Counted from the first letter of the stretch, positions 1-43,462 are shown. The stretch is DNA of 43,462 nt from Mollicutes bacterium (GCA_003557505.1 PWOH01000125.1:1-43462); one strand, 5' to 3'. The notes: generated by a model from the sequence alone, not told the origin. Numbers and translations: made by a program.

Positions 1-31
1 AAAAATGGAGCGATTGCTAAAACTTTACACT

Positions 32-71
32 AAAAAACATTCACTACAGCATTTGTAGTGAATGTTTTTTT
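32..71. terminator. Bidirectional rho-independent terminator
   Basis: aaaaaacattcactaca-gcat-tgtagtgaatgtttttt, near-perfect long stem with A/T flanks, just 3' of the minus-strand operon end. Confidence 0.88.
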
Positions 72-91
72 ATAAGGAGAAATCTATCCGT

Positions 92-1405
92 TTACGCATT
101 TGCGTTATCGTTTTCATTGGATGATTCAGCACTTTTATCTGTGATTGTCTCATTCTCGGTTTCAACAATCGTATCAAGGACTTCTTTGACTCGCTTAGCA
201 AGTCCTTTAATTTTAGTAATTGGAATCGAACAAATCGCAACACGAAGGCCACCATAGACGTTGACAAAGAAAATATTGTGTTCTTTTAATTTTAGGTGCA
301 GCTCGTTTTTGACGACGTGATCATCAATGCGAATAGTCAGGAAAAAGCCTTCATGAAATGGATATAAGGGTAAGCCGACTTCTTCAGCCTCTTTTATCAT
401 TATTTTTGCACGTTTGGCAAGCAGTGCAACGTATTCATCTTTTTCGTTTAAATACGCTTGTTTGTTTTCTGGGTTAAGTGCGATATCACTAAAAGCGACC
501 ATACCACCGTTGTTGACAGTTGACCAAACACCACGTGCCGTATTCCCACAAGCATGTTTGAATTTTTTACGTCCTTTTTCGTTATTAGAGATTAACACTT
601 GTGCGCCAACGCGCATTCCATAAGCAGTTAAAGTTTTAGAAACAGAAAAAGCAATAACGGTTAGCACATTCTCATTCATCGCAGTGAATTTTTTAAAAAG
701 TTTCTTGTATTCATCTCCTTTTAGATTGAAATCAATATAAGCAACATCATGTAACAAGATAAAAGGGCCTTGTTCACTGAGTTTATTGATGAATTCCAAA
801 ACGTCATCCCATTCAGCTTCACTCATCGTGTAGCCTGTAGGATTTTGGCAAGGATCATTGATGAAGGCAAGCACTTTGCCTTGAGCTTTCATAACATTTG
901 TGCATGTTTCTTTGAATGATTCAAGGTTAAAGTGATCTCCTTCAAAGAGTTTGTAGTATTCCACAGGGGTGTTGTTTTCTTTAGCGATGGTTTTATAGGG
1001 TCCCCAGCCAATATCAGGGTGTATCACGGTTTCCCCGGGTGCCAAGGCATTTTTGGTAGTGGAAGAGAGGGCGCCGGTTCCTCCGGGTGTCGCAATCACA
1101 TCAGCGTCAATCTCTAAACCGACACTATCAAAGAGCCAGTGTTTTACCGCTAGCTGGTATTCAGGTGGACCAGCGATAGAAGAGGCGTATTTTGCCTTTT
1201 GGAAATCTGGCACTTTATCAAAAACACGATACACCGAATCAAACGTTAAAAACGCCTTGTCTTCTTTAAAATAGGTTCCGAATGCACCGTTGACAACATT
1301 CTCTTCACCATGCTTTTTTATTGCGGCGACTGCACCTTGTGCAGCTTCGAAAACGACATCAACAATTTCTTTTCCGTGAGATTGTTCGGAAATGAATTCT
1401 TTCAT
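92..1405 (-). CDS. Class I/II PLP-dependent aminotransferase (aspartate/aromatic type)
   Basis: 437 aa ORF; motifs NDPCQNPTGYTMSEAEW and AFSVSKTLTAYGMRVGA (PLP-Lys region); overlaps the upstream gene's stop by 1 nt. Confidence 0.85.
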   Translation of the reverse strand: MKEFISEQSHGKEIVDVVFEAAQGAVAAIKKHGEENVVNGAFGTYFKEDKAFLTFDSVYRVFDKVPDFQKAKYASSIAGPPEYQLAVKHWLFDSVGLEIDADVIATPGGTGALSSTTKNALAPGETVIHPDIGWGPYKTIAKENNTPVEYYKLFEGDHFNLESFKETCTNVMKAQGKVLAFINDPCQNPTGYTMSEAEWDDVLEFINKLSEQGPFILLHDVAYIDFNLKGDEYKKLFKKFTAMNENVLTVIAFSVSKTLTAYGMRVGAQVLISNNEKGRKKFKHACGNTARGVWSTVNNGGMVAFSDIALNPENKQAYLNEKDEYVALLAKRAKIMIKEAEEVGLPLYPFHEGFFLTIRIDDHVVKNELHLKLKEHNIFFVNVYGGLRVAICSIPITKIKGLAKRVKEVLDTIVETENETITDKSAESSNENDNANA

Positions 1406-3051
1406 TACTGATCACCACTAAGGGTTGCGATGATTTTTTGAAGCGTTTTAGGGGCTTCTTCAGGTAATATATCTTCGCCTTTGAGTGACGCGATGAAATC
1501 GAGTCTTCCTTGCAGGCGAGTGGTTAAATTATTTAGGTATTTTTTATCGTCTGAGTCAACATCGAATCCTTTAAAAGGCATGTATTCAATACTTGATAAA
1601 CCGTTAAATGGTTCAAACGCTGTTTTTCCTTCGATAATCGCTTCAATCGCTTCTAGGGTTGTTGCTGGTTGGATTTTCTTGTTGTTGAAAAAGCCAGTAT
1701 TTATAATAAAACAAGCGACATTTTGATCACGGAATAACTTCTTAAAGTTTTCGTAATCATCCTTTAAGGGATATAATCGGAAAGGATTGGCATAGGGTAC
1801 AAAAGCTAATTTATTAGGGTCTGCACCTTCCTCGGCACTTGTTCTTTTCGTGGCGAGTGTGGCCCCAAGCGTAGAAGCTAAGGTAGGGTCATTAATTTTA
1901 AGTAGTGGGGGCAGTGTATCATCTTTCATAATCCAAAAAATTGAATTAAGTGGTTCACTGAATTTATAGGCGCGAGAAGGGGTCCAATATTTAGATTTGA
2001 TGGCGCGTCCATTTCCGTTACGAATATCTTCAGTAACCGGGACGACTAAGCCATCTTCATCCAGTGTCGCACCTACATTTTGCACGGTCAGTAGGAAGCG
2101 GTTATCCGGTGAATCGGTCGGATAATCTTGAACTTTATCAAAGTAAGAGGGTTCAAGACTGACAGAGTAGAGTTGTTCATTTTCGATGACAAATGCGTCA
2201 TCGTGTAAGACCTCAATGTCGTATTTTCCATCATGTTTTGCGTGAGTGATTGTACTTTTGCCACTGCCTGAAAGGCCAAAGACACTCATGATATAGGGGG
2301 GTTTGGAACCGCGCATGATTTTTTTGATGCCACCGTGTGCGGCAGTGAAATTTTGTCGTTTAGCGAGTGACCATGCCATCGTCAAGGTGGCTTTCTTGTG
2401 TTCACCAAAGTAGCGCAATCCAAATAGGGAAGCACAATTGTGATCACGATCAAAAAGCGCTAAACCCGTTTCAAAATTTTCCACATAATAATCAGGATCG
2501 CTGTAAAGGAGAATATCCCCTTCATTGAACTCGCGAGAATTATTGTAAGTATCAATCCATGTTTCATCCATGACTTGGAAATTTAACATCCATGAATAAA
2601 GGGTGTTCTCATACCCTTCCGGTATTAATAGATGGGCCCGAACGGAAAAGTCTTCATGGAGCCCAATCATTACCGTAGCATGATACATGGTAACGTCTCG
2701 TGAAGAGAAGAGGGCTTCACGTAAAATTTTAGCGAAGTCTTCTTTGTTTTTTTCATCGATGATTCGTCGTGCTTGTGCTTGACGGCCAGTGATAGCGCCA
2801 TCATTAAACAACAGGACTTTGGCATCAGCTGGTAAACCAAGGTCTTCACTTCGGTAAACCGGGAGGTCACTTTTGATGACCCCCGGTGAGTTTTGTGCTA
2901 AATAATAAGCCTCTTCAAGTGTATTTATTTTAATGACATTATTGCGGTGATAAGCAGTTTCTATCGTGCTACGAATACGGTTAAACATGTGCGGTGTTTT
3001 TCCGCCAATGTCGCTTCTTTTTAATTGATTTCTTGTCGCCACGTCAATCAA
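1405..3051 (-). CDS. Divergent ATP-type phosphoenolpyruvate carboxykinase homologue
   Basis: 548 aa; P-loop FGLSGSGKSTITHAK, YFGEHKKATLTMAW (KK pair), AAHGG, VLHDDAF, LPPLLKI..; canonical GDDEHGW and EGGCYAK motifs altered. Confidence 0.72.
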   Translation of the reverse strand: MIDVATRNQLKRSDIGGKTPHMFNRIRSTIETAYHRNNVIKINTLEEAYYLAQNSPGVIKSDLPVYRSEDLGLPADAKVLLFNDGAITGRQAQARRIIDEKNKEDFAKILREALFSSRDVTMYHATVMIGLHEDFSVRAHLLIPEGYENTLYSWMLNFQVMDETWIDTYNNSREFNEGDILLYSDPDYYVENFETGLALFDRDHNCASLFGLRYFGEHKKATLTMAWSLAKRQNFTAAHGGIKKIMRGSKPPYIMSVFGLSGSGKSTITHAKHDGKYDIEVLHDDAFVIENEQLYSVSLEPSYFDKVQDYPTDSPDNRFLLTVQNVGATLDEDGLVVPVTEDIRNGNGRAIKSKYWTPSRAYKFSEPLNSIFWIMKDDTLPPLLKINDPTLASTLGATLATKRTSAEEGADPNKLAFVPYANPFRLYPLKDDYENFKKLFRDQNVACFIINTGFFNNKKIQPATTLEAIEAIIEGKTAFEPFNGLSSIEYMPFKGFDVDSDDKKYLNNLTTRLQGRLDFIASLKGEDILPEEAPKTLQKIIATLSGDQ

Positions 3052-3062
3052 TCCTTTCTAGT

Positions 3063-4184
3063 TTATTCGATATTCCACTTGAACTTTGGACGTGATTTGA
3101 CATAATCGCCACGCATCTTCAAGTTTTTCTCAATGCGTCTTTCCGCCATAATATTTGCGGCTTTATAGGTAGGAATATTTTCTTTCTCACTGATTTCAAA
3201 AATTTCAATTAACCGATCATAAATGCCTTCAGTGGTTTGAATAGCGGAAGGCTCATGATAACCAATCATTTCGTGATAAACATTGATGACACCACCGGCA
3301 TTAATCACAAAATCAGGTGCATATAAAATGCCTTTTTCTTCAAGCATCGGACCGTGTTTATCTTCATTTTTCAATACATTATTAGCGGCACCAGCTATGA
3401 CTTTAGCAGTTAGTTTAGGAATCGTTTCATCATTAAGTACCGCCCCGATTGCGTTTGGAGAGAAGATATCGATGTTCTTTTCAAAAATTTCATCTGGTTC
3501 CACAAAGTTCGCAAGTGGCATTAATTCTTTGAAAGTACGGATTTTCTCTTCATCGATATCGGTAAAGTAGATACGTTTGATATCATGTGATTTAAAATAT
3601 TGCACCATTTCTTGAACAACCGCACCAACACCTTGAAAACCGATGGTCAGTCCATCAAGATTATCTTGCTTGAATTTATGCTTAACCGCCGCTAACATCC
3701 CAACGTAAGTTCCCTTAGCAGTCAAAATCGTCGTTCTGCCTGCGCCTTTGCGTAAAACACCACTGACATAATCAGTTTCACGGTCCATAAATTCACAGTC
3801 AGTTAAGGTCATGTTCATGTCTTGCCCTGTATACACACGACCGTTTAAACTTTGAATATAGCGTCCGTATGAACGGAAGAACGCTTCGTTTTTCAATTTT
3901 TTAGGGTCCCCGATAATAACATTCTTACATCCACCGATGTCTAATCCGGCCGCAGCGTTTTTATACGTCATGCCACGCGCTAAGCGGGTTACATCATACA
4001 AAGCTTCTTCCTCAGAAGCATAATTGTAAAAACGTGTCCCTCCGCATGAAGGGCCTAAACGGGTATCGTGAATACAGGTAATGCCTTTAAGTCCGGTTTC
4101 TTTGTTATGAAAATAAATGATTTGTTCGAAACCATCATTTGTGTAACTGAAAACCTCGTTCGTAAACTCACTCTTTTTTTTCAT
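3063..4184 (-). CDS. Glu/Leu/Phe/Val dehydrogenase family protein
   Basis: GLKGITCIHDTRLGPSCGGTRF, AAAGLDIGGCKNVIIGDP, GFQGVGAVVQ, APDFVINAGGVINV; start moved to ATG 4184, which has AAAGGAG upstream, rather than the track's 4226. Confidence 0.88.
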   Translation of the reverse strand: MKKKSEFTNEVFSYTNDGFEQIIYFHNKETGLKGITCIHDTRLGPSCGGTRFYNYASEEEALYDVTRLARGMTYKNAAAGLDIGGCKNVIIGDPKKLKNEAFFRSYGRYIQSLNGRVYTGQDMNMTLTDCEFMDRETDYVSGVLRKGAGRTTILTAKGTYVGMLAAVKHKFKQDNLDGLTIGFQGVGAVVQEMVQYFKSHDIKRIYFTDIDEEKIRTFKELMPLANFVEPDEIFEKNIDIFSPNAIGAVLNDETIPKLTAKVIAGAANNVLKNEDKHGPMLEEKGILYAPDFVINAGGVINVYHEMIGYHEPSAIQTTEGIYDRLIEIFEISEKENIPTYKAANIMAERRIEKNLKMRGDYVKSRPKFKWNIE

Positions 4185-4209
4185 GTCTTTCTCCTTTGAA
4201 AGTTTTTTA

Positions 4210-5112
4210 TTATTGTAAATCCGCAACTAAAGCGGACAGTGCAATCGAATAAAATTTTGATTCCTTGGAGTCAGCTCTTGAGGTCAAGACAATTGGACAT
4301 TTAGCTCCAGCGATAACAGAAGCACTTTTCGCATTGGCTAAAAACATCATGGTTTTATAAAATACATTTCCGGCTTCAATGGCTGGCATTAACAATATAT
4401 CCAAATCACCAGCAATTGGTGATTGAATGCCTTTGTGGGCTGCTGCCTCTTTATTAATCGCATTATCAAGTCCAAAGGGACCATCAACAATGATATTCTT
4501 AATTATCCCTTTTTCACTACGTTTTTTTAGTTCATCCGCATCAAGGGTCGCTTGCATTTTGGGATTGACTTTTTCAACCGCTGCCACACAACCGACTTTG
4601 GGAGTTTTAATGCCAATTGCATTCGCAATAATCCCTGCGTTTTCAATGATTTCTTGTTTTTCATCGACATTAGGCGCAATATTCATCGCTCCATCACTCA
4701 TGAATAACAGTTTATGATAATTACTAGTTTCTATCACACTCACATGTGATAAGCGTCTTGAAGTTCGCAATCCTATGTCTTTATCTAACGCGGCTTTTAA
4801 AATAACAGAAGTATCCACATGCCCTTTCATTAAGAAATGTCCGGTGTTTTTACTGACGTGTTCAACCGCTTGCATACAAGCAGTTTTCGCATCGCTTACA
4901 TGATGAATTTCATAATCATCAGAATTAAGCCCTAAATTGTTAAACACGTCTAAAATCTTACGTTCATCTCCATAAAGGACAGCATTGACAAACCCTTCGG
5001 TTTTAGCCATTTCAACGGCTTCCATTACCGCGCTGTCCTCAGCGACAGCCACAACAATCGTCTTTTTTGTTTTTGTTTTTGCTAAATCAATTAAATCTTG
5101 CATGGTTTTCAT
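4210..5112 (-). CDS. ptb: Phosphate butyryltransferase / phosphate acyltransferase
   Basis: 300 aa; LMKGHVDTSVILKAALDKDIGLR, DGAMNIAPNVDEKQEI, DGPFGLDNAI; adjacent to butyrate kinase. Confidence 0.88.
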   Translation of the reverse strand: MKTMQDLIDLAKTKTKKTIVVAVAEDSAVMEAVEMAKTEGFVNAVLYGDERKILDVFNNLGLNSDDYEIHHVSDAKTACMQAVEHVSKNTGHFLMKGHVDTSVILKAALDKDIGLRTSRRLSHVSVIETSNYHKLLFMSDGAMNIAPNVDEKQEIIENAGIIANAIGIKTPKVGCVAAVEKVNPKMQATLDADELKKRSEKGIIKNIIVDGPFGLDNAINKEAAAHKGIQSPIAGDLDILLMPAIEAGNVFYKTMMFLANAKSASVIAGAKCPIVLTSRADSKESKFYSIALSALVADLQ

Positions 5113-5120
5113 ATTGTCAC

Positions 5121-6191
5121 CTACTCATAAATTTTTGCGGTTTCTTCTTCACGTAATACACGCAAGGCACCAAGTGCCAATGATTCCATTTCATCTTCAC
5201 CGGGATAAACCAGTAATTTTGCAATAAAGTCCGTCCGTCTAGTAATCTCATCAACAAGCATTGGATCGTAAGCCAAACCACCAGTTAAGACAATCGCATC
5301 AACGTCACCTGCTAAGACCGTTGCGCCACTCCCGATTTCTTTGGCGATTTGATAACACATGACTTTATAAATGAACTCAGCGTCTTTGTCGCCGTTTTCA
5401 ATGCGCTTTTGAATCTCGTAACCATCATTGGTGCCAAGATAAGCGACTAATCCACCATTACCATAGTTTTTACGCTTGATTTCCTCTAAGGTATATTTTC
5501 CACTAAAAACCATTTTATACAACGGACCAATAGGCACTTGCCCGCTTCGCTCAGGAGACATCGGACCATCTCCATCAAGTGCGTTATTGACATCAACAAC
5601 CCGCCCTTTTTTGTGGATGCCTACACTAATTCCACCACCTAAATGCGCGATAATCATATTGAGAGATTTATAGGGTTTGTCTAAGTCCTTTGCTGCTTTA
5701 AGCGCAACTGCTTTTTGGTTTAAGGCATGAAACAAGGAATCTCTTTTAATCTCTGGCATACCAGTAAACCGTGCAATGTCATCCATCTCATCCACCGCAA
5801 CAGGGTCAACTATAAACGAAGGGATATTTTGTTTATCGGCAATTTCCTTAGCGATGACACACCCAAGATTTGAAGCGTGTTCGCCTCGTGGTGCCTTTTT
5901 AATATATTGAATCATTGCGTCATTGACCGCATACGTTCCTGATTCAATCGGTTTTAACATGCCACCGCGTCCAACGACAGCCGCAAGTTCATCAACAGTG
6001 ATATTTTCTTCTTGTAAAGTATTCAAGATCGCCTCTTTGCGAAAATCGTATTGATCGATAATTGATTTAAATGAGGAAATAGTTTCACTATCGTGACGAA
6101 TGGTCGTTTTAAAGACACATTCTTCCTCATTAAAAACAGCAATCTTCGTACTGGTAGAGCCGGGATTGATTGCTAGTATTTTTTTACGCAT
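5121..6191 (-). CDS. buk: Butyrate kinase
   Basis: 356 aa acetokinase-family fold; ILAINPGSTSTKIAVF, NMIIAHLGGGISVGIHKKGRVVDVNNALDGDGPMSPERSG, ALGALRVL. Confidence 0.92.
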   Translation of the reverse strand: MRKKILAINPGSTSTKIAVFNEEECVFKTTIRHDSETISSFKSIIDQYDFRKEAILNTLQEENITVDELAAVVGRGGMLKPIESGTYAVNDAMIQYIKKAPRGEHASNLGCVIAKEIADKQNIPSFIVDPVAVDEMDDIARFTGMPEIKRDSLFHALNQKAVALKAAKDLDKPYKSLNMIIAHLGGGISVGIHKKGRVVDVNNALDGDGPMSPERSGQVPIGPLYKMVFSGKYTLEEIKRKNYGNGGLVAYLGTNDGYEIQKRIENGDKDAEFIYKVMCYQIAKEIGSGATVLAGDVDAIVLTGGLAYDPMLVDEITRRTDFIAKLLVYPGEDEMESLALGALRVLREEETAKIYE

Positions 6192-6229
6192 AATGTCCTC
6201 CTATGATGGGTAATTTAACAACAATTTTG

Positions 6230-6258
6230 ATTATAACATGATAGCGTTTTCACAACAA
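6230..6258 (-). promoter_or_regulatory. Predicted promoter of the buk-ptb operon, extended -10 (TGtTATAAT)
   Basis: Minus-strand TTGTTG-17 nt-TATAAT preceded by TGT; about 38 nt upstream of the buk ATG. Confidence 0.6.
6239..6252 (-). promoter_or_regulatory. cre-like operator (catabolite response element)
   Basis: TGAAAACGCTATCA on minus strand, 14/14 match to TGWAANCGNTNWCA, lying wholly within the -35/-10 spacer. Confidence 0.65.
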
Positions 6259-6340
6259 CACCCTAATCAAAAAAAGTTTACTTTCTTATATATTTTAATA
6301 TATTATGTTGTATTATTGTTTTACTTCGCGTCAAAAAAGA

Positions 6341-6363
6341 AAAAGCGCAAAAAATTGCGCTTT
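6341..6363 (-). terminator. Rho-independent terminator of tnaA
   Basis: Minus strand aaagcgcaa-tttt-ttgcgctttttc: stem plus T-tract overlapping the tnaA stop. Confidence 0.75.
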
Positions 6364-7747
6364 ATTTAATCGGTTGCATTTTGGCAGTAAAATGACGTAA
6401 AATTTGCGGTTCGTATGTAAATGTTAACCCTTTTAACTTTTTGCGGTCATTAAAAACTTTAATAACACCATCCGCAACGACTTTAAGGTGATTGTACGTA
6501 TACGTACGACGTGGAATGGTTAAACGCATAAACTGTAAAGGGGTATCAATGTTTTCATTGGTATCAGGATCGCGGCCCAGAAGTAGTGACCCAATTTCAA
6601 CGGCTCGAACGCCACTTTCAATATAAAGTGCATTGACAACGCTTTGAGCTGGAAATTGATCATAGGGAATATGAGGGGCAATGGCTTTGGCATCCACAAA
6701 AACAGCGTGTCCACCCGTTGGGTACTGAATAGGAACTCCAGCCTCACGTAATTGGTCACCTAAATATCGCACTTGATCAATACGATGTCTCAGATAATCT
6801 TCTTCGAGCCCTTCTTGTAATCCCACAGCGAGCGCCTCCATGTCACGCCCACTCATGCCTCCATAAGTTGGGAAGCCTTCCATTGGCACAATGGCACCTT
6901 GTACTTTTTTGAATAATTGCTCGTTGTCTTTAATGGCAATGATGCCGCCCATATTGACAAGCCCGTCTTTTTTGGCACTCATCAAGAAAACATCCGCCAT
7001 CGCAAAGACTTCTTGTGCGATTTCTAAAATCGAGTGATCTTGGTAGCCTTCCTCACGCATTTTCACGAAATAGGCGTTTTCAGAGAATCTAGCCCCATCG
7101 ATAATCACTGGAATACCATACGATCGCGCAATCTTTGCAGTTGCCTCTAAGTTTTCCATTGAAACTGGTTGTCCGCCTGCGGAATTGTTGGTGATTGTCA
7201 GGATAATACCCGCAATATTATCACTGCCTTTATCTTCAATGATACGTTTGAGTTTTTCGAGGTTAAAATTCCCCTTGAACGGATGATGTTTTGCTGTATC
7301 AAAACATTCATCTATAACACAGTCAATCGCTCTGGCTCCTGCGAGTTCCACATGCGCACGTGTCGTATCAAAATGCATGTTAGAGATAAAACTCATGCCT
7401 TTTTTATGGACGAATTGTGGCAACACGACTTGTTCAGCTCCGCGTCCTTGGTGGGCTGGGATAAAGTATTGATAATTGGTGATGTGTTTAACGACACTTT
7501 CTAAGCGATAAAAACTCCGTGAGCCAGCGTAGGCTTCATCGCCTTGCATCAAAGCGCCCCATTGCGCTTGCGACATTGCGCCAGTTCCAGAATCCGTTAA
7601 TAAATCTATGTATACATCCTCACTTTTCAGTGCGAAAGGATTGTATCCAGCGTTTTTAAGCAATTTGATTCTTTTGGTTTTGGGGATTTCTCTGATTGGT
7701 TCAACCATCTTAATTCGGTAAGGTTCAGCCTTGTAATTTTGGTTCAT
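6362..7747 (-). CDS. tnaA: Tryptophanase (tryptophan indole-lyase)
   Basis: 461 aa; DLLTDSGTGAMS, FIPAHQGRGAEQ, HFDTTRAH (Asp as in TnaA), MSAKKDGLVNMGG, GVRAVEIGSLLLGRDP (as TnaA, not the TPL Arg version), LTIPRRTYTYNH. Confidence 0.9.
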   Translation of the reverse strand: MNQNYKAEPYRIKMVEPIREIPKTKRIKLLKNAGYNPFALKSEDVYIDLLTDSGTGAMSQAQWGALMQGDEAYAGSRSFYRLESVVKHITNYQYFIPAHQGRGAEQVVLPQFVHKKGMSFISNMHFDTTRAHVELAGARAIDCVIDECFDTAKHHPFKGNFNLEKLKRIIEDKGSDNIAGIILTITNNSAGGQPVSMENLEATAKIARSYGIPVIIDGARFSENAYFVKMREEGYQDHSILEIAQEVFAMADVFLMSAKKDGLVNMGGIIAIKDNEQLFKKVQGAIVPMEGFPTYGGMSGRDMEALAVGLQEGLEEDYLRHRIDQVRYLGDQLREAGVPIQYPTGGHAVFVDAKAIAPHIPYDQFPAQSVVNALYIESGVRAVEIGSLLLGRDPDTNENIDTPLQFMRLTIPRRTYTYNHLKVVADGVIKVFNDRKKLKGLTFTYEPQILRHFTAKMQPIK

Positions 7748-7779
7748 TGTATCAGTCCTCTCTTAAGTTATCCATGCCT

Positions 7780-7808
7780 ATTATACATGAAAGCATAAAA
7801 AATGAAAA
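7780..7808 (-). promoter_or_regulatory. Predicted tnaA promoter
   Basis: Minus-strand TTTTCA-17 nt-TATAAT, ~33 nt upstream of tnaA ATG. Confidence 0.55.
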
Positions 7809-7816
7809 CGCTAACT
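7803..7816. promoter_or_regulatory. cre-like operator in the tnaA/oxidoreductase divergent region
   Basis: TGAAAACGCTAACT, 13/14 match to TGWAANCGNTNWCA; overlaps the inferred tnaA -35. Confidence 0.5.
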
Positions 7817-7837
7817 TAAAGAGTTTTTCATCAACCA

Positions 7838-7846
7838 TGCTATAAT
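7838..7846 (+). promoter_or_regulatory. Extended -10 promoter element (TGCTATAAT)
   Basis: TGC TATAAT, 24 nt upstream of the ATG at 7871. Confidence 0.6.
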
Positions 7847-7870
7847 AGGGGCACAAAAAGGAGGGCACGT

Positions 7871-8968
7871 ATGCAATTATTTGATAAAACAATACTAGGC
7901 GCCATTCAACTTAAAAATCGTTTCGCATTGGCACCAATGACTACTTATAGTGGTAATGCGAACTTAACCCCATCGAAAGAAGAGATTGAGTATTTACGCT
8001 TACGCAGTAAAGGCCCGGCCATGGTCATATCACCAGCCATCTGCGTCAATAAAAACGGCCAAGCATTTGTCAATCAAATGAGTCTCATTGATGATGAAAA
8101 AATCGCCCCAATGAAAGTGTTAGTTGATGCCATTAAAGCTTCGGGGGGGGTACCTATCGCACAGCTTCATCACGGCGGAAGAATGAATGATCCCGTGATT
8201 TTTGAAAATAAACAAGATATTGTCGCCCCAAGCGCAGTGCGTGCACCACGTGGCGATAAAGTAACGCCACGAGCGATGACAATTGATGAGATTGAAATGA
8301 CAGTTGAGGATTTCAAACAAGCAGCACTTCGAGCCATAAAAGCAGGTTATCAAGGCATTGAACTCCATGGGGCAAATACGTATTTGCTGCAGCAATTTTT
8401 CTCACCGCATTCCAATAAACGTAACGATGCTTACGGCGGAACGTTTGAAAAGCGTCTACGTTTCATTGAAGCAGTGATTGATGCTACCCAAGAGGTCATC
8501 GCAACCCATGCGGGTGATCAATTTATTTTAGGGTATCGCTTTTCCCCTGAAGAAATTGAAGCGGATGGTATTACGATGGATTTAACCTTACGCTTTATTG
8601 ACTTCTTAAAAACTAAAAACCTTGATTATCTACATGTATCCTTGCGTCGTTATGATCAAGGATCTATGCGGAATGAATCCAATCAAGAACCGTTAGTCAC
8701 TCAACTGAAACAACGCATTGATGGAAGGGCTCCATTAATGGGAGCAGGTGGCGTCAACGACCGTCAAACCGCGGAAGCCGCATTGGCGCAGGGATTGGAT
8801 TATATTGCAGTTGGTTTCTCATTATTAACCGATCCTGATTTTGTCGAAAAAGTGAAAAACGACCAACCAATCAGCAAGCATATCAATTCAGAAACATTAC
8901 CAAGCAATCTTTACCAGCGCTTATATAAAAATCGCGAACACTTTATGAAAAACGGCTTTACTTTTTAA
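7871..8968 (+). CDS. NADH:flavin oxidoreductase, Old Yellow Enzyme family
   Basis: 365 aa; RFALAPMTTYSG, AQLHHGGRM, GIELHGANTYLLQQFFSPHSNKRNDAYGG, GAGGVNDRQTAEAAL. Confidence 0.9.
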   Translation: MQLFDKTILGAIQLKNRFALAPMTTYSGNANLTPSKEEIEYLRLRSKGPAMVISPAICVNKNGQAFVNQMSLIDDEKIAPMKVLVDAIKASGGVPIAQLHHGGRMNDPVIFENKQDIVAPSAVRAPRGDKVTPRAMTIDEIEMTVEDFKQAALRAIKAGYQGIELHGANTYLLQQFFSPHSNKRNDAYGGTFEKRLRFIEAVIDATQEVIATHAGDQFILGYRFSPEEIEADGITMDLTLRFIDFLKTKNLDYLHVSLRRYDQGSMRNESNQEPLVTQLKQRIDGRAPLMGAGGVNDRQTAEAALAQGLDYIAVGFSLLTDPDFVEKVKNDQPISKHINSETLPSNLYQRLYKNREHFMKNGFTF

Positions 8969-8969
8969 C

Positions 8970-8999
8970 TTGCCAAGTCTATTTTTTACGTTTTATAAT
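8970..8999 (+). promoter_or_regulatory. Predicted promoter
   Basis: TTGCCA-18 nt-TATAAT upstream of the ORF at 9026. Confidence 0.55.
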
Positions 9000-9025
9000 A
9001 AAAGTATATTAGAAGGAGAGTGAAG

Positions 9026-9397
9026 ATGATGTATGCAATTGAAGAAGTTAAATCCACAGCACTGGCCAAACAACTAGGCGGGCCACCAGTATTTCATGAC
9101 GGAAGTTTAAAAAAACTGTTAATTGAAGATAACTGGGCGGTGTTAAGCATTGAGATTTTATCGGACAAAAACCCGCGATTGAAGAAAAATACCTTAGTTA
9201 ATTTGCATTTAATCGGCATCAGTTCATTTTATTTCACTTCCAAACGTTTGAAACAAGGAATTATTACCATTCACGACCTTGATATCCGTCGTGAAGACAA
9301 TGGTTTGCAAATGCGTTTAGAAAGTATAGACGGTGATATTAGCGCTATTCAGTTTGAACGTATTGAGTTATATGAGCACGGTAAAAAACATAATTAA
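9026..9397 (+). CDS. Conserved-looking hypothetical protein
   Basis: 123 aa; ATG 9026 is better spaced from AGGAG than GTG 9020; own promoter and terminator; no family recognised. Confidence 0.7.
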   Translation: MMYAIEEVKSTALAKQLGGPPVFHDGSLKKLLIEDNWAVLSIEILSDKNPRLKKNTLVNLHLIGISSFYFTSKRLKQGIITIHDLDIRREDNGLQMRLESIDGDISAIQFERIELYEHGKKHN

Positions 9398-9405
9398 ACC
9401 ATAAA

Positions 9406-9447
9406 AAAGCAATCATGGGGATTATTCGCTCCTCATGATTGCTTTTA
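9406..9447. terminator. Bidirectional terminator between convergent genes
   Basis: aaaagcaatcatg...catgattgctttt stem flanked by A and T tracts. Confidence 0.8.
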
Positions 9448-9450
9448 AAA

Positions 9451-9840
9451 TTATGCTGTTATTTCTTTGTTATAGTTTTGTAGTCCGCCATTTAGAACAT
9501 AGATTTCCTGGTATCCTTTGTGATATAATTTTTTAGCGGCACTGGCTGATTTTCTACCATTATCGCAATAAAGATAAACTGGTTTATCTTTGCGAACTTT
9601 GGTTTGAGTTTTGCTTTTTAAGTAACCAACGCGAAAATTTCGGGCACCTTTAATTTTATTTTCATTGAATCTTTCTTGTTTACGGATATCGATAAGTTGC
9701 CCTTTACGCATGTTTTTCTTAAATGTTTCAGGGTCGAGCATGGTAACATTAACCTTTTTATTTTTTTGCCAGCTTAACAATAGAAAACCGATAATCAGTC
9801 CAATCGCAACAGGTAAAGCGTACTGCATGATAAAGTCCAT
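9451..9840 (-). CDS. Membrane-anchored rhodanese-like domain protein
   Basis: N-terminal TM helix, then LIDIRKQERFNENKIKGARN and VYLYCDNGRKSASAAKKLYHKGY (catalytic Cys). Confidence 0.85.
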   Translation of the reverse strand: MDFIMQYALPVAIGLIIGFLLLSWQKNKKVNVTMLDPETFKKNMRKGQLIDIRKQERFNENKIKGARNFRVGYLKSKTQTKVRKDKPVYLYCDNGRKSASAAKKLYHKGYQEIYVLNGGLQNYNKEITA

Positions 9841-9939
9841 GGTATCATCTCCTCAAAAACATTATATAGAGCGTAAAAACTCTTGTCAATTTATTTTCTG
9901 GTAATATCATGAATTAGCGTTTTTTCTTTGCCGGATATA

Positions 9940-9948
9940 TGCTATAAT
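9940..9948 (+). promoter_or_regulatory. Extended -10 promoter element (TGCTATAAT)
   Basis: TGC TATAAT, 37 nt upstream of ATG 9986. Confidence 0.55.
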
Positions 9949-9985
9949 AATTGTGTTTTAAAATAAAAAGTAAGCGGGCGATTAC

Positions 9986-10258
9986 ATGACAAAAAAGCAT
10001 TTGTTCTCGATTGGCTTTTTCATTGGGATATTGATGATTGGCCTATTTACGCTGGGATTTAATTTACAAAACGTATTCGGTGATATTCTTTTCGCTTTTT
10101 CTTTAATGATGTGGCCGCTTTATGTCGCAGTAGTTGTGATACTTACATTAACTATCTACAAAACAAATGAGCAATATAAGTCCTATTTGGTTAAGTCCCT
10201 TTTCATGCCACTACCAGGCGCAATTGCTATGGTGGCATTGCTTTATGTGTTATTATAG
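9986..10258 (+). CDS. Small membrane protein, hypothetical
   Basis: 90 aa with three hydrophobic segments. Confidence 0.65.
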   Translation: MTKKHLFSIGFFIGILMIGLFTLGFNLQNVFGDILFAFSLMMWPLYVAVVVILTLTIYKTNEQYKSYLVKSLFMPLPGAIAMVALLYVLL

Positions 10259-10276
10259 ATTCAAGGGGGAATCCAT

Positions 10277-11308
10277 GTGAAACAGTTAATGCATAAATAT
10301 TTAAAACTTACTAAACGCCCGCTTGCTGGGTATAAAATATTTGATAAACAAACAAAAATTGCCAAAAGAGCATATCTTGCGATGTTGCTTTTCATGGCAA
10401 TTGTTGTTTATTATGTCTTAGAGTTATTTAGTATTGTAGAGACAACATTTATCACGATTGAATATGTGGGTGTCGTCTTTATATTATTGGTATTGTTTCC
10501 GCTGCTCTATATTCATAAAAGAACCACAGATAAAGTATTGTTGACCCACGATGCCATGGCTAAGCAAAACCTTTTTAAACGCTATAAATTACTGTTTTAC
10601 AATGATGTCACTAAAGTAAAACAAACCCGTAAAAATGCCTTGATTATTCGTGGGAAACGGCGAAAATTCAAAGTAAAAATGGATGAATATACCCATGATT
10701 TTAATGTACTTAAAACTATTTTAACGTATGAAGGGCATTTTAAACAAAAGCGAAAACCGTACAAACTATTCTTCGAAGGCAATGATATTGAAATTCAAGA
10801 GCTCTCACCGTCTGGTGACCCTGTAACTTCACGATTGGTGGAAAGATTCCATGATGATTACAAGCATGTAACGCCGGGGTTCCTTGATGATATCATCATG
10901 TATAATTGTGAAGTAGAACGTGTTCGGTTCATCGATCAAAAACACGTTGTCTTTTTGTTGAATCACGTTGATTTAAAAGGAGATTATCCGGAAAACACGC
11001 ATTTTGAATCAATGCAAACGGATGATGCGATGATGTTGTTTCAAGATGTGACCCATGTTGAAATATTTAAGTTAGGAAAAAATAATGGCGATGATATTGA
11101 ATTGCTTGGTACCAGTGTCGCGACGTTAAAGAAAATTTCCAAAGGCGCCATTGTTACAGAAGCTAACTTCAAAGCGCTTGGGGAGCGTTTTAGTACTGAT
11201 ATGGTATTAATGCAAGGCTCTAGAAAACAAAAAATACGTTTTACTTTCAAAGAAGTGGTAGTTGGCTTCAATGAACTGAAAAAAACCGCATGGTTTGAAA
11301 ATAAATAG
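10277..11308 (+). CDS. Membrane-anchored hypothetical protein
   Basis: 343 aa, GTG start, two N-terminal TM segments then a soluble region; no family recognised. Confidence 0.7.
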
Positions 11309-11358
11309 ACAAAACGACTAAAATCCTATATATTATATGCATACCAGGAGTGATAATT

Positions 11359-11916
11359 ATGATTACAAGTAATGATTTTAAAACAGGACTCACCATTCAA
11401 CACGACGGAAATATTTATCAGATTATGGAGTTTCAACATGTAAAACCAGGCAAAGGAAGTGCCTTTGTCCGTAGTAAACTCCGTAACTTGAGAACGGGTG
11501 CCATCTTTGATAAAACATGGCGTGCCGGTGAAAAAGTAGAGACCGCAATGATTGACAAACAGCCGATGCAATACATTTACGCAGATGGTGACAATTATGT
11601 TTTTATGAACACCCAAACCTATGAACAAATTGAAATTCCTCGCCAACAAATTGAGCATGAAGCCAATTTCTTAATTGAAGGCATGGATGTTAATGTAACT
11701 TCTTTTGAAAGTGAAATTCTGGGTGTTGATCTCGCTGAGAAAGTGACGCTCGAAGTTGTTGAAACCGTACCGGGTGTTAAAGGGAACACCGTTAATAACG
11801 CTACAAAAGACGCAGTCGTTCAAACCGGTTATAAATTACAAGTGCCTATGTTTATTAACGAAGGTGATAAAATCGTTATTAACACGGCGACCGGTAAGTA
11901 CAGTACGAAAGCTTAG
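11359..11916 (+). CDS. efp: Translation elongation factor P
   Basis: [43 protein letters not shown]; start at ATG 11359 downstream of AGGAG. Confidence 0.96.
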
Positions 11917-11931
11917 GAGGAGTGACTCTTT

Positions 11932-13284
11932 TTGGACATATACAGTTTGGTAGCCCTTGTGAACATTCCCCCAATTAGTATTGCACTACTCGTGATACTT
12001 CTATTGGTATCAAGTTTTTTCTCTATGAGCGAAACCGTGTATTCTTCTTTAAATCCAATTCGGATTAAAAATTATATTGAAGAAGGAAAAAAAGGCGCGA
12101 AAAAAGCCTTTTGGATACACGAACGCTTTGATCGTGTGCTTACCACTATCCTCGTTGGAAACAACTTGGCAAACGTTGCCCTCGCGACTATTTCAGCGGG
12201 CATTTTTTCACAGGTTTTTGCTGATCAAGAAACTGTGGCTACTATAATGAATACCGTCATCATGACAACTATTATTCTTATATTTGGAGAAATCATTCCT
12301 AAAAGTTTTGCCAAAATGCATTCTGATCAAATTGCTATCCACATCAGTGGGTCCATGTATTTGATTATGAAACTAATGAAACCTGTTGTGGTTATCTTTT
12401 TGAAAATAAAAAGTCTTTTCTTAAAAGCGGACAATCGTGTGACGATTAGTGTCAGTGAAGATGAACTTGAGACCATCATCGATACCATGGAAGAAGAAGG
12501 CTCGATTGATGAAGAAGAGGCCGAAATGCTTCAAAGTGTCCTGGATTTAGGGGAAAAGAAAGTTTACGAGATTATGACTCCACGTGTCGATATGGTGGCA
12601 ATTGAAGTCAATGAAGATAAAGACAGTGTCTTGGATAAATTCTTCAACCATCAATATTCACGGATTCCTGTTTATGAACAGGATCGCGACAAAATTATCG
12701 GTATTTTGAATGAACGTGATTTCTTTACACAAATCATTAAAGAAAAACCAATCAACATTCGCGAAATTATGAATGCGCCCATCTTTGTCTCAAAGTCCAT
12801 GCGCGCCGATACACTCATTGAAACCTTACAACGTGAAAACACCCATCTTGCAATCGTTAGTGATGAATTCGGTGGAACCAGCGGAATTGTGACAATGGAA
12901 GACGCTTTAGAAGAACTCGTTGGAGAGATTTACGACGAGCATGATGATATTGATGATGAATATCTCAAACAAATCAGTGAACATGAATATGGCGTCAATG
13001 CGGATATTGAACTAGGAGACTTATTTAGCGAGTTAAAGCTTGGGAGTCCACCTGCAAAAGAAGAAAAAAGTTTGGGAAGTTTTCTATTTGATCGTTTCGA
13101 AGACTTGCCAGAAGTCGATATGGAGTACACGATTGAACAAAAAATGATTTCTTATGATCATCAAGAAGACACGAAATTGTTTACCTTGACATTCATTATC
13201 AAAGAAATCAAAGAACGTCGTATTAAATATGTCCATCTTGTCGTAACCCCGGCATCGATTGAATCAGAAAACGGAAACGACTAG
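11932..13284 (+). CDS. HlyC/CorC-family transporter (CNNM + tandem CBS + CorC_HlyC domain)
   Basis: 450 aa, TTG start behind AGGAGG; MTPRVDMVAIE, SRIPVYEQDRDKIIGIL, DEFGGTSGIVTMEDALEELVGEI. Confidence 0.92.
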   Translation: MDIYSLVALVNIPPISIALLVILLLVSSFFSMSETVYSSLNPIRIKNYIEEGKKGAKKAFWIHERFDRVLTTILVGNNLANVALATISAGIFSQVFADQETVATIMNTVIMTTIILIFGEIIPKSFAKMHSDQIAIHISGSMYLIMKLMKPVVVIFLKIKSLFLKADNRVTISVSEDELETIIDTMEEEGSIDEEEAEMLQSVLDLGEKKVYEIMTPRVDMVAIEVNEDKDSVLDKFFNHQYSRIPVYEQDRDKIIGILNERDFFTQIIKEKPINIREIMNAPIFVSKSMRADTLIETLQRENTHLAIVSDEFGGTSGIVTMEDALEELVGEIYDEHDDIDDEYLKQISEHEYGVNADIELGDLFSELKLGSPPAKEEKSLGSFLFDRFEDLPEVDMEYTIEQKMISYDHQEDTKLFTLTFIIKEIKERRIKYVHLVVTPASIESENGND

Positions 13285-13294
13285 GAGGAAAATA

Positions 13295-14035
13295 ATGGAA
13301 AGACTACAAAAACTCATCGCCAAATCTGGCGTTACTTCAAGACGGAAAGCCGAAGAACTTATTAAAGAAGGTCGTGTAAGTGTAAACGGTGAAATCGTGA
13401 GAGAACTCGGAACCAAAGCTTCAAAAGACGATAAAATCACCGTTGATAGCCGGCCAATAGAAGTCGAAGAAAAAGAATACTATGTGTTTTATAAACCCGA
13501 AGGCACAATTTCAACGGTGGATGATGAAAAAAACCGTAAGACTGTTCTTGATTTTATCGATACGAACGCAAGAATATTTCCTGTAGGACGTCTAGATTAT
13601 GATACCTCGGGTGTTTTAATTTTAACCAACGATGGTGACTTTACTCAAAAAATGATTCACCCCAAAAACGGTATCGAAAAAGAATATGAAGTGACCGTTC
13701 AAGGCTTTCTTCGCAAACATATTTCAAAAAAAGTGGAACGTGGTATCAAATTAGATGGTAAAAAAACGGCACGTTCAAAGATCAATAACGTCCAATACAA
13801 TAAAGTCAAAGAAACCACTAAATTCAATTTTACCATCACCGAAGGAAAATACCGTCATATTCGTCGCGTCTTTGAAGAAGTCGGACATCCTGTGCTCAAA
13901 CTACGGCGAATCCGTTTCGGAATTGTAACATTGGAAGGACTTTCCAAAGGTAATGCGCGTTTATTAAAACCTCATGAACTAAAACAACTTCATGTCATTG
14001 CCCTACGCAACCAACAAAAAGTCACCAAAAAGTAA
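13295..14035 (+). CDS. rluB: Pseudouridine synthase RsuA/RluB family
   Basis: S4 domain ERLQKLIAKSGVTSRRKAEELI; FPVGRLDYDTSGVLILTNDGDF; RHIRRVFEEVGHPV; ATG 13295 behind GGAGG. Confidence 0.92.
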   Translation: MERLQKLIAKSGVTSRRKAEELIKEGRVSVNGEIVRELGTKASKDDKITVDSRPIEVEEKEYYVFYKPEGTISTVDDEKNRKTVLDFIDTNARIFPVGRLDYDTSGVLILTNDGDFTQKMIHPKNGIEKEYEVTVQGFLRKHISKKVERGIKLDGKKTARSKINNVQYNKVKETTKFNFTITEGKYRHIRRVFEEVGHPVLKLRRIRFGIVTLEGLSKGNARLLKPHELKQLHVIALRNQQKVTKK

Positions 14036-14053
14036 ACCCTTACATAACCAAAG

Positions 14054-14074
14054 ACCGCAATATTGCGGTTTTAT
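14054..14074 (+). terminator. Putative terminator after rluB
   Basis: accgcaatattgcggttttat hairpin plus T-rich tail. Confidence 0.6.
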
Positions 14075-14220
14075 GGTGGCTAACTTATTTTCAATGCCTT
14101 TAAAAATAAAACCGTTTACTTAATAAAAAACCCTTTCTGAATTGCTAAGTAAATGATACAATGCATGTGAAGATGAAAAATACACCACGAAGACTTTTAA
14201 TTTAGAAAGTGGGTTGTTTC

Positions 14221-14742
14221 ATGCCGAAACTTAATTCATTTCATCGTGATGCCTTAGTATTGACAGGGCTTATGTTTTTCCAAATACTCTTCGGTTTTCT
14301 TTTTCCACTCCATTCCATCACAAATGGTAGTACGGTGGAAATTAGTCGTAACATAATTACTTTTACCGTAGAGACACCAGAAAATACAATAACATACATA
14401 CCGTTTCTAACATTGATTTATGCTGGTGTGCTTATTGCTTTATTGTTCAAAAAAGAAAAACCTTTTACACTTATATACGGTATTGGCCTTATGTTACTCA
14501 CTAAAGTAAATTTCCTTAACGAACTTAACCAATTAACAGGTACACAAGAAAACCTCACAACCGATGGATTTTTTAGTACTCGGGTGCTTGTGGATGGTTC
14601 ACTGGTCGCACAAGATATAACCTTTTTTGTTTTACTGGTCTTGATATTAATTAAAGTATCCATCATCATTTATCAGATTTACCGAAAACACGCTCAAAAG
14701 AAAAATATTCAAAATCAAATAAATCCTACGTCTCCAAGTTAA
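14221..14742 (+). CDS. Hypothetical multi-pass membrane protein
   Basis: 173 aa from ATG 14221; about four hydrophobic segments. Confidence 0.65.
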   Translation: MPKLNSFHRDALVLTGLMFFQILFGFLFPLHSITNGSTVEISRNIITFTVETPENTITYIPFLTLIYAGVLIALLFKKEKPFTLIYGIGLMLLTKVNFLNELNQLTGTQENLTTDGFFSTRVLVDGSLVAQDITFFVLLVLILIKVSIIIYQIYRKHAQKKNIQNQINPTSPS

Positions 14743-14755
14743 TTGGAGACTTTTT
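14730..14755 (+). terminator. Rho-independent terminator
   Basis: gtctccaa-gttaa-ttggagacttttt. Confidence 0.8.
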
Positions 14756-14766
14756 CTTTGCAAAAA

Positions 14767-14786
14767 AAAGGCGCCGAAGCGCCTTT
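14767..14786 (-). terminator. Rho-independent terminator of the pyrophosphatase gene
   Basis: Minus strand aaaggcgc-ttcg-gcgccttt followed by T-tract. Confidence 0.85.
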
Positions 14787-14792
14787 AGAAAT

Positions 14793-16826
14793 TTATAAAA
14801 TTCCTGAACCAAATAACGTTGCGAAAACTAGAGAAATAATCGTCATTAATTTAATTAAAATATTGATCGACGGACCAGAAGTATCTTTAAAAGGATCACC
14901 AACTGTATCCCCTGTAACACTGGCTTTATGGGCAAAGCCTCCTTTATTTCCGTGATGGCCTTCCTCAATAAACTTTTTGGCATTATCCCACGCACCACCA
15001 CTGTTAGCCATAAAAATGGCCATCGAAATTCCACTACCAAGTGCACCAGCCAGTAACCCACCTAGTGCTTCAGCACCGAGGATGAAGCCCACAAGAAGTG
15101 GGGCTGAGACGGCCAGTAACCCTGGTAAAATCATTTCACGAAGCGCAGCTTTTGTGGAAATATCTACACAACGCGCATAATCGGGTTTTTGTGTTTTATC
15201 CATTATCCCTGGCATTGTTCGGAACTGTCGTCTAACTTCATCAATCATTTTTCCAGCAGCACGACCGACTGAACTCATTGTCAGTGAACTGAACAGGAAG
15301 GGTAACATTGCCCCAATCAATATACCTACAATGACTTTTGGGGTTGTAATATCAATGGACGTCAAGCCAGTTGCATTAACGAAGGCACTGAATAAAGCCA
15401 GCGATGTTAATGCAGCACTTCCAATGGCAAAGCCCTTACCGATAGCGGCAGTCGTGTTACCAACACTATCAAGCTTATCCGTGATTTCACGAACTTCTGG
15501 GCCCATTCCACTCATCTCTGCAATGCCACCGGCATTATCAGCGATGGGTCCATAGGCATCAATGGCGATGGTCATACCGGTTGTAGCCAGCATGCCTACA
15601 GCACTTAAGCCTATACCGTATAATCCGGCAAGTTGATAAGAAACGATAATGACAATACTGATTAAGATTATCGGGATGGCGGTTGATTCCATACCGATAG
15701 AAAGTCCACCGATAATATTAGTTGCATGACCGGTTTCACTTTGTTTGGCGATATTTTTTACTCTCTTATAATCACTTGAGGTATAAACTTCAGTAATAAT
15801 TCCAATCATGATACCGACAAACAATCCCGAAATGATCGCAAAAAACGGTCCGTAATTTTCAAAATACCCTTCTGAAACATAAAACCACGTTAAAAATAAG
15901 GTGAAAATAATAAATAAGAATCCAGCTACATAGGTTCCTTTTTTAAGGACTTTATGCGGCTCATCAGCCTCTTTAGTACGAATAGTGACTGTCCCTATTA
16001 TCGCTGCGATAATTCCAAAAGCGGCCAAGAATATTGGAAACAATGCGCCTTGAACAGGATATGCTTGACCACCAACACTCAACATTGCCCCCAATGTGAT
16101 GGCTGCGATGATAGACCCAACGTAAGATTCAAATAAGTCAGCGCCCATTCCAGCTACATCTCCAACATTATCCCCAACATTATCAGCGATTACAGCGGGA
16201 TTTCTAGGGTCATCTTCAGGAATGCCCGCTTCAATTTTCCCGACTAGGTCAGCACCGACATCGGCGGCTTTAGTGTAAATTCCACCGCCAACACGACCAA
16301 ACAATGCAATCGAAGAAGCACCGAGTCCGAATCCTGTTAACACTTGGGCAGTTTCTGATGTTGTTAAATTAAACCAGTAGGTTCCAATAAAATAATAACC
16401 AATTAGTCCGGTTAATCCTAGCCCAACTACTGCCATTCCCATGACAGCTCCACCACTAAAGGCAATATCGAGTGCTTTGTTCATCCCGCTTTGTTCAGCT
16501 GATGTAGCGGTTCTAGAATTTGCGGCAACGGCCCCTCTCATGCCTAAATACCCGGCAAGTGCACTTAAAAAGGCACCGAGTAAGAAGGCACCAGAGGTCC
16601 TAAAGTCAATCGCAAAACCGATCACAAAAAATAATACGATAACAAAGATTGATAAAATCTTGTATTGACGCGAAAGAAAAGCCATTGCACCTTCTCGAAT
16701 GTAACCAGATATTTCAATTACGAGTGGGTTTCCTTTTTCAATTTTCTTGATTTTGTAAAACAATACAGTCGCATAAAGCATTGCAAGCACACTGAATAGA
16801 AGTGCTATTAGTAAAAAACCTGTCAT
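14793..16826 (-). CDS. hppA: Membrane-bound ion-translocating pyrophosphatase, K+-dependent subtype by residue
   Basis: 677 aa; [65 protein letters not shown] (Ala where the K+-independent type has Lys). Confidence 0.95.
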
Positions 16827-16881
16827 AAAATACCTCCGTTTTTATAGTATCCAAATAGAATACCATATTAGATTTGTAAAG

Positions 16882-16910
16882 AGTATAACAAAAAGCGCTT
16901 ACATTTACAA
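16882..16910 (-). promoter_or_regulatory. Predicted promoter of the pyrophosphatase gene
   Basis: Minus-strand TTGTAA-17 nt-TATACT with TGT extended -10. Confidence 0.5.
16890..16903 (-). promoter_or_regulatory. cre-like site, imperfect
   Basis: TGTAAGCGCTTTTT, 12/14 match to TGWAANCGNTNWCA, inside the promoter spacer. Confidence 0.35.
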
Positions 16911-16999
16911 GATTAAAATTAATTCCCAAATAATAACGTTTTCCTTTGAAAATTAAGTTCAAATCACGTAAAATAGTGTTATTGAAAAAAAGCCATTTA

Positions 17000-17008
17000 T
17001 GTTATAAT
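17000..17008 (+). promoter_or_regulatory. Extended -10 element (TGTTATAAT)
   Basis: TGT TATAAT, 27 nt upstream of cmk ATG. Confidence 0.5.
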
Positions 17009-17035
17009 AATGTTGATTTTTAATGAGGTGATCAA

Positions 17036-17689
17036 ATGTCGACAATTCAAATCGCCATCGATGGACCGGCGGGTGCTGGCAAAAGCACAATCGCCAAACT
17101 CGTGGCGCAATTATTTGATTTCACTTATATAGATACCGGCGCGATGTATCGTGCTATCACACTTAAAGCGATGCAACTCAATGTTGAACTCAACGATGAA
17201 GACGCCTTTGACTTTCTTGATCAAACCAGTTTTGATTATAAAGACGGCGTCTTATTTATGGACGGCAATGACGTTTCCAAAGCCATTCGTTCCCGTGAGG
17301 TTTCCAATAACGTTTCACTTGTTTCTTCCCATGCGAATGTTAGAAAAATATTAGTAGATCGGCAGCGTTTAATCGCTAATGATAAAAGCGTTGTGATGGA
17401 CGGACGAGATATTGGGTATAATGTGTTGCCAACTGCGGATTTTAAGTTTTACTTGACCGCGAATGTTGAAACGCGTGCCAGACGGCGTTTTCTCGAAAAT
17501 GCTCAAAATGGCATTCACATCCCGCTAGAGGATCTAAAAAGGGAAATTATCGCTCGAGATGATTTTGATTCCAATCGAGCCATTACACCACTGAAACCAG
17601 CTGATGATGCTATAATCATTGATACATCAGACATGCCGATTGAGGATGTCGTCAAAACCATAGAAACAAAAGTTAGAGAGGAAGTATAA
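17036..17689 (+). CDS. cmk: Cytidylate kinase
   Basis: IAIDGPAGAGKSTIAKLVAQLFDFTYIDTGAMYRAIT; VMDGRDIGYNVLPTADFKFYLTA. Confidence 0.95.
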   Translation: MSTIQIAIDGPAGAGKSTIAKLVAQLFDFTYIDTGAMYRAITLKAMQLNVELNDEDAFDFLDQTSFDYKDGVLFMDGNDVSKAIRSREVSNNVSLVSSHANVRKILVDRQRLIANDKSVVMDGRDIGYNVLPTADFKFYLTANVETRARRRFLENAQNGIHIPLEDLKREIIARDDFDSNRAITPLKPADDAIIIDTSDMPIEDVVKTIETKVREEV

Positions 17690-17691
17690 TC

Positions 17692-19065
17692 ATGAATTAC
17701 AAAAACATCAAAGAAGGAACCATCGTTACCGGAAAAGTGTACCAAGTCAAGGACAACGAAGTCATCGTCGTTGTAGAAGGCGCTCAAACAGAAGGGACTA
17801 TCTATCTAGATAACCTTACCACTAAAGATGTCAAATCAGCGAAAGAAATAGTCAAAGAAGGCGATGAAATCCAAGCTGAAGTTAAAAAGAAAGACGACGA
17901 AGCAGGTGTGTTACTCTTGTCTCGTATTGGCATTGAGCGTAAAGAAATTTTTGAAGATTTACAAAACAAGTTCAGCAATGAAGAAGTGTTTGAAGTTGTC
18001 GTAAAAGACATCAACAAAGGCGGACTCATCGCACGTGCTTATGGCATTGACATGTTCATGCCAGCCCGTGAAGCTTCTTTAGAATATACTGAAGACCTTA
18101 GTACGTTCAAAGGAAAAACCCTTGAAGTTAAGCTTATTGAAATTTCTCGAAAGAAAATTGTTGTTTCCCATAAATCGGTTCAACGTGAAGCACAGCGTGA
18201 GAAAAAACAAGAAGAACTTAAAAATATTCAAACAGGAGATGTCTTAGAGGGAACAGTCTCTAAGTTAATGCCTTATGGAGCGTTTGTACGTTTTGAAAAT
18301 GTTGAAGGATTACTGCATGTCAGTGAAATCTCTCATCATAAAGTCAATAATCCTTCAGATTTACTTAAAGAAGGACAAGCAATTACTGTAAAAGTTATTG
18401 ATGTCCAAGGACAAAAGCGTTCATTATCGCTAAAAGCACTAGAAAAAACGCCATGGGAAAAATTTGCTGAAACGCATAAATCAGGCGATAAAGTAAGCGG
18501 TAAAGTTGTCAAAAAAATGCAATTTGGTATTCTTGTTGAAGTAGAAAAAGATGTCGCAGGCATTATTAACAAACAAGATTATTCATGGGACCCTCGCTTC
18601 AATTTGGCAGGAAATGTTAATGTCGGTGATGAAATCGAAGTTCAAATCCTGTCAATCGATCCTGAAAACCGTAAAATGCAATTATCCAAAAAGCATTTGG
18701 AATACAACCCATGGGAAGATGTCAATGTTAAAGTTGGCGAAGAAGTCAGCGGGGAAATCGCTTCTATACAATCCAATGGTGCTTTAGTCGAAGTCAAAGG
18801 TGTTTATGCCTTCTTGCCAATCGGTGAAATCAAAGACGAACGTATTGAAAATGTCAGTGATGTCTTGAACGAAGGCGAAGTCATTAATGCAGTTGTCTTA
18901 AAATTCGACCGTAAGAAATGGCAAATGGTCATCTCAAAGAAAACTTTTGATGAAAAGAAAATTCGTGATGAGTACAAAAAACACTTAAAGAGTGAAAATC
19001 AAGAAGATCAATCACAAACACTCGGTGAACTATTCGCCGATAAATTCAAAAATTTTAACAAATAA
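17692..19065 (+). CDS. rpsA: Ribosomal protein S1-like, about five S1 domains
   Basis: 457 aa; repeated S1 RNA-binding modules; next to cmk as in many Firmicutes. Confidence 0.9.
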
Positions 19066-19076
19066 TAGGTGAAATT

Positions 19077-20384
19077 ATGATCCCATCCGTAGCTATTGTG
19101 GGACGCCCCAATGTTGGTAAAAGTACGCTTTTCAACCGAATCATTGGTCAGCGTTTGTCCATTACAGACGAAACACCGGGGCTTACCCGCGATCGCATTT
19201 ATGCAAAAGCGGAATGGTTAACTCGGAGTTTCAATCTTATTGACACTGGCGGCATCGATTTTGACGATGCCCCTTTTGTCCATGAAATAAAAAGTCAAAC
19301 AGAGATTGCCATCGAAGAAGCTGATGTCATAATTTTTGTAGTGGATATTCATTCTGGAATCACCGAAGAAGATTCAATGGTGGCCAGGATGTTATATAAA
19401 GCTAAAAAAGAAGTGATTTTAGCCGTGAATAAAGTTGATGACGTCATGATGACTGATAAGCTTTATGAATTTTATGCGCTTGGATTAGGCGATCCAATCC
19501 CTGTCAGCGCAGGTCATAGTGTCGGTGTGGGGGATTTACTCGATAAAGTTATTGAGTCCTTGCCAGAATCAACTCCGGAGCCTTATGATGAAGACACCAT
19601 CAAAATGTGTTTGATTGGACGTCCCAATGTAGGGAAAAGTTCACTTACCAACGCTTTGCTTGGTGTGAACCGTGTCATCGTCAGTGAAATTGAAGGAACA
19701 ACCCGTGATGCGATTGACTCTATATTTGAAAAAGATGATCAAGAATATGTTGTGATTGATACTGCCGGCCTTCGTAAACGCGGAAAAGTCTACGAAGCCG
19801 CTGAAAAATACAGTGTCTTGCGCGCTATGAGCGCCATTGAGCGCAGCGATGTTGCCCTAATTCTCATCGATGCCGAACAAGGCATCATCGAACAAGATAA
19901 GAAAATTGCGGGCTTTGCTCATGAAGCTGGCAAAGGAGTTATTATCGTTGTTAACAAGTGGGATGCGATTGAAAAAGGCAACCGTACGATGAATCTTTGG
20001 GAAGATAAAATCCGTTCGCATTTTCAGTTTATTTCCTACGCCCCAATCATCTATCTTTCCGCAACCACTAAACAACGATTAAACACATTATTTCCTGTAA
20101 TCAATAATGTCTACAAGAACTATACACGTAAAGTTCAAACCAGCGTATTAAACGATGTCATCAGCGATGCTTTCCACGCTAATCCGCCTAAAAGTCACGG
20201 TGGTGGTGTCATCAAAGCATATTATGCAACCCAAGTCAGCGTTAAACCTCCAACGTTCGTTTTATTTGTAAACAATAACGAATGGATGCATTTTACTTAT
20301 GAGCGATATCTTAAAAACCAACTCAGAAAAGCCTTTGACTTTGAAGGATGTCCCATAAAAATAATATTAAGAAAGCGTGATTAA
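19077..20384 (+). CDS. der: Ribosome biogenesis GTPase Der (EngA)
   Basis: Two GTPase domains: [14 protein letters not shown] and [25 protein letters not shown]-terminal KH-like domain. Confidence 0.97.
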
Positions 20385-20385
20385 T

Positions 20386-21384
20386 ATGAATATCACCGTT
20401 ATCGGTGGCGGGTCATGGGGATTAGGGCTTTCAAAAGTACTTTCCGACAATGGCCATCAAGTCTTAGTATATGATATCGACAAAAAACTTGTTGATAAGA
20501 TTAACACCCTTCATATTTCACCTCAACTCGATGAATTTATTCCCGAAGATATCCAAGCAACAAACGATATGGCATTGGCAATGAAGCACGCTGATGTAGC
20601 GTTGTTTGTTGTGCCTACTAAAGTATTAAGAATTGCCATTGAATCGGCACTCCCTTATATTGAAAGCCCGAAGACATTCATTAATGCAGCAAAAGGAATT
20701 GAGCCCAAAACCTTCAAACGAATTAGTGAAATTTTTTACGAAATGATTCCTCAAAAATACTTTAAAGCTTTTGTTACGCTCTCAGGTCCTTCTCATGCGG
20801 AAGAAGTGATTAAAGGTCTTACTACCGCTGTGACTAGTGCATCAGAAGATGAAGAAGCCGCAAAGTTTGTGCAATCCCTCTTTCACAATCAACAATATTT
20901 CCGTGTTTACTCAAGTACCGACTTAAAAGGCGTTGAACTCGGCGGCTCACTAAAAAACATCTTTGCACTCGCCGCCGGTATTATCCGCGGTCAAGGATTA
21001 GGGGATAATGCCTTAGCAGCCTTTATGACCCGAGCATTGGTAGAAATGGAAAAAATTTATAACTATCGTGGCGCAAATTCAGAAACCTTATATGGTTTAT
21101 CTGGAATTGGCGACTTAATTGTAACCTGTACATCTCAACATTCCAGAAACTTTCAAGCCGGTTATAAGATAGGAAGTGGCAAGGATCTCGATGAAACGCT
21201 TGACTCTATGACAATGGTTGTCGAAGGGATTCGGACTACTGAGGCGGCCTATTATTTATCAAAAACGGCAAAATTAGATACCCCTATTATTGATGCTATT
21301 TATGATGTAATTTTTAATCGAAACGACCCAAAGAAGGCGTTAATGAACTTATTAGCACGCGAACAAAAAGCGGAAAACTGCTAA
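20386..21384 (+). CDS. gpsA: NAD(P)H-dependent glycerol-3-phosphate dehydrogenase
   Basis: ITVIGGGSWGLGLSKVLSDNGH; LSGPSHAEEV; KGVELGGSLKNIFALAAGIIRGQGLGDNALAAFMTRALVEM; start ATG 20386. Confidence 0.96.
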   Translation: MNITVIGGGSWGLGLSKVLSDNGHQVLVYDIDKKLVDKINTLHISPQLDEFIPEDIQATNDMALAMKHADVALFVVPTKVLRIAIESALPYIESPKTFINAAKGIEPKTFKRISEIFYEMIPQKYFKAFVTLSGPSHAEEVIKGLTTAVTSASEDEEAAKFVQSLFHNQQYFRVYSSTDLKGVELGGSLKNIFALAAGIIRGQGLGDNALAAFMTRALVEMEKIYNYRGANSETLYGLSGIGDLIVTCTSQHSRNFQAGYKIGSGKDLDETLDSMTMVVEGIRTTEAAYYLSKTAKLDTPIIDAIYDVIFNRNDPKKALMNLLAREQKAENC

Positions 21385-21430
21385 AATTTATAGTTTTTAT
21401 GCTTTTTTTCGCTAAAATAGGCGTATTTTC

Positions 21431-21459
21431 TTGCAAATGGCTTAATGACTTGCTATAAT
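21431..21459 (+). promoter_or_regulatory. Promoter of HU gene, extended -10
   Basis: TTGCAA-17 nt-TATAAT with TGC immediately upstream of the -10. Confidence 0.75.
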
Positions 21460-21500
21460 GAGCATAAGTTATAAAATTAGAAGGAGGGAATTCACAAAAT

Positions 21501-21773
21501 ATGAACAAAACAGAATTAGTAGCAAAGATAGCAGAGAATTCAGGACTTACTAAAAAGGATGCCGAAGCATCATTGAATGCAACATTAGATTCAATTCAAG
21601 ATGCATTAGTAAGCGGCGATAAAGTTGTGTTAACAGGCTTTGGAACTTTCGAGGTTAGAGAGCGCAAACCACGTGTTGGACACAACCCAAGAACAGGTGC
21701 ACCAATTAACATTGATGCACAAAGATCACCAGCCTTCAAAGCTGGAAAAGTTTTAAAAGATGCAGTAAGATAA
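21501..21773 (+). CDS. hup: HU family DNA-binding protein
   Basis: 90 aa; MNKTELVAKIAENSGLTKKDAEASLNA; GFGTFEVRERKPRVGHNPRTG. Confidence 0.97.
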   Translation: MNKTELVAKIAENSGLTKKDAEASLNATLDSIQDALVSGDKVVLTGFGTFEVRERKPRVGHNPRTGAPINIDAQRSPAFKAGKVLKDAVR

Positions 21774-21784
21774 CAATCGCTTCA

Positions 21785-21823
21785 AAAAACTTCGACTCCT
21801 TTAATGGAATCGAAGTTTTTTTT
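21785..21823 (+). terminator. Rho-independent terminator after HU gene
   Basis: aaaacttcgactcc..ggaatcgaagtttttttt. Confidence 0.85.
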
Positions 21824-21897
21824 GATAGAAATAATCTACAAAATATGGCTTTTTTAAACTACCTATGGTAGGCTTTAATTAAGGGGTTGATGTGTAT

Positions 21898-23016
21898 ATG
21901 GAGAGTTTAACAAAGAAAGCCTTCAAAGCACTACGTAATGAAGATTTAGATACTTTGAATACGCTGGATATCAACGCAGTGGACGACCAAAACCAGAACG
22001 GTCTTTTTTATGCGATTAAAGCCAAGGCATATGATTCGTTTCATTATTTATTGGAAAAAGGCTGTCCTGTCAATCATAAAAATATTCACGGCGAAACGCC
22101 TTTACATCTCGCTAGCTATATAGGGGATAAAATTCTTGTTCAAAAACTGCTTGAATATGATGGTGATATTCATCTAACGAATAATAAAGGCTCTACTCCA
22201 TTGATGTATGCATCGCTAAAAGGCGCAAAAGATGTCGTTGAGTTGCTCAGGGAATCAGGGGCTTCGTTAGAAGTAAAAGATTCCACTGGTCACAATCCTT
22301 TGTTTTATGCTGTAAGGAGTAAGAAACTTAAAGTCTTGCGTTATCTCGTAGAACACGGTGCGAATTATCATGCCTTTAATGATAAAGGCGAAAATTTACA
22401 GCATGAAGTTTCAAGAAGTGGCCTTGCATCAATGCAAGATTTTCTTTATGAGTTAAAAATCACACCATATATAGAAAATATTTATCGTCAAACGCCTTTG
22501 CATCTTGCTGCTAGACGCGGTGAAGAAATTCTTGTAGAGTCATTGCTTGGCAATGGTCTGCGTCCTGATGTTGAAGATGCCTTTTCATACACAGCGTATC
22601 AATATGCAAAAGGCTATGGAGAAGTCCAAACCATGATGGAGCGCTTCCATAATAATTTAGAGATAGAAACCTTTTATAAAAACCATCTTCTTCATCGGGC
22701 ATTAAGAAATAAAAGCCTCGATGAAGCCGAAGCGTTTATTCGCATGGAAAAAGACTTGAATACCAAAGATTATTTCGGCAACAAGCCTTTGTTTTATATT
22801 CTTTTATTAAATGATCCCTTGTGTCTGAGACTTTTGTTAAAACGTGTTAAATCATATGATAGCGTTGATTATTACAATCGTGATGCGGCCTACTACGCTG
22901 CGCTTCTTGAAAACAAAGCTTTTTTCGAACTTACTGAAATCAAAAAAGACGCACTCAATCAAGAAACATTGTCTCTAATCGAAGCGTCTGAAATTTTGCG
23001 TCCTTTATATTTCTAA
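21898..23016 (+). CDS. Ankyrin-repeat protein
   Basis: Repeats such as GETPLHLASYIGDKILVQKLLEYDGDIHLTNNKGSTPLMYASLKG. Confidence 0.88.
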   Translation: MESLTKKAFKALRNEDLDTLNTLDINAVDDQNQNGLFYAIKAKAYDSFHYLLEKGCPVNHKNIHGETPLHLASYIGDKILVQKLLEYDGDIHLTNNKGSTPLMYASLKGAKDVVELLRESGASLEVKDSTGHNPLFYAVRSKKLKVLRYLVEHGANYHAFNDKGENLQHEVSRSGLASMQDFLYELKITPYIENIYRQTPLHLAARRGEEILVESLLGNGLRPDVEDAFSYTAYQYAKGYGEVQTMMERFHNNLEIETFYKNHLLHRALRNKSLDEAEAFIRMEKDLNTKDYFGNKPLFYILLLNDPLCLRLLLKRVKSYDSVDYYNRDAAYYAALLENKAFFELTEIKKDALNQETLSLIEASEILRPLYF

Positions 23017-23747
23017 CTAATCACAAACATGGCAATCAATGCGAACATATTATAAGCCATATGGACAAAAATTGGTACAAAAATGATTTTTCCTGAATAG
23101 TAATAAATCAGAGATATCACAAGTCCCATCCCAAAATAAGGCACGATATTTAACAGCTGCATGCTATCTAAACTGATATCGGCAATAATATGAATAAATC
23201 CAAAAAAGAAACTATTGAGAATAATTGCTCCTATAAAGCCTAATGGTTTTTCAAAGACATCCCATAATCCTTTTCTAAAAACGATTTCTTCGACGATTGG
23301 TGCGAGAAACCCTGCAAAAAGGATTAATGATATAATCGCTATAGGCCCACCTTCTAAGAGACTTTCAAGTGCGGCTTGATTTTCAGGATTTACTTCATAT
23401 CCTAATTGCTCCATGGTAAGACCGATGACGCCATTCACGAGTAATATCGCAAAAAAACCAACTGCAATAAAGCCTAGTGAGCGGGCTTTGTCTGATTTGA
23501 AGTAACCCCACTGATTATCGAACAGATAGATTCTTGCAATGGAAAATAGTGCGATTGTTAGTCCTAAATACCAAAGTAGATTAAGCACGCTTAATACGAT
23601 AGCGAAAAGCTGATCATCTTCTAGCAACTCTGGGAAAATCCCAATCGCAAATACCGCAACTAACTGTAAAACAATGAAGCTAATAATATAAACGATAAGG
23701 ATTCGGATGTTCAATGGTCGTTTTCTTTTTCGATTATCTTCTTGCAT
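23013..23747 (-). CDS. CPBP family intramembrane metalloprotease
   Basis: EEIVFRKGLWDVFEKPLG (EExxxR), FGFIHI, HMAYNMFAL; multi-pass. Confidence 0.88.
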   Translation of the reverse strand: MQEDNRKRKRPLNIRILIVYIISFIVLQLVAVFAIGIFPELLEDDQLFAIVLSVLNLLWYLGLTIALFSIARIYLFDNQWGYFKSDKARSLGFIAVGFFAILLVNGVIGLTMEQLGYEVNPENQAALESLLEGGPIAIISLILFAGFLAPIVEEIVFRKGLWDVFEKPLGFIGAIILNSFFFGFIHIIADISLDSMQLLNIVPYFGMGLVISLIYYYSGKIIFVPIFVHMAYNMFALIAMFVIS

Positions 23748-23770
23748 AATAGCCTCCGTAGTCTTGATGA

Positions 23771-23785
23771 ATTGTCATTGACAAT
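23771..23785. promoter_or_regulatory. Operator-like perfect dyad in divergent intergenic region
   Basis: ATTGTCA-T-TGACAAT, 7-bp half sites. Confidence 0.35.
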
Positions 23786-23857
23786 GCAAAGTGTTATGAT
23801 AATATAATACCATATCAAAGTGACAGACAAAATATTAATGATAAAAAAGGTGATAGA

Positions 23858-24520
23858 ATGGCACATAAAAAGTCGTTTGCAGTAATCGGACTGGGACGTT
23901 TTGGAACCGCTGTAGTAGAAGAATTAATCAAAAGTAATCATGAAGTATTGGTCATTGACCGTAATCAAGATAGGATTGCCAAAGTCGCCAAAATCGCTAC
24001 GCATGCTGTTGTACTAGACACTTCAGATGAAAGTGCACTCCGTGAAGTTGGCATTACGAGTATTGACCATGTAATTGTAGCAATTGGTAAAGATATCGAA
24101 GACAGTATTTTAACGACACTTATTTTAAAAGAAATCGGTGTAAAAAAAGTTACCGTCAAAGTGCAAAACCAGTATCATGAGAAAGTTGTTGTTAAACTGG
24201 GCGCTGATGAAACCATCCAACCTGAACGTATTACTGGTACGCGTCTTGCCCACCGTATTGTTAGTGACCATATGCTTGAATTTTATGATTTAAGTGAAAA
24301 TCATAGTTTTGTTGTGATTGCAGCCGCGCCAAAAATCATGAATACCACTGTCGCCAATCTTGATTTGCGCGATCGCTTCCACATCAATCTTGTTGCCATT
24401 AAACGTGATGGAGATGTAATCATTCCAAAACCTGAAGAAACCTTTGAAGAAACCGACCAGCTGTTGCTTGTTGGTGCAAACACTGATTTGAACAAGTTTT
24501 CAGCTTGGTGCGAAAAATAA
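23858..24520 (+). CDS. TrkA/KtrA-type K+ uptake regulatory (RCK_N + RCK_C) protein
   Basis: FAVIGLGRFGTAVVEELIKSNHEVLVIDRNQDRI; VKVQNQYHEKVVVKLGADETIQPER. Confidence 0.92.
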   Translation: MAHKKSFAVIGLGRFGTAVVEELIKSNHEVLVIDRNQDRIAKVAKIATHAVVLDTSDESALREVGITSIDHVIVAIGKDIEDSILTTLILKEIGVKKVTVKVQNQYHEKVVVKLGADETIQPERITGTRLAHRIVSDHMLEFYDLSENHSFVVIAAAPKIMNTTVANLDLRDRFHINLVAIKRDGDVIIPKPEETFEETDQLLLVGANTDLNKFSAWCEK

Positions 24521-24547
24521 GCCTTTTTGTCATAAAAGGCTTTTTTT
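24521..24547 (+). terminator. Rho-independent terminator
   Basis: gcctttttgtcataaaaggcttttttt. Confidence 0.75.
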
Positions 24548-24564
24548 CATAAGGAGGTGCCGCT

Positions 24565-25146
24565 GTGAAAAAAATAGTTATTGCAAGTCATAATCAAGGA
24601 AAAATAGATGAAATTAAGCCTCATTTGTTAATGCTAGGCTATGAAGTTTATGGCCTTGATGATTTTGGCATTGACCCAGTAGAAGAGACCGGAAGAACCC
24701 TCAAAGAAAATGCTATACTCAAAGCACGTCATACCGCTAGACTATCCAACTTCATGATACTTGCGGATGATTCAGGCTTAGAAGTTGATGCACTTGGTGG
24801 AAAACCCGGTGTATTTTCAAGTCGGTATTCTTTAGAAGGCACTGATGAAGCCAATAATCTTTATTTACTAGATAAAATGAGTGATAAACTTAACCGTACT
24901 GCACGTTTTAGAACCGTCATGGTTCTGAAAGACGAACAAGGCTATGAATATGTCTTTGAAGGGGTTTTACATGGTTACATTCATACGGCATTGGAAGGCG
25001 ATAAAGGGTTTGGCTATGATCCGTTATTTATCCCGGTAGGCCATCATGAAACCTTGGGGGTTTTAGGTCCACGAATCAAAGATGAAATCTCCCATCGTAA
25101 AAAATGCCTAGACAAAGTCATCCATCACTTAAAAAACACATTATAA
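24565..25146 (+). CDS. rdgB: XTP/dITP diphosphatase (RdgB/HAM1)
   Basis: VIASHNQGKIDEIK; ILADDSGLEVDALGGKPGVFSSRYS; KGFGYDPLFIP. Confidence 0.95.
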   Translation: MKKIVIASHNQGKIDEIKPHLLMLGYEVYGLDDFGIDPVEETGRTLKENAILKARHTARLSNFMILADDSGLEVDALGGKPGVFSSRYSLEGTDEANNLYLLDKMSDKLNRTARFRTVMVLKDEQGYEYVFEGVLHGYIHTALEGDKGFGYDPLFIPVGHHETLGVLGPRIKDEISHRKKCLDKVIHHLKNTL

Positions 25147-25221
25147 TGTCACAGATTTGGCATAATGTAACGTTTGATTTATAATCAGTAATAAGAAACA
25201 CATGCATGGAGGAGGGATCGT

Positions 25222-25725
25222 TTGAAAATACTTATATTTAGTGATGTTCACGGCAAAAAAGAACGTCTTGAAGCAATTCTAAAAGCACATGAAGATGCCA
25301 AATATAAAATATCGCTTGGTGATTCAGAACTGAGAACGAAGTTCTTGCAAAAGCACGATATCATTGCAATTAAAGGGAATTATCCCTTTGATGCCGGGTT
25401 CACTTATGAACATGTCCTTGATATTGAAGGCCGCACTTTATTGCTTACGCATGGCCATAAATATCGGGTCAAATCCGGCTATGAACAATTTTATTTTAAA
25501 ATATTGGAGACTGAAGCGGATCTTGCCTTTCACGGACACACCCATATGGTAACTTGTGAAGAGGTATCAGGGAAATACATCCTTAATCCTGGCGCTGTAA
25601 ATCATGCTCGTGGAAAATTTGCAGAATCATATATCACACTTTATTTAAATAAAGCTTCCGTAGAAGTGATATGGCGAGATGCTTATAATCACAATGCTAT
25701 TAAAAAAGAGAATTTAGCCATTTAG
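25222..25725 (+). CDS. YfcE/MJ0936-family metallophosphoesterase
   Basis: ILIFSDVHGKKERLEAIL; IKGNYP; LLTHGHKY; FHGHTHM; ILNPGAVNHARG; TTG start behind GGAGG. Confidence 0.9.
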   Translation: MKILIFSDVHGKKERLEAILKAHEDAKYKISLGDSELRTKFLQKHDIIAIKGNYPFDAGFTYEHVLDIEGRTLLLTHGHKYRVKSGYEQFYFKILETEADLAFHGHTHMVTCEEVSGKYILNPGAVNHARGKFAESYITLYLNKASVEVIWRDAYNHNAIKKENLAI

Positions 25726-25752
25726 ACGTGTTGAAAATACACGTCTTTTTTT
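25724..25752 (+). terminator. Rho-independent terminator
   Basis: agacgtgt-tgaaaat-acacgtctttttt. Confidence 0.8.
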
Positions 25753-25834
25753 CAAGTTTCTTTGGTCGCTTTTCCTTTTTATTTTCCCTTTTTTATGGTA
25801 AACTTTTAAATGATATGAAGAGGAGCGTTCAAGT

Positions 25835-26239
25835 ATGGAAAATGTAAAAACCCCTAAAAAAACCCGTTCACAATTACGTGAACATATCATTGTAAAATTA
25901 TACCAAATGGATATCAGTGATAACTTTAATTTTAAACAGACGCCTCATACGTTTGTTAACGAAGCACTATCAACAATCGTTGAAAACCTAGAAGCCTTTG
26001 ATAATTTAATAGAGGACAATCTTTTTAACTGGAGACTCAAGCGACTTTCATATGTTGATCGTGCAATTTTACGCTTAGCAGTCTTTGAATTAAAACATTC
26101 CGAGACACCAACGGAAATCATCATTGACGAATCGTTAAATCTTACCCATAAATTCAGCGATGAAGGCGATAAGAAACACGTCTCCTTCAATAACCGTGTC
26201 CTAGAAAATCTCGCGACATCATTACGACGAAAAGAGTGA
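25835..26239 (+). CDS. nusB: Transcription antitermination factor NusB
   Basis: 134 aa; WRLKRLSYVDRAILRLAVFEL...PTEIIIDESLNLTHKFSDEGDKKHVSFNNRVLENLA; followed by xseA. Confidence 0.93.
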   Translation: MENVKTPKKTRSQLREHIIVKLYQMDISDNFNFKQTPHTFVNEALSTIVENLEAFDNLIEDNLFNWRLKRLSYVDRAILRLAVFELKHSETPTEIIIDESLNLTHKFSDEGDKKHVSFNNRVLENLATSLRRKE

Positions 26240-26243
26240 TTGC

Positions 26244-27518
26244 ATGGCTGAGAAGGCACTGAGTGTTACAGCACTGACGAAATACATTAAATACAAGTTT
26301 GACCAGGACAAGCATCTTAAAAACATTTTGCTTGAGGGAGAAATTTCAAACTTCAAACATAATGTCCGCGGACATTTTTATTTCACGTTGAAAGATCAAA
26401 AAGCGTCAATTAGTGCGGTCATGTTCAAAGGCAATGCCTGGAAAGTGAAATTTGAACCAAAAGATGGTATGAATGTCCTTGTACGCGGTTATGTAAGTGT
26501 CTTTGAAGTTGCCGGATCTTATCAGGTATATGTTGAAAGCATGGAAGAAGTTGGCATGGGGAATTTATATCAAGCGTATTTACAACTTAAAGATAAATTA
26601 CAAAAAGCAGGGTATTTTGAAGCGCAACACAAACAACCACTGCCCCAATTCCCTTCACAAATCGCGGTGCTAACGTCTGCGACTGGGGCTGCAGTTCGTG
26701 ACATTATCAATATTATTTCCAGACGCTATCCGTTAGTGAAAATCTTGGTCTATCCAACAACTGTGCAAGGCGAAAACGCCAAACATGAAATCGTCGAAAA
26801 TATTAAACGCGCCCAGGAGAATTCTGATAATGATTTAATTATTGTTGGTAGAGGTGGCGGGTCTATAGAAGACCTTTGGGCGTTTAATGAAGAAATCGTT
26901 GCCGAAGCCATTTTCCAATGTCGACTACCGATTATTTCTGCGGTCGGGCATGAGACTGATTTTACGATTGCGGATTTTGTGGCAGATAAACGCGCGCCAA
27001 CACCATCAGGTGCAGCTGAGATTGCAGTCCCTGATCAGATGAGCTTACTTAGAGACATCCAAAACTATCAATCACGTATTGTCGATGCACTGCGCAGAAG
27101 TATTCGCCTTCGAAAAGAAAAACTTGAAGATATTACCAACCGCTATGTGCTAAAAGATCCTAACCGCCTTTTTGAAAGACATGCCAACACTCTTGAGACA
27201 TTGCAACACCGTTTGCTACAAACTAATCCTGAGAAAAAAATAAAAGAATCACTGGAAAATCTCTCAAGACAATCACAATACTTGCATCGTAATTTAGCGG
27301 TCATCATTAACCACAAAAGTAAACAACTAGAACGACTAACGGATAAACTAAAAGTCCAAAATCCACGCTTAATCATCGAACAAGGATACAGTTTGACGAA
27401 AAAAGATGGCAAAGTTATCCGCAGTGTTAAAGATTTGTCAATTGGTGATACTGTGGAAATGGAAATGATGGATGGCTCTTTCAAAGCCACCATCAAAGAG
27501 AAAAAGGAGGATTCATAA
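26244..27518 (+). CDS. xseA: Exodeoxyribonuclease VII large subunit
   Basis: OB-fold GEISNFKHNVRGHFYFTLKD; AVLTSATGAAVRDIINIISRRYP; VGRGGGSIEDLWAFN; SAVGHETDFTIADFVADKRAPTPSGAAE. Confidence 0.96.
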   Translation: MAEKALSVTALTKYIKYKFDQDKHLKNILLEGEISNFKHNVRGHFYFTLKDQKASISAVMFKGNAWKVKFEPKDGMNVLVRGYVSVFEVAGSYQVYVESMEEVGMGNLYQAYLQLKDKLQKAGYFEAQHKQPLPQFPSQIAVLTSATGAAVRDIINIISRRYPLVKILVYPTTVQGENAKHEIVENIKRAQENSDNDLIIVGRGGGSIEDLWAFNEEIVAEAIFQCRLPIISAVGHETDFTIADFVADKRAPTPSGAAEIAVPDQMSLLRDIQNYQSRIVDALRRSIRLRKEKLEDITNRYVLKDPNRLFERHANTLETLQHRLLQTNPEKKIKESLENLSRQSQYLHRNLAVIINHKSKQLERLTDKLKVQNPRLIIEQGYSLTKKDGKVIRSVKDLSIGDTVEMEMMDGSFKATIKEKKEDS

Positions 27519-27739
27519 TGGCTAAAGAAAACTTTGAGGGTAAGTTGGAAAAACTTGAAAGTATCGTCAAAGCTTTAGAAAGTGGAGATTTGCCACTTGA
27601 TGAAGCGGTCAAAAAGTATGAAGAAGGCATCAAACTTTCCCAAGATGCCCAGGGGATACTTAAAGACGCAGAAAATACACTCAGCAAAATGATGAAAAAT
27701 GGAGAAGAAGAACCATTTGAAATTGATACTGAGGAATAA
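27518..27739 (+). CDS. xseB: Exodeoxyribonuclease VII small subunit
   Basis: FEGKLEKLESIVKALESGDLPLDEAVKKYEEGIKL. Confidence 0.95.
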   Translation: MAKENFEGKLEKLESIVKALESGDLPLDEAVKKYEEGIKLSQDAQGILKDAENTLSKMMKNGEEEPFEIDTEE

Positions 27740-29604
27740 TGACAATGATGAATGTCTTAGATATTGAAAGCCCGGCGTTTTTAAAGGCTTTGAAAAATGA
27801 AGATTTAGAGGCGCTTGCTAAAGAGATTAGAAGTTTTTTAATCCACCAGTTATCCGTTACCGGTGGCCATTTTTCATCCAATATGGGCGTGGTTGAACTT
27901 ACTATTGCGCTTCATAAAGTGTTTGATTCCCCTAAAGATCAAATTATTTTTGATGTGGGCCATCAAGGCTATGTCCATAAAATCCTAACCGGTCGAGGAC
28001 AACAATTTGACACATTGCGTCAAATCGATGGATTGAGCGGTTTTTTAAAAAGAGCAGAGAGTGTTCACGATTGTTATGAAGCCGGGCACTCATCAACTTC
28101 CATCGCTGCAGCAGCAGGGATGCTTTTTGCAAAACCCCACAATACCGACCTCGGCAATATCATTGCATTAATTGGTGATGGCGCCCTCAATAGTGGCGCT
28201 GCTTTAGAAGCTTTAAACTTTTTGGGGCAATATCCCAATAAAAACCCTATCATCATTCTCAACGATAATGAAATGAGTATCACAGAAAATGTCGGACATT
28301 TATCGAAAATGCTGACGCAAATTCGTATGAAACGATCGTATCGAAATTTACGCAAACAAACCTCTAAAATTATTCCCAAAAAACTTAGACCGTTCACTTC
28401 GAAAGTTGAAAAACGTCTTAAGGGCTTTTTAGCAGGAAGTACGTATTTTGAAGCATTAGGCTATGATTATTATGGGCCGATTGACGGCCATAACTTCAAA
28501 CATTTAATCAAAGCGTTCGAAGTTGCCAAACGTAGTACTAAACCAACGGTCATTCATGTAAAAACACAAAAAGGTCGTGGCTACGGTCCCTCGGAAAATG
28601 ATACCCTTGGTCAATGGCATGGCGCTAAACCATTTGACAAGACAAATGGTGATTTCAAATCCGAATGTCAAAAAACACTAAGTTATTCAGGCATTGTTGC
28701 GAAATATATGGAACGTTTTGCAGAAGAAAAACCTGATTTTTATGTAATTACGCCGGCTATGGTCGGGGGCAGTGAACTCCTTGATTTTAAAGAAAAATAT
28801 CCAGAACGTCTGATAGACACAGGCATTGCCGAAGGCACCAGTGTTACAATGGGCGGGTCCCTTGCAATGAAAAACATCAAGGTATTTTTGAGCATTTACT
28901 CCACGTTTTTACAACGTGCCTACGACCAAGTTATTCATGATGTTGCCCGTCAAAAAGCTAATTTAATCATAGGAATTGATCGTGCTGGGTTAGTTGGCGG
29001 TGATGGGGAAACCCATCAAGGCATCTATGATATTCCCATGCTGGCGCATATCCCACATATGACCATCGCTCATCCTCGTAATGCCCAACAATTACATCGT
29101 TTATTACACTATGCGTTTCGTATTCATCAAGGTCCAATCGCGATTCGCTATCCGAGAACAAAAGAAGGTTATCATTCAGAGGATTATAATTTAAGCGCTA
29201 TTGATACACCAAGTTGGGAACTGCTTAATCAAGGAAATAAAGGAACAATCATTGCGTTTGGTGATATCGTTGAACAACTGAAAAAACTGATTAATGAACA
29301 AAACTTAGATTATACTTTAATTAATGCATTATTCATCAAACCGCTTGATACTGACATGTTAGCAACCATAGATACCAATAAGCCAATTCTTACTTACGAA
29401 GAATCAACATTAAACGGTGGTCTTGGTTCAATGATTTTAAGTCATCTAGCCATGCAAAATACAATGCCAGCATTTTTCAAAATGATGGGCTTTGATGATG
29501 CATTTGTTCCTCAAGGCGATCGTCAAACGATGTTAAAACGATACAAGCTCGATTGCCAAAGTGTGATTGAGTGTATGGAAGGACTTGTTAAGGATGCGTC
29601 TTGA
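27739..29604 (+). CDS. dxs: 1-deoxy-D-xylulose-5-phosphate synthase family (variant)
   Basis: SVTGGHFSSNMGVVELTIALH; FDVGHQGYVHKILTGR; IGDGALNSGAALEALN; YSTFLQRAYDQVIHDVA; DRAGLVGGDGETHQGIYD; TGA stop. Confidence 0.9.
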   Translation: MTMMNVLDIESPAFLKALKNEDLEALAKEIRSFLIHQLSVTGGHFSSNMGVVELTIALHKVFDSPKDQIIFDVGHQGYVHKILTGRGQQFDTLRQIDGLSGFLKRAESVHDCYEAGHSSTSIAAAAGMLFAKPHNTDLGNIIALIGDGALNSGAALEALNFLGQYPNKNPIIILNDNEMSITENVGHLSKMLTQIRMKRSYRNLRKQTSKIIPKKLRPFTSKVEKRLKGFLAGSTYFEALGYDYYGPIDGHNFKHLIKAFEVAKRSTKPTVIHVKTQKGRGYGPSENDTLGQWHGAKPFDKTNGDFKSECQKTLSYSGIVAKYMERFAEEKPDFYVITPAMVGGSELLDFKEKYPERLIDTGIAEGTSVTMGGSLAMKNIKVFLSIYSTFLQRAYDQVIHDVARQKANLIIGIDRAGLVGGDGETHQGIYDIPMLAHIPHMTIAHPRNAQQLHRLLHYAFRIHQGPIAIRYPRTKEGYHSEDYNLSAIDTPSWELLNQGNKGTIIAFGDIVEQLKKLINEQNLDYTLINALFIKPLDTDMLATIDTNKPILTYEESTLNGGLGSMILSHLAMQNTMPAFFKMMGFDDAFVPQGDRQTMLKRYKLDCQSVIECMEGLVKDAS

Positions 29605-30358
29605 TCTCTTTTTATATCAGCGTGGTGATTTCTCTTCCCGCCACCAAGCCACTATTGCCATAAAAAATGGTGCAGTCTCTATCAATAAAAAAGTGGTGAT
29701 GAAACCAGCCTTTAAAGTTTCACCGACGGATCAAATTGATTATGTCAAACCGCTAAATCCTTTTGTATCTCAAGGTGGTTTGAAGCTACAGCACGCGATT
29801 GAACACTTTGATTTGTGTCTTGAAAACAACGTCGTTTTAGATATCGGTGCTTCCACTGGCGGCTTCAGTGACTGTGCGTTAAGTTATGGTGCGCAACATG
29901 TTTATGCCGTGGATGTTGGCAGCAATCAACTGCACCCTACACTTAAAGCTCATGAAAAAGTCACGGTCATGGAACAAACAAACTTTCTTGATCTAAGCAA
30001 TAAAGACTTTCCGACTATCGACTTCATCAGTTGTGATGTAAGTTTTGTTTCTAGTCTGAAAATTTTATCACACATTAAAGAACACTTTGATAACATCGAA
30101 GTGTTGATGTTGATAAAACCGCAGTTTGAAACAAAAAAAACGCCCAAAAGCGGTGTGATTAAAGATCCTTTATTACATGAAGAAGTACTAAAAGATTATC
30201 TTGAAGATGTCACCATGTTAGGATTTACAATCAGTGGACTTGAACCCTCACCTATCAAAGGCCAATCAGGTAACATTGAATTTTTGTTACATCTCGGTGA
30301 AACACCTTGTGATATTCATATTAAAAAAGTGGTTAAAAAAGCTCAAGCGATCCGCTAG
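29594..30358 (+). CDS. tlyA: TlyA family rRNA (cytidine-2'-O)-methyltransferase/hemolysin
   Basis: S4 domain MRLDLFLYQRGDFSSRHQATIAIKNGAV; VLDIGASTGGFSDCALSYGAQHVYAVDVGSNQL; start ATG 29594, overlapping dxs. Confidence 0.93.
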   Translation: MRLDLFLYQRGDFSSRHQATIAIKNGAVSINKKVVMKPAFKVSPTDQIDYVKPLNPFVSQGGLKLQHAIEHFDLCLENNVVLDIGASTGGFSDCALSYGAQHVYAVDVGSNQLHPTLKAHEKVTVMEQTNFLDLSNKDFPTIDFISCDVSFVSSLKILSHIKEHFDNIEVLMLIKPQFETKKTPKSGVIKDPLLHEEVLKDYLEDVTMLGFTISGLEPSPIKGQSGNIEFLLHLGETPCDIHIKKVVKKAQAIR

Positions 30359-30367
30359 GAGGTCATC

Positions 30368-32041
30368 ATGTTAAAATATTTAAATGTCTCTCAGTTTGCG
30401 ATTATCGAAAATGTCGAGGTCACATTCGAAAACGGCATGAACGTCTTAACCGGTGAAACCGGCGCAGGAAAAAGTCTCTTGATTGATGCGATTGGATTAC
30501 TACTTGGTGAACGCGCTTCTCATGAAGTGATACGAAGTGGTGAAGATTATGCAGAAATCACCGCAGTCTTTGAACCCCTCAATGATAGTGTCAAAGCAAC
30601 ATTAGAATCACTTGACATTCCTTTTGAAGATGATGAACTGTTAATTAAACGCCGCATTCAAAGGAACAGTGGGAACTTAATCAAAGTAAATCGTGAAACT
30701 ATTACACTTGCCGATTTAAAAGTGATTACTAAAAACCTTGCGGATATTCATACGCAACATGACACCAAACGATTAATTAATCCCGATACGTATTTATCAC
30801 TCATAGATTCTTTCGATGATTCAATACAATCATATTTAACTGATTACCAAGCTAAGCGAAAAGTGTATAGTGACCACTACAAAGCCTATCAGTCGTTAAA
30901 AGACGATAAAGATGCAATGCTTGAAAAACTTGACTTACTTAAATTTCAAAGTGAAGAACTCCACAATCATAATTTGGAAGCAAATGAACTTCAAACGATT
31001 GAAGAACGTTTACAAACCCTCCAAAACTTTGATGAAATCTACCAAGCTGTCAAACAGTCTTACGATTTATTGGAAACCTCAAACGCAACCGCCAATATAT
31101 ATGAAGCAGCGGATGAACTTTCTCGTGTAGAAACTTATGATGAAACCTACGAAAGTCTTAAACAACGCATCGAAAGTGCCTATTATGAGTTAGATGATGC
31201 CAAAAGTACGCTTTCTAACTTACTGGAGAGTTTAGATTTTGATCCCAATGAATTAGAAACACTTGAAAGTCGCAAACACACGCTAGATACTTTACGACGT
31301 AAATATAACCGTGAAATCGATGAATTAATAGAATACCATGAACAAATCAACGCCGAAATAGTATCTTATGACAACTATGACGAAAGCTTAGATAAAGCGG
31401 AGAAAAATCTTAAAACTGCTTACGATGATGTCTTAAAATCCGCTTTAACACTTAGAAATCATCGAAAGAAGATAGCAAAAACTATTGAGAACACCCTACA
31501 AGGGGAACTAAAAGACCTTGAACTTAAGAGCGCTGAGTTTGAAGTTTCATTTTCCGACGAACGCCCATCGCATTACAGTGATATCAAATTTTTTGGAAAA
31601 GAGGGCATCGATACCATCGACTTTCTCCTTACAACCAATGCTGGTGAAGCGAAAAAACCACTAAAAAAAATCGCCTCAGGAGGCGAATTATCAAGAATTA
31701 TGTTGGCACTTAAAACATTGCTTGTATTTAAAGATTCACTCAATCTCATGATTTTTGATGAAATCGATACCGGAGTAAGTGGTTACGTCGCTTCACAAGT
31801 CGCCAAAAAGATGCATGCGATTGCCGCTGAAGTCCAAGTGTTAGCCATTACGCATCTCCCACAAGTAGCAGCCAAAGCTGACCATCATTATTATATATTT
31901 AAAGAAGAACATACAGGACGCGTTAAAACTAGCGTTAAGAAGCTCGATCATGATCACCGTGTTAAATCGCTAGCAGAAATGATTTCTTCAGATACTGTTT
32001 CTCAGAGTGCACTTAAAAGTGCCAAAGAATTACTCAAATAA
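30368..32041 (+). CDS. recN: DNA repair protein RecN
   Basis: FAIIENVEVTFENGMNVLTGETGAGKSLLIDAIGLLLG; ASGGELSRIMLALK; MIFDEIDTGVSGYVASQVAKKM. Confidence 0.96.
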   Translation: MLKYLNVSQFAIIENVEVTFENGMNVLTGETGAGKSLLIDAIGLLLGERASHEVIRSGEDYAEITAVFEPLNDSVKATLESLDIPFEDDELLIKRRIQRNSGNLIKVNRETITLADLKVITKNLADIHTQHDTKRLINPDTYLSLIDSFDDSIQSYLTDYQAKRKVYSDHYKAYQSLKDDKDAMLEKLDLLKFQSEELHNHNLEANELQTIEERLQTLQNFDEIYQAVKQSYDLLETSNATANIYEAADELSRVETYDETYESLKQRIESAYYELDDAKSTLSNLLESLDFDPNELETLESRKHTLDTLRRKYNREIDELIEYHEQINAEIVSYDNYDESLDKAEKNLKTAYDDVLKSALTLRNHRKKIAKTIENTLQGELKDLELKSAEFEVSFSDERPSHYSDIKFFGKEGIDTIDFLLTTNAGEAKKPLKKIASGGELSRIMLALKTLLVFKDSLNLMIFDEIDTGVSGYVASQVAKKMHAIAAEVQVLAITHLPQVAAKADHHYYIFKEEHTGRVKTSVKKLDHDHRVKSLAEMISSDTVSQSALKSAKELLK

Positions 32042-32065
32042 AAAAGCGCATTTTCTGCGCTTTTA
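32041..32065. terminator. Bidirectional terminator
   Basis: aaaagcgca-ttttc-tgcgctttt with A/T flanks between convergent ORFs. Confidence 0.8.
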
Positions 32066-32070
32066 ATACT

Positions 32071-32244
32071 TTATCCAAACATGACGCTCCACATAACAAA
32101 AATTGTAGTAGCAGCCAGACCAAGGACAAAACCAACAGCTAAAATAACCACAACAACTTTCCCCCAAGTTTTCTTTAAGGGGTTTGTGTAAACGGGTTTT
32201 TCCTCGACTTGATTTTTCTTGGTTCTTTTACGACTTTCAGGCAT
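32071..32244 (-). CDS. Small single-pass membrane protein (57 aa), absent from the supplied ORF track
   Basis: MPESRKRTKKNQVEEKPVYTNPLKKTWGKVVVVILAVGFVLGLAATTIFVMWSVMFG*; GAGGTGA ribosome binding site upstream of the ATG; terminator directly downstream. Confidence 0.8.
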   Translation of the reverse strand: MPESRKRTKKNQVEEKPVYTNPLKKTWGKVVVVILAVGFVLGLAATTIFVMWSVMFG

Positions 32245-32329
32245 CTCGAATTCACCTCTATAATAGTATCAATTTTGACTTCGCGTCTCTCATTATACTG
32301 TAAATCTCATAAAAAGGAAAGTTTAAAGT

Positions 32330-33514
32330 ATGAAAAAATACAAAGTCATCTTTCACATTGATCTTAACGCCTTTTTTGCGAGTTGTGAATCGGCGGAAGA
32401 TAAAAGTCTCAAAAATATACCCTTAGGCATTGGCCCTAAAAATGATAGGGGTATTTTAACAACCGCAAATTATGAGGCACGGAAATATGGTGTTAGAAGT
32501 GCCATGCCTTTAAACGAAGCGAGAAGACTTTGTCCACAGTTGAAAGTCTTACCAACAAATTTTCCTTTATACGAAAAATATTCAGGGTATTTCTTTGATT
32601 ATTTAAAAACTTTTACGGAGAAACTTGAACCAGCCTCTATTGATGAGGGATATCTTGATATGACAGACGATTTAGATGGCAAACACCCGCTGGATGTAGC
32701 GAAAGCAATGCAAAACTATCTGCTTAAAACGTATGACTTGCCTGTCAGTATCGGCATTGCACCGAACAAATTTCTTGCCAAAATGGCATCTGATATGAAA
32801 AAACCACTGGGAATTACGATTCTGCGAAAACGTGATGTCGAAAAGAAACTATGGCCTCTGCCTATCGAAGATTTACATGGAATCGGAAAAAAGACCGTCC
32901 CGAATTTGAAGCTTCTAGGTATTGAGACGATTGGCGATTTTGCGAAGTTTGATAATGTTCGCAAACTTGAAGCTTTTTTAGGCAATACGACCCAATCTTT
33001 TTTGGACAAGGTTCATGGCAATGATCAAAGTGAAGTCGATCCTTCCAGACAAAACAGCCATCAAAGTATTGGCAATTCTAAAACATTTGAAGGCTTTTTA
33101 CACGAATACAATGAACAAGTCGAAGCACTAAAACAGTTGACAAACCGCGTTGTCGATCGGTTGAAAGATGCTTCGCTTGCAGCGAAAACTATTGCGGTTC
33201 AAGTACGCCATTCTGACTATGAAAATCACTCTAAACATTTCTCTTTTCAGTATCATAGTGATAATTTCTATGAGATATTTGAAGTCGTTGAAAATCTTTA
33301 TGATCAACTTTATGATGATAAAGCGGTTCACTTACTTGGTGTAAGTGCATCGAATCTTGAAGAAAAATCACAATTATTCAAACAACTCAATATTTTTGAA
33401 CCTAAAGATGATGTTGATAAAGAGGAACATTTAAATAATGTATTAAAAAGTATCAACAATAACTATGAGAAACCATTGTTAGCGAGAGGTATCACAAAAA
33501 AGAAATCAAAGTAA
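32330..33514 (+). CDS. dinB: DNA polymerase IV (Y family)
   Basis: FHIDLNAFFASCESAEDKSLKNIPLGIG; YEARKYGVRSAMPLNEARRLCP; EPASIDEGYLDMT; SIGIAPNKFLAKMASDMKKP. Confidence 0.95.
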   Translation: MKKYKVIFHIDLNAFFASCESAEDKSLKNIPLGIGPKNDRGILTTANYEARKYGVRSAMPLNEARRLCPQLKVLPTNFPLYEKYSGYFFDYLKTFTEKLEPASIDEGYLDMTDDLDGKHPLDVAKAMQNYLLKTYDLPVSIGIAPNKFLAKMASDMKKPLGITILRKRDVEKKLWPLPIEDLHGIGKKTVPNLKLLGIETIGDFAKFDNVRKLEAFLGNTTQSFLDKVHGNDQSEVDPSRQNSHQSIGNSKTFEGFLHEYNEQVEALKQLTNRVVDRLKDASLAAKTIAVQVRHSDYENHSKHFSFQYHSDNFYEIFEVVENLYDQLYDDKAVHLLGVSASNLEEKSQLFKQLNIFEPKDDVDKEEHLNNVLKSINNNYEKPLLARGITKKKSK

Positions 33515-33551
33515 TTGCCAAAAACTTATAAAATCCCCATAACAAAGCCAT

Positions 33552-33580
33552 TTGCATTATACGTCCATCTGCGTTATAAT
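33552..33580 (+). promoter_or_regulatory. Predicted promoter
   Basis: TTGCAT-17 nt-TATAAT. Confidence 0.6.
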
Positions 33581-33611
33581 AATAAAGGATTATTAAAGGA
33601 GATGTATCGAA

Positions 33612-34820
33612 TTGGACGTTTATGGCTTTTTGTTGAACATCTCGATCGTATTATTGATCGGGTTTTTATTTGGGAAAATATTGGAACATTTTAAAATACC
33701 TGCTATTACCGGGTATATACTAGCAGGAGTCTTGATCGGTCCGCACGGATTAAATCTGATTGATCAGACCACGGTTTCACAGTTTAATGTTATTACCAAT
33801 GTTGTGTTGGCAATTATTGCCTACCAAATCGGAACAGAGTTGTTCATTCCAATTCTTAAACGCAATGCAGGACGTATTATTATGATTACGCTAGTGCATG
33901 CCTTTATTACCCTTGTTATAGTGTTTGGAGGGGTTTGGCTTGTTAGTGGTGAGTTATGGTTAGCCTTTGCTTTATCAGGGTTAGCGATTGCTTCGGCACC
34001 AGCTCCTGTTATGGCTATCATTAAGAAACTGCGTGCCAAGGGCCCTGTTAAAAGTACCGTTGTACCCGTTGTAGGGGTACTTGATGTTGTTGCTGTTATT
34101 GTTTTCGGGCTAACTTCAAGCATTGCTTTATCCTTAGTCGGCGGTGAAACTATCGGCATCCAAAATGCCTTATTAAACCCATTGTATGAAGTTGTTCTTT
34201 CCATATTTGTTGGGGCGATTTTCGGTGTTTTGTTAGGATTGTTTTCGCATTTTTTTGTGGAAAAATTCCGAAAACAAGATCGTTATCTTGCGTATTTGGC
34301 AGTATCATTGTCTTTTATTCTTATCGGTCTTTGGATTGCTCAAACCTTCCATCTTTCGACGATTCTCATTCCACTGACTATTGGTGTTGTGTTCACAAAC
34401 TTTGTGAATGAAGAGACCTTTGATATACAAGATGCGGCACTTAATAATTTTGGTGGACCCTTTATCATTATCTTTTTCACAATTGCCGGACTAGGGTTGA
34501 ATCCTGCGATTATGTTACAAGCAGGGTTTATTGCGCTTGTATTTATTGTTTTAAGAAGTATCGGTAAAATTTCAGGGTCTTATTTTGCGTCTACTTTATC
34601 AAAATGTCCGATGACAGTCCGTAAATATACAGGGCTTTGTCTCTTGCCTCAGGCAGGGGTTACTATCGGGATGTTAGTGGCACTCTCAGCATCATTACCA
34701 CCAGAAGAAACGCAAATTGTTCAAACCATCACACTTACAAGTATTTTGATTTTCCAAGTGGCAGGTCCGATTCTTATGAAATGGGGGCTTGAAAAAGCCG
34801 GAGAATCACGTGAGTTATAA
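33612..34820 (+). CDS. CPA2-family cation/proton antiporter (Kef/NapA-like, no RCK domain)
   Basis: 402 aa, TTG start; LEHFKIPAITGYILAGVLIGPHGL; ~12 TM; LCLLPQAGVTIGMLVAL. Confidence 0.87.
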   Translation: MDVYGFLLNISIVLLIGFLFGKILEHFKIPAITGYILAGVLIGPHGLNLIDQTTVSQFNVITNVVLAIIAYQIGTELFIPILKRNAGRIIMITLVHAFITLVIVFGGVWLVSGELWLAFALSGLAIASAPAPVMAIIKKLRAKGPVKSTVVPVVGVLDVVAVIVFGLTSSIALSLVGGETIGIQNALLNPLYEVVLSIFVGAIFGVLLGLFSHFFVEKFRKQDRYLAYLAVSLSFILIGLWIAQTFHLSTILIPLTIGVVFTNFVNEETFDIQDAALNNFGGPFIIIFFTIAGLGLNPAIMLQAGFIALVFIVLRSIGKISGSYFASTLSKCPMTVRKYTGLCLLPQAGVTIGMLVALSASLPPEETQIVQTITLTSILIFQVAGPILMKWGLEKAGESREL

Positions 34821-34828
34821 ATAGCATC

Positions 34829-34853
34829 AAATCCCTTCATCGGGATTTTTTTA
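34829..34853 (+). terminator. Rho-independent terminator
   Basis: aatcccttcatcgggattttttt. Confidence 0.7.
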
Positions 34854-34968
34854 TTGGCAAGCATCTAACATGATAGAAATGGACTCATCGGTAGTTTTTA
34901 TTGTTGTTTATTGGCAACTATGATAAAATTAATCGTAGTTTAACGTATTGAGAATGGGGAGAGGAAGA

Positions 34969-37900
34969 ATGAAAAAAATATTTGCTTTACTAGTTGTGCT
35001 ATTCGCTTCAATAGGTCTTTATGGTTGTGGAGAAGACCCAGAAGATGATGTGACAATACCCTCTTTTGATTATTTTACCATTAATGAAGATGAACCAAGT
35101 GATGAAACAATTTATGCGGAAAAAAATGAATTGTTGCGCTTGGATATTTTTATTGATAATCCATCGGATTTGGAAATCAACTCAATTCGAATTAATGGAA
35201 CAACCTATCGCCAAAGCCGCTTTGAAGCGGAATCTACGAATGAACACGTTATTTTTAATTTTGATGTATTAAGGGTACCTGGTCACAATGACTATGAACT
35301 TGAAGCCATTGAATATACACACGAAGGCGTTCAAACCTTGTTAATTAACGACAATAATACTTGGAATGCTTATGTACTCGAAAATATTCCAACGGCTTCC
35401 TTAGATAATATAATCACCGATCAAGAAAGCCTCAATGTATCAGTGAATCTCTCTGATAATGATGGTACGATTGATGAAGCGGTTTTAGAATTGTTTAAAG
35501 ATGGCAGTATTGTTGATAGTGTTGATATTACCGCCGGTATAGCGGCACAGACTTTCACAGACTTGTATAGTGACAATGATTACACTTTGCGATTGGTTGT
35601 GTCTTACGAACGTGGCGATGGCCATGAATATGTTGAAGATGAAGTTTTGGCTGAAGTAAGTGAAATTCGTACAAGTGCAAAAGCCCTTCCACAATTATCC
35701 ATCGATAATATTGTTGCTGATAAGACATCGGTAAGTTTTTCATATGATGTTGTTGATGGTGATAATGTAGGAAGCATTTCATCTATTATGCTTTATCATG
35801 ACGATGAATTTATTGAAGAAATCGATATGCTTGATTCGCTTGTATTTAGTGATTTATTATCCAATGTTGAGTATTCAATCGTAATTGAGTATACGTATGA
35901 TTTAAATGATCAAGCGGGTAGTCAAACCTTAACTACCACTGAAAACTTTACCACTGAAGCACTTGAGTCTCCAAGTGTCTCCATTGAAAATATCAGAGAA
36001 GATCATGAATCCGTGTTATTTGATATTAGTTTACAAGATGATGATGAAGTCATTTCTGCAGATTATCTCAGTGTATTGATTAAAGACGATAATGGCTTTA
36101 GTGAAGAAAAACTGGTTGATATTGATGCGTTAAGTGATATTCATTTTGATAACTTACTCAGTAACACCACCTATACAATTGAAGTTAGAGGCAGTTATGA
36201 CCTTAATGATTCTCAAGGGTCAAGAGATGATGTTTTATTACATAGTGAAACATTTACAACCGCGCAAACCGAAATTCCAGAAATGGAATCCACGCTCGTT
36301 TCATCTTCAGAAACAGAGTTAGTCATTGATATTGATGCCTCTTCATTTGATGATATCCGTGAAGGCGAACAAATTAAAATTTCAATCTATAATGAAACGA
36401 CTGATGAATTTATAAAAACATATAGTATCATTGACAGTACTGAGCGTATTAACATTAAAGATTTATTGAGTAATCAAACCATTCGTATCGAAGTAGAGGC
36501 CACTTTCAATTTACGAGATGGTGAAGGCCAACAAACAGCAATTGTTCATACCAATACCTTTACGACCACAACCACAAACGCGCCAAGTGGTAGTGTATCA
36601 AACGTTGAGACATCTCAAGAAGGCGTTTCTTTTAACTATTCATTCAGTGATTCATCGAACACTAAAGTTGAAGGTTCACTGATCGCAATCCTTTATGAGG
36701 ATCAAGGCGATGGTTCAGGCTACACTATAGTGGATACTCAAGCCATTGATCCAGCATCAAGTAGTTTCATGTTTGATTACGCGTCATATTATGACAGAGC
36801 CTACTCTGTTGAACTATTTGTGGATTACGATTTACGCGATGGTGAGGGCATTCATAGTGATCATCGCTTGGATAATGCCTTTAAATCCATACGCTTAGCA
36901 CCGAAGGCACCTGTGGGTAGTATTGAAACAGAAGCGGTAACCCACGATAGCTTCACGCTTGAATATTTAATTTTAGATATTGATGGTACCATCAACGAAG
37001 ATGGTATTACACTCACTATAGATGGTGAAACGTATACCTCCAACACACTTGATGGTGCATTCACTGTTACAGATTTACTTAGCGATACTACGTATGAGTA
37101 TGTCTTAAGTATTGAATATATTCGCGGCTCTCAAAGCTATACCTTAGAGTTTGATGGTTCATTCACAACAGATGCATTAGAAGATGCCAGTGGTGAGATT
37201 GTTGAAAGTGATCGTGCCCTTGGTGAAATTACTGTCGATGTATCGTTTGAAGACCCAGACAGCACCTTCACAGAAGATGACTTATCACTAGTCCTTTATG
37301 ACAGTGATGATGAAGTAGTGGGCGATCCTTTACTGATTTCTGAATTAGGAAGTTATACATTCGATGAACTGAAAAACAATACGGATTATACGCTGCGCCT
37401 ATATGCTACTGTTGATAAGAACGATGGTGCGGGTCCCCAAGAAGTATTACTAGATAGTTATAGTTTCACTTCAATTAACGGCGATATAGATGTAAGCATC
37501 GAAGATTCAGAAATCAATCAAGAAACCATGCATCTACGGATTGATTATACTGATGAATATGGGATTTCTGAGTTGCCACTAAAAATTGTTGTATATGATC
37601 AAGAGGATAATCCAATAAATACCTACAGAATCTATGATGGTCCGACAAGTGTTCAAATAAGTGAACTTTACTCGAATTACACGTACACAATCAATGTTTA
37701 TGGTGATGTCGATTATCAAGATGGTAGTGGTGTTGTAGAGGATGTATTATTACATTCTGAGAGTTACACAACCGAAGCCAAAGCGCAACCAATACCGGAG
37801 ATGACCATTGAAAACATTGAAGTAAATACGAGTATTTCCGTTTCTCTTGGTGAGTTTGAAGATATTGATGAAGTGTATTCTTCAATGACGTTGTATTTAT

Positions 37901-38109
37901 ATGAGCTAAACGAAGATGGAACCTATGCACCTATTGATGACATTGCCATTGACTTAAATGATGTAGAAAGCACTTATACATTTGATCACACACACGATGA
38001 AACAAGTACCTATCGCATTCAGTTACGTGCTGATTATGATCTTAATGATTCGAATACGTACGAAGATGAGATTCTAATATCTGAAAGCGTAGTCACCATT
38101 AGACCATAA
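34969..38109 (+). CDS. Large acidic multi-repeat lipoprotein, Ig/FN3-like domains
   Basis: Start ATG 34969 behind GAGGAAG; signal peptide MKKIFALLVVLFASIGLYGC with lipobox LYGC; nine ~95-110 aa repeats. Confidence 0.85.
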   Translation: MKKIFALLVVLFASIGLYGCGEDPEDDVTIPSFDYFTINEDEPSDETIYAEKNELLRLDIFIDNPSDLEINSIRINGTTYRQSRFEAESTNEHVIFNFDVLRVPGHNDYELEAIEYTHEGVQTLLINDNNTWNAYVLENIPTASLDNIITDQESLNVSVNLSDNDGTIDEAVLELFKDGSIVDSVDITAGIAAQTFTDLYSDNDYTLRLVVSYERGDGHEYVEDEVLAEVSEIRTSAKALPQLSIDNIVADKTSVSFSYDVVDGDNVGSISSIMLYHDDEFIEEIDMLDSLVFSDLLSNVEYSIVIEYTYDLNDQAGSQTLTTTENFTTEALESPSVSIENIREDHESVLFDISLQDDDEVISADYLSVLIKDDNGFSEEKLVDIDALSDIHFDNLLSNTTYTIEVRGSYDLNDSQGSRDDVLLHSETFTTAQTEIPEMESTLVSSSETELVIDIDASSFDDIREGEQIKISIYNETTDEFIKTYSIIDSTERINIKDLLSNQTIRIEVEATFNLRDGEGQQTAIVHTNTFTTTTTNAPSGSVSNVETSQEGVSFNYSFSDSSNTKVEGSLIAILYEDQGDGSGYTIVDTQAIDPASSSFMFDYASYYDRAYSVELFVDYDLRDGEGIHSDHRLDNAFKSIRLAPKAPVGSIETEAVTHDSFTLEYLILDIDGTINEDGITLTIDGETYTSNTLDGAFTVTDLLSDTTYEYVLSIEYIRGSQSYTLEFDGSFTTDALEDASGEIVESDRALGEITVDVSFEDPDSTFTEDDLSLVLYDSDDEVVGDPLLISELGSYTFDELKNNTDYTLRLYATVDKNDGAGPQEVLLDSYSFTSINGDIDVSIEDSEINQETMHLRIDYTDEYGISELPLKIVVYDQEDNPINTYRIYDGPTSVQISELYSNYTYTINVYGDVDYQDGSGVVEDVLLHSESYTTEAKAQPIPEMTIENIEVNTSISVSLGEFEDIDEVYSSMTLYLYELNEDGTYAPIDDIAIDLNDVESTYTFDHTHDETSTYRIQLRADYDLNDSNTYEDEILISESVVTIRP
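35389..38106 (+). repeat. Nine tandem protein-level repeats in the lipoprotein
   Basis: Recurring 'x-S-I-E-N-I ... DLLSNTTYTIEV.. YDLNDGxG ... SETFTT' pattern; diverged at DNA level. Confidence 0.8.
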
Positions 38110-38126
38110 TTGATAAAAAAAGTTTA

Positions 38127-38165
38127 GCGGACGATTTCACTTTGAAATCGTCTGCTTTTTATTTT
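38127..38165 (+). terminator. Rho-independent terminator
   Basis: gcggacgatttc-acttt-gaaatcgtctgctttttatttt. Confidence 0.85.
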
Positions 38166-38207
38166 AAGGTTTATATGATTATGGTAAGATAATATTGGGA
38201 GGGTATT

Positions 38208-39560
38208 ATGGATAAAATAATTGTCAAGCAAAGAACTTTTTTTAAAGAAGGTCATACGAAAAGTTATGCATTTAGAAAACAACAACTCTTAAAACTGTAC
38301 ACAGCCATTGAGAACCGTGAAAAAGAAATAAAAGAAGCACTCAAACTTGATCTAAATAAATCATCATTTGAAGCGTATTCTACCGAGATAGGTTTCACAC
38401 TGCATTCGATCAGTCATGCGCTTAAATATTTGAAAAAATGGATGAAAACGCAAAAAGTTAAAACGCCATATTATCATGGCTTTACTAAGAGTTACAAACG
38501 TTTTGAGCCCAAAGGAAACATTTTGATTATCGGACCATATAACTATCCATTTCAACTCGTTATTGAACCGTTGATTGGTGCGATTGCGGCAGGGAATACA
38601 GTAATCCTCAAACCGAGTGAATTTTCTTCGCATACCGAGAAAGTTATTGAACAGTTAATCAGTGATACGTTTGACCCTCAATATGTTCATGTGATTTGCG
38701 GAGGTGTTGAGACTACACAATCATTATTAAACCATCGCTTTGATCATATTTTCTTCACAGGTTCTCCGCGTGTTGGTAAATTCGTTCATCAAGCTGCGGC
38801 GAAACACCTTACTCCAGTGACATTAGAACTCGGTGGCAAATCTCCGGCAATTATCGATGAGACCGCGAAACTGAAAACCGCTGCTAAACGTATTGCCTTC
38901 GGAAAGTTTCTCAATGCGGGTCAGACCTGCATTGCGCCTGATTATTTGTTTGTTCACGAATCCATCAAAGTAGAGTTTTTAGAAATTTTAAAAGCGACAT
39001 TGGACGACTTTTATACATTTGAGGCAGACCATTATCCTAAAATAATTAATGACAAACATTTTGATAGAATCACTGCTTTAATTGATCCCGACAAAGTGAT
39101 ATACGGCAATAAAACGGATAAGTCCAAACGATTAATAACTCCAACAATACTACATAATATCACGGTCGATGACCCCATCATGCAAGAAGAAATATTCGGA
39201 CCATTATTGCCGGTGATTTCTTTTACTGATTTAGCGTTTGTTGAGGATTACTTAAAAAATCAAGAGAGTCCATTAGCCCTTTATATGTTTTCTGAATCCA
39301 AAGACAACACCCAAAAGATATTTGATAATGTTCAGTTTGGTGGTGGGGCAATTAATGATACGATTACACATGTTGCCAACCCTTATTTACCGTTTGGTGG
39401 CGTTGGCAACTCTGGATTTGGTAATTACCACGGTCATGCTAGTTTTATAACATTTTCCTACCAAAAATCTTTCGTGAAAAAAAGCACATTCATCGATCCA
39501 AATGTAACTTATCCACCGTATGACAAAAAAGAAAAACTTGTACGTAAAATATTTAAATAA
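38208..39560 (+). CDS. Aldehyde dehydrogenase family protein (ALDH3-like)
   Basis: 450 aa; PKGNILIIGPYNYPFQLVIEPLIGAIAAGNTVILKPSE; TLELGGKSPAII; NAGQTCIAPDY (catalytic Cys); EEIFGPLLPV. Confidence 0.93.
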   Translation: MDKIIVKQRTFFKEGHTKSYAFRKQQLLKLYTAIENREKEIKEALKLDLNKSSFEAYSTEIGFTLHSISHALKYLKKWMKTQKVKTPYYHGFTKSYKRFEPKGNILIIGPYNYPFQLVIEPLIGAIAAGNTVILKPSEFSSHTEKVIEQLISDTFDPQYVHVICGGVETTQSLLNHRFDHIFFTGSPRVGKFVHQAAAKHLTPVTLELGGKSPAIIDETAKLKTAAKRIAFGKFLNAGQTCIAPDYLFVHESIKVEFLEILKATLDDFYTFEADHYPKIINDKHFDRITALIDPDKVIYGNKTDKSKRLITPTILHNITVDDPIMQEEIFGPLLPVISFTDLAFVEDYLKNQESPLALYMFSESKDNTQKIFDNVQFGGGAINDTITHVANPYLPFGGVGNSGFGNYHGHASFITFSYQKSFVKKSTFIDPNVTYPPYDKKEKLVRKIFK

Positions 39561-39571
39561 GTGGTGATGAA

Positions 39572-40357
39572 ATGAAAACAGCCATAAAGTTCTTAATCGG
39601 AACGTTTGTAATAACTTATATAGCGCACGGTACACTTATCATAGTTCTTAATCAGGGAATGATTGCGTTTGAAAGTTTTATGGGAATGACCTTGTTTATT
39701 GTCGGTGGCAGTGCACCGACAATCGTCGCGTTATACATTGTCTTTAGAGTCTATTCTCATCGTGAAAAAAAGGTATTTTTCACGAAATTATTCAATTTTA
39801 AACATCCACCATTCTTTTGGATGTTTGTGTTTTTAGTCCCCTTAGGAATCGGCTTATTTGTGAATTTAATCGTTTATGGCAATTTGGAACATATTTCCAT
39901 TGAACGCGGTGATGCGATGATGCTACCGATATTTCTCTTGAATGGCATAATATTTGGCGGCCTTGAGGAAGTAGGATGGCGCGGCGTTTTACTTGATAAA
40001 CTAAAACGTAAGTCAAGTGTGATTGTCATTACTATTATAATTGGTTTGTTATGGGGAGTATGGCATCTACCGATGTTCTTTATTGATGATTTGTCCCATG
40101 CCGATTTTGCTTTACTTCCTTATTTAATTGGCGCAATCATGTATTCAGGATTCATCACCTATATCGTCCTTTCCACAAGAAGTATCGCTCTGGCAATTAT
40201 TATGCATGCGATGATTAATGTTGCCGCAATACTGGGAATGGGCATTCCTTTCGAACATAACTTTTTTGTTTATCTGTCATTGATGTTTCTTATCATGATT
40301 GCCTTTTATTTGATTTACCCGATTCGAAGAATCGCCCATGAAAAAAGCCATCACTGA
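39572..40357 (+). CDS. CPBP family intramembrane metalloprotease
   Basis: GGLEEVGWRGVLLDKL, WGVWHLPMFF, HAMINVAAI; multi-pass. Confidence 0.87.
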   Translation: MKTAIKFLIGTFVITYIAHGTLIIVLNQGMIAFESFMGMTLFIVGGSAPTIVALYIVFRVYSHREKKVFFTKLFNFKHPPFFWMFVFLVPLGIGLFVNLIVYGNLEHISIERGDAMMLPIFLLNGIIFGGLEEVGWRGVLLDKLKRKSSVIVITIIIGLLWGVWHLPMFFIDDLSHADFALLPYLIGAIMYSGFITYIVLSTRSIALAIIMHAMINVAAILGMGIPFEHNFFVYLSLMFLIMIAFYLIYPIRRIAHEKSHH

Positions 40358-40370
40358 TGGCTTTTTTTTT
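40341..40370. terminator. Bidirectional terminator between convergent genes
   Basis: aaaaaagccatca-c-tgatggcttttttttt. Confidence 0.8.
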
Positions 40371-40381
40371 ACGATTTGTGT

Positions 40382-41647
40382 TTACATTTCAGTCTTGATT
40401 GGTTTTTTGATGGAAATTGCCATAAACATCGCAAAGACCACCAGTCCCATCATCGCGTAGATTGCGACATTGAATGAACCAGTAATATCATAACTCAATC
40501 CAAGAGGTAAGGGTCCCACGGCAGTAGAAACAACCATAAACACTTGGGCGGCCCCACGGATTGAGCCAATATATTTTCTCCCAAAGTAAGTAGGCCAGAT
40601 AATATTTAACGTCACGACTTGAATGGCAACCGCTGTACCATAAAATAAGATAAATCCTATCGCTGTAATAAATCCACTGACAAAGAAAGCTAACCAAATC
40701 ATTGATAACATAATCATGATTTGTGTGATTAAAAAGATGTATTTCGGTTGATATTTATCGATGAGCATACGCGCTACAAAGGGCATGAAAAACGCTGGGA
40801 AAGCAAGCATCCCGATAATAAAGGCCGCATGGTCGCGAGACACATCGCGCAAAGCCATCATCTCAAAAAAGTGAAACGTGACCCCGGTTGAAAACATAGG
40901 AACAATAATACTCATTAAGCCAATAAACCAAAACTCTTTGGTTCGAATCGCTTCACTTAACATAAAACTTTCTCGATTCATTTTTTCAAGGGCTTCTAAG
41001 GCATCTTTTTCAGAACCGTTTTCCTCTCCATCCATTTGGAGGTTGATGTCTTCCGGCCGATTGATAACAGTGAAAAAAGCAACAGGGACAAACACTACCA
41101 ATAAGGCGACTCCCCAGAAACGAAATGCATTTTGCCACCCAAAATTCGTGATCATCCAGTAATTTAGCGCCGGGACACTTAACGTAGCTAACAGTCCCCC
41201 AAGATTTTCGATACTCATCGCAAACGCACGTTTCTTTTCAAACCATTGTGGCACCAATGAATGTGGGACGAGCGTCATTGACCCTTGCCCAAAATACCGT
41301 AGTAAGAAAAATCCAAAAAATATCATCCCAATATTCATTACATAACTATTATAAAAGGCACTTAATGCCAACATGATACCGACTGTAATCATCATCACTC
41401 GTTGGCCGAATTTATCGACAAGTTTTCCCATGATAACCAAAAGTGAACCACTCGCAACCGTTGCGACCATGTATCCCGCACTCATCAAAGAGGAAGAATA
41501 TCCAAATTCAGTGCGCCATGCGTCGATGAAAACACTGATTGAAAAGGTTTGACCAGGTGCAGAAAAAAAGAGCGATAAGGCGCTGACTGCGACTATTATC
41601 CATCCGTAATATAGTTTTTTATTAAGTTTTAAAGCGATTGATTGCAT
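40382..41647 (-). CDS. MFS transporter (OFA/monocarboxylate-like)
   Basis: 421 aa, ~12 TM; GWIIVAVSALSLFFSAPGQTFSISVFIDAWRTEFGYS; KLVDKFGQRVMM. Confidence 0.87.
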   Translation of the reverse strand: MQSIALKLNKKLYYGWIIVAVSALSLFFSAPGQTFSISVFIDAWRTEFGYSSSLMSAGYMVATVASGSLLVIMGKLVDKFGQRVMMITVGIMLALSAFYNSYVMNIGMIFFGFFLLRYFGQGSMTLVPHSLVPQWFEKKRAFAMSIENLGGLLATLSVPALNYWMITNFGWQNAFRFWGVALLVVFVPVAFFTVINRPEDINLQMDGEENGSEKDALEALEKMNRESFMLSEAIRTKEFWFIGLMSIIVPMFSTGVTFHFFEMMALRDVSRDHAAFIIGMLAFPAFFMPFVARMLIDKYQPKYIFLITQIMIMLSMIWLAFFVSGFITAIGFILFYGTAVAIQVVTLNIIWPTYFGRKYIGSIRGAAQVFMVVSTAVGPLPLGLSYDITGSFNVAIYAMMGLVVFAMFMAISIKKPIKTEM

Positions 41648-41673
41648 ATTGTCATCTCCTTAAAGTCTTTACA

Positions 41674-41682
41674 ATTATAGCA
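41674..41682 (-). promoter_or_regulatory. Extended -10 element (TGCTATAAT) for the MFS gene
   Basis: Minus-strand TGC TATAAT, 26 nt upstream of the ATG. Confidence 0.5.
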
Positions 41683-41791
41683 AACTCATATAAAAATTTA
41701 AAGAGAACCTTACTAATTTATTTGGATATCAAAAACAACACACACATGGTATAATGTAATCGAGATAATGAACTTTGAAAGGAGCCTACAC

Positions 41792-42751
41792 ATGAACGTA
41801 AAAAGTAAAGACTACAAAGCCATTCAAGATATTGATACTCATCTAAACACGATTAATGAATACAACAGTGATATTAAAGCATTAACTGAAAAAATAACTG
41901 AGTTACGACGTGTATCCCTTTCCCCATCAGACACGAATTATCCTTATGGAAAATTGTTAGATGAACGTGATGAATTTGTGGCATACCGTAATTGGTTTTC
42001 CACATTAGGCACAGCGATTATGTTTGTCTTGATCTATGCATTATTATTCGCGAGTGTAACCTTTTTAAGCCTTTTCTTTCATCGTATGGGCTATTATGCC
42101 TCACTTGCAAATTATATTGATTTCTTAACTACACGACAAACCGGTATTATTATTTCAATTGTGACGATGATTGTGGCGCTTGTTGTATTCGCTTTAACGT
42201 TTCGCCTAGCGATTGAGGGGATATTAAAATTCCAACATGCCTTCAAAAACTGGCGCTTCACAAAAAAATATAAAGCTGCACTAGAAGACGCTTACGAAAA
42301 AACACAGTCACTCATTGAAGATAAACGCCTTTCCATAAAACGCGAAATCTCTGAATTGACCACAACCAAAGAAGCGAAAGAAAGCGAAATTCGGGGCATA
42401 GAAAAGAAAATTATGGAATCTGCCAATATCCCACCACGTTTCATTGATAAAGTGCATAAAATCAAACAATATTTTGAAGAGTTCCGTGTTGATACAATTT
42501 CCGATGCGATTAATTTATTGGTGAAAGAAGAACGAGAACAATACTTCTTCGATGAACTCAAATCAAGTATCGATTCCCAACAAAACGATATTCAAGATCT
42601 TTCACAAAAATTGTCTGTGCTGCGGAAAACATTAAGTGACCCTCCGAAAAAAGAAAAAACAGAATTCGAACAAAAAGTAGAAGACAGTAAAGCCAAACGT
42701 AAAGATGCTAAAAAACAAAAAAAGAAATCCCAAAAAGTAAAAGAGGATTAG
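41792..42751 (+). CDS. Membrane protein with N- and C-terminal coiled coils, hypothetical
   Basis: 319 aa from ATG 41792 behind AAAGGAG; two TM segments, Lys/Glu-rich coiled coil and highly basic C-terminus. Confidence 0.75.
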   Translation: MNVKSKDYKAIQDIDTHLNTINEYNSDIKALTEKITELRRVSLSPSDTNYPYGKLLDERDEFVAYRNWFSTLGTAIMFVLIYALLFASVTFLSLFFHRMGYYASLANYIDFLTTRQTGIIISIVTMIVALVVFALTFRLAIEGILKFQHAFKNWRFTKKYKAALEDAYEKTQSLIEDKRLSIKREISELTTTKEAKESEIRGIEKKIMESANIPPRFIDKVHKIKQYFEEFRVDTISDAINLLVKEEREQYFFDELKSSIDSQQNDIQDLSQKLSVLRKTLSDPPKKEKTEFEQKVEDSKAKRKDAKKQKKKSQKVKED

Positions 42752-42756
42752 TATAA

Positions 42757-42787
42757 AAAAAAGAGGATCAATTTGATCCTCTTTTCT
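42757..42787. terminator. Bidirectional terminator
   Basis: aaaagaggatca-att-tgatcctctttt. Confidence 0.8.
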
Positions 42788-42791
42788 ATCG

Positions 42792-43028
42792 TTATGCCAA
42801 GAACGTAGGACGACCATTCAAAATTGTCGTAATTAAATCAATCACCCAAAAAAGGAAGAACCCTAAAAACAACCAAACAATCCCGGCAATTAACATCGCG
42901 GTATCTTTTTTGTCAACCCCTTTGGCAATTCGATAAATTCCCCAAGCAATCCCATCAATAAAGGGTAGTGATAAAATAATCTTTACGATCCATGGTAAGC
43001 CATCAAAAAACTTTACAACATCTTTCAT
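42792..43028 (-). CDS. Small two-TM membrane protein, hypothetical
   Basis: 78 aa with AGGAGG ribosome binding site and two hydrophobic segments. Confidence 0.7.
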   Translation of the reverse strand: MKDVVKFFDGLPWIVKIILSLPFIDGIAWGIYRIAKGVDKKDTAMLIAGIVWLFLGFFLFWVIDLITTILNGRPTFLA

Positions 43029-43086
43029 TAAAACCCTCCTAAAGATTTATAGTTAAATTATAATACATAAAGATTCCTATTTACAC

Positions 43087-43462
43087 CTATTTATCATGCT
43101 TGATAAAATAATGCGGGCTTTCCTTAGAAATATAAAGCTGCATATGCTTTCTATAAGGAAAAAATATGACATGATAAAAACTATGAATTCCTTTATCTGT
43201 AATGATGAAGTTAAGACCAATCAAACCAATTAACCCTGCAAATAATATTAAACGATAGCCTATATTTAAATAGCCTAGTGTGACTATGCTACCTCCTAAA
43301 AGATAAAGGAAAACAATCAATAAATAACCCAGTAAAATAATAAAGCGTGGAACTTTGGTCAGTACAGGCAATTTTTTCTTGTTATCTATAATCCTTGCCC
43401 GTTTAATAAAATGCACGACCCGTAATATACCAATCAAAATAACAATTGCGCCAACAAGACTG
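43087..43462 (-). CDS. Hypothetical membrane protein, truncated at window edge
   Basis: Frame stays open from the track's TTG start (43437) to the edge (..SLVGAIVILIGILRVVHF..), so the real start is probably outside. Confidence 0.6.
   Translation of the reverse strand, partial: SLVGAIVILIGILRVVHFIKRARIIDNKKKLPVLTKVPRFIILLGYLLIVFLYLLGGSIVTLGYLNIGYRLILFAGLIGLIGLNFIITDKGIHSFYHVIFFPYRKHMQLYISKESPHYFIKHDK

Follow-up and report, generated by a model that had tools for sequence, protein, structure and literature searches.

Results and discussion

Layout and boundaries of the operon

The window analyzed here, that is, the whole 43,462-nucleotide stretch of Mollicutes bacterium DNA, constitutes a single contig in a draft genome assembly of 1.53 Mb; this draft is 91% complete, and absences from the genome therefore carry little weight. 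Between positions 6191 and 92, on the minus strand, an ORF check places five genes head to tail: buk, ptb, an amino-acid dehydrogenase gene, a gene for a PEPCK homologue, and an aminotransferase gene. The first (5121 to 6191) encodes a butyrate/branched-chain fatty-acid kinase (TIGR02707, 541 bits for a cut-off of 289), and the second (4210 to 5112) a phosphate acyltransferase that scores 368 bits against TIGR02706 and 380 bits against PRK05805, somewhat below both cut-offs. They are followed by a dehydrogenase of the ELFV/leucine-dehydrogenase family with an L40C and A113G pocket (3063 to 4184), a divergent PEPCK homologue recognized by PF01293, by its Foldseek fold and by motifs aligned to E. 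coli Pck (1405 to 3042), and a class I aminotransferase (PF00155), aspartate-type by two arginines (92 to 1405).

Intergenic gaps range from -1 to 25 nucleotides. From the sequence context, the dehydrogenase probably starts at the ATG at 4184 and the PEPCK homologue at the GTG at 3042; with these revised starts, the spacings are 8 nucleotides between buk and ptb, 25 between ptb and the dehydrogenase gene, and 20 between the latter and the PEPCK gene, while the PEPCK-aminotransferase junction is a 1-nucleotide overlap, TAATG. Directly past the aminotransferase gene, an intrinsic terminator with a perfect 17-bp stem and a T run (36 to 74, minus strand; -22.5 kcal/mol, z -6.0) ends the operon. 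With one promoter, tight packing and one terminator, the five genes look like a single transcript. The initial annotation, which had described five packed one-strand genes bounded by a promoter and a strong terminator, was confirmed for the ORFs, the families, the hairpin and the promoter.

Upstream lies a tryptophanase gene on the same strand (6362 to 7747; PRK13238, 707 bits). Its TnaA-type residues (AVEIG, LRHFTA) rule out a tyrosine phenol-lyase. Another terminator (6342 to 6363, minus strand) separates it from the operon, and the gene is probably a linked neighbor on a separate transcript.

Conservation of the gene order

The locus was compared with 27 others from an Izemoplasma-like family, making 28 family loci in all. 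The genes buk, ptb and pck are consecutive and in fixed order in every one of them. The only gene ever inserted, between ptb and pck, is that for the dehydrogenase; the arrangement is therefore not due to chance. Among relatives of the PEPCK homologue, those with a name and this gene order come from Candidatus Izimaplasma/Izemoplasma and 'Mollicutes' metagenome genomes; PEPCK is absent from four small genomes of one genus.

The dehydrogenase and tryptophanase genes, mostly together with a flavin oxidoreductase gene, co-occur in one clade only, which amounts to one event and rules out many independent ones. For this co-occurrence two loci, L058 and L063, are mislabelled because the ORF caller truncated the gene, which the locus comparison shows to be present. 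In the other clade the aminotransferase gene lies close to pck, in most cases a few kb downstream. The buk-ptb-pck set occurs without dehydrogenase or tryptophanase in roughly half of the family loci, and pck thus belongs to the core, the dehydrogenase being an add-on. One clade retains the tryptophanase gene (6362 to 7747, minus strand) and a divergent gene of the old-yellow-enzyme family (7871 to 8968, plus strand) alongside the window dehydrogenase.

A conserved promoter containing a cre-like operator

Upstream of buk, a -35 element TTGTTG (6253 to 6258, minus strand) stands 17 nucleotides from a -10 element TATAAT with an extended TGT (6230 to 6235, minus strand). The spacer is filled by a cre-like operator, TGAAAACGCTATCA (6239 to 6252, minus strand), an exact match to the cre consensus TGWAANCGNTNWCA. 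This is the one exact match in the window, where 0.24 would be expected, and it is kept across the family, with 13 to 14 of the 14 positions matching in relatives; among shuffled control sequences, 0.1% reached 14/14 and 1.4% reached 13/14. TTGt.g is kept at the -35 position in 27 of 28 buk promoters, CATGTTATAAT is common to all 27 promoters with the motif, and the full pattern TTGt.GTGaAAACGCTA.CATGTTATAAT is common to 27/28 loci. Over this footprint the columns carry 1.77 bits on average, whereas those of the two flanks carry 0.43 and 0.49. The sole locus without the conserved promoter, L054, carries an extra ORF between the tryptophanase gene and buk. A 450-aa ORF separates these two genes in L054 and L072, which are on the same contig, and this interval yielded no match to the conserved promoter. 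Past the -10 element, a second stretch (6212 to 6229, minus strand) is semi-conserved, reading CAAAATTGTTGTTAAA in one clade and GTAGTCGTGATTTTT in the other; it partly resembles the TTGTTGTGAAAA of the promoter and is possibly a second operator.

A simple sigma-70 promoter scan, whose performance was at chance level, missed the buk promoter because its -35 element is TTGTTG. A SigL promoter was rejected: no -24/-12 site (TGGCA-N6-TTGC, one mismatch allowed) is present upstream of buk. Genome-wide, the combined cre and -10 pattern has one exact match, at the buk promoter; the next-best place has two mismatches and all others three, which does not fit a genome regulon. A near-match on the contig that carries the VOR operon (see below) is not located ahead of that operon.

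As an operator placed inside the spacer should block the polymerase, repression is the natural reading. The genome encodes an HPr kinase (354 bits, over the family cut-off). The best candidate regulator, judged by its sequence, is a CcpA-like protein of the LacI family whose gene, on contig 115, adjoins a tyrS-like gene; it scores 293 bits, under the family cut-off of 442. Any of three further LacI-family proteins matched in the genome could also bind the cre-like site.

The Ptb/Buk branch and comparison with known operons

The initial annotation proposed a branch leading from amino acid to keto acid, acyl-CoA, acyl-P and ATP, and predicted that the acyl-CoA-forming step, such as a ferredoxin oxidoreductase, would be encoded elsewhere. 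This prediction was borne out by a vorBAC operon on another contig (L047:5381-10863), where the genes in row are LDH2, a 215-aa protein, VorB, VorA, VorC and a second butyrate kinase, BUK2. VorB passes the threshold set for the 3-methyl-2-oxobutanoate dehydrogenase subunit family. LDH2 is a leucine-dehydrogenase-type paralogue of the window dehydrogenase; in the genera that carry the latter, vor is flanked by LDH2 and BUK2. Although the 215-aa protein matches nothing in Pfam or NCBIfam, it adjoins vor in 30/30 family loci examined. In a search of the 91%-complete draft, the window ptb was the only ptb found. AckA and Pta are encoded as separate genes, which rules out Ptb/Buk as simply the acetate pathway and, together with vorBAC, supports the proposed branch.

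The likeness to the Bacillus ptb-bcd-buk operon, also drawn in the initial annotation, is a fair one. The bkd operon (ptb-bcd-buk-lpdV-bkdAA-bkdAB-bkdB) shares with ours ptb, buk, a leucine-dehydrogenase-family gene and a link to amino-acid dissimilation. In B. cereus the bkd operon has putative cre sites, and deleting ccpA derepresses it along with gluconeogenic genes (PMC2358912). Our operon differs in gene order, in the addition of PEPCK and aminotransferase genes, and in having a -35/-10 promoter rather than a -24/-12 element. It also lacks the E1, E2 and E3 genes of the branched-chain 2-oxo acid dehydrogenase; E1 matches elsewhere in the genome include a PDH-type cluster. The VOR/OFOR plus Ptb-Buk systems of clostridia and gut acetogens share the route from 2-oxo acid through acyl-CoA and acyl-P to ATP, and in gut acetogens OFOR loci adjoin ptb, buk and aminotransferase genes (PMC13290082). 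Here, by contrast, vor belongs to another operon, and ptb-buk is linked with PEPCK. We found no report in the literature of a five-gene buk-ptb-dehydrogenase-PEPCK-aminotransferase operon. The components are all of known kinds, whereas their combination and the conserved promoter look newly described.

Proposed role and direction of the PEPCK reaction

The reading that we favor, and hold to be rather probable, is that of an operon subject to catabolite repression and serving growth on amino acids, in which Ptb and Buk would make ATP while the aminotransferase and PEPCK would feed gluconeogenesis. As long as sugar is abundant, a CcpA-type repressor would occupy the promoter together with HPr-Ser-P; once the sugar runs out, the operon would be switched on. 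The dehydrogenase would then act on an amino acid, probably bulkier than leucine or otherwise atypical, to give NADH, ammonia and a 2-oxo acid. From 2-oxo acids, acyl-CoAs would be formed by the VOR enzyme of the other contig, and Ptb and Buk would convert these into fatty acids and ATP. On the other side, the aminotransferase would form oxaloacetate from aspartate, and PEPCK would convert it into PEP for gluconeogenesis at the cost of one ATP. An ATP-yielding branch would thereby be coupled, in one operon, to an ATP-spending branch that supplies carbon. More tentatively, one sugar-repressed promoter, conserved almost letter for letter across the family, may drive both the ATP-forming end of a fermentation and the entry into gluconeogenesis, with a PEPCK from a separate clade and a dehydrogenase of new specificity. 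Such an operon predicts how free-living relatives of mycoplasmas may survive on peptides in sediments, and its conserved promoter is a readily testable instance of catabolite control in this wall-less lineage related to the Firmicutes.

The aminotransferase has residues as expected, from alignment, of an aspartate-type enzyme: the equivalents of Lys258, Arg292 and Arg386 are conserved in the homologues that cover those positions, Arg292 and Arg386 being the dicarboxylate-binding arginines. Its nearest solved structures are 3rq1 and 4emy. The aminotransferase step of the sequence first proposed, from aspartate through oxaloacetate to PEP plus ATP, is thus upheld in part by the two arginines. 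The 'PEP plus ATP' has the wrong sign, because the conversion of oxaloacetate into PEP spends one ATP (oxaloacetate + ATP gives PEP + ADP + CO2); PEPCK yields ATP only when it carboxylates PEP.

Two ATP-yielding branches, as first envisaged but with the arrow turned round, would be obtained if PEPCK turned PEP, CO2 and ADP into oxaloacetate and ATP, with the aminotransferase making aspartate. PEPCK does run from PEP to oxaloacetate in some capnophilic bacteria, even though its main role in most organisms is gluconeogenesis (PMC8100219). Relatives place PEPCK with an oxaloacetate decarboxylase, and since no enzyme with PYC/OADA domains was found in the 91%-complete draft, PEPCK may be an anaplerotic route to oxaloacetate. 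A sugar-repressed promoter, however, would silence the enzyme at the very time when PEP is plentiful, and the genome carries both pyruvate kinase and FBPase (fructose-bisphosphatase). The cre-like promoter and these two enzymes favor the ATP-consuming, gluconeogenic direction; two ATP-yielding branches are therefore improbable, and we regard carboxylation as rather unlikely. A role for PEPCK as a pyruvate-kinase bypass is also unlikely, given the pyruvate kinase and the failure to find a PYC/OADA-domain enzyme.

An altered pocket in the dehydrogenase

The dehydrogenase shares with leucine dehydrogenase (1leh, 6acf) its fold and the catalytic Lys68, Lys80 and Asp115, and differs from it in the side-chain pocket. 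With residues numbered as in leucine dehydrogenase by way of the alignment with 6acf, Leu40 is replaced by Cys and Ala113 by Gly in all orthologues examined, while Val291 and Val294 are kept, so that the aliphatic pocket Leu40/Ala113/Val291/Val294 is not found intact in the window enzyme. LDH2, on the other contig, retains Leu40 and Ala113. Phenylalanine dehydrogenase has Gly at the Ala113 position. By its residues, the enzyme is probably of altered specificity rather than a standard leucine dehydrogenase, and the altered pocket makes a plain role on valine or leucine doubtful for this enzyme, which the initial annotation had proposed as the link between the two branches.

The operon might then serve mainly a fermentation of aromatic or mixed amino acids, the dehydrogenase acting on an aromatic or bulky substrate and Ptb/Buk on its acyl-CoA, with PEPCK as a passenger. 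The invariance of both substitutions would fit this, as would the tryptophanase gene that adjoins wherever the dehydrogenase is present, and VOR-like enzymes are able to accept aromatic 2-oxo acids (PMC13290082). Against it, the presence of dehydrogenase and tryptophanase is a single event in a single clade, the buk-ptb-pck core is kept without either in about half of the loci, and pocket position Val291 stays leucine-type. We judge such a fermentation improbable as the main function, and retain the catabolite-repressed operon with gluconeogenic PEPCK.

Identity and distribution of the PEPCK homologue

The PEPCK homologue scores 53 bits against PF01293, above gathering and below the NCBIfam cut-offs, and is 14-16% identical to solved PEPCKs. 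Its predicted structure (pLDDT 82) has the PEPCK fold over the full length (Foldseek E 1e-24 to 1os1, TM about 0.68) and is about equally close to ATP- and GTP-type enzymes. Residues Arg90, Tyr214, Lys219/220, His239 and Lys265 align to Arg65, Tyr207, Lys212/213, His232 and Lys254 of E. coli, and are invariant in 15 sequences, as are the P-loop equivalents. Asp284/285 and Arg344 or Arg349, paired by eye with E. coli Asp268/269 and Arg333, are invariant as well. Compared with ATP-dependent PEPCK (PF01293; E. coli Pck, 1os1), the protein thus shares the fold and the majority of the residues for substrate, metal and P-loop, and differs by its identity of about 15%, its placement in a separate clade, and the Arg449 position, which appears as Lys in the alignment used.

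This clade is widespread in Lachnospiraceae and occurs in Tissierellia, Thermotogota, Halanaerobiales, Izemoplasma-type bacteria and others, pointing to a widespread group of PEPCKs without a close solved structure. In several lineages, including another family of the same order, its genes adjoin those for the alpha and beta subunits of oxaloacetate decarboxylase and biotin genes. Such proximity to a Na+-pumping oxaloacetate decarboxylase indicates oxaloacetate chemistry, and is good context evidence for oxaloacetate as the predicted substrate. That the protein is instead a related kinase acting on another substrate, as its low PF01293 score, low identity and sub-cut-off NCBIfam scores might suggest, is very hard to reconcile with the invariant equivalents of Arg65, Tyr207, Lys212/213, His232 and the P-loop, the full-length fold and the repeated linkage to oxaloacetate decarboxylase, and we consider it highly improbable.

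At five loci (L071:8846-14613, L037, L038, L087 and L097), genes for a member of the PEPCK clade, oxaloacetate decarboxylase alpha, a small subunit, a biotin carrier and the beta subunit are found in row, often joined by biotin ligase. In these rows, a conversion of PEP into oxaloacetate and then pyruvate could give both ATP and a sodium gradient.
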